Shown here: one piece after another, positions 1 to 64,000 of the stretch
How the letters are laid out: every line of letters starts with the position of its first letter
Position numbering within the stretch: the stretch's first letter is position 1
Origin: Trametopsis cervina
Taxonomy: Eukaryota; Basidiomycota; Agaricomycetes; Polyporales; Irpicaceae
DNA length: 64,000 nucleotides
Direction: 5' to 3'
NCBI GenBank assembly: GCA_022385755.1
Contig: MU278358.1
Span: 139,133-203,132 of the forward strand
Program-made: the position numbers and the translations under genes
Notes under the pieces: generated by a model
Databases searched by the model: none
The model's input: the letters and a program-made list of their open reading frames with translations, nothing else
Told to the model about the DNA's origin: nothing

Positions 1-167
1 ACGGCTGGGTGCTGGGTCCCAACCGCGAAATATTGTTCTGGATTGCGCCCGACTACCGCTCCGCTCTTCGAAAGCCAGGGAACAGCTGGGTTGTCACCCC
101 ACGGACACTTGAACTTGATTTTTCGCAGTTCGCGCACGGGACATCATGGACATATTGTTGCCACTGA
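1..167 (+). CDS. C-terminal end of a WD40/NLR-type protein (partial, 5' end outside window)
   Basis: Reading frame 3 is open from the left edge to a TGA at 165-167 and gives 54 residues. It contains GWVLGPNREILFWIAPDYR near the start and LDFSQFAHGTSW near the end. This pattern (GW-xGPN-ELLFW-PP, a variable arginine-rich link, then LDxSxFxHGxxW) is one I associate with the last blade and tail of agaricomycete WD40-repeat and NACHT-WD40 proteins. Only the tail is present, so the N-terminal domain (NACHT, patatin, F-box or none) is unknown. The first ATG in this stretch lies in another frame and is not relevant. Recognition rests on remembered family pattern, not on an alignment. Confidence 0.55.
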   Translation, partial: GWVLGPNREILFWIAPDYRSALRKPGNSWVVTPRTLELDFSQFAHGTSWTYCCH

Positions 168-900
168 ACTCAATATATATGTTGTCTACCCCGTCATCCC
201 TCTGCCCCGTATATTTCCATCTTCAATTCTCCAATCCACTCAAACCCACACCTATTCGTGATTACCCTATAGCTTAGTCATATGTATCGAGTACCTAGCC
301 TAATTTAGTGTGTCCCCGCCTCTTCGTTCTCCCAACCCCGTTCGGCAATCCTCCATTCACTTGACTACATGTGCAAACGGAAGATTAAAATTTATAATCC
401 CTGTGCCCAGAGGGCGGCGAATGTGTCGTAGCACAAGTTCATAAGGGTTCAGTGCTCTTTTCAGAATATATCAAGTCGGACAATATTTGCTAGACAGAGT
501 TGTGCAGCAGGATACTGAAAGAACTGCGCAGTCATGAGCAAGCGAGAGCTTTTCCATGACATATCTGACGTCTTGTCTTGTGCAATTAAATTCAGCTAGG
601 TCGCATGCTCTCGGCAGCATGCAAAGGGTGACTGAGCTTTCACCGATGCGATAACAAGGAGAAATGCGTTGATATCGTGTCGTCGACGTACAGTTATGCC
701 ACGTGGGCCTTCCGTAAAACACGTGACGGTTTTCTTGCCTCCAGATAGTGATGTAGTTTGTGGCCAACGTTCAAGGCCTTCATATGCAGGCACCCACACC
801 TTTCAGCCCCATCCTCCGCGTAACGACCATGTTGCAATGGGCTTGAGCTGCTGAGGTCCCTACGGCCCTCCCCTCTCAAGTAACGACTTTCTCTGCCACC
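168..900. other. Intergenic region between WD40 tail and GCN2
   Basis: About 730 bases with no ORF whose protein looks like a real domain. The small overlapping ORFs at 470-1040 on the minus strand have random composition and run across the GCN2 start. The stretch should hold the 3' UTR of the WD40-type gene and the GCN2 promoter and leader. I see no convincing TATA box near the GCN2 start. Confidence 0.5.
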
Positions 901-3900
901 ATGGACGCAGAGATCGAAGAACGACAGCAGACAGAGATCTACGCGCTCAAGAGTATCTATGGCCCTGACTTTGTTGATTGTCCCCCTCCTAAGGTGTGGA
1001 AGGTATGCACTTAGTGCACACTGCCTTTGTGCGGGCACTTACTTCTGTCGAAGGGGGCTCCAAGACTACCCGAATTCATCATAAGAGTCAGACATCCTGT
1101 ATCAGAACTCGCTGAAACGATATCGTTTGATCTACATGTCAAGTATGTAGTAGCTCGCTTGGCTTTTACGCTCTTCTGATGTCCGCTTTAGACTGCCTAA
1201 GACGTATCCGAAATTAGCGGCCCCCATCTTCACAATCCAGCACCCTACACCTACGCTGAAGGCTCAGCACCTTAACGCGCTCTTGCAGGTCATCAACAAC
1301 CAAGTACAGTCGTTGAAGGATGTCGAGATGGTCTTTGATGTAAGTGAGTGTAAACTGTTTCATGAGCATAGTTTATGACGTATGAAGGCCGTCGAGGCTG
1401 GCCAAGCATGGCTTGCGACCAACATAAACCCCCCCACACTACCCATAGGTTCTCTGGCAGCAGAGATGAGCCGACGCGAGCAGGAAGAAGAGCGGGTAAG
1501 TCACTGCATGTCATGTATCCTGTTCACTACTGATACATCAAACAAAGGCACGGAAGCAACGAGAGGAGGCGCAGGCAGAGGAAGCGCAAGAACGCGAGAA
1601 AGAAAGAGAGCAGGAAATCGAGGAACAGATACGGATGGACGCAGAACGCCAGCAACTGGAGCGCGAACGGCTGTTCCAGGCGCGAAAGCGTGGCATGTCC
1701 GACGTAACAGAAGTCCCCACTGGAAACGACGACGGAACTTCGTGCGAAACGTTCGCAGATGAGATCGAATGGCAGGGAGTGCGGTTTAAGACGGTCCGTA
1801 TAGCTCGCCCGCAGAAAGGTGAGCGTGAATGTGCTGTTGAAGGTACACGCTGATGTTTAATACTCTATGTTTACTTCAGATTGGCCCGGGACTGTGTTCC
1901 AAGCCGAGCCTGTAGCAGATCAAGAGCAGCCATGTTCCCTGCAGATGGAGCTCTTCACAGTGACATTCGAGTCCAAATATTACTCGACAGCCCAAGGGCG
2001 TAAGAAGCTCAAACTGCTCGAGTCAGAATGTCAGCGCTTGATTCGAGTCAGACATAGCAACCTTCTTGCCGTACTGGCCGTCAAGTTGGTCTTATCGAAT
2101 ACCAGCAGTCCTTCCCGTCTTTCAATTCTTCGCGAAAGGCGCCCAGCAGTGACCCTTCAGGATGTCTTGGAAGATTGCGACTGTCTGCGAGAAGCGAGAG
2201 CGACAGTCAGTCAACTCTCACCTGAAACGAACCTGCTTTGAAATCTGACAATGGTATTGGCTCATAGGAGTACCTAACGGAAATACTTTCCGCACTCAAC
2301 GCTATCCATACCGCTGATCTCCTACACCGAGGTCTCAAGCCTTGCTGTGTCGGGTTGGCCGCAATTCCCGGAGAAAGAAAGCGTGTGAAGATCTATAACG
2401 TTGCATATTTTATCCAGCTACTCAACATGAATCGCTCTGAACCTTTCTCCGTGCAAGTTATGAATGCAGAGCCGCAGATTCCTGAAGGCTGGTGAGTACG
2501 TGTGATATCACATCATTTGGCCACTAGTAATGGGGCCGGGCGCATACTCTCGTTATAGGCTGCCGAAAGACGCGCTAGATTCCCCCTTGGTCTATACTCG
2601 CAGTCGTGATATCCACTCAGTGGGCATAGTCTTGCTCCAGATGCTTTCCGGTCTCGACGTTATGGAACGATATCCAGACGTCCACGAAGCTTTGCGCAAC
2701 TGTCTGTACCCCACGGCTCCGAAGACTATTTGTGATGTACTAATCATGCGTCACTACAGCCTCGATATCTTCGTCGATGCAGCAACACATCCTCAATATG
2801 ATCGTACCCACAAAGAAAGGGGTATCTGCGAGTTCCTTGCTTGTTAGCTTAGCCGGTGTGCCGCTTGCTGACGCCATGAAGACCCCAGCGATCACCATCA
2901 ACGGTAAGGATATCTCTGAACGACGTATTGATGTGCGAGACGCCTGATTCCTGTATATTCTAGGCTTTACTCCTCGAACACCTGTACCGGGGTTCGTCAA
3001 CGGGTCGCCTACCAACGACTATATGATGTACCGTCCTGCGACTCGATACACAAGCAGATGGAAAGAGGACTGGGAAGAGCTTGAGTTGCTGGTATGTCGA
3101 AAACAAATTCCTGCCTGCTAGTGGCTTTTTACTCATTTGGCGCAGGGTCGAGGAGCTTTTGGCTCGGTGGTGAAGGCTCTCAACAAGATCGACTCTCGTA
3201 TCTATGCAGGTTCGTACACCTCAGCTTTCCTGCTATCCGATTCTATGCCTAACGCGTCATGTATATCCTCAGTGAAGAAAGTGAGGCTGCGCTCGAGTCA
3301 GAGCGACCAGAAGATCTTTCGTGAAGTCAATACATTAAGCAGGCTCAATCATCGTTTCATCGTCCGTTACTACACAACCTGGATCGAGTACAACGAGATG
3401 GACTCGACCACCAGTTCAGCCGTAGGATCGTCGGCGGGCGCAACAGACGAGTCCTCGGCTGGAACGTCCGTACCGGGGGGACATTCGATGGCCACTTCCT
3501 TCGATGAGAGCAACCCACTGGCGATCAATTGGAACAACGTCCAGAGCCCATCTAACGGCCACAGCTTCCCGAGCATCCATTTCACGAACAGCGAGACTTC
3601 TGATTCTGGCGATGACACCGATTCTGCAGGCGCCGACACCGACACCGATACTGCAGGAAGCTCTGAGGACGATATACAGGCTACCAATGCACCTGTGCAT
3701 CGAACACGGCCCATAGATAGGAATTCGCCTCCTACGTCGAATATATCCAAGACGCTGTTCATACAAATGGTACTCCGTTTGTCGTGCATGCCATTTCTCT
3801 TGTGCTAATAGTTGTCATCAGGAATACGTTGAACGTCAGACTTTGAGAGAGGTAACAATTCCGGCACTTCCTCACAGCTTGATCTCATTGTGAATGGTAG

Positions 3901-6900
3901 CGTATATCAGAAGGTCTTACTGAAGACGAAGCATGGCGCCTGTTCCAACAGATCGTGGATGCGCTAACGCACATGTCGAGTCTTAATATTGTAGGTGTCA
4001 ACCGTAGTAACATCTCACCTGCGTGCTCATCGTGCCGTTATTAGCTTCATCGTGACATCAAGCTCACAAACATCTTCATTGGTGAGTGGCTAGTATTTTA
4101 TATCTTTACGACTCTTTGACATGGGTATGTGCAGATGGCAAAGGCGACTGCAAAAGTAAGCCGCTCGTAATCTGAGGATGCTCTTGCTCAATTCTATCAT
4201 AGTCGGCGACTTCGGGCTTGCGACCTTCAATCTTGACGTGGTGGAGCCGTCGGACATTGCTCCTGTGAAGTGGCTGGATGCAGACCTTACGTTAGGTATG
4301 TATATATTACAGCACTCGTTCGGGCCACTCATTTTACAAATAACTAGATGTTGGCACAAGACTGTATATCGCGCCAGAGGTGCAATCGCAGCAGGGTAAA
4401 CCCCGTGGTGCAGCAACCAGAGCAGATCAAGCCAAAGCGGACATGTACAGTCTTGGGGTGAGAGAGCCTGTTCGATTTTTGTCATCCGTCTCTGAAGTTC
4501 TTCCTAGATCGTGTTCTTTGAAATGAACTATATGTTCTCGACCGGCTCGGAACGCATAATAGTTTTGGAGAATCTCAGGAAGCCGGAAATCTACTTTCCA
4601 GCCACCTGGGAAGTGCATCGGTCACGGCAGAAACAGAGTATGTCTCTTGTTGGATACAAGGCGCTGTGTTTTGACTTGACTTTTAACAGTCATTACGTGG
4701 CTGTTACAACATGATCCTGCTAAACGACCCAGCGCGGTTGAGCTATCCGAGAGCCCCTTATTACCCCCTAAGGTAGAAGACGAACACTTCAAGAATACCC
4801 TTGGAATGATCGGTGAGACTTGCGCCATTATCCGTTGCAACAAGTGTTCCAATCCGAAAATGCAGTCAAATCGGATTCTCCTTACAGACAATCTGTGCTC
4901 ACTGCGCTCTTCAACCAAGCACCTGAGCCCGGGCACAGCTTCTTGTATGATAGCGGCGAAGTCCCTGAATACGCCACGCTCAATGGAATTGTACACGATC
5001 GTGTTGCACAGATCTTCCGGTTACACGGCGCTGTCGACATGGAACCTCCACTCCTGCTGCCTACTCTTAATACGGAGGAAGAGCAGTCCCGTGCGATGTT
5101 CCTAGACCGCAATGGCAAGTCAATATCACTTCCGGACAACGCATTTGCTCCCTTCGCACGCATCGCCGCCCGTGTTGGAATTCGTCGGATCAAGCGGTAC
5201 CATATCAGCGACATTTATAAGCCTGAGTGTGTCCTGATATTCATGATATTCCATGTCTTTGCTCATTTCTCGCCCAGTCCAGTTGCAGGTCATCCGAAGG
5301 CGTCCAAGGCAGCTATCTTCGACATCATCACGCAAGACATCATCACAGGTCCAAGCGCTTCGGCAGCTGAAGCCATCTCAGTTGTCAACGATTGTCTGGA
5401 CAGCTTTGCTAACCTGGACAAGTACGAGACCCAGATCTCGCACACTAGGAGTAAGTGGCAGGTACCCGGCTTAATGCGACTCTACTTACGTGTCCTTTTG
5501 CAGTCCGTGACGCAGTCATGGATCAGGTCAACCCTCAGTCTCGCCCGGATGTGCTCAAGATCTTGATACAGACCAATGCTTCATCTTCTCAGAAGCGCCA
5601 ACTGTTACTGGAGAAAGGCCTCAGCCGCAACCTGACTGATCTTCTTGAAGTTCTGCTTGAAGGAGGTTAGTCTCTCTCGACGCATCCGCCTTCTATACCT
5701 CCTGAGTCCCCGTTTACAGGTACAAACGTTGACCTGATCTTTGCGCGCCTGGAGAAAGCTTCGCCTGCGTTCATGAGCAGCATCAGCGACGCCGTACGTG
5801 AAATACGAGATACCGTACAGTTTGCATGCGCGATCGGCGTGCAACGTCCCGTTGTGTTCAAGCCCTTGTTCATGCTGAAGAGTCCCCAGCCTTTCTTCGA
5901 GGGAATTTGTTTCGAGATGGTCAAGGGGCAGTCAACAAATCAGAAACGATCGGACGTTCTCGCGATGGGTGGTCGGTAAGTGCCAGTGCTTGTTCTGACC
6001 TTTCCTTGAGTGGTATATTGAAATGCTCGCAGGTACGAAGGCTACATCAACAGGTTCTCGCCCGTCAAGTCGAGGTCAGACGGTATATGCGCCGTAGGTG
6101 TCCAGATTTCGCTGGAGAAGATCACAGCAGCCCTTGCGGCGTTCCAGAGTGCTTCGTTGAAAACTGTCCTGAAAGAACGACGCTCTTACGGCTATTGGAG
6201 CCCCCGTCGATGTGACGTGTACGTTGCCGCACAGCCGTCGGACGTCGAGAGTACGATGGTAGACCGCTTGGAGGTGACGTCTTTGTTGTGGCGGCACAAC
6301 GTCAGCGCGGACATGATGTATGAGTCCGGCTCGGTTGAGCACGAGAACATTGTGGAACAGTGCACACGGGAGGGTATTCTGTGAGTCGACTGATTTTGTT
6401 TCGAAACGTACTGGTTTTGATATCCGCCGTTGTAGATTCATCGTCTATCCTCGAGCGCGGACACTCCGACGCGATCTGCCTGCGTTCAAGGTGAAGAGCG
6501 TTCTGAAGAGTACTGAGGATTTCTGTGAGCTGCCTCGCACTTGGCACATCTAATTCGTGCTGACATGCACGAAGTATCTCGCCAGGAACTAGTGCCGTTT
6601 TTGCTACAACAAATTGCTGAACAGAAGCGTGTGGACGCTTCGGTCTCGGGAGCACCGTTGGTCACTGAGAGTTTGCAGAGCACTGTTCCCGCGAAAGAGA
6701 CCGGCGGTTCTGAAGTGCAGCTTGTCCTACCTGGTGATGCCAAGAAGCAGCGAAGACAAACGAAGCAGATTTTCTTAGACAGAGGTTTGTTCATCTCCAT
6801 GTTGTTGTTCTGCGCCATAGTCTTGACTGCCTTCCCACAGCCTTCGAGTTTGGGGTCGAACTCAAGAACACGGTGACACAGTCGGGTATGCCTATAATTG

Positions 6901-7121
6901 CGGTGGACGTCCCCAACACGGTGTTCGAAGAGATGACAAAGAATACAAGCTGGATCAGCGACGAGAACTCGTGGAAAGCCGTCGCTGCATGTTTCCCGAC
7001 CCAGCAGTCTGGGTATGCACACCAGCTTCGTGAGGCAGTCCTCAAACGGAAGAACGATGGATGCAGATTCTTAGTTCTGTTTGCTGTCAGAGAGGAGCGG
7101 GCCTTCCTCTTGACGTTCTGA
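901..7121 (+). CDS. GCN2: eIF2alpha kinase GCN2 (general amino-acid control sensor)
   Basis: GCN2 phosphorylates eIF2alpha when uncharged tRNA accumulates, lowering general translation and inducing amino-acid biosynthesis through GCN4-type factors. It acts on cytosolic ribosomes. The ATG at 901 has a strong context (CCACC before it). Many short introns break the gene. In order: an RWD domain (EIEERQQTEIYALKSIYGPDF, 901 to about 1340) that binds the GCN1 partner; a charged coiled linker (about 1450-1700); a degenerate pseudokinase (about 1830-2850); and the active kinase, with the glycine loop GRGAFGSV near 3148, an acidic insert near 3400-3700, HRDIKLTN near 4047 and GDFGLA near 4204. A HisRS-like domain follows (about 4800-6380, with AGHPKASKAAIFDII), then a C-terminal ribosome-binding domain ending ...LFAVREERAFLLTF at 7121. 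All parts are in the canonical order and the gene looks intact. HRDIKLTN has Leu where Pro is usual. The exact exon map is not fully resolved. Confidence 0.93.
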
Positions 7122-8845
7122 TTTTTCTTTCTTTGGTTGCTTTTTCAAAGGACTCGAGATCTCTCTCCCACTGCGCCCATCACGAACTTCACGAACGCCA
7201 ATGTGTCATTACGCTAATGCTCCCACGTTTTCCACAGTATATCAACCGTAAGTTATGTTTTCAGAATGTACACTAGTCTCTTTACTATTCAATGTTTCTG
7301 TGATCCACTTTTACCCGCATTTCTATTTGCAAACTTGTCACCGCCGGCAGCTAGCTACAGTAGCCCGCTCAGTGCGAGAGCTCTCCTGACACGAAGATAG
7401 CTTGGAAATCTACGTAAAGGCACAGCTCGGTGTATCCGGGACCGTGGCTCGATTGCTGCGACGAACATCGTAAGATCCGTCGTTACTTCAAGATAGTCAC
7501 GGGTCGCACTCGGGTCGCCCATACGGCTTCTTGTGTGGTGCCCTTTTGACTGAATACTCCCTTCCTTGATTTTTCTGGGTCTCAAGTAAAATATGCACGA
7601 CTTTGATGGAATTGACCAATGTTGTTGGAACGTTCATGTTATGATTTCATCTTTACCATCCGGCGGCCGCTCGGCCTAGGTCGATGCACTGCATGACGTC
7701 GAAGCGGAACTGAAGGGAACCATTCGCGCGCGATTTTACATTTGTCCTACAGCCCTCATGCCGATAAACGGTGAGCTGCGATGGGTCCGCAACTCCATCC
7801 ATCCAGACCATTCGAAGGAGAGACTTTGGGCGCATCTCTGGATGGACCAGAATCATATTCAGTCGGGCCGGCTTACAGAGAGCTGATGTCCCCTTGCTTG
7901 ACAAGGGTTCTGGTGGTGTCTTATTGTCAGCGCTAAACTCACCGGAATATGCCGTCACCGGTTATGGTAGCATAGCCCAGTTTTACTGTCCTTCAACCAG
8001 CTTTGAATTCTTTTCGACAGGTGACAATATTCACAGGGCGCGTGCAGCAGCTGGCCGGAGTGCCGACAGGCACGAAGGCCTGCTGCAGTGCGCGCCACTT
8101 CGTTGTACAGTAGGGCCTATTCTTTTTGAATACACTTATAGTGGCTGTAACTTGTACAAATAGAATGCCACCCCGCCTTTCGTAAGTAACATTTCATTGA
8201 AAACATAGTTAGCATTTATTGTAGGTCAAGCAAGGGTTTTGCCGACGCAGGCGGCGCTCCCCGAGTTGACATATCCAGATTTCTATCTAAGCACGGTTCT
8301 CCCAGCGTTCCCTATTGGCGTTCCGACGTGGTGTGAGCACCGGATACAAAGAGCAGCGTGCGGTGGTAGATAGAAGAGCGTGGCTGTACGTGCACGAGCT
8401 GCCTCTATAATAATACAGCGTGTCAATCGTGATGCGTAGAGTCCAGGCCATATAATTTTTGACATTACTGTATTCAATACGACGAGCCAGGAACAGGGAG
8501 AGAAGGTAGATCGGCAGAGAAAAAGATGTTTCATGGCGGAAAAACTTGTAATCCTCGAGGCAGCATCGGCTGTTCTCCTGGCACCGTAAGTTGTGTAATT
8601 TCATTTGGGTTACCTCAGTCTGCAGCTTGGAGGCTGCGACCACCGATGACCGCCGTCACAGAACGTGTTGGGGCCAGTGACGTCGTGTGACAGATGCAGA
8701 TGGATAGTCACGCGCGCTCAGATAGTCCACTTTTATTAATTTTATAGCTGATCTCCTCTGATCGGCAGTGCCCGCCCAGGCATAAGAGTCCCTCCAGCTC
8801 CCAAAGCGCTCCTCATCCTCTCCTTTCTTCAGTACCTTCATCACC
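7122..8845. other. Intergenic region between GCN2 and cyclophilin
   Basis: About 1.7 kb holding the GCN2 3' UTR and the cyclophilin promoter. No recognised gene. One minus-strand ORF at 7653-7958 is listed separately as a weak candidate. The other ORFs (7355-7585, 7771-8163, 8283-8643) overlap it or have random composition. Confidence 0.45.
7653..7958 (-). CDS. Possible small hypothetical ORF
   Basis: An open frame of about 100 residues on the minus strand, containing RPKSLLRMVWMDGVADPS and ending ...FDVMQCIDLGRAAAGW. Composition and hydrophobic spacing in the second half resemble a folded protein better than the neighbouring ORFs do. No family is recognised, the start codon is not ATG in this frame, and no upstream exon was found. 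It may be chance or a relic. Confidence 0.18.
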   Translation of the reverse strand: MTAYSGEFSADNKTPPEPLSSKGTSALCKPARLNMILVHPEMRPKSLLRMVWMDGVADPSQLTVYRHEGCRTNVKSRANGSLQFRFDVMQCIDLGRAAAGW

Positions 8846-9539
8846 ATGTCTAACGTCTTTGTAAGTCCTCATCGCACTGCTGTGCTCGTTTTGCAGCGCC
8901 TGTGCCCCCCTTCTCCCGCCAGATCGTTGCTCATCGTTCGTCTCACAGTTCGACATCACCATCGACGGCCAGAACGCTGGCCGCATCGTCTTCAAGCTGT
9001 ACGATGATGTCGTCCCAAAGACTGCCAGGAATTTCCGTGAGTTGGCCACTGGCCAGCACGGTTTCGGTTACCAGGGCTCAAGCTTCCACCGTATCATCCC
9101 CAACGTGAGTTTGAACCTGCACTTCATGTATTGAGACCAGCACTCAGCCCGCGCCATCGTTTGCAGTTCATGCTCCAGGGTGGTGACTTCACCCGTGGTA
9201 ACGGCACCGGTGGAAAGTCAATCTACGGCGAGAAGTTTGCGGATGAGAACTTCCAGCTGAAGCACAACAAGCCCGGTATCCTGTCCATGGCCAACGCTGG
9301 CAAGAACACGAACGGCTCCCAGTTCTTCATCACCACCGTCACCACTAGCTGGCTCGATGGCAACCACGTCGTCTTCGGTATGTCTATCCGTGATACGCGC
9401 AGCAGTTTTAGGTAATCTGACCGAATCTTCAGGTGAGGTCCTCGATGGATTTGAACTCGTCAAGCACATCGAGTCGCTCGGCTCTGCTTCTGGTACCCCC
9501 AAGGGCAAGATCACGATTGCTCAGTCCGGTGTCGTCTAA
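8846..9539 (+). CDS. CPR1: Cyclophilin A, peptidyl-prolyl cis-trans isomerase
   Basis: Cytosolic enzyme that isomerises X-Pro bonds and is the binding target of cyclosporin A. Four exons fit exactly: 8846-8860, 8949-9104, 9167-9377 and 9433-9539. They sum to 489 nt and 162 aa, the usual length of cyclophilin A. Active-site segments are intact: [20 protein letters not shown] (catalytic Arg, then Phe/Met/Gln of the hydrophobic pocket), [17 protein letters not shown], and [14 protein letters not shown] with the Trp that contacts cyclosporin. The first exon codes only five residues (MSNVF). There is no signal peptide or extra domain, so this is the single-domain cytosolic form. The neighbours are unrelated. 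Confidence 0.96.
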
Positions 9540-9946
9540 AACACCCAAGCGACAGAGGAAAGCCGATAACATATACTGTATTATGACGTGCCACGGATCG
9601 ACCGAGCTGTAAAAAGAATGTAAAGATACAATTGGATGTCACCAGTTACGCTGCCGGGTGGTCTTGCCCCGTCCGCGCAGTCCCTGACTCTGAATACCCA
9701 TTCGTTCTGAAGACTGTGTGCGCGCATCGATTGCATTGAGATTAGCTTTCGAGCGTTTTCCCACGTTCATTTCCCGCGAAATGCTGCAACTTCACGCTGT
9801 GACGCGATATGCCCGTCTTCTCGCGCGATCATACACCGCGGCGTCGCCTACTCACCTGTGCTGCGTCCGATACCGGATGTGGGAAATAGTACCACACTCA
9901 CTACCTGGGGCTGCGGGTCCTTCACACTCTCCACGACGACCTCGCG

Positions 9947-12439
9947 ATGCCGACCCCGCAACCGTCGAGCTCGCAAGGAGAGTACAATGACGACCACGAT
10001 GCAGAGATCGTCAGCGCGTCTCGGGAAGATGAGCCGTTACTCGGGTCGAGGACGCGCAGGAGTGATAGCGGATTGGAAGATGCTACGAAAGACGGTGAAG
10101 ATGGGCACTGTAAGCATCATCATGCCTGGGACTACAATGACGCTGTATTAACCTCAATACCAGTGGTTGAAACAACACGCGTTCGGGTTTATGGACTGGG
10201 AGACGACCCGCCTAAAAACTCGGAGAAACGGCAGCTGGGTGAGTCTCGTGTCCGTTATGCACGAACCGTGATGTTGACGGTTCTCTGATTGTAAGGACTG
10301 GCCAGCGCCGTCTTCCTCATTTTCAACCGTGTGATCGGCACAGGGTGCGTTGGTCCATTCGCATCGGTGCTGTACGGGCAGAACTGACTATCAGCGGATA
10401 TATGCGTCCGTACATTAGTATATTCGCGACACCCAGTATGATACTGCGCTCGTCTGGCAGCGTGGGGATGTCGCTGGTGATGTGGCTGCTGGGTGCGACT
10501 GTCGCGGCGTGTGGGACGGCGGTGTTCGTCGAGCTGGGCACGGTATGTGTTCATACCACAGCTACGTATATTGTGCTAGTATTGATGGCATGTCCACGGA
10601 TCAGGGCCTCCCGAGAAACGGTGGCGAGAAGAACTATCTGGAGTTCATCTACCGACGACCCAGGTTCCTCGCCATCACTGTGTATGCTACGTTCGCCATC
10701 CTGAATGTACGTCAAGGAAGCAGTTGTGTCTCTTCGTGTCTGCATGCATGCCGGTGCTCATGCGACAATTCATAGGGTTGGGAAGCTGCAACATCTAACG
10801 TGTTCGGAGAATGTGCGTGCCTTGCCTTCCGTTTCGCCTTTGACGATGCCACTACTGACATTTATTCAATGCCAGACGTCCTGCATACGATTGATCCAGA
10901 GCACCCCGCCTCTCCGGCGGCGACGCGCGTGGCGAGCATGTGTTGCATTACGGTCGCGTTTCTTCTGCACGGGACCAACCTGAAGTGGGGGCTGCGCGTG
11001 CAGAACGCGCTCGGCGCGACGAAGCTCTTCATACTCGTCGGAATCGCGCTCACTGGCCTGGGCGTGCTCGTGCAGGCGCCTGGGTTCCATCTTGAACATG
11101 TTCGTGCTCTCTCGGTCTTTGTTCTGCCTCCAGCTTGTCTGCGACCGGAGCGGTCTGTGTGAGAGCGGTTGATGCTGACGACGGGGTGTCCGATAGAGGC
11201 CTCATAACTTGAGATGGAGCACGATGTGGGAGGGCAGCGGGAGTGGAGGGGCGAATGCGTTCGTGACGGGCCTGTACAGCGTGATCTGGTATGTTCTCCC
11301 CGTTCTGGCGAGCTCAGCTACTTATACCATGGATTATTGTTGACGATGTTTCTACAGGTCGTTCATTGGGTATTCGAATGCGAACTACGCGCTGTCCGAG
11401 ATTCGGGACCCGATCCGGACGATCAAGCTTGCGGCTCCTCTGGCCATGTTCTCCATCACGATCGTGTATATGCTCGTCAACATTGCATACTACGCGGTAG
11501 TGGACAAGCAGGAGATCTTGGGCAGTGGGAGGATCATTGCGGCACTGTTCTTCGGGAAGGTGTGGGGGATCTGGACGGAACGAGTGAGTCAAAGCTGTGA
11601 CTATCCTGGCCACGATGTGGAAGCTTACGTATTGTGTCTAGGTGTTGAGCACTATTGTGGCAATCTCTTGCATGGGTAACGTGTTGGCTGTGTTGTTCAG
11701 CCAGGGACGAGGTATGTTTTACGACCATGTTGATGCGTGTAAGAGACGGATTTACGAGAGCCATCTAATCCTCTTGCAGTGATTCAAGAACTCGGGCGGG
11801 AGGGCGTCATCCCGTTCTCCTCCTTCTTTGCGAGCAACAAACCGTTCGATGCGCCCCTCGCTGGGCTGTTCGCGCAATGGGTTATGACGGGCATTCTAGT
11901 CACGAGCGTCCCGCCGGGCGATGCCTACCAGTTCATGCTCAACTGTACGTTTGCATTATGTTTTATTCGTATTAGCGAACGTCCCCTCTTACATTCTCCA
12001 AAGCTTCTTCCTATCCCGGTGCGATCATCAACACGCTCGTGTCCGGCGGACTGCTCGCACTGCACAGCACGGGGCTCGCGAAGGCATACGACTGGAACCC
12101 GCCATTCAAGGCATACTATCCCGTCGTCGTGTTCTTCTTCCTGTCCAATATATTCTTGCTCATCATGCCGCTCGTTCCACCCGCATTGGGTCGTGGGCCG
12201 TACGAGCATTTGCCGTATTGGGTACGTGTGCTTCTTTTCACTGTTGCGAAGTGAGCTGATCATTATGGGGATAGCTGCATGTGTTCACGGGCCTCGGGAT
12301 TGTTTCCATTGGCCTGGTATATTGGTTTGTAGTATACAAGTGGCTACCTCGACGTGGTGGGTACAAGATCGTTCGGGAACGTGTGATACACGAGGACGGG
12401 GTAGCGAGAGGGGTATTGAAGAAGGTACCCGTGCTATAA
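9947..12439 (+). CDS. APC-family amino-acid permease, high-affinity methionine permease (MUP) type
   Basis: Plasma-membrane amino-acid transporter with about twelve membrane helices. A hydrophilic cytosolic N-terminus (DEPLLGSRTRRSDSG) leads into helix 1, AVFLIFNRVIGTGIFATPS, the APC signature with its unwound GTG turn. It is reached across introns ending near 10296 and 10410. Further landmarks are GLPRNGGEKNYLEFIYRRP (about 10600-10680), LKWGLRVQNALGATKLFIL (about 10980), YSNANYALSEIRDPIRTIK (about 11370), SQGRVIQELGREGVIPFSS (about 11700-11820) and a final helix near 12280-12340. The tail ends at the TAA at 12437. GLPRNGGEKNYLEF and the ALSEI-DP-RT motif are typical of the MUP1/MUP3 and LAT-like branch. 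Substrate specificity is inferred from this resemblance only. About a dozen exons, intact. Confidence 0.88.
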
Positions 12440-12755
12440 TCATTAGAAGCTGGTGGTAATGTATAGAGGGTAACATATAGAATTCTTTATGACACACGCA
12501 CAACAGCTGGATCCAGGTTGCAGAATCGCAGATGTGACGGTGAGTGTTGTACGATGCCGGGTGGCGGGCGTTCGGCGGACGCGCCATTGGAGCATCGTGT
12601 CCACCAGCTTCTCGATGCCAACGGAAGCGCTTGCAACGAAGAAACAAAGTCAAGCGAAGGTCAGGAGGATGTGACGTCAACAATAGGCGCAATGGTGGCC
12701 AAAGAAGTGGCTCATGGACTCCGCCGCTCCTCGAGAGAATTCAAAGATATTCAGG

Positions 12756-12765
12756 TATATATACC
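12756..12765 (+). promoter_or_regulatory. TATA box
   Basis: A TATATATA core about 95 bases upstream of the ATG at 12858, followed directly by a CCCCT-type motif (ACCCCCTG) that resembles a stress-response element. The position suits a fungal core promoter for the small hydrophilic protein gene. Confidence 0.5.
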
Positions 12766-12857
12766 CCCTGCAGGAGTCGACGGCCCACCATGCAGAACCC
12801 CAACTCGACCATCACAAAACCACACTCACACAATTAACACACATACTACTTGAAATC

Positions 12858-13601
12858 ATGACAGACCAACGCCAGGTTACCGACACCCGCCACAACGACT
12901 TTGTGGGCAACGATGCGAACGTGCATCGTATCCCTGGTGCTGACCAGGCGACGACGGGACACCATTACGTTGCGGTGATGCCCAAAGGTGAGCTGTATGC
13001 ATAGTGCACATGTTTGCCTGCGATTGCTGACTGTTCTTGGGTGTTGTAGAGGGACCAGACTCGAGAAGTGCATCTGGGATTAACCGCGCGGACGAGCATT
13101 TGCCACCTCCGACTGGGCGAGACCGTCCACCGAGAGGCATTGGCCAGCCCGTTGCCCCAGCAGGTAAGCCGCGGAATTCTGTGTTCTACCACTCTTCCTA
13201 TCTAATATATTTTGCTGCCAGAGCAAGGCTCGATCGGTGAACGTCTGACAACCGTGCAGTCGCAACCGCAACCGCAACCGCAACCGCAAGAACCTCTCCC
13301 AGGCACACGCGTCGTGATTGACCGCGACCCATTTGCAGAGCGCACGTCGGCTGCCGACACCCTCACGGGGGCGACGTCGCAGAGCGTGTACGGCGGAATT
13401 GGAAAGCCAGGGAGCGGGATGACTAGCCAGGAGCTGCATCACGATGGACATGCGCACCGTAAGCGTGGTCAGCACGGAACGGATCAGTTTGGTACGGCGG
13501 ACGATTTGAGGCGGGGAGATGGGACGAATCCGTGGGCTGGAGACGGCTCGGAGGAGGTGAACGTGAAGGGGCAAAAGACGCATGACTTCCAGGACCGGTA
13601 G
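12858..13601 (+). CDS. Small hydrophilic, probably disordered protein of unknown function
   Basis: Three exons join in frame: 12858-12987 (MTDQRQVTDTRHNDFVGND...), about 13050-13162, and about 13222-13601. The protein is rich in Gly, Asp, His, Arg and Gln and has no hydrophobic core, signal peptide or membrane segment. A QPQPQPQPQ run near 13262 comes from a perfect six-base repeat (CAACCG). The C-terminus is GDGTNPWAGDGSEEVNVKGQK and then HDFQDR. The composition is that of hydrophilin or stress-associated disordered proteins. With the TATA box and CCCCT motif upstream this suggests a strongly induced stress gene, but that is inference. No named family is recognised. Confidence 0.7.
13263..13290 (+). 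repeat. Short in-frame hexanucleotide repeat (CAACCG)n coding Gln-Pro
   Basis: About four and a half tandem CAACCG units inside the third exon of the small hydrophilic protein. They encode a QP run. Such a tract is expected to vary in length between strains. Confidence 0.8.
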
Positions 13602-13903
13602 ATGGGTAGGTGCGAATAATCAAATTGTACAATAGCCAAGCCATAGACATATGCTCAACACGTTTTGACATTCCGTCCTGGTCCGGCTTTTTGTGTGTGC
13701 ATTTCTGAATGTTTTGGGTATGTTTTGACCGATTCTGATGATGAGTGTGAAGGGTCAGATTATCGTGGCGGCAAGCGATCGGCAGTGGGGATGACGTCAG
13801 GGGTGCAGCATCGCTTGCAGAGACGCGTCCGTTTGTCTTGTTTCGGACCGCGTCGTTTCTGCCTTCTGTCTTCGCCAGTGCCACCAGCTATACAGATCGC
13901 GCG

Positions 13904-13912
13904 TATATAAAG
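13904..13912 (+). promoter_or_regulatory. TATA box of the polyol dehydrogenase gene
   Basis: GTATATAAAG lies about 105 bases upstream of the ATG at 14015, with a C/T-rich leader between. This is a standard position for a strong fungal promoter. Confidence 0.55.
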
Positions 13913-14014
13913 AACCCTGTCTTCGTCATGGATGCCCCACATACCTCTTTTTCCTTGACCACCACCGCCGTCGCCGCATACATCCCCTCCACGTCCATTT
14001 CTTAAGCCGCCACC

Positions 14015-15445
14015 ATGCCTAAAGGAAACATGCGAGCCCTGCTCTACAGCGAGGTCAGTACCAGCTGGCGGACGCATCCAACTTTCACTGAAAATATCCA
14101 TTGTGAATACCACACAGCCCCTCAAGTTCGAGGTCACCACGGTACCCATCCCCGAATGTGGCGACGACGATGTGCTGCTCAAAGGTATTACCGCGCGTTT
14201 CGCCGCCGTTATCGCCATTCAGGCGCTCTTTATCTGAAGTGCCATTATCGGACAGTGACCTGCTGCGGGGTGTGCGGCACGGACGGACACATTCACGAGG
14301 GAGAGTTCATCTCCAAGTTCCCGGTAAGGTTACATCTCTCGGAAGCACGGTCATGCCCACCCGCTGACCTATCGATCTGCCTCTGCCGCATGCATCGCTG
14401 TGCAGCTCATCCCCGGGCACGAAGCGATTGGAAAGGTGGTCGAGGTGGGAAAGAACGTGAAGGACTTCCAGTTGGGTGATCGTGTCGTTGCCGACGTCGG
14501 CATTTCGGTCAGTCATCGATTAATATTTCTGGGGTGGTGGAGACGTGTTAACTCTTCGGCTGGCGGGTGGCAGTGTGAGACATGCTTCTACTGCCGTCGC
14601 GGCGAGCCGGTGCTGTGCGAGAATTTCGAGGCGCGCGGCGTCACGCTACCTGGTGGCTTTGCGGAATACATTGTATAGTGAGCATCGCACCCTGCTTCTC
14701 TTCGTATCTGAACACAGCTGACGCAACGGCAGCCCCCAGAAGAAGTGCTACAAGATCCACAATTTGACAGATGAGGAGTCGACGCTACTCGAGCCCGCCG
14801 CGTGTGCTATCCATGGTTTGGATAAGCTCAACCCGCCCGTCGGCATTGACGTTCTTCTGCTCGGTGCTGGACCTACCGGTCTGATTCTTGCTCAGCTGCT
14901 GAAAGGGAATGGCGCCCACCGTGTGGTCATCGCTGCCAACAAGGGTATCAAGATGGACATTGCGAAGCAGCTGAACGCTGGAGACGAGTACATCGAGCTT
15001 GACAGGCAGAATCCCGAGGCGCAGTGGGAGCAGCTGAAGAAGGATAACCCCTACGGCTTCGATGTTGTCGTCGAGGCGACAGGTGTGGAGAAGATTGCGC
15101 AGGACAGCATTAACTACGTCCGCCGCGGTGGTACGCTCATGATCTACGGTGTCTATGAGAACAAGGCGGTAGTGCACTGGCCGCCGTCGAAGATCTTTGG
15201 AGATGAGATCAAGGCACGTTCTGAATATTGTGAATATATGCGGAGCGCTAATTCCAGGGACCTACATTTAGATTCTTGGTTCGTTCTCCCAAGCCTACTG
15301 CTTCCCTCGTGCGGTTGCGTACTTGGATGGCGGCAAGGTTAACGTGAAAGGCATGGTCACCGACACGTTCCCGCTGGAGGACTACCAGGGTGCGTTGGAC
15401 AAAATGAATAGCCGTGGAGCGGTCAAGATCTGCATCAAGCCTTGA
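14015..15445 (+). CDS. ARD1: Zinc-dependent medium-chain dehydrogenase, D-arabinitol dehydrogenase (ARD1) type
   Basis: NAD(P)-linked oxidation of a polyol, probably D-arabinitol or another C5/C6 sugar alcohol, in the cytosol. The ATG at 14015 has a CCACC context. Five or six exons give about 350 aa. Catalytic-zinc ligands lie in [17 protein letters not shown] (about 14270) and IPGHEAIG (about 14405). The structural zinc site [15 protein letters not shown] lies across an intron at about 14575-14620. The Rossmann motif is [16 protein letters not shown] (about 14850). The end is [15 protein letters not shown] at 15445. The GroES-like fold plus these motifs place it with sorbitol/arabinitol dehydrogenases. 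The rust fungus ARD1 is the named relative I recall, so the symbol is a family assignment. Substrate is inferred. The gene appears intact and strongly expressed (TATA box, Kozak context). Confidence 0.85.
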
Positions 15446-15960
15446 GTGTTTCCTGGCGATATCGACCTCTCAGTATCAAGCATGATGCACACCGGAGACG
15501 TACGCTTTCAAGAAAGGAGGGAATCTTGTTCCTGGAGAGGGTGCATCCATTGTAGAACAGCATTTTCCGGATGGAACGTTTCCCTTTTGTTTGTATAGAT
15601 ATAATGACTTTGTATTACCAGCAATGTTCTATGCAGGAACAGACTGATCCTGACGCCTTTGTGGCGTTGACGGAAAAGGCCGGGTCTGAATTGGCAGCGG
15701 TGTTCGTTGGAAGCGAAAGACGTCGCCACAATGCACGTACGAGTTGTTGAACCAATCGCATCACATCAGGCAGCATTGCTGGCCATATAAGTTACACAAG
15801 GGTATAATCATTCAAGATCCTAAGCGCCGTATCCCATGTATGTTAGTACACTAGCCCAATCATCTTCCCAAATCCTCAAGCAGCAGAATCATGTATTCAA
15901 AGCATGCACTATATATATTGGCTCAGCCATCTTCCCATATCTTCAATCGCGACCATGCAC
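15446..15960. other. Convergent intergenic region
   Basis: About 500 bases between the dehydrogenase (plus) and the first BTB gene (minus), so it holds two 3' UTRs. No gene seen. It is AT-rich near 15840-15940 and includes a TATATATA run at about 15910 that is not in a promoter position for either gene. Confidence 0.5.
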
Positions 15961-17355
15961 TCAGATTGTGCACTGTGGGTGAGAAGAGCAGAATAGTGAG
16001 ATGAGCACACGGGTGGCACTAAGGAGGCGCGAGCACGTTGTCAAACGTACCTGGGTCAGAATCCACTGCGTGACGAGCTGCTTGATGTGCGACTCGAGTG
16101 CCTGGCGGCAGTCGTGGCACTTGACGGCCTCGACGAGACTGTTCATGATAGTTTCGATGCCCGTGCGGGGCAACGCTGAGCGACACCAATCATGAGCGAC
16201 AGCGCAATCGTAAGAACAAGCACGGAAGCATGCTAACCAGGGGTAGCAGAATAGAACACCTGCGCGGCCGCGAGCTGGAAGGCACGCCCGACGATCTGGC
16301 GCTGCTCAGCGGAGCAGTACGGTTTAGCGATGTGCGGGTACAGCGGCTCGTCGAGGAGCCTCTTGAGCGCGCCCATGCGCGTGGTGTGCAGACGCAGAAG
16401 ACGCTGCAGGTAGTGTATGCCGATGCGCTGCAGCATCGCGGAGTCAAGGTGCTGCAGCTCGATGTGCAGCGTGTACGCAGACGCGGCGACGGCGAGGTCC
16501 TCGCACCCGTGCGTAGCGGCGAGCGCGTAGGTCTCCATCGGCAGGCACGGCGCGTGCTGCAGGACTGTGTCGTACAGCGGGGCGCCGCGCGCGAGGTAGT
16601 GCTGCGCGTTGAGGCCGTATCTCTTTTGTGCGCAGATGGCCTCGTCGAGGCACTCGAGCGATGGGTGATAGGAGCCGCACGAGATCTCGTACAGGCAGTG
16701 CAGGACGATGTTGAGAATGTCTGCGCGGTCGTGCACGATGCAGGTCAATAAGTTCATCTCGGTGGGCTGCGGGCCGTGGGGCAGGAGGCCGCCGAAACGG
16801 TTCGTGGACGCGGCGAGAAGCTTGTCGAAGTGCAAGAAGAAGAAGACACGGTCTGCGCTGGCGATAACGATGTTCGGCGCAGCAGAGTCGAGACCTGCAT
16901 CGAGGCTGAACGTGCTGGATACCTCGATTGTAGGAAGGTAGGGTGGGTTGAAGGCCTTGTTGGTTGTGGGAGATACACCAACCTTGGGGAGATCAGAGTC
17001 TTGATGACATGCGACGAACGGGGAGAGCACAGGCCTCTGCGAATGCGAGAGTGGGTGGACCTACTGATGTGTCAGGACTAGGCGGGGGCATTGGTGGCCC
17101 TTCGCCGCCGTCTGCGTTGCTCCCCGTTAGCGTGTCAACCAAGAGCTGAGTGTCGAAGTAGTCGGCCACCTGTGGCTGAATGGTCTCGGTTGTGTACGAG
17201 TAGATTGGGGTGGCGGCTGAGGCCGGCTGGGTCTGGAAGAGAGATTCGACAGGCATGAGGATTAAGCTGCTAGATGAGTCGTTGGATGCGTTGTCGAGGT
17301 GGTGGTCAGAGACAGAGAGACCAAGGCCGGCTGGGTTATGTAGAGGTGGTGCCAT
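15961..17355 (-). CDS. BTB/POZ domain protein, copy 1
   Basis: BTB domains mediate dimerisation and often recruit cullin-3. The partner of this agaricomycete family is not known. Four exons on the minus strand: 17065-17355, 16238-16982, 16051-16175 and 15961-15972. The total is 1173 nt and 390 aa. The N-terminus is low-complexity (Ser/Thr/Pro). The BTB core starts near IEVSSTFSLDAGLDS and contains DRVFFFLHFDKLLAAS and FGGLLP. Then come LNIVLHCLYEISCGSYHPSL and a long alpha-helical region typical of the family (ETYALAATHGCEDLAVAAS). The C-terminal exon has GIETIMNSLVEAVKCHDC, a CxxC-like pair. The last exon codes only Cys-Thr-Ile and the stop. Exon lengths 745/125/12 match copies 2 and 3 exactly. 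Confidence 0.85.
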
Positions 17356-17946
17356 GTGTAAAGCGCGTTGAGCGACTAGCGCTGAACGTTCTTGCTTTGA
17401 GCTGCCGCATTGTGGGAGTCGGGTCGAAGTAGGAATGTCTGGTACTGCGAGATTACACTGCGCTGGCGATGCGATCCTTCATCGGTTCCGTGCGTTGGAC
17501 CAAATCAATGATTTGCTAGTGGAAAATGCCTGCCACTACAAAGCCGTTGAAAAGCCGTGTATCGCATCAAAAATGTCGGATGCATGGTTTATACGCCGTC
17601 GAGCTCGATTCGGGAGCCGCAAAAGTGAAGATTTGATGTCGCGCTGGACTCGGAGTGTGCCCTGACAACGGCATTGCTGTCGAATGGCAGAGTTTGCTTT
17701 CAGTATCAAATGCGTAGTAGGCTGTATACTCACTCGAATATTGCGCTTTTTGGACCAACCAACTCATGAATATCCTCTCGATATGTCCTAGATGGTTGAA
17801 TGGTGGTGGAGGGAGAGGAACAACGAGCGGAACGCTCTCATCGCCGCGCCTCGAGTGAAACCGCAATCAGTCACGGATGGACGTCATTGTCACGCCGGCA
17901 CGCTTAATCCCCGACCGGCTTGCGCTGAACGTCGAGGTGAGAGCGT

Positions 17947-18130
17947 TTGGCGGGATTCGAACCTATCACTCTGCTTGCTGCCTTCGTCACGCACATTCAT
18001 GTGTGTCCTTCTCTGCCAGCAAATTGCACAGATCGAATCTGACAGTAGTAATACAAGTCCTTTCTCGAAATACACAGGGGGTATCTTACATGAACAGGCT
18101 GAGCGCAGCGTTTTTCAGACGGATCAGTAC
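17947..18130. other. Spacer between the two tandem BTB genes
   Basis: No gene is supported between the copy 1 start and the copy 2 end (17356-18264) apart from the duplicated 3'-end element at 18131-18290. A GATTCGAACC string at about 17953 resembles a tRNA T-loop but has no stem (see rejected items). Confidence 0.4.
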
Positions 18131-18290
18131 ATTGGGTTTGGCAATCTTCCCGTATCTTCGACCAGAGTTGTGTCCTTCATATTGTGCATTGAAGAAGAAA
18201 CGGCATCCGCGTGAGCATATTGGTTTTGGCAGTATCCCCGTATCTTCAACCGGAACGGTGTCCTTCATATGGTGCACTGCAGAAGCAACA
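18131..18290 (-). repeat. Two-copy direct repeat containing the BTB terminal exon and its flank
   Basis: Two imperfect copies of about 68 bases, starting near 18133 and 18224 (period about 90). Both contain CCCGTATCTTC, GTGTCCTTCATAT and GTGCA..TG..GAAG. The right copy includes the genuine 12-nt last coding exon of BTB copy 2 (18265-18276). The left copy has a ghost of that exon (TGCACAATATGA on the minus strand) without a usable AG acceptor. A diverged relative of the same block surrounds the last exon of copy 1 near 15925-15975. Confidence 0.7.
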
Positions 18291-19499
18291 TTGGTGCGTG
18301 ATCCCAACGGGGCGCGGTCATCATTGTGAGCCTCACCTGCGTCAGTATCCACTGCGTGACGAGCTTCTTCACGTGCGCCTCGAGCGACTCACGGCAGTCA
18401 TGGCAGCCTATGGCCTCAACGAGGCTGTTCATGATCGTCTCGATGCCGGAGCGGGCCAACGCTAGACGGCGTCGATCGTCAGCCACCGAACAATATCATA
18501 ACGAAGGAGGGCCACGGAGTCCACGGGACGGGGGCGTTGAACTGACAGCAGTACGCATACTCACCAGGTGTAGCAGAATAATACACCTGCGCGCCCGCGA
18601 GCTGGAACGCACGCCCGACGACGCGACGCTGCTCGGCGGAGCAGTGCGGTTTCGCGACGTGTGGGTACAACGGGGCATCGAGGAGATCCTTGAGCGTATC
18701 CATGCGCGAAATGTGCAGGCGTAGCAGGCGATGCATGTAGCGTGTGCCGATGCGGTCTACAATGTCGTGCGAGACGCAATGCAGCGGGACAGGCAGCGTG
18801 TACGCGGACGCGGCGACGGCGAGGTCCTCGCACTTGTGCGCTGCGGCCAGTGCGTACGTCTCTATTGGCGAGCGCGGTGCGTGCAGCAGGACGGTTTCGT
18901 AGAGCGGCATGCCCCGCGCGAGGTAATGGTGTGGGTCGAGCCCGTACTGCGTTTGGGCGGTGATCGCGGCGTCGATACAGTCGAGGGAAGGGCTGTAGGC
19001 GTCGCAGGGGAGTTCGTACAGGCAGTGCAGGATAACGTTGAGAACGTCGGCGGGCTCGGGGACGACGAAGGTGAAGGGTTTCACATCGGTGGGGTGGAGG
19101 CCGGGGGGCAGGAGGCCGCCGAAGAAGTTGTAGGAGGGGGCGAGGAGCGTGTGGAAGTGCACAAAGAAGAAGACCTGGTCGGCGCTGGCGATCACGGTGT
19201 CGGGGGGAGTGGGACGGAGGGTGGCATGGAGGTTAAATGTGCTCGATATGTTGATCATGGGCTGGCCTGCATGGACGAACGGCGGGAGGGCCGCAGAGGG
19301 CGTTGAGACCTTTGCGCGGTCAGAGGCTCAGCCGATGTGGGACGGACGGAGACAGCGGCTGGGAGTGTGTGATGGGGATGAGAAGGGCGGGACCTACTGG
19401 TGTGCTGGGCTCGAACGAGGGAGCAGATGGAGGGTCGCTGTCCGAGCTGCTCTCACTCGTGGCCGCGATGAAGAACTGAGGATTGAAGTAATCAGACAT
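18265..19499 (-). CDS. BTB/POZ domain protein, copy 2 (tandem duplicate)
   Basis: Minus-strand exons 19398-19499, 18565-19309, 18337-18461 and 18265-18276 sum to 984 nt and 327 aa. It starts MSDYFNPQFF with a short acidic Ser-rich N-terminus, shorter than in copy 1. The BTB part has STFNLHATLRPTPPDT, DQVFFFVHFHTLLAPS and FFGGLLPPG, then VLNVILHCLYELPCD. The exon 3 peptide ALARSGIETIMNSLVEAIGC and the terminal Cys-Thr-Ile-stop match copy 1. Exon lengths 745, 125 and 12 are identical in all three window copies, so the intron positions are ancestral. Same orientation and adjacency to copy 1 point to tandem duplication. No inactivating change was seen. Confidence 0.85.
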
Positions 19500-20117
19500 T
19501 GTTGAGTTGATGAGTGTGGCACCTCAGAGGACGGGTATAGGAAGGCCAAAGGCAGGAGAGCAGAGACAAGAGGGCCTAGCGGTGGGCGAGAGAGATGTAG
19601 TAGATAGGAAGGGGGGAATCGTCGAGCGAAGGAGATGGCAAGATACAGGAGAGACCCCGTAGCGCTCGGCTGTAAGATGCGTGGTGGGAGTGAGAACGCC
19701 GCCATGGCTGTTGGGCATACTGTAGTGTGCAACGACAGTAAGCACCCGTACGACAGCAACAACCTGCATCTTCTCCTTGTCCCCTTCCCGCCACGGCCCA
19801 TTTCGACAGCGAGTAGGCCTCAAGTTGCACCGACGAGTCTTAAGGCCGCGTGCATCCCAGCACCGCGCGTTCCCGTGCGACAGTTCGCCTCCGTTGGACA
19901 AGCCGCTGGTTAAGCATACTGTGGTCGTCGTGGCTCCGGCCGGGCAGCTACGCACCTTGTCCTGTAGCACAAATGCTGCCGTTTGTCAGCGCGTTGTGAC
20001 TTCTTACCCGACCACTCGTACGACGCAACGGCGACATCCGAACATCCGCCTAGAGGCCTCCGCGTTCACGCAGGAAGTATCTCTAACCTTCACGGCCATT
20101 CCTGCCTGCAATGAAGT

Positions 20118-20387
20118 TCACAGTGTGCAGGTAACGTGGATGCTCAGCTTTTTCACTTCGCAGGGCACCAGAGCATAGTCACCATTGTGGGTGACGACGA
20201 ACGACGTCCTCTGAGGGACGAACTGCATTCCTCGGATAGGGAAGCATATATGGAGGGGCTGGTTGGCTGGCCAGCTGAAGGGCTGGTCGAAGGAGTACAC
20301 AGACGGTAGGATATGGAAACCAATCCCCTCCGAGTCCTTCTCCCGTTGCTCGATATCCGCTCCGGTCCTACCGCCAGCCGACACCAA
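20118..20387 (-). CDS. Possible exon of an unknown gene or relic
   Basis: This minus-strand frame reads DIEQREKDSEGIGFHILPSV, then PFSWPANQPLHICFPIRG, and ends ...CEVKKLSIHVTCTL. The charged and hydrophobic spacing looks protein-like. A neighbouring minus-strand frame upstream (20368-21033) contains VSLVFIVAARGDNESSLTTV. No family is recognised and no continuous gene model could be built, so this may be a decayed gene. Confidence 0.22.
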   Translation of the reverse strand: MVSAGGRTGADIEQREKDSEGIGFHILPSVYSFDQPFSWPANQPLHICFPIRGMQFVPQRTSFVVTHNGDYALVPCEVKKLSIHVTCTL

Positions 20388-22419
20388 CCTTATACGGTGC
20401 TGGGACCGCCGCGTGCACAGTCGTCAGCGATGACTCATTGTCCCCTCGAGCAGCGACAATGAAGACCAGCGAAACACCGTCGGCCGCTGCTGAGGCAAAG
20501 TCAGCGGCGATCCGATGACGGCGACCGTTCCCCCAAGCTCGATGCGGAGAAAGAGCACACCGCGCAGTATCCCAGCCTTTATTGGTCCATGACGGTATGC
20601 CTAGCCACGATTGACGTAGCCCCCAACGGGGAAGCAGCTGTAGCCGTCTGTAGGCCCTCCAAGGGAGGGACATACAGAGGAATCTCTCGTAACCCATACC
20701 TACTTCTCTCATTCTCCCCTCGTAAGACGCCGTCAGACCTAGCGAGCTAGAAGATATTTTCAGCTCATTGAGGCATCTCGCACTCTGGTTCTGTAAGCAC
20801 CACAGGGAGATGGGTATGGGTGAGGAGAGATTCATGTGTATGTTTCCTGACCACCTGGGCTCGCTTTCCCGGGACCCCCGCAGACCTCCTAGGCCACCCG
20901 TCGGGGCGGGCGTCCAGCTTTTCATGCCGCAGGCCAGGAGCGATGTTGTGGACGACGAACATGTACTCAGACCCCTCGACCCTCCCCGAGACGAGACAAG
21001 TGCCGTGGAGCCTGTTGTGGAGCTCCTGTGCAAGGTCTAGTGTTCAAGGTTCTGCCGTACTTGGGTACACCCGCATATAGCCACTGCTATCTGGAGGAGG
21101 GAAGGTGGGAGGGTCAAACGCCTACTGCTCAGGCTGTACGCCTCAGTAGAGCCGTTCGGCCCCTCCATTTCCGTCTGGGTTGCCTGTTGCTGACGGTTCG
21201 GGTTTCTTTTTGTTGATGGCTCCTGTGGATGCAAGAAAGAGGGAGAACGAGGTTACTGTAACAGAGCAAGAGAGGGATGGGGGTAGGACAATCAGGAGAC
21301 GCGACGCGGTGCGAGTCTCTTGAGCGCTTTCCTATCCTGACTACACGACTCCCGAATGTCATGCTGTATGCCTATCTCGTCTGCCTCTGCAGCTGGTGTA
21401 GCGGCTGCTGCAAAGATGCTCCTTGTTACGGTCGCTGCTGTCCCCGGTGCCCTGAGGACGTGGATGCAACCTCTGCCGATATGCGACGTTGGGGTATTAA
21501 CCGTCGTTCACTGCAGTCTGCGTCGCCGTGTTATTCTCCCGCCGTCTCATGATACTCAGGCCGCCGCTACCGCATACCAATCGTACATTCTGAATTTGCG
21601 CTGGAGTCGACGAAGGCACAGAGGATTGAGTCAGTTCGTCGTCGTCAGTAACGTTGATCCCATGGACGCGCATATATGTATTACGCTAAGACGTCTCGTG
21701 CTACTCACTCTCATACTATTTCCAGCTTTATAGTTCTTCTTGCCAAGCAGGTGTTGATGGCGAGTCGCTGCTTCCGCTGTGGTAGGCTCCTCATTCGCTG
21801 TAACAAAGCTCGTTTTCAGCCTGAAGAGCCGAGGACGGACAGCACGCCAGCCCATAAGGGTACATGGTTGTCTCCGGCCCCTCCACCGATACATCACGGA
21901 CTATAACCCTCTCCCCAGAGAAGACGCGTCCTGAAGGGCGTACGCATCGAGGGACGAACGAGGCCGTCTCGACGACACCCTACCGTCCTGGCTTTTCGTG
22001 ACCACAGCGGCTACCTTCGTTCAGACCGCATTGACGTCCTTTAAAGCTAGCCAGAGGGCTGGGCGGGGCAAAATAAAATGTGTGTATGAATGACCACGAC
22101 TTCCACCGGAACTGTGGAACGACGCGATGGTATGCCAGAACTTCTGGCCACAAGTGAATTGTCCGTACTATCCGCCTGAACCGTCGGGGGAACAAATCTC
22201 GTATCATATTGACCTACTGATATTGTTGCTTGTGACTGTATCTTGTACTTGAACTATTCGCGTATTTGTTTTGGACACTGGCACCGCATAGACCGGGAAC
22301 TTGGAATTTTAACTATAGCTGATAGTATAGTCATCCATAAAAATTGTCCAATCAATTTCTTCATGTCTAAATCAACCCAGCACAGTGCAGATCGCATACA
22401 ATTCAAGAAACAAAATGTC

Positions 22420-22424
22420 AAAAA
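22420..22424 (-). terminator. RNA polymerase III terminator of the tRNA-His gene
   Basis: Five T residues on the minus strand begin three bases downstream of the tRNA 3' end, the usual Pol III stop. Confidence 0.7.
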
Positions 22425-22427
22425 GTG

Positions 22428-22511
22428 TGTCCCAGCGAGGATTCGAGCCTCGGTCTTCACGGATTGCGAGCAAGCCACAACGTGATGATCTAACCACTAA
22501 TCGACAAGGAC
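22428..22511 (-). tRNA. tRNA-His (GTG) with a 12-nt intron
   Basis: The 84-nt minus-strand sequence folds as a tRNA. Acceptor strands are GTCCTTG and CTGGGAC (one G-U and one U-U pair). The D stem is GATT/GATC with loop AGTGGTTA. The anticodon stem TCACG/CGTGA is perfect, and so is the T stem CGAGG/CCTCG with loop CTCGAAT. The discriminator is A. The anticodon GTG is at 22476-22478. The anticodon loop is interrupted after position 37 by 12 extra bases (22463-22474), the canonical place for a eukaryotic tRNA intron. Without them the tRNA is 72 nt. The extra 5' G of tRNA-His would be added after transcription. The U-U acceptor mismatch leaves a small chance that it is a decaying copy. Confidence 0.85.
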
Positions 22512-23053
22512 CGAGAGTAATTGCCCATATACCTAATTATAAACTCGTACAGGGTTCTCGGCAGATATTCCACGTAAATCAGCTTTTGCACTGAAGCTCA
22601 CAATGCATACGCGTTTGCTTCAGCGCAGAGACTGAACTGCGCCGTGTGAAATAACGTCCATTTGAACTTACCTTGTTGGTAAAACAAGTCGATAGCATGA
22701 TAAGGGACTGGCAGGCTCTCCGGCTGTAGTAAGAGCGAACGTATTGCAAAAGAGTGTGGGAGTATACAGTTGGTATACATTACTACCGAAGCCAACGAGC
22801 ATACTAGACGATCAAAGAAACGCGTATGAGGCTTACGACCGAGAAAAAAAGTTTCAAAGAAAGAAATAAGAAATGGCAGCAGCAAAGAAAAAAGTCCAGC
22901 AAGGTTGTGGGTTGTGGCAGAAACCGGGATCCGAGTAAGAACGGGTGAGACTCGCTTGTCCTAACAAAGTCACGGCCGCGTTCCCCGCATGAGCCTATCG
23001 ATACGGATGTTTGATATGGAGACGGGCTAGTGATACGGCGATGCTGCTCCCGC
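22512..23053. other. Intergenic region between tRNA-His and the wall-protein gene
   Basis: About 540 AT-rich bases with no convincing ORF. It should include the 3' UTR of the minus-strand wall-protein gene on its right side. Nothing else seen. Confidence 0.45.
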
Positions 23054-23835
23054 TCAGGCGAGGAGGAGCCCGAGGGCGGCGGCAGCAGCGCCAGCGGTGA
23101 CAAGTCCACCAGCGACAGCCTTGCCCGCGCCGCTCGGCTTCTGTGCAGCGCCCGTCGGCGATGCGCCTCCGCTGCTGGCTGAGCCACTGCCGGAGGGTGA
23201 GCTCGTAGAAGGGCCAGGGGCGACGGCGGTCGTGGTAGGGTACGTTGAGCCCGCGGGCTTGATCTCGAACGGCTGCGAGGTCGCGTAGACCTGCACAAGT
23301 TATATTTCTTAGTGAGATATGGGCGGGACAAAATGTGGGGTGGACGTACGTCTGTCGAGTTGAGAGTGTTCGCGAACAGGACGAAGTACCCGCTGTTGGG
23401 CGGGGCGGGCTCCTGGTCTGCACGGAGGAGGAGCGAGCCCTGCGAGTTGTCCTCGATGGACACGATCGGCGTCGTCTGCCACTTCGTCGGGTCCTGGTTA
23501 CCGAGGCTGGCGCACCAATCTCGCTGGTCAGCAGCGTATTTCGTAGACACAAGAATGGCAGGAATGATACGCACAGGATGGTGAAGTTCGAGAACGGGCT
23601 CGTCTCGAACGTCCATGTGAGGACGTTCACGGACTGGGCGACTGCGTTGCGAGTCAGCAAACCTAACCTTCACGCGCGGTCGAATCGAATCGAATCGACG
23701 ACAGCGCGAGAGAACGAGGGACGCACCCCACCACAGGTCAGACCCTCCAGGCGAGATGATCTGCAGACCATTGTTGGACTGGGCAGTTACGCCCGCGACG
23801 AGTGCGGCGGCGACGGCAAGACGGCTGAACATCAT
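23054..23835 (-). CDS. Secreted GPI-anchored Kre9/Knh1-like cell-wall protein
   Basis: Secreted Ser/Thr-rich proteins with a Kre9/Knh1 N-terminal domain are found on fungal walls and septa. Their exact role is unclear, with a proposed link to beta-1,6-glucan. The start is one of two adjacent ATGs (23835 or 23832). A signal peptide MMFSRLAVAAALVAGVTAQ is followed by LQIISPGGSDLWW and, after an intron, VAQSVNVLTWTFETSPFSNF, which is the Kre9/Knh1 domain pattern (P-G-x-x-W ... W). It continues through GYFVLFANTLNSTD and, after an intron, VYATSQPFEIKPAGSTYP. Then comes a Ser/Gly/Pro stalk and a C-terminal hydrophobic tail (GLVTAGAAAAALGLLLA) that signals GPI addition. Four exons; one internal donor choice near 23580 is ambiguous. 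About 200 aa. Confidence 0.85.
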
Positions 23836-24423
23836 TTTGAGTATGCGTGTGTGCGAAGAGGGGTACGTGAGTGCGAGGACGGGGGCGGAAAGAACGACTG
23901 GGCGGGGAAGGAGGACGTCGAGAAGAGAAAGCACAAGACCGGGAGCGGTGGGTGACAGGACAGGAGAGCGTAGAATTCCCCACGGCCGAGGCGAGAGCCG
24001 ACGGCGGCTTTGTTTGGCGGGTGCAAACAAACCGCGCGGGCTTCGGGCTGGCCGAACGTCCTGTCCATCCTACCAACGTCGGGAAAGCATGCACGGACAA
24101 GAGACATATGTATACATTCGGGTGAAACGTACAGAATTATGCAAGTCGTACCATCGTGCACTAGAAACCCGACCACGTCTACGAAACGCGTGCTAAGTAC
24201 ATCTCCCGCAACATATCTTCCAAGAACAAGAACAAGACATTAGTACTGCGAAGCCGACGCGGGCCACTCTGCATACAATTACGCTGCGTATTATACAGTG
24301 CCAGTACTTCCAATACTACTCCAACGGGCGATACAGATACAGATACAAAGTCTCGCACGGTAAACATCCGCCTACCCTCCAGCTCGCAACTTCTTCCGAC
24401 CCACGCACGAGGGCAAAGGAAGC

Positions 24424-26320
24424 CTACACGACACCAACGCTCTCTCTATGATCCAATGGAGTCGATCCCGAACTGACCGTCTTGAACGTCGCAAGCTCAA
24501 CAGGTACGAACCCCCATATGCGTCTACTCAGCCTCGTGCGTCCGCCGCCTCCGCCTGCGCTGCCGTCCTCAGAATCAAGCGTCGTGGTGCCGGGACCCGT
24601 CGTGAACTCCATCGAGCTGTCCAACGTGCTGCCCGCGCTCGTCCCGCCGAGGGTCGTCGCGAAGATGTCGGTGTTTTGCGCGGCGGTCCGGTGCAGGTTT
24701 AGCATTAGGCGGGACATCATCGTGACGGATATGCTGTGCGGAGGGGTATTAGTGGGAAGGGAAGGGGGAGGAGGGCAGGGGAAGACTTACTCGGAGGAGA
24801 GGGTTGAGAGGGTGCCGCGCAGGACGGGCTGGAGGCGGGCGTTACGGGTTTAGAGGGTGGAAATGGCAGAGGGACTTACGGGACAGACCTGTAGGGAGAC
24901 GTTTAGTCGAAGTCGAAGGGAAAGATGCGGTAGGAAAGACGGACTCACGTAGTACGTGATGACATTCGCACCCTGCGCGAGCACCATGACTCTGTGCGCA
25001 GCGTGAGGATCAGCTCGTTAAATGCGTTCTGGAGGTAAATGCGCACGCACCCAAAATACATAGCACCTGCCGTGAACAAATTGGTTAGTCTCGCGAAAAC
25101 TCGCCTACCGAGTCACCGTCGGACGTACCGTCTCGCACAATGAGGCTCACCAAGTTCGCCCGGCCGGTGAAGCCATGGCTGTTGCGCTCCTTGTATGTTT
25201 TCGCGGCGATGAGAATGAAGATGAGCGAGTCAAACGTGAAGAGGGCTTCCCACGCGACGGCGATGTCTGTCGTTCGTTGGTAAGAGGTCGATCATAAAAC
25301 AGATTATGTGCTCCAAAAAAGCCAACGTACGGATGGCGCTGCGGATGCGTAAGCAGCATGCCTCGGCGGTCAGTCAGGACTTGTGTACTCACGTCTCTTT
25401 TGATGACGAGAACTGGCAACCTTCAGCTATTGATATCCCTGACGTCTGGCCCGTGACGGCCCACTACAGCGCGCCGCCGTAAGGCGCGAGTTATAGCAGA
25501 GCTTCAGTAAACGTACCGCAGCCACCCCGATCAGCGTGAGAGCTACAGAAATCACAGCCGTCGCGATCCGTCGGTTCCTACCGTACAGTGCATATATGCG
25601 AAGGAACTGTATCGCTGCAGGGGGAGAGGGTGGTATAAATCTGCACATCTCGGGTGGGACGTGTGCCCGACACACCTGCAACGATAACTTGGGTCGCCAT
25701 TACGCCTAACTGCCTCCAAAACGAGTAACGCGAGCATCTGTTGAACGAAAAATTCAGCGGCTGGTGTTTCGAAGTCGGAAGTGATTGCATGCGCACGCCT
25801 GTCGATAGTCAGATTAGTTTGAGCGCGAATGAACAGAAGGAAAAGAGATCACTTCTGTGGAATGATATTTTGAAAAGTTCCCGCCGAGGACTGCAATACC
25901 CTAGAGGAGGGAGACGTGTCGGTGAGTGGTGCCGAACCGGCACATTACAGGAATGAATACGTACGACGAGAAAAGCAAAGTAGCGATTGACCAAGAACAG
26001 TATCGAGGCACCGGAGCGCGGATTCCTCCATATGTGCCTATACTCCTCGCCAAATGTGATGAGGTAGTCGTAGTAGAGCACCGCTGTCCGAAGGCGCTGT
26101 GGTCAATGCTACTGTATGCATTCTCCGGTACGAACAAGCCGTGCGCTCACTCAAACCCGCCAGATGGCAAAAGTTGTCGATGTACCTGCGGCGCGACACA
26201 CTGTCAAACACAAATACGACTGACAGGCCAGGGTCGGATTCTGCTGCTTCCGGTTATCACTCACAGCTGGTCCCGAGGAAAATCCTCCTCTGAGGTGGAA
26301 AGCACGTCGCGGGTGTGCAT
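24424..26320 (-). CDS. DUF6533 seven-helix membrane protein, copy A
   Basis: Agaricomycete-specific multi-spanning membrane protein; its function is unknown, and a receptor-like role is only a guess from its topology. Fifteen exons were traced (26265-26320, 26151-26185, 25965-26083, 25853-25900, 25797-25798, 25676-25737, 25517-25614, 25393-25463, 25331-25338, 25129-25266, 25051-25066, a 43-nt exon, 24880-24888, a 38-nt exon, 24424-24733). They sum to 1053 nt and 350 aa with no internal stop. Landmarks: VLYYDYLITFGEEYRHIW (the DUF6533 signature), NRYFAFLVGIAVLGGNFSKY, CSRYSFWRQLGVMATQVIVA, FLRIYALYGRNRR, HIAVAWEALFTFDSLIFIL, and SRLMLNLHRTAA in the C-terminal exon. Internal exons of 2, 8, 16 and 9 nt are needed. 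The tandem partner is copy B. Confidence 0.85.
24880..24888 (-). other. 9-nt internal exon, DUF6533 copy A
   Basis: GTCTGTCCC (Val-Cys-Pro) sits between an AG acceptor (CTACAG) and a GTAAGT donor. The same 9-nt exon occurs in copy B (27749-27757) and, as ATCTTTCCA, in copy C (41627-41635). Confidence 0.75.
25051..25066 (-). other. 16-nt internal exon, DUF6533 copy A
   Basis: A 16-nt exon encoding most of Gly-Ala-Met-Tyr-Phe-Gly, bounded by AG and GTGCGT. The homologous exons in copies B (27915-27930) and C (41786-41801) are also 16 nt. Confidence 0.75.
25331..25338 (-). other. 8-nt internal exon, DUF6533 copy A
   Basis: CGCCATCC between CCGCAG and GTACGT supplies Ala-Ile and joins ...SSKET to HIAVAWEAL. 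The identical exon is at 28188-28195 in copy B, and TGCCATTC is at 42057-42064 in copy C. Confidence 0.8.
25797..25798 (-). other. Predicted 2-nt internal exon, DUF6533 copy A
   Basis: Two bases (GC on the coding strand) lie between a CGACAG acceptor and a GTGCGC donor. The preceding 48-nt exon (25853-25900) ends in phase 0, while the following exon (25676-25737) needs two bases before it to read CSRYSFWRQ. Only this two-base exon, giving an Ala codon GCA, restores the frame. Keeping either flanking intron gives a stop. Confidence 0.65.
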
Positions 26321-27218
26321 GGCGGTGTCCCTCCCTCGCGGGGCCAAACCGGATGGGAGGGGATTTTGGGAGAGGAGGGGCAGCAAGGCGAAGAGCGGAT
26401 GGGGCGGTGTTATAGGGGGCGGGGGTCCATGGTTTTTCTTTTAGGAAGCGAGGACGGAGAGGGGATGCACAGGTCCGCTCGGAGAGAGCAATGGCGAACG
26501 CTCAAAAAGGTGGAGGCATAGCCAAGTATAATACCGTTTATCTGTCGGGTGTTGGCCGCACCGCAAACCCAGCGATGCCCGTCCTGTGCGTATGCGTGCT
26601 TTCGCCGGAGAAGGTTGGGTACGAGCTCGAGTTGGGCGCAGCACGCATCACGAGAACAAGAACAAGAACAAGACGCAGCTCGAACTGTCAAACTGGCCGC
26701 TCATGATGATCTTGTCCCAACGTCGCAGGCTGCAGCTACGGCCTTAACGCCCCGCCGTCGCAAGTCAATATCCATGAAGAGCTTGATCAACTGCGCAGGA
26801 CTCTTCCGGCTCAGCAAAACAATGCACATACTTGGCTGATCACAACAAAACGCCGGCGGCGGCGGAGGTGGAATGGTATGGTGTACCGTATAGCACAGTG
26901 TGCGAGGAGGAAAGAGGGCAACACACAAAGGAATAATACTTCTTGTGCAGCTTCCTGTCAATAAAGCTACGAACCACAATGATTCGGGGCGTCATCTACC
27001 GAACACCAAGAAACTCGGCCAGTCTCAGCCAGTCCCTACTATACTATACTACGGTACATCTGACACGTCTACAAGAAAACCAGTGCTACGAACGTCTACA
27101 ATTACTCCATGTATTATACATATACAGTGACGATAATCCCAATACTACGCGCGATACAGATACAAAGTCTCACATAACCACGCCTATCTAGCCCGTAGAC
27201 CGTTGTCCGCGTCAAGAA

Positions 27219-29164
27219 CTACACAACGCCCACGCCCTCTCTATAATCCAACGGCGACGTCCCCGAACTCACACTCTTGAACGTCGTGAGCTCAACAGGC
27301 ACGAACCCCCACATCCGTCTACTCGCCCTCGAGCGCCCAGACCCATGGTGCAGCCCGCCGTCATCATTTTCCGAGTCGAGCGTCGTCGTACCGGGGCGCG
27401 TCGTGAATTCCATGGAACTGTCGGATGTGTACGCGCTTGTCCCGTCGAGGGTGGTTGCGAAGATGTCCGTGTTCTCGGCGGCGGTCCGGTGCAGGTTTAG
27501 CATTAGACGGGACATCATCGTTACGGATATGCTGGCGGGAGGTGGGTCAGTTGGTTGGAGGGGAGAGGGAGGGAGGGGAGGAGGGGAGAGGGAGGGAGGG
27601 GAGGAGGGGAGAGGGAGGGAGGGGAGGAGGGGAGAGGAGGAGGGGAGGGGAGGACTTACTCGGAGGAGAGGGTTGAGAGGGAGCCGCGGAGGACGGGCTG
27701 GGGGTGGCTGTTAGGGTGCAGTAGGCTGGAAATGTCAGAGGGACTTACGGGACAGACCTGTAAGGATGCGGTTAGCGGGAGGAAAAGATACGGTTGGAAA
27801 GGGAGACTCACGTAAAACGTGATGACATTAGCACCCTGCGCGAGAACCATTACTCTACGCGCGGCGTGAGTATCAACATCAACTCGGTAAATCTGTTCTG
27901 GGGGGAATCCTTACCCGAAATACATAGCACCTACGGCGGGAAGATTTGTCAGTCTCACGAGAACAAATCTGCAGAGTGGTCATCGAACGTACCGTCTCGT
28001 ACAATGAGGTTGACCAAATTCGCTCGGCCGGTAAAGTCGTAATTGGCGCGCTCTTTGTATGTTTTCGCGAGGGTGAGGATGAAGATGAGCGAATCAAACG
28101 TGAAGAGAGCTTCCCAGGCGACGGCGATGTCTGTCGACCGTGGGGATTAGTTACTACACCGGATATGTGGCCGCAAAAATAACATACGGATGGCGCTGTG
28201 TGTACATTAGTAATATGCTCCAGCGGTCAGTTTGAGAGTATGGTACTCACGTTTGTTTCGATGACGAGAACTGACATCCCTCCACCAATGATATCCCCGA
28301 CGTCTGGCCCGTGACGGCCCACTACGCCCGGATGAGCCTGTGGATTATGGCAGAGCTGAACCACACGTACCGCAGACACACCGATCAGTGTGAGAGCCAC
28401 TGAGATGACGGCCGTCGCGATCCGGCGGTTCCTACCGTATAGCGCATATATGCGTAGGAACTGTATCGCTGGGGAAATAGGGTGGTGAGGATCTGGGAAT
28501 TTGGGGTGGGATGTGTGCCGTGGACGCACCTGCGACTATCACTTGGGTTGCCATGATCGCTAGCTGTCTCCAGAACGAGTAATGTTCGCATCTATTCAGA
28601 GGGACTCCTGTGAGTTTTGTTTCGACGGCAGGAATTATTGTGTGCGTACGCCTGTTAGAGCCAAACAGTCAGATCGGGTCCCTCGCGCAAGAAATAGCAG
28701 GAAAGAGGAATTACGTCTGTAGAATGGTATTTTGAAAAGTTCCCGCCGAGGACAGCGATACCCTGGAGGGGGAAGACACGTCGGTGAGTTGTGGAAAGGC
28801 CAGTGCGTTATGGGAGAACACGTACCACGAAGAATGCAAAGTAACGATTTACTAGGAACAGTATCGAGGCCCCCGAGCGCGGATTCCTCCATATGTGTCT
28901 ATACTCTTCGCTAAAGGTGATAAGGTGGTCGTAATAAAGCACCGCTGCACGACATCCCTCTGGTCAACACTCTGCATTTTCTGGGACTAATATCTTGTAT
29001 GCTCACTTAGACCCGCCAGTCGGCAAAAGTTGTCGATGTACCTGCGGAGCGACGCGCTGTCAAACACGACTGACACGCCAGGGTCCAATTCTGCCTCCGC
29101 GCACTCACAGCTGGTTCCGCGGAAAATCCTCTTCAGTGGTCGAAAGCACGTCGCGGGCGTGCAT
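27219..29164 (-). CDS. DUF6533 seven-helix membrane protein, copy B
   Basis: Tandem duplicate of copy A with the same exon plan. The ATG at 29164 opens MHARDVLSTTEEDFPRNQ. The signature is LYYDHLITFSEEYRHIW, followed by NRYFAFFVGIAVLGGNF, CEHYSFWRQLAIMATQVIVA, FLRIYALYGRNRRIATA, and the C-terminal exon with SRLMLNLHRTAAENTD, ending at 27219. Tiny internal exons are conserved: 2 nt (28650-28651), 8 nt (28188-28195), 16 nt (27915-27930) and 9 nt (27749-27757). The last intron carries an expanded polypurine minisatellite (27558-27650). The coding sequence appears intact. The C-terminal tail after the last helix has diverged from copy A more than the membrane part has. Function unknown. Confidence 0.85.
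27558..27650 (+). repeat. Polypurine minisatellite, period about 24 bases
   Basis: At least three tandem units built from GGGGAGAGGGAGGGAGGGGA plus GGAG on the plus strand. It lies inside the last intron of DUF6533 copy B. On the transcript strand it is a long CT-rich tract just downstream of the penultimate exon. Copy A has only a short GA-rich stretch in the same place. Confidence 0.85.
28650..28651 (-). other. Predicted 2-nt internal exon, DUF6533 copy B
   Basis: GC between TAACAG and GTACGC, in the same place as in copy A. The flanking introns would be 63 and 58 nt. It turns phase 0 (exon ending in Ser-Thr-Asp) into the phase needed for CEHYSFWRQ. Retention of the downstream intron gives an in-frame TAG. 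Confidence 0.65.
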
Positions 29165-29624
29165 GGCGGTGTCCCTCGCGGCGGAAAGTCAATGGAAAAT
29201 AAGGAGCGGGTGGGCGGCGAGGGTAAAGGAGCGGAATGAGGGCGGTGTTACAGAGGGCGGGCGTGCATGGCTCGCTGGGAGTGGGGGTGGTGGTGCGCGA
29301 GTTGCACTGGGTGGCTCCGGGGAAGGCTCGAGCTGGAGGGAGTGATGGCGGAAGCTTAAAGGGGTGGAGAGATGGGCGGGTGTAATGTGCGTTACGTATC
29401 GGGCCTCTCGTGTCTCGCCCGCACGGACTGGTTGGACTGTGAGGCTGGCATTTGCTTGGTGTACGTACGCCGGGAGCGTGCTTTCTCCCGAGAAGGTTGG
29501 ACACGAGTCGGTCGCACGAGGCAAACACATCATGAGAACAAGAAACAAGATTAGCTCGAACTGTCAAACTACCCCCGCCGCTGATACATCTTCTGCCCAA
29601 TTTCGCATCCTGTCGCTACATCTA

Positions 29625-29932
29625 CAGGCATACACAGCTCATTCCACTGGCGCATCACTCTGCAGCGACCATGTAGAATTCGGATGTGCATACCCGTAGC
29701 AACATCGCCAGCATGGATCGATGTGCATCAGCGGGGACTCGCGGGGAGAGCATAGCCATCCGGTCGCTGGAGATGTCACTGGCCATTGGGTCGAACCACG
29801 AGGCAATCCACGCTTCTGATCCAGCCACTATGTGCGCCGCAGCCTTCACACTTATTGGCCAGCGATGTATTTCACAGGTTTCCACGCTGGACGGCAGAAG
29901 AGATGCAAAGAACACCGCTCGTTGTACAAGAC
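29625..29932. other. Extra sequence of about 300 bp inside unit 2 of the duplication
   Basis: Unit 1 runs directly from CTGCAGCTACGG to CCTTAACGCCCCG, while unit 2 has about 300 additional bases between the matching points. The extra piece contains a minus-strand frame (29655-29915) with HRWPISVKAAAHIVAG and WFDPMASDISSDRMAML that has protein-like composition. It has no obvious terminal repeats. It could be an insertion in unit 2 or a deletion in unit 1. Confidence 0.45.
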
Positions 29933-30235
29933 CGACGGCTTAACGCCCCGTCATTACAGGACTTGCAAGTCATTACCCACGAAGGGCTCGACAATTTATC
30001 AGCTGTGTAGGACTGCTTCTGCTCAGCCATACAATGCACATATTTGGCTGATGATACTAGAGCTCTGCTGGCCAACGTCGGCGGGAAGTTGCGTACCGCA
30101 CGGTGTGCCGCGAGGACGAAGAACAGGAAAAGGGGCAACACACGAAGGAAATCTTGGCGGGTACAGACGAGCAATACATATAGCCTAAAGGAATAATCTT
30201 CTCGCCCAGGTCCCCGTCGATGAAGCTATGCACTG

Positions 30236-32111
30236 TATGAAGAACAAAGCATGGACACTGAGTTTGATTGGCCGCGGCCGACCGGGAATCGCAGGCGGCG
30301 TTCCTCGCCCTGAACAAGTCCAGCACGGACTGGTCCCGCACACCGCTGGGCAACCCTCGACATTTACAGCACTGTACTGTAAGAAGGAAGACAGCATCCT
30401 GACGCAGATCCTCACTAGCAACCCTGGGGACCATCACGCCCGTTGATTGACGTCGTATCCTCCTCCGATGAAGCCAAAGCCTGTTGGATCTGCTTGACGT
30501 CGTGGACAGCATCATCTAAGCTGCTGCGGCACTGGACAGTACTGTACAGTGTACGTCGCGCTGGGCATCATACTGTAGCGGCGGCCGAATGCCAATATGC
30601 CGTCGGACAAGATACCGAGCGCGGGACTGGACACTCAGGCAGCAGAGCGCTGATCTGCGTGTCGAAGTGGATGGAAACGGCCATGCCATTTGACTTGACT
30701 CGGGAGATGAAGATACATCCTTCGGGCTCATCTTCCAACACACTGTACGAACTCCAGTGAGCACGGAACATTACACTATGGCACGGCGCGCACTAGAAAT
30801 AGGTCAGTTCAGTTCAATCCAGTCCGGGCAACTTGCGAGACCCACCGCAGTTCCTACACGGCCGCCGAGACCAGTCAGTGTGAAGATTCCCTCCGGGTCC
30901 ACTACTGTAGAGCTTGAGCCTCTCGGACGTGCACTTGTGAAAATCGGGAGACGTTTGGTGCCAAGCAGTCAACGCTGTTCGCCGCGGGGCTGGCCAAAGT
31001 TGAGCCGCTGCACGTGCATGGGCGTCCAATGCTGTCGGTCCGTTCGGGCCTGTAAACGCCACAAAGGTGCTTAAGCACGGCGTTGGCCAGAAGTGTTCCT
31101 GTCGAGTTGACCACCACTGTGTCTTACTCTGGTCTTTTTGTTTTTCTGTCGATCTACTGGTGGCTAGCAATGAAGATAAATTACAAAAACTTATCTGTCT
31201 TCGCAACTCGCAACCAGACGAGCGAGGCTGGTTCTTTTGAGTTCCTACTACGGTATATTACATCTTCGAGAATGTTGAACAGTTCTACCCCCTCAGCATC
31301 TGATCCCAACATCCTGACCGGCACACCGATAACAAATACACAGAGCAGTATCCAGTAATGCAGAGGGCTAAACGGTACGTCAGCCGTACAGCGCAGCCAC
31401 AGATGTTCCTGCGCGAACAGCTAGAACCGATGGCACTGCAGTCCATTGGAAAGGGCTTGCCCACTGGAGAACGAGGCATCTCGTTCTTTTCCACATACCT
31501 CACCCTACAGCAAGCTTCTCCCTGAGCCATCCGACCTTCTCCTACTTTCCTTTTCATATCGGAAAGCGCGCACCGTCGCCCGGGGATCTCAATACAATTC
31601 CTGTGAGTCGTGCGATTGTTCTCTACTCGCAACATCCATTGATGCTATATTGTAATAGCAACAGTATTCTTTGTTTGTAATTGTCGAGTGCACGCTGCTG
31701 CTCTCCACTCGCTTGCGATAGGGGCATAACGTTCGTTCGAAGGGAGCAGGCGAGATTGCTCTGTTCGAGATGGATGATGTATGATATATGTGGAAATGCG
31801 AGACACGGCGCAGGCTCGTTTTGTGAGTCATCTTGCAACTCTCTCGTTATTCTCTCGTACTCACCTATCCTTTATTTGGGAAATAAATACTATAATGACT
31901 ATGTTCGGTCATTGAACCTAGATCGCGCGCTCTCGCTACGAATGAAAGTCACGCTATATGCGTATAAAGAGAAATCCCTGCGCAAGATTCGCATCGCGGG
32001 TGTCCTCATGCCCATTTTTCATTGCAAGTTGGATCGTGAAACCACAAAGATTGTCTGCAGTGCAACAGCGAGGCTGCTGTGATCCTGCCGATCGCTGATT
32101 GCATAGCACAG
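30236..32111. other. Gene-poor region
   Basis: About 1.9 kb with no recognised gene, RNA or mobile element. The right half (31130-31960) is AT-rich compared with its surroundings. ORFs here are short and mutually overlapping. Confidence 0.4.
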
Positions 32112-32434
32112 GTGGCGCACGCAGCCTGCTGACCTTCAAGTTCGCCACTGGGGTAGCTCCTCATCCACACACCCAGAAATCCGCCGGGGCACTCATCATC
32201 GCCATCGTAGATGATTCACCGCCCGATATTACAGCTCTCATCTATCCGCGGAAGAGCACCGGCGCTCCCGGTCACAGGGTGAGTACGCCTCCTTTAGACG
32301 TTCATACTGTAGGTCTGCGGGGCAGCCCTGATATGCACGCATCCCTACAGGTGTACGGCGAAGTTCATACAGATCCATGGCGGCGGGGATACTGTGGCTA
32401 TTATGACTCGCCGTCTGCACGTGTCGGAAGGATG
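32112..32434 (+). CDS. Candidate unrecognised exons upstream of the RBR gene
   Basis: One frame reads SLLTFKFATGVAPHPHTQ, then ALIIAIVDDSPPDITALIYP, up to a GTGAGT donor at 32279. A CTACAG acceptor at 32350 continues in frame as VYGEVHTDPWRRGYCGYYDS. Frame continuity across a 72-nt intron with good sites suggests real coding sequence, but no start, stop or family is evident. It could be a short independent gene, a relic, or 5' exons of the downstream ligase gene. Confidence 0.3.
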
Positions 32435-32693
32435 ATAAGGTCACGGTTCTGCGCACGTCCGCAAGCCATCTGTATCGTCCCCTGCTCGGTTTTCTTTCAT
32501 CCCATTCAGCCTTTCTCTCTTGCTTTCTCGAGTTGTTGAGCTCTTCGAGCTTGTCTTTCACCTGAGCTGTTCACCCTTTGAAGGCTGGCCCTCCACCTCC
32601 CAACGCCGCCCCGCCGCGTACCGCCGCTTTTATGCTCTGTCTGATCTACAAGAACTCGAGCGGCGCAAGTTTGTTCGTCGACAAGATCGCAAG

Positions 32694-34375
32694 ATGATCT
32701 ACGACGGCCCCCGGGACTCGTTCGTCCAGAACGCAAAGCTCGCGCTCAAGCTCGCAGACACCGACATCCAATTCTGGGCAGACGTCTCCTCCGCCCCCTC
32801 CCCTTCCCCCACTACCGCGCGCCGCTCATCGCCACCGACAAAGCAGCCCTCCATCATCTGGGGCCGGACGCGTCAAGGCCAAGCACCCGCGCAATCGTCC
32901 AGTGACGCGACTGCTCCTCCGTCGCCTCAAAGGTGCAGCACCGTCCCCACGTTGTTCTTCCCTCCGTCGGACCCTGACCTTTCTTATTCTATATCAGGCC
33001 CAATGTGACCATCGCAGAAGCGCCGGATCTTCCGCAGAAGCCGGAACGCAGGTCGCATGTCGCAGCTGCGGGCTCGGCAGCGCGACTCTTCCTGCGGCGG
33101 TCCCTGTAGGTACCTCCCCCTCGCGTCCGGATCCTCTTCGTCCATATCATATCGTCTCACACTGATCGTCCTTTCCCTTTTCTTTTGCAAAGGCACGGCT
33201 TCAAACGACACGAATGCGTCGCGTGCCAGAAGGTCGTGCTCGACGCGAACACCGTGCGCGCGCCATGCGGGCACTTCTACGACATCAGCTGCATACTGAG
33301 CCTCGTCCGCGCCTCCACGCAGGACGAGTCGCTCTTTCCGCCGCGCTGCTGCCAAGAGCCGCTCCCCACCCCGCTCTTCGAGGCACACATGGACACCGCC
33401 CTCGCACAGCTCTTCGAGCTCAAGACGCGCGAGTTCGCCACCCCAAAACGCGTGTACTGCGCCAAAGTCTCGTGCAGCCGCTTCCTCGGCCCCCGGAGCA
33501 AGAGCAAAAGCGGCGCGCTGCACACCTACGACTGTCCCGCGCCCGGCTGCGCGACGCGCACGTGCACGCGCTGCCGCTGCGAGGTGAAGAAGCACGTCCT
33601 GCACGCGTGCAGGCCAGACGACGTCCCCCGGCGTCTGCTGCAGCGTGGCCTTGCGCAGCAGTGTCCTGGGTGCGACAGGCTCGTCGAGCTCCAGAGCGGG
33701 TGCTTCCATATCACTTGTGCGTGCAAGACACAGTTCTGCTATCGCTGTGGGTCGAAGTGGAAGACGTGTAAGTGTCCGCTGTGGGAGGACGCGCGCATGC
33801 TCACTGAGGGACTGGGGCTTGGATTGGATGGGTCAGGGCCATCTGAACCGGTACTACCCCCGGTGCTCCCGCCTGTACCTAGGCCGGAGCGCTTTCGCCA
33901 GACATGGTTATACGCACCTTTGCCCCCTGCTCCGACAGAACAAGAGAGCGAGCTCTTGCCGAAACGGCGCGTGAGAGGCAGCGCTCCGGCACAACTCGAA
34001 GGTCGGATCTACGCTCGAGAAAGTGTCGTCTTGCGTGGTATCCACGCCCAAGAACGCCGTGTGAAACACAAGCAGGACCAGCCTGTGACCTCTCACCCCA
34101 CCATTGATCCTCGCCAGCTGGACGCTTTGGAGGCGCATATCGACAGGATCACTCGTGAGGTGCAACACCACCAGTGTCGCCACGATTGGCGAGCCAGCCT
34201 CCGCTCTACCTCGGGGAGCTCCTGCGTGTGCGGAAACTCCGCTATCTACGTATGTTGCATTCGCTCTCCTGATAATCACGACAGCGACGCTAACGAGTAC
34301 TTGATGACTTTGCAGCGCTGCTCCCGCTGTGCGGCCGTAGCATGCATGAAATGCAGGACCAACTATCATACGTGA
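32694..34375 (+). CDS. RBR-type (RING1-IBR-RING2) E3 ubiquitin ligase
   Basis: RBR ligases take ubiquitin from E2 via RING1 and form a thioester on a RING2 cysteine before transfer. The first in-frame ATG is at 32694 (MIYDGPRDSFVQNAKLALKL), but the frame stays open and protein-like for about 50 codons upstream, so the true start may be earlier. Introns: 32931 to about 32998, about 33110-33194 and 34250-34315. RING1 starts HECVACQKVVLDAN...PCGHFYDISC (about 33210). The IBR part is CAKVSCSRF...CTRCRCEVKKHVLHAC. RING2 is QQCPGCDRLVELQSGC then CACKTQFCYRCG, with the catalytic Cys probably in HITCAC (about 33715). A proline-rich linker and a second Cys-rich cluster (CVCGNSAIYRCSRC...CMKC) end the protein. 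Substrate unknown. Confidence 0.85.
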
Positions 34376-34934
34376 TTGACATAACTTCAGCGGATTATGC
34401 AAAATTTCAGCGAGTATGCCGGCTTCGTTATATGACAATCATGCATATATGCAATCCCATATGCCCACCATCATGCAAACATACTAGAACAATTTAGACC
34501 CTGTCATCTCATATGCCACTCAACATCCACCATCTCCCGGACATTTCTACATATTAGTTGGCCCAGCCGCTACACATGCACATGCTTTTCATGAGACGGA
34601 CTCCTCAGATGTTTTCGAATTGTCATTATAATAATTTATTGCTCGTCAACTCAGTGTTCGTCGTTCAAGCGACTGCAATCCACAACTCGCGGGAGGACCT
34701 ATTTTGGTATTGTCTGCAGATTTCACTTCAGTGTTCTGTGATCGTGCATACAGGCAAGGTATATGTGACACAGCCAAGCGGTATATCAGCGGACACATAA
34801 TCATAACATCAATATGCATGTGGATAGAACTACAGTGTAGTGCATGATGATGATAGACAGACTCGTACCAGTGGCCCATACACTGAACGAGCTTTTCTCT
34901 CCTACATACCAAGATTCCGCGGTAGCACGGATGC

Positions 34935-35663
34935 TTAGAAAGTCGCAGGGCGGTGGGCAGCAAAAGTCGAGCGAGACTTTGTGATGCGGTGAGGGAGAGG
35001 GAACTTGAGGTTCGGGGTAAGGAGCTGCTTGATGTAGGGGCGGCGGATGTCATCGGACTTCTCAATCTCGACCACACGGAGAATCTATGGTCAACACTTC
35101 AGTACATAGCACGACATGAATGCGGGGAGCAACGTACGTGAATCGACCTGAAACGGGCACGGTGACGAGCAGCCATGTCCTGGTACAGGGCCCTGACGGC
35201 ATCAGCACGGCTGAGTTCACGGAACTCCTTGTACATGTTGTGCGTGCCAGAGCGAGAGTCGTAACGGAGCCAGATACCGAAGTTCTTGACCTTCAAGGGC
35301 TTCTTCTCGTGGATCTAGAATATCACGCCGCGAACAAAAAGAGTACGCATAGCGCTATAGTCAGCCTCCCATTCCGCCTGCCACTTGAACGGCTGCAAGG
35401 GTCTACAACATGGATATAATACTGACAACGTTGACACCGAGGATTTCACCGCTGGCCTTCTTGACCTTGTTCAGTTGACTGAGGTATGGTCAATATTTAG
35501 GTGTACACGCAGTGTTGGTAGAGACGCACCGCAGGAAGTACCAGAAACGGGACTTGGCAACGACCTCGTTCGGCGCAAATATACGCATGCGGTAGATCTT
35601 GGGGGTGGGCTCATGTTCGGTGGGGAGATGGCGGCCGACGACTTGGAATTCCTGGAGAGGCAT
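34935..35663 (-). CDS. RPL20: 60S ribosomal protein eL20 (L18a family)
   Basis: Component of the large cytosolic ribosomal subunit. Four exons on the minus strand: 35530-35663, 35427-35478, 35138-35314 and 34935-35084. They sum to 513 nt and 170 aa, the family length. The sequence runs [79 protein letters not shown] and [18 protein letters not shown], and ends [13 protein letters not shown]. The second intron uses a GTCAGT donor. Sequence upstream of the ATG (35700-35900) has splice-like sites and probably holds a 5' UTR intron, common in ribosomal protein genes. Confidence 0.96.
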
Positions 35664-36164
35664 CTGGGTGGTCGTCGATCAGCACAGAGTACATCCAAAC
35701 GTTCGGTGACCAATCCATCCAATTTTCCCAGACTTGCGACCAGCAAAATGGGATGAATAGCCTCTGTAAGGACAAACAAGTCGATAGGTACTCACTTTGA
35801 CGAGATCTTACCCTTGCTGTTGGCGATGTCGGCGACGGTGAGCACGCTGTAAATTGTGGCGAGTAGATTTGGAGTTGCTCGGCCGAATTTGGAAACATGT
35901 CACGCGACTGTCACAATTTAGACGTGGCGCTAACAGTAACCCTGCTGTGCTCCTGAACCAGAACTCGTCTTACTATTTACTGCGAAAATGATATTCGAAG
36001 CCTGAAACGCTGTGAAGTACGACGTTCTTCAATGATGTCAACTCACTCGTAGTATTATCAGCTTTGTTCTCAATAGCGCACTAAATACAGTCACGCAAGT
36101 CGCTGGTTGCTACGGCTGAAGGTATAGTGCATGTCTCAAGCGATGTCGGCTTCAGCAACGCTCA

Positions 36165-36950
36165 GCAGATGTCGCGCACTCATCCTCCGCTGGAGGGCAG
36201 GGTGCGAATACGGGGATGCAAGACGGGGTAACACCTTTCTCATCTGTGAAGCAATATCATCTGATTCCTCGTTGTAGTCTAAGCTGCGATGGAAACTATC
36301 TTTGGTCTAGAGGCCACGTAAATTCCTCTCTTGGATTTCTATATGAGACCGAACGTTTGCCTATTGCTCGTGAGGCCCTCAAGCGCACGACCACAGCTCT
36401 GCTGTAGAGAGCCTCATCAACCCAACACATACACGCATCCCCCTCCTTCGTTCGATTTTGCCATATTCGGAGAACTACCGCTGAGGTCCAATCGTGTCCG
36501 ACGGGCAGCCGGGAAGCCCTAGTAGCGAGGAAATGGACGCATACTGACCCGAAGATAACGTTGAGCTGCATGCTGGCGACAGGGCCCCGACTGCATCTGG
36601 CACAAGCATTGCAGGAGGGGATGTTCAGCATCTCCAAAGATACCCGACACACGCTGTTACTATTTACTCTGACCGACGATGATGTTGCAGCCCTCGGATC
36701 TATGCTATTGGCAATACCGCAAGGAACGGCCTATACTATAGCCAGCTTGCACTCTAACAATGTCATCACTTCGGGACTGACCGACGTCGATGAGGCACTT
36801 GTCGAAAAAGATGGCCATACTTATGTTGCATATCACCCACTCAAACAAGGGTTTCGCACTTTCATCGTCCGACCGGACGGGGTTATTGGAGCAGTAACAA
36901 AAGATGTGAGTGGCCTAAAGAAGTGTTTCTCTGCACTGCTCAGTCGATGA
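36165..36950 (+). pseudogene. Decayed FAD-dependent aromatic hydroxylase (phenol 2-monooxygenase-like), 5' truncated
   Basis: Only the C-terminal half remains. In order: DVAH...AGGQGANTGMQDG (about 36170-36228), the FAD-binding motif of this class; a normal intron (GTAACA...TAG, about 36229-36278); KLRWKLSLV; then a one-base deletion at about 36304 that shifts the frame into RGHVNSS...YETERLPIAREALK. Further on, HAGDRAPTASG (about 36569), the conserved GDRAP motif, is in one frame. TRHTLLLFTLTDDDVAALGS through FRTFIVRPDGVIGAVTKD (to 36950) is in another, so a second frameshift lies near 36600. No FAD-binding N-terminal GxGxxG region is present upstream. Members normally exceed 550 aa. Inactivation is seen directly; substrate class is inferred. 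Confidence 0.8.
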
Positions 36951-37245
36951 TAGCACTTTACGACATATGTGAGCCCTGTATGCCGGATAGTTCAGCCACT
37001 ATCAGACAATGCTCAACAGCATCGACGTTCTCGCCCGCAGCTAGTGTTGTATTGCCATATAAGCCCTGCCGATGTGCTATCCGTGTCCGGCACTGGCTGG
37101 CGTGGCTGAGTAAGACTTTCGCTAACTGCGCTAATTTGTACTCCGGGATCGGACTGTGAGTGTATGTCGTTCAGTAACATATACGGGCTCAAGTCTCCTT
37201 GGCTCTGCAGCGCTCAAGTTGGTCAGCTTGTCCAGTGGAAATGCA

Positions 37246-37251
37246 TATAAA
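37246..37251 (+). promoter_or_regulatory. TATA box of the old yellow enzyme gene
   Basis: GCATATAAACC lies about 90 bases upstream of the ATG at 37341. Confidence 0.5.
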
Positions 37252-37340
37252 CCGAACACAGTATGTTGAAGTTGCATACACCTCTCCAGCTCACATTCCC
37301 ATTTACGCTCGTACTCATAACTTACAATTCGTAGTCCATC

Positions 37341-38760
<1,420 letters not shown>

Positions 38761-39050
38761 AGTTGGTCTTTGTTAATTACTAGATTATAGGAAAATTTAT
38801 AGCATTACCCGGTTTATTGAATCTTTATCTTTGCCTACAGACGTTTGACAAGCGATAAATGGGTGGGATGAAGCGCACACGTAGTCGGAATCCGACTCTT
38901 CGAAATCAGCTTCTACTGCCGCCTGTACAGTACGGACGAATAAGAAGTGAATGAGAATGTCCCAACGCGCGTGACGGTATTCTCACACTGACTCAGTCCG
39001 CCTGTGCATGCTTTCATCACGACCCGCCTATCGTTTGGCAAATGGCTGTA
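38761..39050. other. Intergenic stretch between old yellow enzyme and the inverted-repeat element
   Basis: About 290 bases holding the old yellow enzyme 3' UTR. No gene seen. Confidence 0.5.
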
Positions 39051-39084
39051 CTACTGGCGTCCAAAAGTTTGGAAACAGCGCTTA
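39051..39084 (+). repeat. Left terminal inverted repeat
   Basis: Starts CTACTGGCGTCCAAAAGTTT; its partner is at 39912-39945 in inverse orientation, starting CTCGTGGCGTCTGAAAGTTT. Mismatches are at positions 3, 4, 12 and 13 only. Confidence 0.85.
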
Positions 39085-39911
39085 AGCGCCATGCTCGCAC
39101 ATCTAACATCTTAGCACATTGTTCGTCGAGGGACATACATATTGGGTACTAGAATATACTCACAGCTAGTACATATATATCCTTCATAATTAAGCCAAAA
39201 CTTAGAGTATTTGGAAGGTCCCTTGAGTGAACAGGACACAGTGAAAGCTCACACCCTCAAAAGCTGAACCACCAAGTTTTCCAGCAGTCTGACAAAAACC
39301 ACTGCACAGACAGCATTACGTTGACACTCATTTGACTGATTCCTGTATGTCTGTGCAGGAGGGACTTGTAATATGGACTGCAGCTCCCGTACCAGCATGA
39401 GGGAATCTGTGCTTAGTTAACGCGGTGGCCAAGCACGTATTGAACAGCACCCCAGCTTCTAGTTTACCACACATCTCAGTGCAGCATTGTAGTAGAAATG
39501 TATTACCAACATTATCAACAAATTTCGCAGTAGTACACCCTACAATTCTTCTTGAGAGCGGCACTTGTTGCTATCAGCTAAAAAATACCAAGACATCTTG
39601 CGGGCACCATTCTATGCATATTTAACAGGGAAGCACCATTTTGTACTGGGGTAATATAGACATGCACCGCACCCTAGGGCTACTCCCGTATGCCCTCAAT
39701 TTGTGCCGTTCCAGTTTTATGACAAAAATATTACCATTGGTCTCCTCCACAGCTAAACAGGATGGATTGGTCCTCTCTGCAATTCAGATAATGTAATATT
39801 TGGATATGTCACTTAGATGCATCTAATATACCCACTCATGAAAGCTGGTGTCAAGAAGCTCACTCGCTAATGAATGGTACATCGAGGATTCGAGGGCACA
39901 GCGAAGTGAAA

Positions 39912-39945
39912 TAAGCGCTGTTTCCAAACTTTCAGACGCCACGAG
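39912..39945 (-). repeat. Right terminal inverted repeat
   Basis: Inverse partner of 39051-39084, followed directly by the TA at 39946-39947. Confidence 0.85.
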
Positions 39946-40335
39946 TACTTGTCTTCGTCACACACATTCCAATTGTCGTCTGAGCCAGTGTGCGTTGCGC
40001 GTTCACATATCGAAGCATACAGGAGAACTAATCATCGCGGGGGACAGGCCTGCGAATTCTATCATAATTAGCACATCTCTGTTATATGGGCGCATATCCT
40101 CTGACTCGTTATCTGCCAAGGGTCCGCTCAAATGATACATGACCACACTGGGGCTTGAGAATCCGATGTTAGAGTGGAAAGTATCATCCTAATATAGGAT
40201 TCGCATGGTCGTGGTAAGTATAAGTATCATCTTCACGTCATGGTAGCTCCCCACCCCCTGCGAATTCTCCTGCGCCTGACCGATACTACGAATTTCGAAA
40301 CATGGTGAGTATTTTCTTCGCGTGACTATCTATAG

Positions 40336-40965
40336 ATGTTGACTAGACTTGCCCCGCGGGCTGACAAGTATCACACGTTTGTGAACTATCCAGGGCAACC
40401 GGGGGGCGTTATTGTCCCGCAGAGACAGTATATTGCACTTAGCCCGTACCATCTCCGCGAGACCATTCGATTCACTCATGGTGGTCGTTTCGGCGTCAAT
40501 TTACAGGATGCACTGCAGCAGAGGGCCGGGGACATGCCGGACGCACATGAACGACCTGAGACAACCTCTGCTAGCTCTAGGATTACCATTCGTATCAATG
40601 TGAGTCCATCTCAAGCATACTAATTAACAAGAGTGCTAAACGTGTCATCACAGTGGCAAGGATACGCAGACTTTTCTTGTAGTATCAATGCACGCGAACA
40701 TAGTCAAGGGGCGGAACTGATTCCGAAGTGGAAGCTCGCTTCATGTGTTGCGCAGGCCATATCCCAATTTTACCAAGTATATTCCTTCCTCATCGAAGTC
40801 GCCCATCCCCTAACACGTAATCAGAGGGCAACATCTTCCACAGATGATTCCAATCCCTACGCTGGGTGGGAGCTTCCCGATGTTCCCTTCGAAGGTCTGA
40901 GATTACTTGAATTACGGCACGTCTCTCCAGGTTCATGGCAGCCTGTGCTTCTTCTTGAGACATGA
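40336..40965 (+). CDS. Hypothetical protein, family not recognised
   Basis: The ATG at 40336 opens MLTRLAPRADKYHTFVNYPG. The frame runs through LSPYHLRETIRFTHGGRFGV and RITIRIN to a GTGAGT donor at 40600. A 54-nt intron with a perfect TACTAAT branch site ends at 40653. The next exon reads WQGYADFSCSINAREHSQGA and ELIPKWKLASCVAQAISQFY, then either continues or skips a 48-nt in-frame intron (40777-40824). It ends GLRLLELRHVSPGSWQPVLL, E, T at 40965. The product is 191 or 175 aa, soluble, with beta-strand-like alternation. An upstream in-frame start could not be joined by a plausible intron. No domain is recognised. Confidence 0.55.
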
Positions 40966-41138
40966 TACGCACCGAGCTGCTCGCCTTGCGGTTAATATGA
41001 TAGTACTCGCGCATGCATTTTTTTATCTGAGCAGCCAGGCCCGGGTTGCGAGTTTCCTGCTGCAGCCGCGCATGAATGAATGATGGGCTTGAAGTAAAGT
41101 GTCTCATACAAACGACTCAGTACGCCTCCCGTCATCTA

Positions 41139-43038
41139 CTAAACGTCATCGATGGTTTCCCTCTCCCAACGAGGCTCGTTAATTGTACCCAAGCCGACTA
41201 CCCTGCTTTGATATGTTGCCAGTTCTACGCCTCCAGGAACAGAAATGTGGCCAGGTATACCTCTGTCTACCCTTGATTGGATCGAACGCAGCCCGGTTTT
41301 AGGATCAAAGACGGAGTCTTCGACACTAGAATTGGCGGCAAACTCCACCACGCCGTCCATGGTGAAAACATCTGTCGGACCTAGTGTTGTACCGAGGACG
41401 TTGACATCTCGTGCGGCGGTCCGATGCAAGTTAAGCATCAGTCGGGACATCATGCTTACAGAGATTCTAGATTTCCAGATTCGTGACATATATGTAAGTC
41501 ACTGCGGAGAGGAGGAAAGGAGGAAGGAGCGTACGCGCTAGCCATCGTTGACAGTGTTCCTCGGAGGACGGGCTGAAGGCAAGAAGGAGTCAAGCTAGGA
41601 CTACAAAGCCGTGTGATGATACTGACTGGAAAGATCTGTACCAACTTGTCAGCAACCGTAGAGATCCATCATAATTTCATCATAGACTCACATAGAATGT
41701 CAGCACATTGGCCCCCTGCGCAATCACCATGATCCTGCGCGTAACGTCAGAGTCAGCCGCACAAATGCTCGAGACTGCAAATTACCCGAAATAGATTGCA
41801 CCTTTGCAAGTGATAATCTGTCAGCCGCATGTAACGGGCAGTAGCAAAACACTGTAACTTACCATCCCTAACAATGAGGTTCACTAAGTTTGTTTTCCCA
41901 GTGAAGTCGTACCGAAGTCGTTCTCTGTACGTTTTGGTGAGAGTGAGGATGAATATGAGGGAGTCAAAAGTGAAGAGAGCTTCCCAGCCCACGGCGATAT
42001 CTGTTGTATGTCCAATGGGGTTATTTTAATATGCTGCAAGCTCTTTGGAAACGTACGAATGGCACTGGGTCCGTGTTTATCAGAATATGAGAGTGAGTTT
42101 GAGCATTTCGACTTACGACTCCTTCGATGAGGCGAATTGACAACCCTCTGCTAATGATATTCCCGAGGACTGGCCTGAGACGGCCCACTATCATAGGCCA
42201 GATTCAGTGCCCATATAGGGTTATGACGGGGCTACAGGCAACTCACGGCAGAAATGCCAACCAAAACAACAGATACAGAGACTACGAAGAACGCGACGCG
42301 CTTCTTCCTACCATACAGCGCAAATACACGTAGGAACTGGACAACTGAAGAGAAACGAGACAATGAGGATGCTCAGCAACCTGTCTGAGGAAATCTCGTG
42401 TGACGTACCTCCGACTATAACTTCTATAACTATGATTGCCACTTGTCTCCAGAATGAGTAATGGGAGCAGCTGACCGAGTGTCAGTCGTAGTTGATAGAA
42501 ACCTATTTGGATGCACATACGTCTGTCGTTATCACACCTATCAGCGCGTTCCCTCACAATAACGGAATTGATGAAGGACTCACTGCGATAGACTTATAGT
42601 GTGAGAAATTTCCCCCAAGGACTACGAAACCCTTGAGATAGTGGCCGCGTCAGTGAGCTCGAGGACTACGCATCACAATATGGTGTACTCACGACCAAGA
42701 ATGGAAAGTAACGGTTAATGATAAAAAGGATTGAGGCTCCTGACAGAGGAGCCCGACGCCAGATGTGCTGGTACTCCTCGTCGAATGTGATAAAATGGTC
42801 GTAATATAGGATTGCTGCGCAGGGAAGAATAATTAGTCGTACGTATGGTACTCGTGACCAAGTGGTGTGCTTACTTATGCCGGCAAGACGGCAGAAGTTG
42901 TCGATGAATCTATATATTCACACAAAATCAGTCTGCTGACTTTTACGACGACGAGAGGTCAAAGTATCTGCGCACCACTCACAGCTGTGATTTCGGAAAC
43001 TCTTCCTCCGCACCTGAAATGACGTCTCGCCCGTACAT
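41139..43038 (-). CDS. DUF6533 seven-helix membrane protein, copy C (dispersed paralog)
   Basis: Same exon plan as copies A and B but more diverged. The ATG at 43038 opens MYGRDVISGAEEEFPKSQL. Landmarks: LYYDHFITFDEEYQHIW, NRYFPFLVGFVVLGGNFSHY, CSHYSFWRQVAIIVIEVIVG, FLRVFALYGRKKR, HIAVGWEALFTFDSLIFIL, SRLMLNLHRTAARDVNV, ending at 41139. Conserved tiny exons: 2 nt (42521-42522, AC), 8 nt (42057-42064), 16 nt (41786-41801) and 9 nt (41627-41635). A TATA-like TGTATATAG on the plus strand (about 43168) gives a TATA box about 130 bases upstream of the start. It lies 12 kb from the tandem pair. Function unknown. Confidence 0.83.
42521..42522 (-). other. Predicted 2-nt internal exon, DUF6533 copy C
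   Basis: AC between CGACAG and the strong donor GTATGT. Flanking introns are 61 and 50 nt, and the second has a textbook CGACTGAC branch site. It gives a Thr codon ACC and joins ...KSIA to CSHYSFWRQ in frame. An alternative 17-nt exon using an upstream AG would contain an in-frame TGA. Confidence 0.65.
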
Positions 43039-44685
43039 TGTGTTCCTAGAGCTGAAGTTCATAAGGAGTAATGATGGTGGCACAGGGAGGAGCACAGTCC
43101 AAGTACAGCACGTCTGAGAGGGATCAGCACCTTGCTCGAGCAGAAGTGGGAAGAACGGTGTGGGGCTTGTATATAGACTGGAGGAGCCGAAGGAGAGCCG
43201 TGATGTTCGAACAGGCGAGGAATGAGTGGGTGTGATATGTCGCACATGTCGGGGCATGTAGGAAAATCCTGAACAAACTCAAATGAAGGCACTTCTTGTC
43301 AGTGCATACGCTGGAACCTTATCTGCTGCCATAAGTACATTCAGAAGTCTCACGAGCCGTTCGAGCCTCACGCTAGAACAGGGTGTTCTATCGCCGTGGT
43401 GATGCCAATGCTGGATATGTATAAAGTTAAGGATATAAGGAAGCCAAAACCAATCATAACTGGATATTGGCTAGTCTGTTGATCGGATGTTAAGCAAGCC
43501 CCTGGGTAAAGGATGGTCAGAGTGATTGACACAGGCCTACCGGGAGCTGAGCATGTCGGTCTGGAGACGATTTTCGCTGTGTTCCCTCGCCTTGAGTGTA
43601 ACCGCTGCGCACTACGGCCGTTCATGATAATAGACCTACAAACCATGGCAAGCGAGCTACGGGACCACTGCGCTCTAGTTGAAGGATGACTTTTGACTGC
43701 AATCACAGGCAGAATGAATGAACTCGTTGAGGTTGCCTCTCATCTATCACAAGGGGCAACGTGGTCGGTATCATGATTTACAGCGAAGAGACAGTAGCGT
43801 ACCTGTCTTTCGTCAAGTAAGGTACCGACCACGAGCAGTACGCCGCAGATCTTATATCCGCTGTACGCCGCCAATCCTTAACGTCAAAGATAAATCATCT
43901 ATGATGAGTCGTGTGCCACCACGAGGGTCTAGGTCATTGCTGCGCATGCTAGAAATGGGTCAAAAAGGCTCGAAATCCGGTAGGCTTTCATCCAACTCAC
44001 TGCGTTGTGGACTGCACAGGAGCCGTGTCCAGGAACCAGCGCGTAGTTGACCTTGACTGCGGGTATCGGAGTGCATCTCATTCCGTCTTTCACATGCTAT
44101 GCATGCCCAGCAAAGCTTAATCCATCTAAAGGAGGTTCGGGCGTCGACTCGAGAGTCGAGACTGTGTGTGGATAGCAACCGAGTGAGAGTGGCGGTTAAC
44201 AGAAGACAGAATACCGTGCGGCCCGGCTCGAGCCAATAAACGCCACAAAGGGTGACCGCTTTCCATATTAGGCTCCCGCGATGTTGCCACACAGCAGACG
44301 GATGAGTGGAAATTATGTAGTCTTTAGTTTCGTTTCATCGCCGTTTAATCTACGTACAAGTACATCTACATTATTTCGTGACAAGTTGGATATGGATACA
44401 AGGAAGAAGCTGTAAGGAAAGGAAAGTGGAAAGCGGTGTCTTAAACCGAAACGGTGATAAGTAATAATGATAAATATATATCCCAGAAGGGTGTAAAAGG
44501 TCTCTTGAGGCCAGCCTCGATTGCGAGGGGCTGAAGGAATGTCGCTGTCAAAGTCTTGAGGACAGGGGTGGATGGCCAGTTTGGGACTGTGAGCCGTATT
44601 GTGCGTGGGTGTGGGAAGTGGGGGTGGGCAGGTCGGGTTGTGAAGTAGCGGTGTAGGGTGCGATGGAGGAATTTTGGCCAAAATC
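43039..44685. other. Intergenic region between DUF6533 copy C and the small membrane protein
   Basis: About 1.6 kb with no recognised gene. It includes the DUF6533 copy C promoter on the left and the 3' UTR of the small membrane protein on the right. An 11-bp inverted pair, CGTGGTCGGTA at 43759 and TACCGACCACG at 43822, could form a hairpin with a loop of about 50 nt. Confidence 0.4.
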
Positions 44686-45329
44686 TCATGACCGCGTGAC
44701 GAAGAATGCGGTCAGACCAGCAGCAATGCCGATAACCGCGAAAGCGAAGAATGCGACAAGACACCTCCTCGCCCACTTCATCTCGGTCCTTCTCAACAAC
44801 CCCAGCAGCTCCTGTCTCTCCGCCTCAGTCTTGGTTGGTTCCCAGTTTTCAGGAGGAGAGAGTGGGCAAAGCAGCACGAATATGCCTGCAAGCCAGAAGA
44901 GTGGGAATACTAAGGGAGAGCAAGTATGAGCAACTGGAGCAGGCACGTCGTGTAAGAGGTGAACTTACAGAACCCAAACTTGAAGAGGTACATGGCGAGA
45001 GTGGGAGGCTCAGCCACAGCAGAGTACGACGGGAGGTCCGTAGAATCTGCGTAAGGAGGTGGCAGGTCCGAATACTCTTGGTAGGCCACAAGGTGCCTAT
45101 CGTCGTGGCGGCTGTCTTGCGTGCCGCGAGTGGGACGCGTCACACCGAAGAAGTCGTCGATGGGATCGGTGCCATGTTCAATGGAGGCACGATGGGAGTG
45201 AGCAGCCGCAGGCGGTGGTAGGGTAATGAAGTTGGAAGGAGCTGGCTCGTAGCGGCCGACAACTGTGAAGGTCTGAGCCTCGAGGTCGCGCTCGAGGGAG
45301 GTTTGGGTGGCAGAGGTCGTGGAAGACAT
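44686..45329 (-). CDS. Small single-span membrane protein of unknown function
   Basis: Two exons, 44969-45329 and 44686-44885, give 561 nt and 186 aa. The cytosolic-type N-terminus is hydrophilic (MSSTTSATQTSLERDLEAQT) with PxY-like motifs, DLPPPYADSTDLPSYSAV, of the kind that recruit Nedd4/Rsp5-type ubiquitin ligases. A mildly hydrophobic segment, IFVLLCPLSPPENW, is followed by a charged helix (ERQELLGLLRRTEMKWARRC). A C-terminal transmembrane helix, FFAFAVIGIAAGLTAFFV, ends in TRS. A single-helix, tail-anchored topology with Rsp5-adaptor-like motifs is an inference from these features. No named family is recognised. Confidence 0.72.
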
Positions 45330-45501
45330 TGCGAGTACTGAGATGTGGAAGTGTTGTTGATGTGGAGGCTGAGTCGAGTTTGCGAGTTGTCTTGCGCGGC
45401 GGCGAAGGCAGTGAGGAACTCATTTGGCGGATCGGAGGCCGTGGTTATATACGCGCCAAGTGGCCTTGCAATTCGACGCGCATGAGAGGCAATCCGACGC
45501 G

Positions 45502-45616
45502 TCAAAAAACATGGACCCACAAAAATGAAGCCGCAATCGACAGTCGAACCGTGCGAATTTGGTTGCGAGGGAGACAAAGAGAGGCGAGCGAGAGCTCAAA
45601 AAACGTGGACCCACAA
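45502..45616. repeat. Pair of 21-bp direct repeats upstream of the small membrane protein gene
   Basis: TCAAAAAACATGGACCCACA at 45502 and TCAAAAAACGTGGACCCACA at 45596 differ at one base and are 94 bases apart. They lie 170-290 bases upstream of the minus-strand start at 45329, so they may be duplicated regulatory sites or a small tandem duplication. Confidence 0.7.
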
Positions 45617-46183
45617 GTACACACATCCGAAAGTAGACATATAGGCGCGGTCATCCGGCGCTTCTTGTGCAATCGAACCCGAGTCTGAGATTTGTGAAGG
45701 TCCGGAAGTACACATTCAACATCGCGGAGTATTGCGCACAGCACAGATAGACACAAAACGTATTGGATGACAGAGTAGGATCACTAGAGCCCGAAACCTG
45801 GAACAGTCCGGCGAACAGAGGCTGTCTTTTTCTCATGATCAAGATTAATCCCGCAAGCAAATCTCCGTGCTTTGACAAATTTGACAAGTGAATATCGCGG
45901 GAGAACCCTATTCCTACTTCCTACATTCATTCTTTTGATACTAGAGAGATGATATCCAACAAGGTCGCGTACGTGAAGTGTCGTAATGGCCGCAGGACGG
46001 GGAGGGATACTGAAGAGACGTGTATGCCCACATTCCCACCAAGTCCCGAATCACCGTGGGTTACGTTCATCACCAACGTTCGAACAACCAAAACCCGATA
46101 CTCTTGTACACACTTTTCATCCTTTGACACTTGAGAGCTCAGCCAGAACCTTTCTGCGTAAGTAGAACGTGCAAAACGCCGCT

Positions 46184-47336
46184 CAGATAGTACGCTGCGC
46201 ATGGTATTGGAATGAGTCAGCTTAGTCCTATGCCTTCGCCTACGTGTCTGACTCACCTCTACCAGTGTCCATTTGGTCACCAGGTCTTTAATATGAGCCT
46301 CAACAGACTCCTTGCAGTCCGGGCATTCAATAGAATTCACGAGCCCGCTGAAGATGGACTCTATGCCGGCACGCGAAGTCGCTATACCGAAGCATCGAGT
46401 CAGCGATGAATCATCCACGCGCAGATAACGTACCGGGAGATGCAGCGTAAAACACCTGCGCTGCACCCAGCTGCACCGCGCGGCTGATGACTTGCCGCTG
46501 TTCCACCGAGCAGTACGACCTTGCAACGTGGGGGTAAATTCTCACGTCCAGAAGCGACTTCAGGGTGTCAACGCGCGAGCTGTGGAGCGAATGCAGCCTC
46601 TGCAGGTATCTGGTCCCCATCTTGTCCGCCAGCTCAGGCGCTATCTGGTAGAGCTTGAGATGGAGGGTGTACCCTGATGAGGCGACGGCCAGATCCTCGA
46701 GATGATTCGCGCCCGCCAGAGCGTATGTTTCTATGGGGCGGAGGAACGCGTAATCAAGCAAGGTATTGAACAAAGGGGTCCCCCGGGAGATGTAACGGTC
46801 CAGCGGCAGCATGCCGTACTTCCGCATCGCCTCAACTGCCGCTGCCAGGCACTCGAAAGTGGGTTTGTAGTGGTCGCAAGCGATACCGTAAAGAGTGTTC
46901 AACATTACGTTCACCACGTAGGAATGCTCCGGTAAAGACATTGTAATGGGGTTTTGGCGAGTTGGGTCGGCATCAGATGAAGTCAATAAGCCACCAAACG
47001 AGTTGTCAGAGGCCGAGCGGAGGCGGTGGAAGTGCGCGACGAAAACAACACGATCGATGCTGACGAGGATTGCGTTGAGAGGTGTACCGTCGATATTAGT
47101 ATTGAAGTTGAACGCGTCGGAAACCTGGATCGTTGCACTGCTATCGATGACCGTCACCTCTGAGGTGGGAGTCCCGATCTGTCATCGCTGGGTCAGCCAG
47201 TGGTCATGGTAATCACAAATGTCCCCAAAGCTGTACTCACAGGTGTGCTGAGATCAAGGTTGTCCGCCGTAATCTCGCCACCTTCGTCGTCCGACAGGAT
47301 TGTTGAGTTGAGGCTGAAATTGAAGTATTCGTCCAT
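46184..47336 (-). CDS. BTB/POZ domain protein, copy 3 (dispersed paralog)
   Basis: Minus-strand exons 47241-47336, 46434-47178, 46257-46381 and 46184-46195 sum to 978 nt and 325 aa. It starts MDEYFNFSLNSTILSDDEGG, an acidic N-terminus. The BTB core has ATIQVSDAFNFNTNIDGTPL, DRVVFVAHFHRLRSAS and FGGLL, followed by VVNVMLNTLYGIACDHYKP. The exon 3 peptide TSRAGIESIFSGLVNSIECP aligns with GIETIMNSLVEA of copies 1 and 2. The last 12-nt exon codes Arg-Thr-Ile-stop in place of Cys-Thr-Ile-stop. Exons 2-4 have the same lengths as in the tandem pair. It is intact and lies 27 kb away. Protein partner unknown. Confidence 0.85.
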
Positions 47337-47910
47337 GTGCGATCGATGACAGCGCGATGAGGTGGAGGTCCTGGTAAGCACGACGGTGGGAACCGTCCGT
47401 AATGCCCGGCACGGCGTAGGGTACTTATGCGCGGGGACCAATACCTTATCGAGGTTCTGCTTCAGGCATCATCCCCGAGTTCGAAGAGCTCACGACCCAG
47501 CGACAACGCTCTTCCGGCGCCTAGGCACGACAGAAATCTTTCAACCTCCACGATGTTTCGGACTGCGAGCAGAGCTGTGAAGACAGAGAACCGTGGCAGA
47601 CATGTTGTATCTACGTGGATGATTGCAGTAGGTCCAGTCTTGACCGGTACGTCCAAAGAGGCACATCTCCATCCAGACTTCACGGCCAAAATTGCACAAC
47701 GCGAGCTCGCTGTCCGCCGGGGCTTTCGTGCTGGATCCGATGACATCCACAGCTTATCATCATGTGTCCGAGACTTCTGGCTGAATTGTATAGCGTGCAT
47801 CAGCAAAGTAGCCCATAGAGCAAGGCCGATGATACGGACGTGTCTCTCGCCTTCGTCTTGTCTGTTACAGACCATGGTCCTCTCGTTCCATACTAACACA
47901 AAAATTCAGC

Positions 47911-48690
47911 AGGACACCTCGACACCAACGGCAACAAACTCAAGCGATACCATGGGACATCATTGCTGTCAATAGGATCCACCCCATTCAACGCATCCTA
48001 TAAATACTCAAATGCAGTGGAAGGCCAGCGAAGTCTATGGAAGCTCACCGATAGCGTGAAGACGGGACTGGAAGATGCCCGACAGTGCCCTCTCAGGATC
48101 CAGAGACGGCGAAGTGTGTTCAATAAGCCATTCCGCTATCGAAATCGAAGACCCAGTAGCGTCGAAGAGTTGTTTTCACGGAGGGGCTTGAAGGGCAGCC
48201 AGGTGGGAAATACGCAATGGAGACTCAGGTACGCTCTTTCCAATTCTATGTGAATGACGTATGGCCGGATCCACTGCTAATACTACTCACATTAAGCTTT
48301 TAGAGACTCTTGTTTACACCGATAACTTTTTGAGCCGATACGAAATCGGAAGCCGTCGACAAAAGAAAATCTCCCGTAGATTGCTCCTTCAGTACGCATC
48401 CAAGCATGAGGCACAGTGGCCGCAGCAGTCGGTGAAAATCAGTGAAAAACGAGGAGCAAGGAAAGATGACTGTGATACGGCATGCATGATACCGTCCTAC
48501 AGCCATGTTTCCTTCATCCCATATTTTCACTCCTTTGGATCACCATCCCGTGAAGAACCCGGGAGAACTTGTTGTCCCAGGAAGACTGTGGGCGGGTCAT
48601 CTCGCACTTACGGATGCGCGCCGCAGGGAGACCTGATAAGATTGATATCTCCTAGCTGCACTGGGACGTTACCACCGAAGATATGGTCGG
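47911..48690 (+). pseudogene. Possible decayed GH43-like (galactanase-type) glycosidase
   Basis: Fragments in the right order resemble a GH43 arabinanase/exo-1,3-galactanase domain. They are HLDTNGNKLK..HGTSLLSIGST (about 47915-47985, compare the DTxGN...HGxGxLxVGST opening), DWKMPDSALS (about 48065), KDDCDTACMIPSYS (about 48460, compare the DDDGTAY motif) and, 62 codons later, DLIRLISPSCTG (about 48630, compare YFLIxSxxTGW). They are in different frames and separated by stops. Spacing between the last two matches the family. This is recognition by eye on degraded sequence and could be coincidental. Confidence 0.35.
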
Positions 48691-50505
48691 GAAGAAGACG
48701 CGTACCGCCTTTCGCAACGTCTAAACATGCCACAGATGCCACTAACACGTATGTACGGCTTTGATAGTGACGAATTTGGGGAAGCAGTCTCTTTGCACAT
48801 CCCTGCCGGACACAATCGTCGTTCAGCCTGCTAGTGATTATGCAGGATCAACAAAGCAAACAGAGGTCTGATTCATGTTCACGGCTCACCTGGGGTAGTC
48901 GTACTCACAAATGTTCTGGCATAGACACTGTGCAACTTGCCAACACGGAATATGACTACGTCGTAGCCCTTTCCAAGGTGAATTGTCAGGCAGAGCGGAC
49001 CAGTGTCAAGCCATCGGCTGTTGAAGCTGCCGATCCCTTTCACATATTCTTCTGCACGTATCCACGGTGTTGCTGTGGGCCAACGTTATGGCGAGTCCAG
49101 AAAATGCAGGTTTGAGTTTGGCCATTGCATCCACGCGTCTCGCTCGTTATCCTTCGCGATCGAGACTGTAACTGTCCTAGCTCGAGTGAGACGAGTAGGC
49201 CGACATGATGTGGACACCCAGAGGTTGGATACAAGGTAGCCAGTGATGGTTGACGTGAAGTCAGGTGGTAGGAGGGAACGAGAATGGAAGGTGGTATTTT
49301 CGCAAGGACTGAGCGACAAGCGCTTCGGGATTCCGGAATGCTGCCACTTGTTTTGTCTAGAACTGAACCTCTTGCATCACAGAACTGGACCTCGACAAAA
49401 CGATCTAGGGACTCGTCTCAACCCAATGTCCCTTATAACAGCCTGTCTGCTCTTGAGTTACTCCGACGTGGTATGAGGATCACCTCAAGTTTCTCGGTGA
49501 TAAACATAGGAACAAGTGGTGCGAGGTGGGGAACAAGGCCTCTGGAACTCTCTCGTGCACGATGGAAAAGCCCAGCAACGGCCGACCTTCCCATTACCAG
49601 ATATGGCGGAAGATGCATAGCAGCAGTGGGGGGTCCCAGTATCGCTCTGCTGGAGTCGAGAACACCACGGACGCTACAGTTAGGCGTGTTTCTCTTGTAG
49701 TTTTGTGATGCGCAAGTATTAACTCTGCAGAGCGTATAACATGTCCCTTCGTTGCCACCTCATGAGGCATCCTCTCATCTGTAATATCGTGGCGTTAGCC
49801 TCTGGCGGAAGACCAGCTGTGTCTTCGATTCCTCCTCATTTGCTGTGCCAGTAATCGCTGCTATGATTGTTCGACTAAACTACGCTATTTCAAGGTCTCA
49901 ATCTACAGACGGCGGTCCTTACAGTTCTCACACAGCGCATGTCCGGTTATGACCATCCTCCTCTCTGACATCAAGCTTCCTATCGCTACTCGCCACATCA
50001 AGAACGTCCTGCAGTCATACGGGCTCCACTGCGTTGGTTATATTCTTTCCAGTGTAGAAGCGACTGTTATAGGGTTATGCCAAGCCTTACATGTCGCTTT
50101 TGTCTTCGCTGGATGCGTAAGAACCGCCTTACAACCCACATCCTACATTGGACGAATTGTGGGGCTGAACCTGTTAGTTACCTGCCGTCAGCGACTTCGA
50201 GTCGTGACCCTCCCCAAAAATCGCCTTGCAGCTCAGCAGACCACACTGGCTTCCACCGGCCCCATATAGTTGGAACATTCTTTTACATTTTTCTCGCTCT
50301 ATATAACAGCGCAGATAAGCTATTGAATGCTAAGACCGTCTGAAATCGCTCGACATGATTTAGATAGACCGTCCGGATGAAGGTGTGCCGTATTTCAGTA
50401 CGAAATTATGAGCCACCCTTCACGTTTAGGATCCAGTAGTTTGTAACGTTCTCGTTCATCTCGACCTAACACCGGAATGAGGTATCACGTCGAGGGGACG
50501 ATATA
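48691..50505. other. Gene-poor region between the glycosidase relic and the F-box gene
   Basis: About 1.8 kb in which no ORF shows a recognisable domain. No tRNA, inverted repeats or tandem arrays were noticed. The right end should include the 3' UTR of the minus-strand F-box gene. Confidence 0.4.
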
Positions 50506-52418
50506 TCATGAACTCACCGTCACAGTGCATGCCACCCATACTTCGCCTCCAGAGATAAATAACGGTTCGGAACCTCTCCAGTCGCCGATATGCTTATATT
50601 CACGATATGGGAGTGTAGTGATAATGTCCTCGTAAAACAGTGCTCCTCGCCGGATAATAGTAGGCTGTCTGACGATCCGCCCCGAAGGGAGTTCGACATC
50701 ATCCGCCTCCTCATCCGGGTGCAAACGTGAAGGTTTCTTAGTAGGAAATTGTCGTAATGAGTTCATAGTTTGCTTCTCGTTCTGTTTGGGCTGCCGGTTC
50801 GGTGCTTTCCCGGCGAACTGCAGATCCCGAGCAATGTCCAGAGGGTTGAAGTCAAGGAGTGTGAAATCTGGTAGCATAACCCGATGCCCACGGGCATCAG
50901 GTCTGCAAGAGCCGTAGTCGACAAAACAACGAGTGTTCCGCGGACCCCATGACTTCCATGGGACGTACGCATGGTGAGGTGGACCGTAAGCACTCTCTGC
51001 CGTCAGGAAAACTGAAATAGGAATGCAGTGGAGGATCCTTGTGAGGCCCACATTGCCGTATTCGCGAAGGATGGAAATGATTTGCGCATCTTCGGCACTC
51101 GCAAAAGGACGTGGAGGAGCATTCTTGCTCAACAGTCCCCCCCAGGTTCTTGCAATATTGAACGTACTACCCCCCACGGCCAATGTGTGGCTATACTGGA
51201 GTTCCGGGTACCCGAGACTTGCCACGAACTTGATTTTCTTTAAGTTGGGAGTACTGTCTGGCACGACGGTGTAGACATCAGTGGTGAAGCAACCCTCTTC
51301 CATGCAATGAAACAGAATGCAGGTCTTCGAGATGAATTGGAACGCGATATGAACATCTGCACCGTTGGTTCGAGTCATAAGCTGGATAAAAAAGGTTTGA
51401 GTATGTCCAGCTGGACAGTAAATGTCAACTCACCGCGACTACGTCTTCGGAACGACAATCCAGCAGCGCCATTCGAGTCCCCACCATATGGTTCTCCATC
51501 TTCACTGAGGTGAACAATGTCATCACAGCTATGACATCGCCTTGACAGCTCATAGACTGGCTTAACCATCGTTCGTCTATTCGCCAGCCGTCCGTTTCAA
51601 AGAGTGTATCGGACAGGATAGACCCGTCTAATATAGATACTCTCCAGAGCCTAGATAGACGTGAGTTTGAGACAGTGCGCTGACGTATATCAACCGTACC
51701 TATAGCCTGTTTTCTCGTGTATAGGCCTAGAGTTGCAGAGGTAGAGGATGCCCCGTGACGGCTCCACAACGAAGCTTTCGAAAACGAACGGGAAGGAAAG
51801 TCGCCATGTATCCACGATAGCAGACCCGTCCTCTGCGCGCTCAAAGCAGACACACTGGACAGCATTCCAGTGCGACCACTTGGTACGATCCAAATCGCCT
51901 TCTCTGAGAGACCTCACCCATACGTTATCGTAGTACTGGTGGTACAACTTGTTACCGTGCTCCCATTCGAAGGAGGTACGGCTCCAAGATCCGTGAGGTG
52001 GTTTCCAGGATTTCTCGTGAGAAACCAGTGCTTCAAACCGAGCCCCGGTTCCCATCATGTTATTCAAATTGTTATCCTTGCGAGCAGCCACATAGAGCTC
52101 GATATGATACCTCATTTCTGGAGTATCATCGATAACTCGTTGAAACCACCTGCATGCCTAGCGCAACAAAATCAATGAGTGTTCGGTTTCAGTCAAAAGA
52201 CAATCGTATTCACGTACGAGACGACAGCTCAACGTATCCGCCAGTGACAACTGTTGGAATATTGGCAAAAGCAGTTCAATAGGTAGATCATTGCGAGGGC
52301 TCGCTATGGCGCTGCTGCCGGGATTGGCACTAGGACATCCTGGGCTTTGGTGGGCTTTTCGTCCAAAGGATAAGAAACGAGTGAGGCGTTCACTCGCGCG
52401 ACTTGCGAAGTGAGCCAT
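50506..52418 (-). CDS. F-box protein
   Basis: Probable substrate adaptor of an SCF ubiquitin ligase. The first ATG on the minus strand is at 52418 (MAHFASRASERLTRFLSFGR). The F-box is RNDLPIELLLPIFQQLSLAD, and after an intron (about 52159-52216) continues ACRWFQRVIDDTPEMRYHIE (about 52270-52090). The remainder is a long C-terminal region of beta-strand character in three more exons to 50506, with FVVEPSRGILYLCNSR, LSDTLFETDGWRIDERWLSQ, GTRMALLDCRSEDVVAV and GPRNTRCFVDYGSCRPDARG. These resemble the propeller-like C-terminal halves of agaricomycete F-box proteins. About 550 aa. Exact 3' end uncertain because a GTGAGT donor lies next to the TGA at 50506. Confidence 0.75.
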
Positions 52419-52714
52419 TACGTAATACACGATATCAAGTGTGTCAAGTGTGCTGAATCGTAGCGGTCGGAAGAAGGCCTCGACGAACCCGGTTTCTGTT
52501 CACAGACCTACTCAGACGAGCCGGCGCTGGCTACATTTGCTACTGTTGGGAGCCTATCCCGCGATCAATACCTGTCAACTCATTACAGACGAAAATGACA
52601 ATTAAGTGGCATCCCGCCCAGTACACCCGGACCGTACGTGAAGAATAATAGTTTACAACAAAACGCCCGCACAAGACAACCCATCGCTCAAGAGTGGTAG
52701 CATCCATCTCAGTT

Positions 52715-55385
52715 TTAGCCCGAAGGGGGAGACCACAACCTCCTAGAGAGCCTCCTGCTTACTCGGCTCACCCCAGCGCCCCATTCATTTACCGGAGGAA
52801 GGTTGAACGCAGCCCTGTATGCATCTGGGCTAGCCGCATTTTCGTATCCATCCTCGCCGTCCATGATGATCCGCATCGTCCGCGGGTCAATCCTGAACCT
52901 CTTATTCTCGAGGGCTTGCAGCATATCTGACTCACGATGCCGTCCCGCAAGGACTTCACCCAGGCCAGTCTTGCCACCAAGCGAGACAGCAGATGCAATC
53001 GTCCCGGGTGCGTGCGCCAGACGAAGGATGCTCCGTTCTCGCCTGTGCCAGAGGTGGAGTATGGTACCGAATACGGCGAGGATGAACATCGCACTAGCGA
53101 GAAGATGTACAGCAACGTCGCTAAAGACATGTATTTATTGAGCAGCTGACCATGTGGATGCGACAATGACATCCATACCTGAGGAAAAGACGTTTGTGGA
53201 TAGTTTGAATGTCGACATCAATGGGTTGCTGGAAATTGAGGAAGTATACAGTGCTGGCAACTAAAGCAAGATACGTTGTCTATGGAGATATGTCACCCGT
53301 CAGCTTTTATCGAGCATTGAATGAGAAGAAGGACAAACATAAACGTCAGTCGACAGGCTTGCAAACCTATTATTCTGGAATGAAGATGTAAGACCTTCAT
53401 CTGAGTTCTGTGCAGCTTGGAAAACAGCAGCAGGAAGCGACAATTGGATGGCACCCTGTCGCTGTTCCGTGAAGCTATCGGGTGCACCCAACTCAAAGAA
53501 CATGCCATTGTAAGCGCGACCATCCAAGGGATCGCCGGTCACGTTGCCAGGGAATTGCTGGGAGGTAACGTGCGAACCGAGGGGACCCAGAGTCTGTACG
53601 TCGGTGACGTTGCCGGAGGCGACATCGATGGATACGGTGGCATCAAAGAACGATACTGAAGGAGAGCACATCGACAGAGACGCCATCGCTGCTGGCTGGT
53701 AGGTGAAGAACCAGAAGATGACAGGGCGGAACTGTTCTGGGATGGCGGTAAGGGAGGCACAGTCTGCGGTGTCGGGAACTGGGTCAACGCCTACGCACGG
53801 AGTGGAATATAAGTACATTCCGATGAGTGCAGTGCGTCGGGGGTGCTACACACCGAACAGATTCACAGCTGTCTTGTTGACGCTCCACGAGAAAGAGCAT
53901 CCGTTGAAGATAGCGCTGTTGTTCCATGAACCATTTCCGAGCTGTTGCATGTTAACCTATAAGAAGGATCGTCAGACTACGAAATTGCAAACATTCGTTT
54001 GGTTGAATCTTACCGATCCACCATCGGGCCCGACACAGTTCGTTTGGGTTCTGACAACGGTGGTATTTGCCGTGACGGTCCCGTTAGGGATGTTCGGGAT
54101 CTGTCGCTTCATGAGGATACGCGGAGGTCACACGATGCCATGACGGACCTTAAACGGGGCGACCGTGAACTCTTGGCGCACGAAACTAGGATCTCCAACA
54201 CCGAAGCGCACGTTTGCAGATGCATAACCCGCTGCGGTTAGGAAAGCTAAGAAGCCAGGACGTATTAGTCGTATGATCAGCATACAGCCTACTTGTATTC
54301 CTTACAGGATAGATCCTGGAAGTTTGCGTCTTGATTCAAGCCGATAGAGGCGAGACTTGTTGTAGTGGTGCCTATGTGCCAAGAGATTAGACGTCGAAGA
54401 TACGAGAGGTAAGGGAGGACGCACGAGGATCAAACGAGAAGACATCCTGCACATTGAATAACGCCGCAGCCAAAGGCTGGAAGCAAAGGGTAATTATAAC
54501 CAGGAGGGAGCCAAGGGCAACGAGCCAGTGATTGTTGTGTGCCGCAATAGTCCATACGTAGAACGTGCTACGATGATATCGTTAGCGACCTGATATGATA
54601 ACCCGAATTAGCGAACGCACTGGTTACGGGTGTAATCAAGCAGTAAACTGCGCTTGGGCGGTGCATCGCCTTTCGCGAGATCGACATACGGCTATTCACG
54701 ATACTTTGAGTCAGTTTACAACGGAATACTGGGGGTGAGGCTGACCTGAAGCCTTCTGATCTCTACGTCTGTCCATGTCCAGAACCCAGCGAATACCATA
54801 GAAATTGCTACAGGAGGAAGGGTCTGCAGTGAGGGTTCAGCTTCGTTCAGGGATGAAAGCGTAATGCATACATATACATAATGCAGAACTCCACCTTCCG
54901 AGGTGAAGGTGCCCTTGGTACTCCATCCTAAGTCGAGTTTAATGATGAAGGAACAGGAGCCAGCGCAGAAATCGGATGGGCGCACCATGATTCTTCTTAC
55001 TGAAGTGCAAAGCAACCTCGAATGCAATTCCTCCCCCAGCCATGAGCAACACCAGCGGAATCCAGAACCATAATCGCAGCGGAATGGGTGTCCACTGGTC
55101 AAATAACACAGGGGTCCCTGCATCGTCGGTGATGAGGGGTTCTATTGTTTGCATAGTGAGACTCTGCAATGGTGTATCATGTTCACGAATCTGCTCACCG
55201 TGTGCGCGTGTGTTCCCAGCAGACCAAGCCTCCTTCTCAGTGTCTGATAAGAACGACGGCAGACCATTCACTTCTGGGCGACTTGCATTATTGTCGGCAC
55301 CGACTGGGTACGAAGCATACTGCGTCTGATCCGCTAGGGGACTACGGTCTCCAGCAGTGTAACGCAAGGGCTTATGGGATCTCAT
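52715..55385 (-). CDS. DUF3433-type multi-span membrane protein
   Basis: Large fungal membrane protein family of unknown function. The start chosen is the ATG at 55385 (MRSHKPLRYTAGDRSPLADQ). The frame is open further upstream without family-like sequence. In order: a first helix PLRLWFWIPLVLLMAGGGI (about 55060); VAISMVFAGFWTWTDVEIRR (about 54790); the DUF3433 motif PYVDLAKGDAPPKRSLLLDY (about 54690); HWLVALGSLLVIITLCFQPL and NVQDVFS (about 54430-54525); an extracellular-type domain with a conserved internal part (53300-53850) rich in Cys, Phe and Asn-x-Thr sites; and a last helix near 53170-53040 followed by a basic tail ending RRLSRRLWSPPSG at 52715. About ten exons. Confidence 0.72.
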
Positions 55386-56870
55386 TAGAGCCCGCCAATA
55401 CCAGTAGGCTATGTAAAAGTGCAAATACCTGAAAAGGAGGTTCGGTGGCTGGGGACCCATTGGACTCAACGTTCGCCGCCATGGCTCAACGGAGAGATTG
55501 TACAGTTGCGGGCGCACCGAAAGAAACTGATCAAGGAGATGATGACAGTCCGGGGGCAAGAGGCATAATAGGGCAGAGTCCGTGAGTAAAGCCCTGCATG
55601 ATGAAACCCGCTTCTGACCGCAACCTCGTCCAACTGACAGTCGCGAGGCCAAATCAGGCGCTACTCGAGAGATGAAACCGCGAGCGCTCCGCACACACCG
55701 CATGCTATCCGCTTTGCGTACACCAATAGAAACTTGCCCGCCTCTGTTTTATGGCTCATCCTAATGCTTATTACGAATAGCATAGGAAAGTGTTCAGCTC
55801 TCAGAGTCAGCTCAAGCGTCCTGCACGGAGAACATGCTGATACTGGCTAGAAACTCTGATGCAACAGATGGAGAAGTTTGTTCCAGAGGCATGCATGAGA
55901 ACTATTGCCTTGTACAGTATGTACTTATCATACAAAGATATCAAAGGTGCCACAGTATCAGCCGGCAATGTCACAAGAGACCATCGTACACAGTGATATG
56001 ATTTGATATCGAGTTAGGTTTGACGAAGGGCGGGGCGCGCGGCCAGGATAAGTGTGGGTGCCAATAGAACAAGACTGCATGAAGCAACTATTCATGAGTC
56101 CCTGTGAATGCACCGAAGATTCCTTGCTCTGGCACCTTCAACTTGAACAAAACAATCGACGGGTGCAGATTGCATTGCTCAAACGATGCGGGGTGCCCTC
56201 CAAACACCGGGCAGCCAGCCGAAGCAGAGATGGTACATGCAAGTCTCTATGAGGTCGAACAGAGTTGCTTTAGACTCTCGTTATAGCATGCAAAAGGTAG
56301 GCGACTCACCAAGGGCTAACGCCAACTCGAACACCGAATTCACTCATGGAATAGCATCATGGGTATGCGGTCATTCAGACTTACGAAACATATCATCTGC
56401 AGAGAAACACTAGGCTTGGGGCAACGCAGATGCAGAAAGTTGTTGTTTCCTGGAACGCGCAATCGCACTGCAGTTGGTCGTGGTCGGCCACTCGGAGTGA
56501 AGGACAGAACGCTTGGGCCCAGATTTAGGCTTGCTGACTGGAGGTGGTTTCAGTCACGTGATACGCCGGTCCGGTGGTCCTAATGTCTTGGCCCCAAGCC
56601 GGCGAAGTGGATGCTGAGTCCTTTTCGCCTTCTCCTTCATCGTCGCCTGCGGGGTCCGCTACCCTCTTTCAACGACATCCGAGAACAATAGCCAAAGGGT
56701 ATCACCCGTAGAAAGCTTGCCGTTTAGGTGAGTGATCCGCACGTGTAGCCGACGGTCTGCACAGCTCCTTACAAAGGTGGCCCAGATTTGGCCGGAAAAT
56801 GGCCGCAGAACCACAACAGGTATATATACCACTGCAAGTAGCGTACGCCCTCTCATAACCACATTCACTC
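55386..56870. other. Divergent intergenic region with promoter elements
   Basis: About 1.5 kb between the minus-strand DUF3433 gene and the plus-strand F-box gene, so it holds both promoters. ORFs here lack domains. A CACGTG E-box is at about 56555 and a TATA box at 56820. No repeats or RNA genes were seen. Confidence 0.45.
56820..56829 (+). promoter_or_regulatory. TATA box of the single-exon F-box gene
   Basis: GGTATATATACC, a palindromic TATA element, lies about 45 bases upstream of the ATG at 56871. Confidence 0.55.
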
Positions 56871-58514
56871 ATGCAGACAGGAAACAATGCCGTCGAAGGG
56901 ACAGGCTACACGCCGCGTCTGTCGCCGGCGTACGTAGTCCCGAGATTGCCCCCCGAACTCTGCGACATGATCATCGAAAACCTCTGCGGCGACAAACTCT
57001 CTCTATCTGCATGCTCTATCGTCTCACGCTCATGGCTTCGAACTGCACGCCAACATCTCTTTGAATCTGTCCTAGTCTCACGCCAAAACCAACCGGACGC
57101 ATTCCAAAGTTTCGTCGCCTTCTTGAAAGCCAGGCCGGAGCTATGCAACGTGATCAGGATCATATGCGTCGACGGCTACACTGAGGACACATTGCTACAC
57201 GGGGATCTTCAGGTTCACTTCATGTCCAGCATCGTGGAGCAAATCCCAGGCCTTAAGGCGCTCCTTCTATTGAACTGCGGATGGCTGCCCACAAAGGCAG
57301 CCAACATGGGTCTTTATCAGCGGCCACCGGTCCCAATAGAAGACGTCTACATCAACAGCTTTCGAGCGCACAGAGGGCCTCCCAGCTCAAAACTTGAAGT
57401 CCTTCGGCAGTTCTCGCACATTGATAACCTCTACTTGACACGCTTATGGCTAGGGCACTTCGATGTAGATCGCGACGACGACCCCTCGGATGGAGACAGC
57501 GATGACGAGGGCCAAGTGCCTGTCAGAGCTGCGCCTCATCCACCCTTGAAGGTCAAAGTCAAGGCCCTAACACTGTCCATGGCGGACGTCTGTCTTAACT
57601 TCCTCGAGCACCTTCGTCGGCAACCATTCATCACATCTCTAACTTCGCTCACTATCCGGGAGCTATGGCAGGCCAGTTATCTTGAAAATCATGAGGACAT
57701 GTTCTTGATCGGCGATATCATTCGTGATAAGATCGGGTCTTCGTTGTCGAATTTCGAGATCGATCTCCCCAGACATGGTCCGCGTAAGTGCACGAATTAT
57801 GAGCAGAGCTTCCTGCTGAACAATCGGGTCATTTCTTCAGGAGACACGCCACACATTTTCACGGGCCTACTACTCAACAGCTGCACTTCTTTAAAGACGG
57901 TCACCGTCAATATGCTTCTCCAAAACGACGAAGGGCCTCGGGCGGATGGCGAGCACGCTCTGTTGACTGTCAATGAAGAGTCGCTCTGGACGGACAGTGA
58001 AGGCGATGGGGAAGGTGCGAGCGAGAGTGAGGATGAAAGTCGATACGAAGATGTACATGATGAAGACGATGACGACGACACCAATCCCACCGAGCTACAA
58101 GCGCAATACACCATGAATCCTCATGCCACACACGAGGATGATTTCGTTCATAACGGGCACACGAGCTCGCCGCCACGACCAGCCCCTCCCACGCTGTATA
58201 CCAAAGACGAGTGGCGAGTGCCCACTGTGCTCCTCTCCCAGCTTCCCCAGACTCTCACCGACATCTCTATCGCGGTCGACTTCACTGGTTTCGCGGACGA
58301 GTACTCAGACCACCTCGCGACCGTACCCAACTGGGCCGAGTTGGAGCGTCAATGCCTTCAGTTTTCCAATCTCAAGAGTGTTCGTATCAAAAGGATTGAG
58401 AGAAGTGGGGGCGAGGCACCGCTGCACAGAAGCTGGGAGCAGGCGGACCAAAAGACCATTGCGCACAAACTGCCGAGGTTGCACGAGAAGAACTTGTTGA
58501 TGTTTGATATTTGA
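56871..58514 (+). CDS. F-box-like protein, single exon
   Basis: 547 aa in one uninterrupted exon, unusual for this window. The N-terminal F-box reads PRLPPELCDMIIENLCGDKL and SLSACSIVSRSWLRTARQHL, then FESVLVSRQNQPDAFQSFVA, a pattern very common in polypore and other agaricomycete F-box proteins. The middle (about residues 90-300) has leucine-spaced strands resembling degenerate leucine-rich repeats. Residues about 365-410 are strongly acidic (SEGDGEGASESEDESRYEDV and a run of Asp). The C-terminus is basic and ends HEKNLLMFDI. The probable role is substrate adaptor in an SCF ligase. The single exon may mean origin by retrocopying, but single-exon members are common in this family. Confidence 0.82.
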   Translation: MQTGNNAVEGTGYTPRLSPAYVVPRLPPELCDMIIENLCGDKLSLSACSIVSRSWLRTARQHLFESVLVSRQNQPDAFQSFVAFLKARPELCNVIRIICVDGYTEDTLLHGDLQVHFMSSIVEQIPGLKALLLLNCGWLPTKAANMGLYQRPPVPIEDVYINSFRAHRGPPSSKLEVLRQFSHIDNLYLTRLWLGHFDVDRDDDPSDGDSDDEGQVPVRAAPHPPLKVKVKALTLSMADVCLNFLEHLRRQPFITSLTSLTIRELWQASYLENHEDMFLIGDIIRDKIGSSLSNFEIDLPRHGPRKCTNYEQSFLLNNRVISSGDTPHIFTGLLLNSCTSLKTVTVNMLLQNDEGPRADGEHALLTVNEESLWTDSEGDGEGASESEDESRYEDVHDEDDDDDTNPTELQAQYTMNPHATHEDDFVHNGHTSSPPRPAPPTLYTKDEWRVPTVLLSQLPQTLTDISIAVDFTGFADEYSDHLATVPNWAELERQCLQFSNLKSVRIKRIERSGGEAPLHRSWEQADQKTIAHKLPRLHEKNLLMFDI

Positions 58515-58962
58515 CTGGAAGGCTAGCGGTGGCGGACTTTTGGTTCGTTCCTTCATCTTTAGTATAAGCCGGTATTCACAGCCACATTCGCACTGTAGAG
58601 CTGGGTCTTATGTGTATCGTAATATGCAATATTATGTGCGTGAATCCAACTGCAGGTTTTGCACGATATAGAGGCTCACTGCTCTCTAGTTCGGCTGTTT
58701 TCTGTGTAGTGTGGGGTACCTTATACGCAGACCGAGTGGCGCTACGTGCGACAGCATAGACGCCCACGAGGAATGTTCAGCGAACGCCATGTATGGTTGG
58801 TCGCAAGAGAGACGCTCTCGTACAGATGTTCCTGTTGGAATGCGATCAGCTGACAGAATAGTATAGATACTCGCACAAGGGTCGTAGATCTTCACACTCC
58901 TCCCCCTCCTTCCTCCTCTACCACACTCGCAAACATCGCCACGGCCCCTCGTCATACAGCAC
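58515..58962. other. Intergenic region
   Basis: About 450 bases holding the F-box 3' UTR and the promoter of the DUF6535 gene, with a C/T-rich stretch (CTCCTCCCCCTCCTTCCTCC) just upstream of its start. No gene seen. Confidence 0.5.
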
Positions 58963-61701
58963 ATGGACGCCGGCGAGCATGAAGAGTTGAGGAGTAAGGT
59001 GTGCGGCTAGTATGAGCGCCACAATGTAGCTCGCTAATGACATCCCCCTCCTCCTCTACGTTGCAAAGGTTGAGGTCTTGGACGAAAGTGGCGCGAAAGG
59101 GCTTAGAGACTGGGCTGCCATCCGAGCGCATTTAAAGCGCCATGATGATGAGATGATCGGAGACTACGAAGACGACATCAACACTATGCTAGTGTTCGTG
59201 AGTCGGGACTTGCAGTATCATCACGCACTATCCTTATGCTAAGTGAGACATTAGGCCGGTTTGTTCTCGGCCGTCGTAACGTCTTTCATCATTGACTCGT
59301 ACAAATGGCTGCAGCAGGACAGTTCTCAGACCATCATTACTCTCCTCACGCAGATATCTTCACAGCTCGCGGACCTCGCCTCCCCGCCAACTGCTGACCT
59401 TGCTGCTCAACACGGACCTGCTATCGGTACTGCGACAGACTCTTTCCAAGCGTCACGTACCTCCGTGTGGATCAACTGCTTGTGGGTGCTGAGTCTCTTG
59501 TTTGGACTTACAGCCGCGCTGCTGGGTATCATCATCAAGCAATGGTTGCGCGAATACGTCCTCTGGGATTCGGTTCTCTTCCCAGCACGCGAAGCTGTGC
59601 TCCTGCGCCACATCCGGTACGACGCGTTCGAACGCTGGAAGGTCCCCATGTTCATCTCCGCCATTCCTGCCATGCTTGAGCTCGCTCTCGTACTCTTCCT
59701 GGGTGGGGCTGCCATTCTGCTTTGGACGCTCGATTCTATCGTAGCGGTTATCGTCACCGTGTTTGGTAGCCTCGCCGTGGCTGCCGCCTGCTCAGTGAAC
59801 ATCCTCCCCGTGTTTTTCCATAGGTGCCCGTATAAGTCTGCTGTCGGATGGACGTGCGTCACTGCGTGGAACCTATTATCCAAGTGGGGCCGTGTAGCTT
59901 TGAACCGTCTTTACTCCGAGATTCACATCCATGAAGCTCGCAGGAGAGGTCCTCGGAGATCAGAGAGCTGGCGCCAACGGGATCTGCAGCGCAATATGCA
60001 ATGGGGGATGCCGATCAAGTGGGAGCTGCACTCTCGGATGGACGAGGACATGCAGCTCGAAGTGGTCGAGCTCGTCACCTTCTTTCACGCCCTTGCGTGG
60101 GTATGTAGCAGTACCCAGGACGACCGCCTCCTGGCCAAGGTACAGCAATGCGCCGGGAACTTCCATGGGACGAGCCGCAAGCACCTCTGTCTCGTCGCAG
60201 GCATGCACGCAGTGTGCCAAATATTCCATCTCGACAGTGCCTTGTTCTTCGCTGCTATCAGGTCCGAATACACCCATGAGGAAACACGAATCGAAGGCTG
60301 GGAGTCGAACGACACCTACGGCACATACACACTCATCCCTAGGGCAAAGGGGAATATCTGGCAGGGGCCTGTACCCGAGCAGAGCATCATCCAAATGGTA
60401 GCCGACGTACTCCTCAGCGTGGTGCAAACCTGCGTGGAGGACATGTTCCAGAGCTATCCCACCGCCGAGTCTTTGCCGTCTCCTGAGCAAATCAAAATGT
60501 TCATGGAAACACTTTGCTTTCTGCTGCACGTCTCGCGTCATGTGTCCCCGGTCTGGCGGGATAGCTTCTCGAACACGCTCATTGAATTGTGGAATCATCT
60601 AGTCAACGATGAATACGGTTCGCTGTGGACCGCGCAGAGCAGGCCGAGGTACCCAGGCTTCAAGGCCACGGTCTTCCAGATGCTCAACCGCCTCGGGACG
60701 GTGCACATCAACGAAACAGGCGACCTCTCCGGTAAGTACCCTGCCCATCACACGAACGTAAACTCTCTTCTGAGCATAACAAATTCCATAACACAGTAAA
60801 CCGCCACGAAGACCCCTCCGCCGCACACATCGCAGACCTCGCAATGATCATCTACGACCGCAACGCCTCCTACTCCGGCGCCGAAGACCGCCACGTGTTC
60901 GTTCTCATCGCCAACGACGCCCTCCGCGAATATACCGCCTCAGCCTCGACCCGTCGTCCCACCAGCCACATCTCACGTGTCGACAGTCCAAGCAACAGCG
61001 TCAACGCAGATTTCGAACAGGACGTCTTCGCGGACCTCCTCACCTGCATGGATGAAGCCCTCGAGCATTCCCTCGGGCGTAAGCTCCCCCGCTGCGGCTG
61101 CCGTATCGCCCTCCCATGGATCGACACCCTCCTCGCGTTCACAAGACACGCAAAGCCGTCCGCGTTACGCATCGTCCCGCTCTCCCTCATCGACCGTCTC
61201 GAACGCAGCTTCCAAGCGGGTCTTCTCGCACCGCCGGGCGCCGATGTTGCAGGGCAAACGCGAGACAAGATCCACCTTCTCCGTAAGCGGCTCACCAGGT
61301 CAGGACCAATATCAGCAACGCCAACGAGCATGGGCACCCCTCCCACCGCTCCCGACACGGACGCCATGCACACCTATCCCCCTCGCAGGCGCACACGCCG
61401 CTCGACAATGCCGCTGCAATCGTCCGGGATGGAAAGCGACGATGCTCATGAACAAGGGTACTTCTCGACACCGATGACGTCTGTGACGGACGCTCCTAGT
61501 CGCCCGCACCATCGCCAGGACCCCTCTTCGTCGTCATCTACTAGACCGCTAATGTGCAGCCCTATGTCGTTCACCTCGAGTGCTACTTCCGAGCAAGAGA
61601 GTCAAGAAGTCGAGCCTGGGACTTTTGCGTTTCCCATGCCCACCGTATTAGACATGGACGACCGTCCTCTGGAGCATCACTCACGCGGGAGTACTTGGTG
61701 A
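58963..61701 (+). CDS. DUF6535 membrane protein
   Basis: Agaricomycete-specific membrane protein family of unknown function. Exons 58963-58998, 59069-59197, 59255-60731 and 60797-61701 sum to 2547 nt and 848 aa. The DUF6535 domain starts VEVLDESGAKGLRDWAAIRA, then DDINTMLVF and, across an intron, AGLFSAVVTSFIIDSYKWLQ, the family hallmark. Two more helices follow: NCLWVLSLLFGLTAALLGII with KQWLREYV, and AMLELALVLFLGGAAILLWT. The remaining 550 residues are a soluble helical region. The C-terminal 150 residues are Ser/Pro/Arg-rich and probably disordered. The first exon codes only 12 residues. No broken features. Confidence 0.87.
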
Positions 61702-61998
61702 AGACGTACGTGTATACTCATCTCCGCAGTGCGCTCAGAGAAAGCAAACTCTCCTGTACCGAGAAAGTATAATATAATAATAATGATCATTACCATTACA
61801 ACATTCCCAAGACGTCGAAAGACGATCCGTTTACATAACTAGCTAGCGAATAGTCATGGTGCTGCCGAGACGTATAATGCTGTTACCGTCGAATAGTGGT
61901 ACAAAATGTCATGGACGAAGGAGAAACTTTGATAATATACGAGGGGTATGTCAAGAATGTGTTGCGAATGTGGACATTGGATTCGATGCGGGCAGACT
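61702..61998. other. Convergent intergenic stretch
   Basis: About 300 AT-rich bases shared by the 3' UTRs of the DUF6535 gene (plus) and the RRM protein (minus). Nothing else seen. Confidence 0.5.
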
Positions 61999-64000
61999 TC
62001 AGTGCTTCACAGTGGCGGACGACATAGGAGGGAGGCCCTTGGCACCTCCAACGACCTGGACGTCGTGGACACCGACACCGAGCCCAACATCACCCTTTCC
62101 CATCGGCGGTCCGTCAAAAGTTTCGCCAAACGCGGAGAACGGGGTGGCTGGCGAAAGCGAAGCTGGGGTACGAACAGAGTAGGACAACGCGGGGGAATCC
62201 AGACCGGAACCATCGTCTTCATCATCGCCGTCCTGGACATGAGCGACCTTGTTACGATTGAGAAGCGTAGAATGTGCAGTATCAATGCGAGCGTTTGGTG
62301 CTTGAGTATGCGGATGAGCAACGTCGGCCTTGGCGCTACGACTTCCACCCCGAGACCTCATGTTTGAGACCGCAGAGTGACCAGTACCGACACTGGCACC
62401 GGTGCGAGGATTATGGTTCCTCAAGCCCCCGGCAGGATTCTGTGCTCCGGAGCTGTGACTATCCAGATTCCGTGGTAACTGGCTGTGGCCGCGGTCCCGT
62501 GCGTTGCTCATGGAGGATCTCATCGACGCCAAACCACCCAGGCCGACGTTCATGCTAGAATGGCCGTTGTTCAGCGAGGTGCGGGACGCATCCGTCTTGA
62601 GATAGTGCGCAGGAACTGTAGTTGATCGAGCATGTACTCCCCGTTCTTCAGCCTCGGCCTCAGCCTGAGCTCTTGCCTCGGCGTGAGTCTGATTCCGTTG
62701 TCTCGTAAATTGCGCACGAGATTCTTGGTCGAACTTAAGCCCCTTCGGTTCGGTCTTCGACGCGGTCATCGTTTGCTGCTGTGGAGCACGTGCGTGGAAA
62801 TCTTGCTCCGAAATGGGAGGTAAGAAGTCGGTTAGACGTCTTCCCTCTGCACCGTGTCCGTTTGTCGCAGCTGAAGGATCTCGAGTTCCCATCCTACCCA
62901 AGGCGGCTCCTGAGGGATTGAATTCAGAGGCGGCGGGATTGAACTCTGAGACTCGTTGAGGATTGCCTGTAAGCCCGTCACTACCGCGTTGTACGAAGGC
63001 ACCACCAGTGGCAACCGCGAGAGCCTCTTGTTGTTGCCGCTGCTCATGAGCCTGCAGAATTAGCCGTTCCATCGGCGTAAACCCGTTTCGAGCCCTGTTC
63101 AGAGAGTTCTGAACACTGCCGACATCCATGCCAGCCATCTGCATCTGCAACAGGCTTGTGTCCGCTGCTCCAGCATAAGAACTCTGCAGGGCAGCCAATG
63201 TCGCATCGTCGAGTTGTGCATTAAGCGACCCCAGACCCAACGCTGCACTGCCATAAGCGGCAGTACCAACGTTACGAAGAGTCGGCGGGTCAGACTGTTG
63301 CTGATGGTGCAGCCCAATGGGAGGAGGAAGGGGCCGGTAGCCAGTCTGTGTAGGGATGGAAGCTGGCTCGACGGGCGATGGAGTCTGACCAATAACGGGA
63401 GGCAGCGTAACAACGCCGAAGTTCGGGCTGGGGAGACGGGCATCCGCTTGAGGGCCAAGTTGCGTGCCCTTGAGGTTGAGTAGAGCTGCTTGTGCCATCG
63501 TAAGCCTGGCCGGGGAGTTTTCTCCGTCGCGGTTCATACGTTCCACGCGCTACAGAGGTATAAGTTTAGCACCACAAGGTCATGGAGCAGAGAAGATCCC
63601 AGAGAAAGGCCACGTACACGAAGCTCTCTCTGCTCACCGGTGTCGGCAAAGCGGACAGAGATTCTGCTGCCAGCATCACACCACCCACGAACCATGCGCC
63701 CGTGAAGCCTCTCGATGATGTCTTCAGCGGCGGTGCGAGATTCAAGCCTGGGTAATAGAAACAGTACTCTTTAATATCGTTGCGAAGTGAAAGGCGAGCA
63801 GTCATACCTCACAAACGCAATAATGCGAGGAGGGTTACTCAGCCTCGTCCTGAAGAACCGGCTACTCAGGATCCTGTACGGCTGAACAAGAGCATGCAAA
63901 GTCTCTTCGTCGATGCTAAGCGGAAGACCCTCCATGTAAAGATTTGTGGAGCTGGTGTCCTTCAGCTTCTCCATCTTCGACTTGAAGGAGTCGGCCACAC
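61999..64000 (-). CDS. RRM-domain RNA-binding protein (partial, 5' end outside window)
   Basis: Cytosolic or nuclear mRNA-binding protein. The minus-strand frame enters at the right edge and reads TSSTNLYMEGLPLSIDEETL then SSRFFRTRLSNPPRIIAFVR, the start of an RRM with its RNP2 (LYMEGL) and RNP1-like parts. After an intron it continues SRISVRFADTGEQRELR, and a GTACGT donor at about 63616 joins to RVERMNRDGENSPARLTMAQ. The C-terminal 500 residues are low complexity and disordered, with Gln-, Ala-, Asn- and Ser-rich stretches, ending MSSATVKH at 61999. The layout (RRMs followed by a long disordered tail) resembles fungal RNA-binding proteins of the MSSP/Csx1-like group. The exact ortholog cannot be named here. 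A further RRM may lie beyond the edge. Confidence 0.82.

What the first reader, a model, noticed from the sequence alone, without database searches (positions are those of the whole stretch)
25676..25900. Predicted 2-nt internal exon conserved in three DUF6533 paralogs
In all three DUF6533 genes the exon coding ...GGNFS-Y-S (48 nt, ends in phase 0) must join an exon coding C-x-Y-SFWRQ that starts with one leftover base. A direct join breaks the frame in every copy. Between them lies a candidate two-base exon: CGACAG|GC|GTGCGC (25797-25798), TAACAG|GC|GTACGC (28650-28651) and CGACAG|AC|GTATGT (42521-42522). The flanking introns would be 54/59, 63/58 and 61/50 nt, all normal here. Keeping the second intron in A and B puts stops in frame, and the only longer alternative in C contains a TGA. 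With the 2-nt exon, the 15 exons of copy A total 1053 nt, exactly 351 codons. Exons this short are hard to explain by exon-definition splicing, and standard gene finders would miss them, so many DUF6533 models may be wrong at this point.
Basis: partly seen in the sequence, partly recalled or inferred. Interest (0 to 1): 0.88.

Follow-up and report, generated by a model that had tools for sequence, protein, structure and literature searches.

The report
Two-base exon in a fungal gene family
Three neighbouring membrane-protein genes of a wood-rotting fungus most likely carry a working exon only two bases long, and many distant relatives in the same genome appear to carry it at the same codon, a spot where deposited gene models often go wrong.

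Summary
In copies A, B and C, exon 4 (48 nt) and exon 6 (62 nt) can be joined in frame in only one shared way: a 2-nt exon (GC, GC, AC) between two ordinary GT-AG introns. With it all three genes give 15-exon open frames; without it they stop at codon 119-120. It adds the single residue that undisturbed close homologs have before a conserved Cys at TM3. Other paralogs have only the first or only the second intron. In other fungi 22 of 87 genome-derived and 0 of 24 RNA-like models are disturbed here. One of five T. cervina models seen matches two predicted 2-nt exons exactly; four go wrong here. No RNA reads were available. New member of a known kind (1-nt exons in plants and Fusarium), unusual for its spread.

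The parts
24424..26320 (-). Gene A, DUF6533 protein, 15 exons, 351 codons with stop
   Evidence: Exon model; DUF6533 60.8 bits over cut-off 24.1
25853..25900 (-). A exon 4 (48 nt, ends in phase 0; GIAVLGGNFSKYHSTE)
   Evidence: All 5 A/B differences at third codon positions; profile match
25799..25852 (-). A intron 4 (54 nt, GTGATC..CGACAG; weak donor)
25797..25798 (-). A 2-nt exon GC (with the next A gives codon GCA, Ala)
25738..25796 (-). A intron 5 (59 nt, GTGCGC..CAACAG)
25676..25737 (-). A exon 6 (62 nt; conserved Cys and TM3)
27219..29164 (-). Gene B, DUF6533 protein, 15 exons, 352 codons with stop
   Evidence: 60.6 bits
28715..28762 (-). B exon 4 (48 nt)
28652..28714 (-). B intron 4 (63 nt, GTAATT..TAACAG)
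28650..28651 (-). B 2-nt exon GC (codon GCA, Ala)
28592..28649 (-). B intron 5 (58 nt, GTACGC..GAATAG)
28530..28591 (-). B exon 6 (62 nt)
41139..43038 (-). Gene C, DUF6533 protein, 15 exons, 358 codons with stop
   Evidence: 60.9 bits
42584..42631 (-). C exon 4 (48 nt)
42523..42583 (-). C intron 4 (61 nt, GTGAGT..CGACAG)
42521..42522 (-). C 2-nt exon AC (codon ACC, Thr)
42471..42520 (-). C intron 5 (50 nt, GTATGT..GGTCAG)
42409..42470 (-). C exon 6 (62 nt)
25331..25338 (-). A 8-nt exon (phase 2 to 1), near the place where other paralogs have a candidate second 2-nt exon
28188..28195 (-). B 8-nt exon
42057..42064 (-). C 8-nt exon

Best explanation
Each gene has a constitutive 2-nt internal exon between two short ordinary GT-AG introns. 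It supplies two bases of the codon just before the conserved Cys at the start of TM3. It arose because two separate introns, one in phase 0 and one in phase 2 of the same codon, came to sit 2 nt apart in an ancestor of many DUF6533 genes, and it has been kept because losing it shifts the frame before TM3-TM7. Splicing most likely works by intron definition (introns of about 58 and 61 nt), one intron after the other, since AG and GT 2 nt apart leave little room for both sets of factors at once. Shown here: sequence, frames, homolog length, recurrence, controls. Inferred: splicing in RNA, constitutive use, order of removal, ancestry.
For: Among the solutions listed, only the 2-nt exon is common to A, B and C, and it gives full open frames. 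Aligner choice in 12 of 12 settings each; barring exons under 3 nt costs 15.5, 21.3 and 11.9 bits. The gap between exons 4 and 6 is 115/123/113 nt, while 35 of the 36 other introns of the three genes are 49-79 nt. Same exon at the same profile position in 33 of 57 genes; 32 of 33 are still called in local context; shuffle expectation 1.75; 25-28 genes remain in three settings with the residue scores at columns 79-86 set to zero. Outside this site and site 2, six exons of 2 nt or less in all 57 genes. Flanking introns look ordinary: mean lengths 57.9 and 61.3 against 57.6 nt, acceptors 5.3 and 5.8 against 5.1 bits, first donors 7.6 and second 6.1 against 7.2 bits (second lower, p 0.03). First-only (L055, L056, L060, L062) and second-only (L013, L029, L037) introns at the same positions. 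One residue before the Cys in undisturbed homologs, RNA-like ones included. Deposited model P0122 (paralog L034) carries the predicted residues at two 2-nt exons, and no single GT/GC-AG intron gives them.
Against: No RNA reads seen. A's first donor GTGATC is weak. A and C have single-intron alternatives that keep the frame, 6 to 13 residues longer than the 2-nt-exon product or, in one C case, 4 shorter. Four of five T. cervina models seen do not carry it. 18 to 37 of 57 genes are called depending on settings, and C drops out at the harshest intron cost. Long gaps are not unique to this site in my parses: 63 of 480 introns elsewhere in the 57 genes are 100 nt or more, some perhaps misparses. 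56 of 87 genome-derived models of other species class as clean or nearly so here, so many relatives may lack one of the introns; the disturbed ones show a hard junction, not a 2-nt exon as such. Paralogs are not independent samples.
Confidence: 0.92

Rival explanations
1. One longer intron with another donor or acceptor keeps the frame and changes the loop peptide; there is no 2-nt exon.
For: A: donor GTGATC with acceptor CACCAG, 92 nt, adding PLNFSFNR; C: donor GTGAGG, 87 nt. Deposited P0007 uses an upstream acceptor giving VPLNR in B.
Against: No such GT-AG solution in B, and none homologous among A, B and C. Changes the length where undisturbed close homologs have one residue. The free aligner chose it in none of 36 runs with GC donors also allowed. 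Does not explain 33 paralogs with AG-NN-GT at one codon.
Confidence: 0.04
2. The copies are decaying and the frame break is real, or the deposited shifted-frame model of A is right.
For: Deposited P0001 reads exon 4 in another frame; a like parse without a stop exists in C when tiny exons are barred.
Against: All five A/B differences in exon 4 are at third codon positions of the proposed frame; that frame keeps 15 of 16 residues A to B and 10 of 16 A to C, the P0001 frame 11 of 15 and 3 of 15. All three genes are otherwise complete.
Confidence: 0.02
3. A spliceosomal twin intron (stwintron): a nested internal intron interrupts a splice signal of one external intron and nothing is kept between.
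For: Double-length gap with internal AG and GT; stwintrons are known in fungi (listing and abstract starts).
Against: A GT donor follows the 2 nt whole in A, B and C, and two bases must stay in the mRNA for the frame; the two introns occur separately in other paralogs.
Confidence: 0.02

Closest known systems
1-nt exon of CYP621A P450 genes, Fusarium (PMC12940212; abstract, introduction and discussion read)
   Same: Ultra-short exon inferred from frame and conserved protein length, between GT-AG introns, missed by annotation; RNA confirmed there
   Different: 1 nt, orthologs of one P450 subfamily in one genus; here 2 nt, in many distant paralogs of one genome, without RNA reads so far
1-nt exons of plant APC11 and VPS55 (PMC4674806, PMC8831610; passages read)
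   Same: Frame-restoring, deeply conserved, with relatives lacking the flanking introns; successive intron removal proposed for APC11
   Different: Plants, 1 nt; APC11 tested by mutated constructs
Microexons of Phanerochaete chrysosporium P450 genes (PMC1184071; passages read)
   Same: White-rot fungus with 45-55 bp introns and many tiny exons
   Different: Shortest reported there 6 bp
SNB1 of Coprinopsis, a DUF6533 seven-helix protein (PMC10949477; passages read)
   Same: Same domain family
   Different: Its exon structure was not examined here and is not in the passages seen

Membership tests
Constitutive 1-2 nt microexon | Exon of 1-2 nt between two complete GT-AG introns | tested here: met
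   By sequence
Constitutive 1-2 nt microexon | Needed for the reading frame | tested here: met
   Skipping gives a stop at codon 119, 119 and 120
Constitutive 1-2 nt microexon | Conserved beyond chance | tested here: met
Constitutive 1-2 nt microexon | Seen in mature RNA | not testable with these tools
   No reads; indirect support only from P0122 and RNA-like homologs
DUF6533 (PF20151) | Match above Pfam cut-off | tested here: met
   60.8, 60.6 and 60.9 bits against 24.1
Stwintron | Splice signal of an external intron interrupted by an internal intron, nothing kept | tested here: not met
   Whole donor after the 2 nt and two bases needed for the frame
Recursive splice site (zero-length exon) | AG directly followed by GT | tested here: not met
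   Two bases lie between in A, B and C
G-protein-coupled receptor | Structural match to a solved receptor | tested here: inconclusive
   Seven-helix model of homolog P0005 (pLDDT 82.4); best Foldseek E 0.021 to a receptor, none at 0.001 or below

The most novel reading that the evidence does not exclude
DUF6533 genes of mushroom-forming fungi carry, since before the family spread, one and often two constitutive 2-nt exons: one before the TM3 Cys (phase 0 to 2) and one in the TM4-TM5 loop (phase 2 to 1; 8 nt in A, B and C). That would be the largest set of ultra-short exons in one gene family that I came across, and a natural series with none, one or both introns to test how such exons form and are spliced.
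Probability: 0.55. Interest if true: 0.82.

Novelty: new member of a known kind. Interest (0 to 1): 0.72.

Why it matters
In the papers seen, exons of 1-2 nt are reported from few genes, and they are hard to fit to exon definition. Here one genome offers some thirty candidates at one codon, with sister genes holding only the first or only the second intron. That makes formation (two introns gained 2 nt apart) and order of splicing directly testable. It would also explain a recurrent annotation error in a large family of seven-helix membrane proteins that includes the fruiting-body gene SNB1 (PMC10949477): this junction has the most insertions of 3 or more residues of any column among 118 homologs (17; next 5).

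Tried and rejected
Single-intron joins with GT or GC donors were listed for A, B and C and rejected as above. Stwintron and recursive-site readings were rejected. Site 2 (2-nt exon, phase 2 to 1): 15 calls at columns 150-170 (13 at 163-167), of which 9 stood in local context with gains of 0.7 to 5.2 bits, against 0.13 expected from shuffles; L034, which P0122 supports there, is among the 6 that did not stand. Kept as a lead, not a claim. L014, L015 and L018 were called at column 89 with a 44-nt next exon; by eye the acceptor 18 nt upstream gives the usual 62-nt exon; they were left out of the signal statistics. L039 failed in local context. L044 gives a tiny exon in 92 of 150 shuffles, so it is no evidence. 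L024 and L032 were called only with the first splice matrix. The third protein search, with an alignment of 12 paralogs, listed 29 proteins, none named T. cervina. Literature on 2-nt exons: searched an open-licence library only; no listed title or abstract start shows a 2-nt exon in a fungus, but PMC12940212 says that exons of 2-5 bp were reported in Arabidopsis, Drosophila and humans. The structure of P0005 was modelled for placement only: the equivalent residue 81 lies at the start of helix 79-111, beside Cys82, and Cys150 lies between the fourth and fifth helices; a disulfide between them is a guess.

Full report
WHAT IS THERE. The three genes lie on the minus strand. The genome (29.4 Mb, 59 contigs) is probably Trametopsis cervina: the best protein match to A is 95% identical to BDW22DRAFT_178335 of that species (P0001), and contig C34 has the same length, 221,424, as the contig of two T. 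cervina proteins; the contig of P0001 (914,736) and C11 (903,014) differ somewhat. Exons 4 to 13 have the same lengths in A, B and C: 48, 2, 62, 98, 71, 8, 138, 16, 43, 9 nt. Of the other 36 introns, 35 are 49-79 nt and one is 128 nt (last intron of B, with a 23-nt tandem repeat). The stretch between exons 4 and 6 is 115, 123 and 113 nt: twice an intron. A 2-nt exon splits it into 54+59, 63+58 and 61+50 nt.

FRAMES. Exon 4 of A and B differs at five sites, all third codon positions; the frame keeps 15 of 16 residues A to B and 10 of 16 A to C, against 11 of 15 and 3 of 15 in either other frame. Exon 6 carries the conserved Cys and TM3. So the join must add 2 nt modulo 3. Leaving the exon out gives a stop at codon 119, 119 and 120. 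The listing found, with the outer sites fixed, one two-intron solution in A, one in B and three in C (two of them 2-nt exons, one 20 nt); single introns with GT donors 2, 0 and 3, with GC donors 2, 5 and 0. Only the 2-nt exon is shared.

HOMOLOGS. Of 251 proteins found (candidates capped at 7992) the best 120 were listed and aligned. Close homologs whose models are undisturbed have one residue (often Ser, also Val, Gly, Ala) between the end of the exon 4 equivalent and the Cys; the 2-nt exon gives Ala, Ala and Thr. I dropped P0001 and P0007 (T. cervina) and built a profile from the other 118, misannotated models included.

ALIGNER. I wrote a dynamic-programming spliced aligner with that profile and splice matrices from 35 other introns of A, B and C, leaving out the two introns under test. 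It chose the 2-nt exon in 12 of 12 settings for each copy; barring exons under 3 nt cost 15.5, 21.3 and 11.9 bits and for A returned the deposited peptide SSAGTFQNIIPQK.

THE REST OF THE FAMILY. The Pfam search gave 57 places, a lower bound by the tool's note: A, B, C and 54 others, all fetched; some are weak matches. With matrices from 321 introns, 33 of 57 genes have a 2-nt exon, phase 0 to 2, at columns 80-90, 27 of them at column 83; the next exon is 62 nt in 27. The two bases are AG in 13, GC in 5, AC in 4 and others in 11. Composite gaps are 101-161 nt, but 63 of 480 introns elsewhere in these parses are also 100 nt or more. With 150 shuffles per gene, 1.75 genes were expected to show any such exon (0.61 of that from L044) and 0.17 with a gain as large as their own; 32 of 33 are called in local context, with gains of about 5 bits or more in 24. 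Across ten settings 18 to 37 genes are called; with residue scores at columns 79-86 neutral, 25 to 28. The median pairwise identity among these genes is 22% (528 pairs), and they are spread over the tree (FastTree, midpoint-rooted, supports not read), so the exon looks old, though repeated gain is not excluded. Of the 24 genes without a call, L055, L056, L060 and L062 show only the phase-0 intron and L013, L029 and L037 only the phase-2 intron (L062 and L037 have weak donors, L060 a 183-nt intron); L031 has both with 8 nt between; the others have neither or are unresolved.

ANNOTATION ELSEWHERE. Among 118 homologs, insertions of 3 or more residues are most frequent at this junction (17; next 5, at the place of site 2). 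Sorting by source and contig length (my inference: 27 sequences from short jgi/lgn contigs are RNA-like, because a gene with this many introns gives such an open frame only when spliced), 22 of 87 genome-derived and 0 of 24 RNA-like models are disturbed here; at nine other columns it is 0-5 of 82-91 and 0-1 of 23-27. A stricter sort gave 31 of 87 and 1 of 24 (P0074) disturbed, with 7 sequences not covering the place. Five T. cervina models were seen: P0001, P0007, P0121 and P0123 go wrong at this point, P0122 does not (P0123 matched to L051 by eye). P0122 (paralog L034) has the Thr and the site-2 residues that my model predicts through two 2-nt exons; no single GT/GC-AG intron yields them. It differs from my model elsewhere (lacks QTLS, adds AEPIP). 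Whether it rests on RNA is not stated in what I saw.

MECHANISM. The flanking introns look ordinary: mean lengths 57.9 and 61.3 nt against 57.6; donors 7.6 and 6.1 bits against 7.2 (p 0.14 and 0.03); acceptors 5.3 and 5.8 against 5.1 (30 genes, 496 other introns; L014, L015, L018 left out). Intron definition with successive removal is the natural reading, as argued for the Arabidopsis 1-nt exon (PMC4674806, passages). The order is unknown; the slightly weaker second donor hints that intron 4 may go first, which is a guess.

COMPARISON. Similar known cases are the 1-nt exons of plant APC11 and VPS55 (PMC8831610, passages) and of Fusarium CYP621A (PMC12940212, abstract, introduction and discussion; [quoted passage not shown] This is therefore a new member of a known kind, unusual in spread. 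The DUF6533 protein SNB1 of Coprinopsis is predicted to have seven helices (PMC10949477, passages), as does my model of P0005.

LIMITS. No RNA, no DNA of other fungi, one genome. The paralogs are related, so 33 is not 33 independent events.

Noticed in passing
L014, L016, L018, L020, L024, L025, L027, L030, L034, L042, L047, L048, L051 (profile columns 163-167): Candidate second 2-nt exon, phase 2 to 1, before a 132-144 nt exon, near where A, B, C, L052 and L061 have an 8-nt exon; 0.13 genes expected from shuffles but small score gains, and 4 of these 13 fail in local context; P0122 supports it in L034.
   Followed up: partly
25051-25066, 24880-24888 (A) and equivalents in B and C: Other conserved short exons: 16 nt (an exon of that length in 38 of 57 genes) and 9 nt (8 of 57).
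   Followed up: partly
27557-27654: G/A-rich (C/T-rich on the coding strand) tandem repeat inside the last intron of B, which is 128 nt long.
   Followed up: no
27219-29164: The deposited protein P0007 for B lacks the DUF6533 start and departs from my model at several exons, not only at the 2-nt exon.
   Followed up: partly
P0136 (Mycena venus) against P0128: In a distant subfamily of another fungus one deposited model also has a long insertion at the same junction.
   Followed up: no
L025: Sister of L014/L015/L018 with a 120-nt gap and a changed second donor (AT followed by GTTGAG); it may be losing the 2-nt exon.
   Followed up: no
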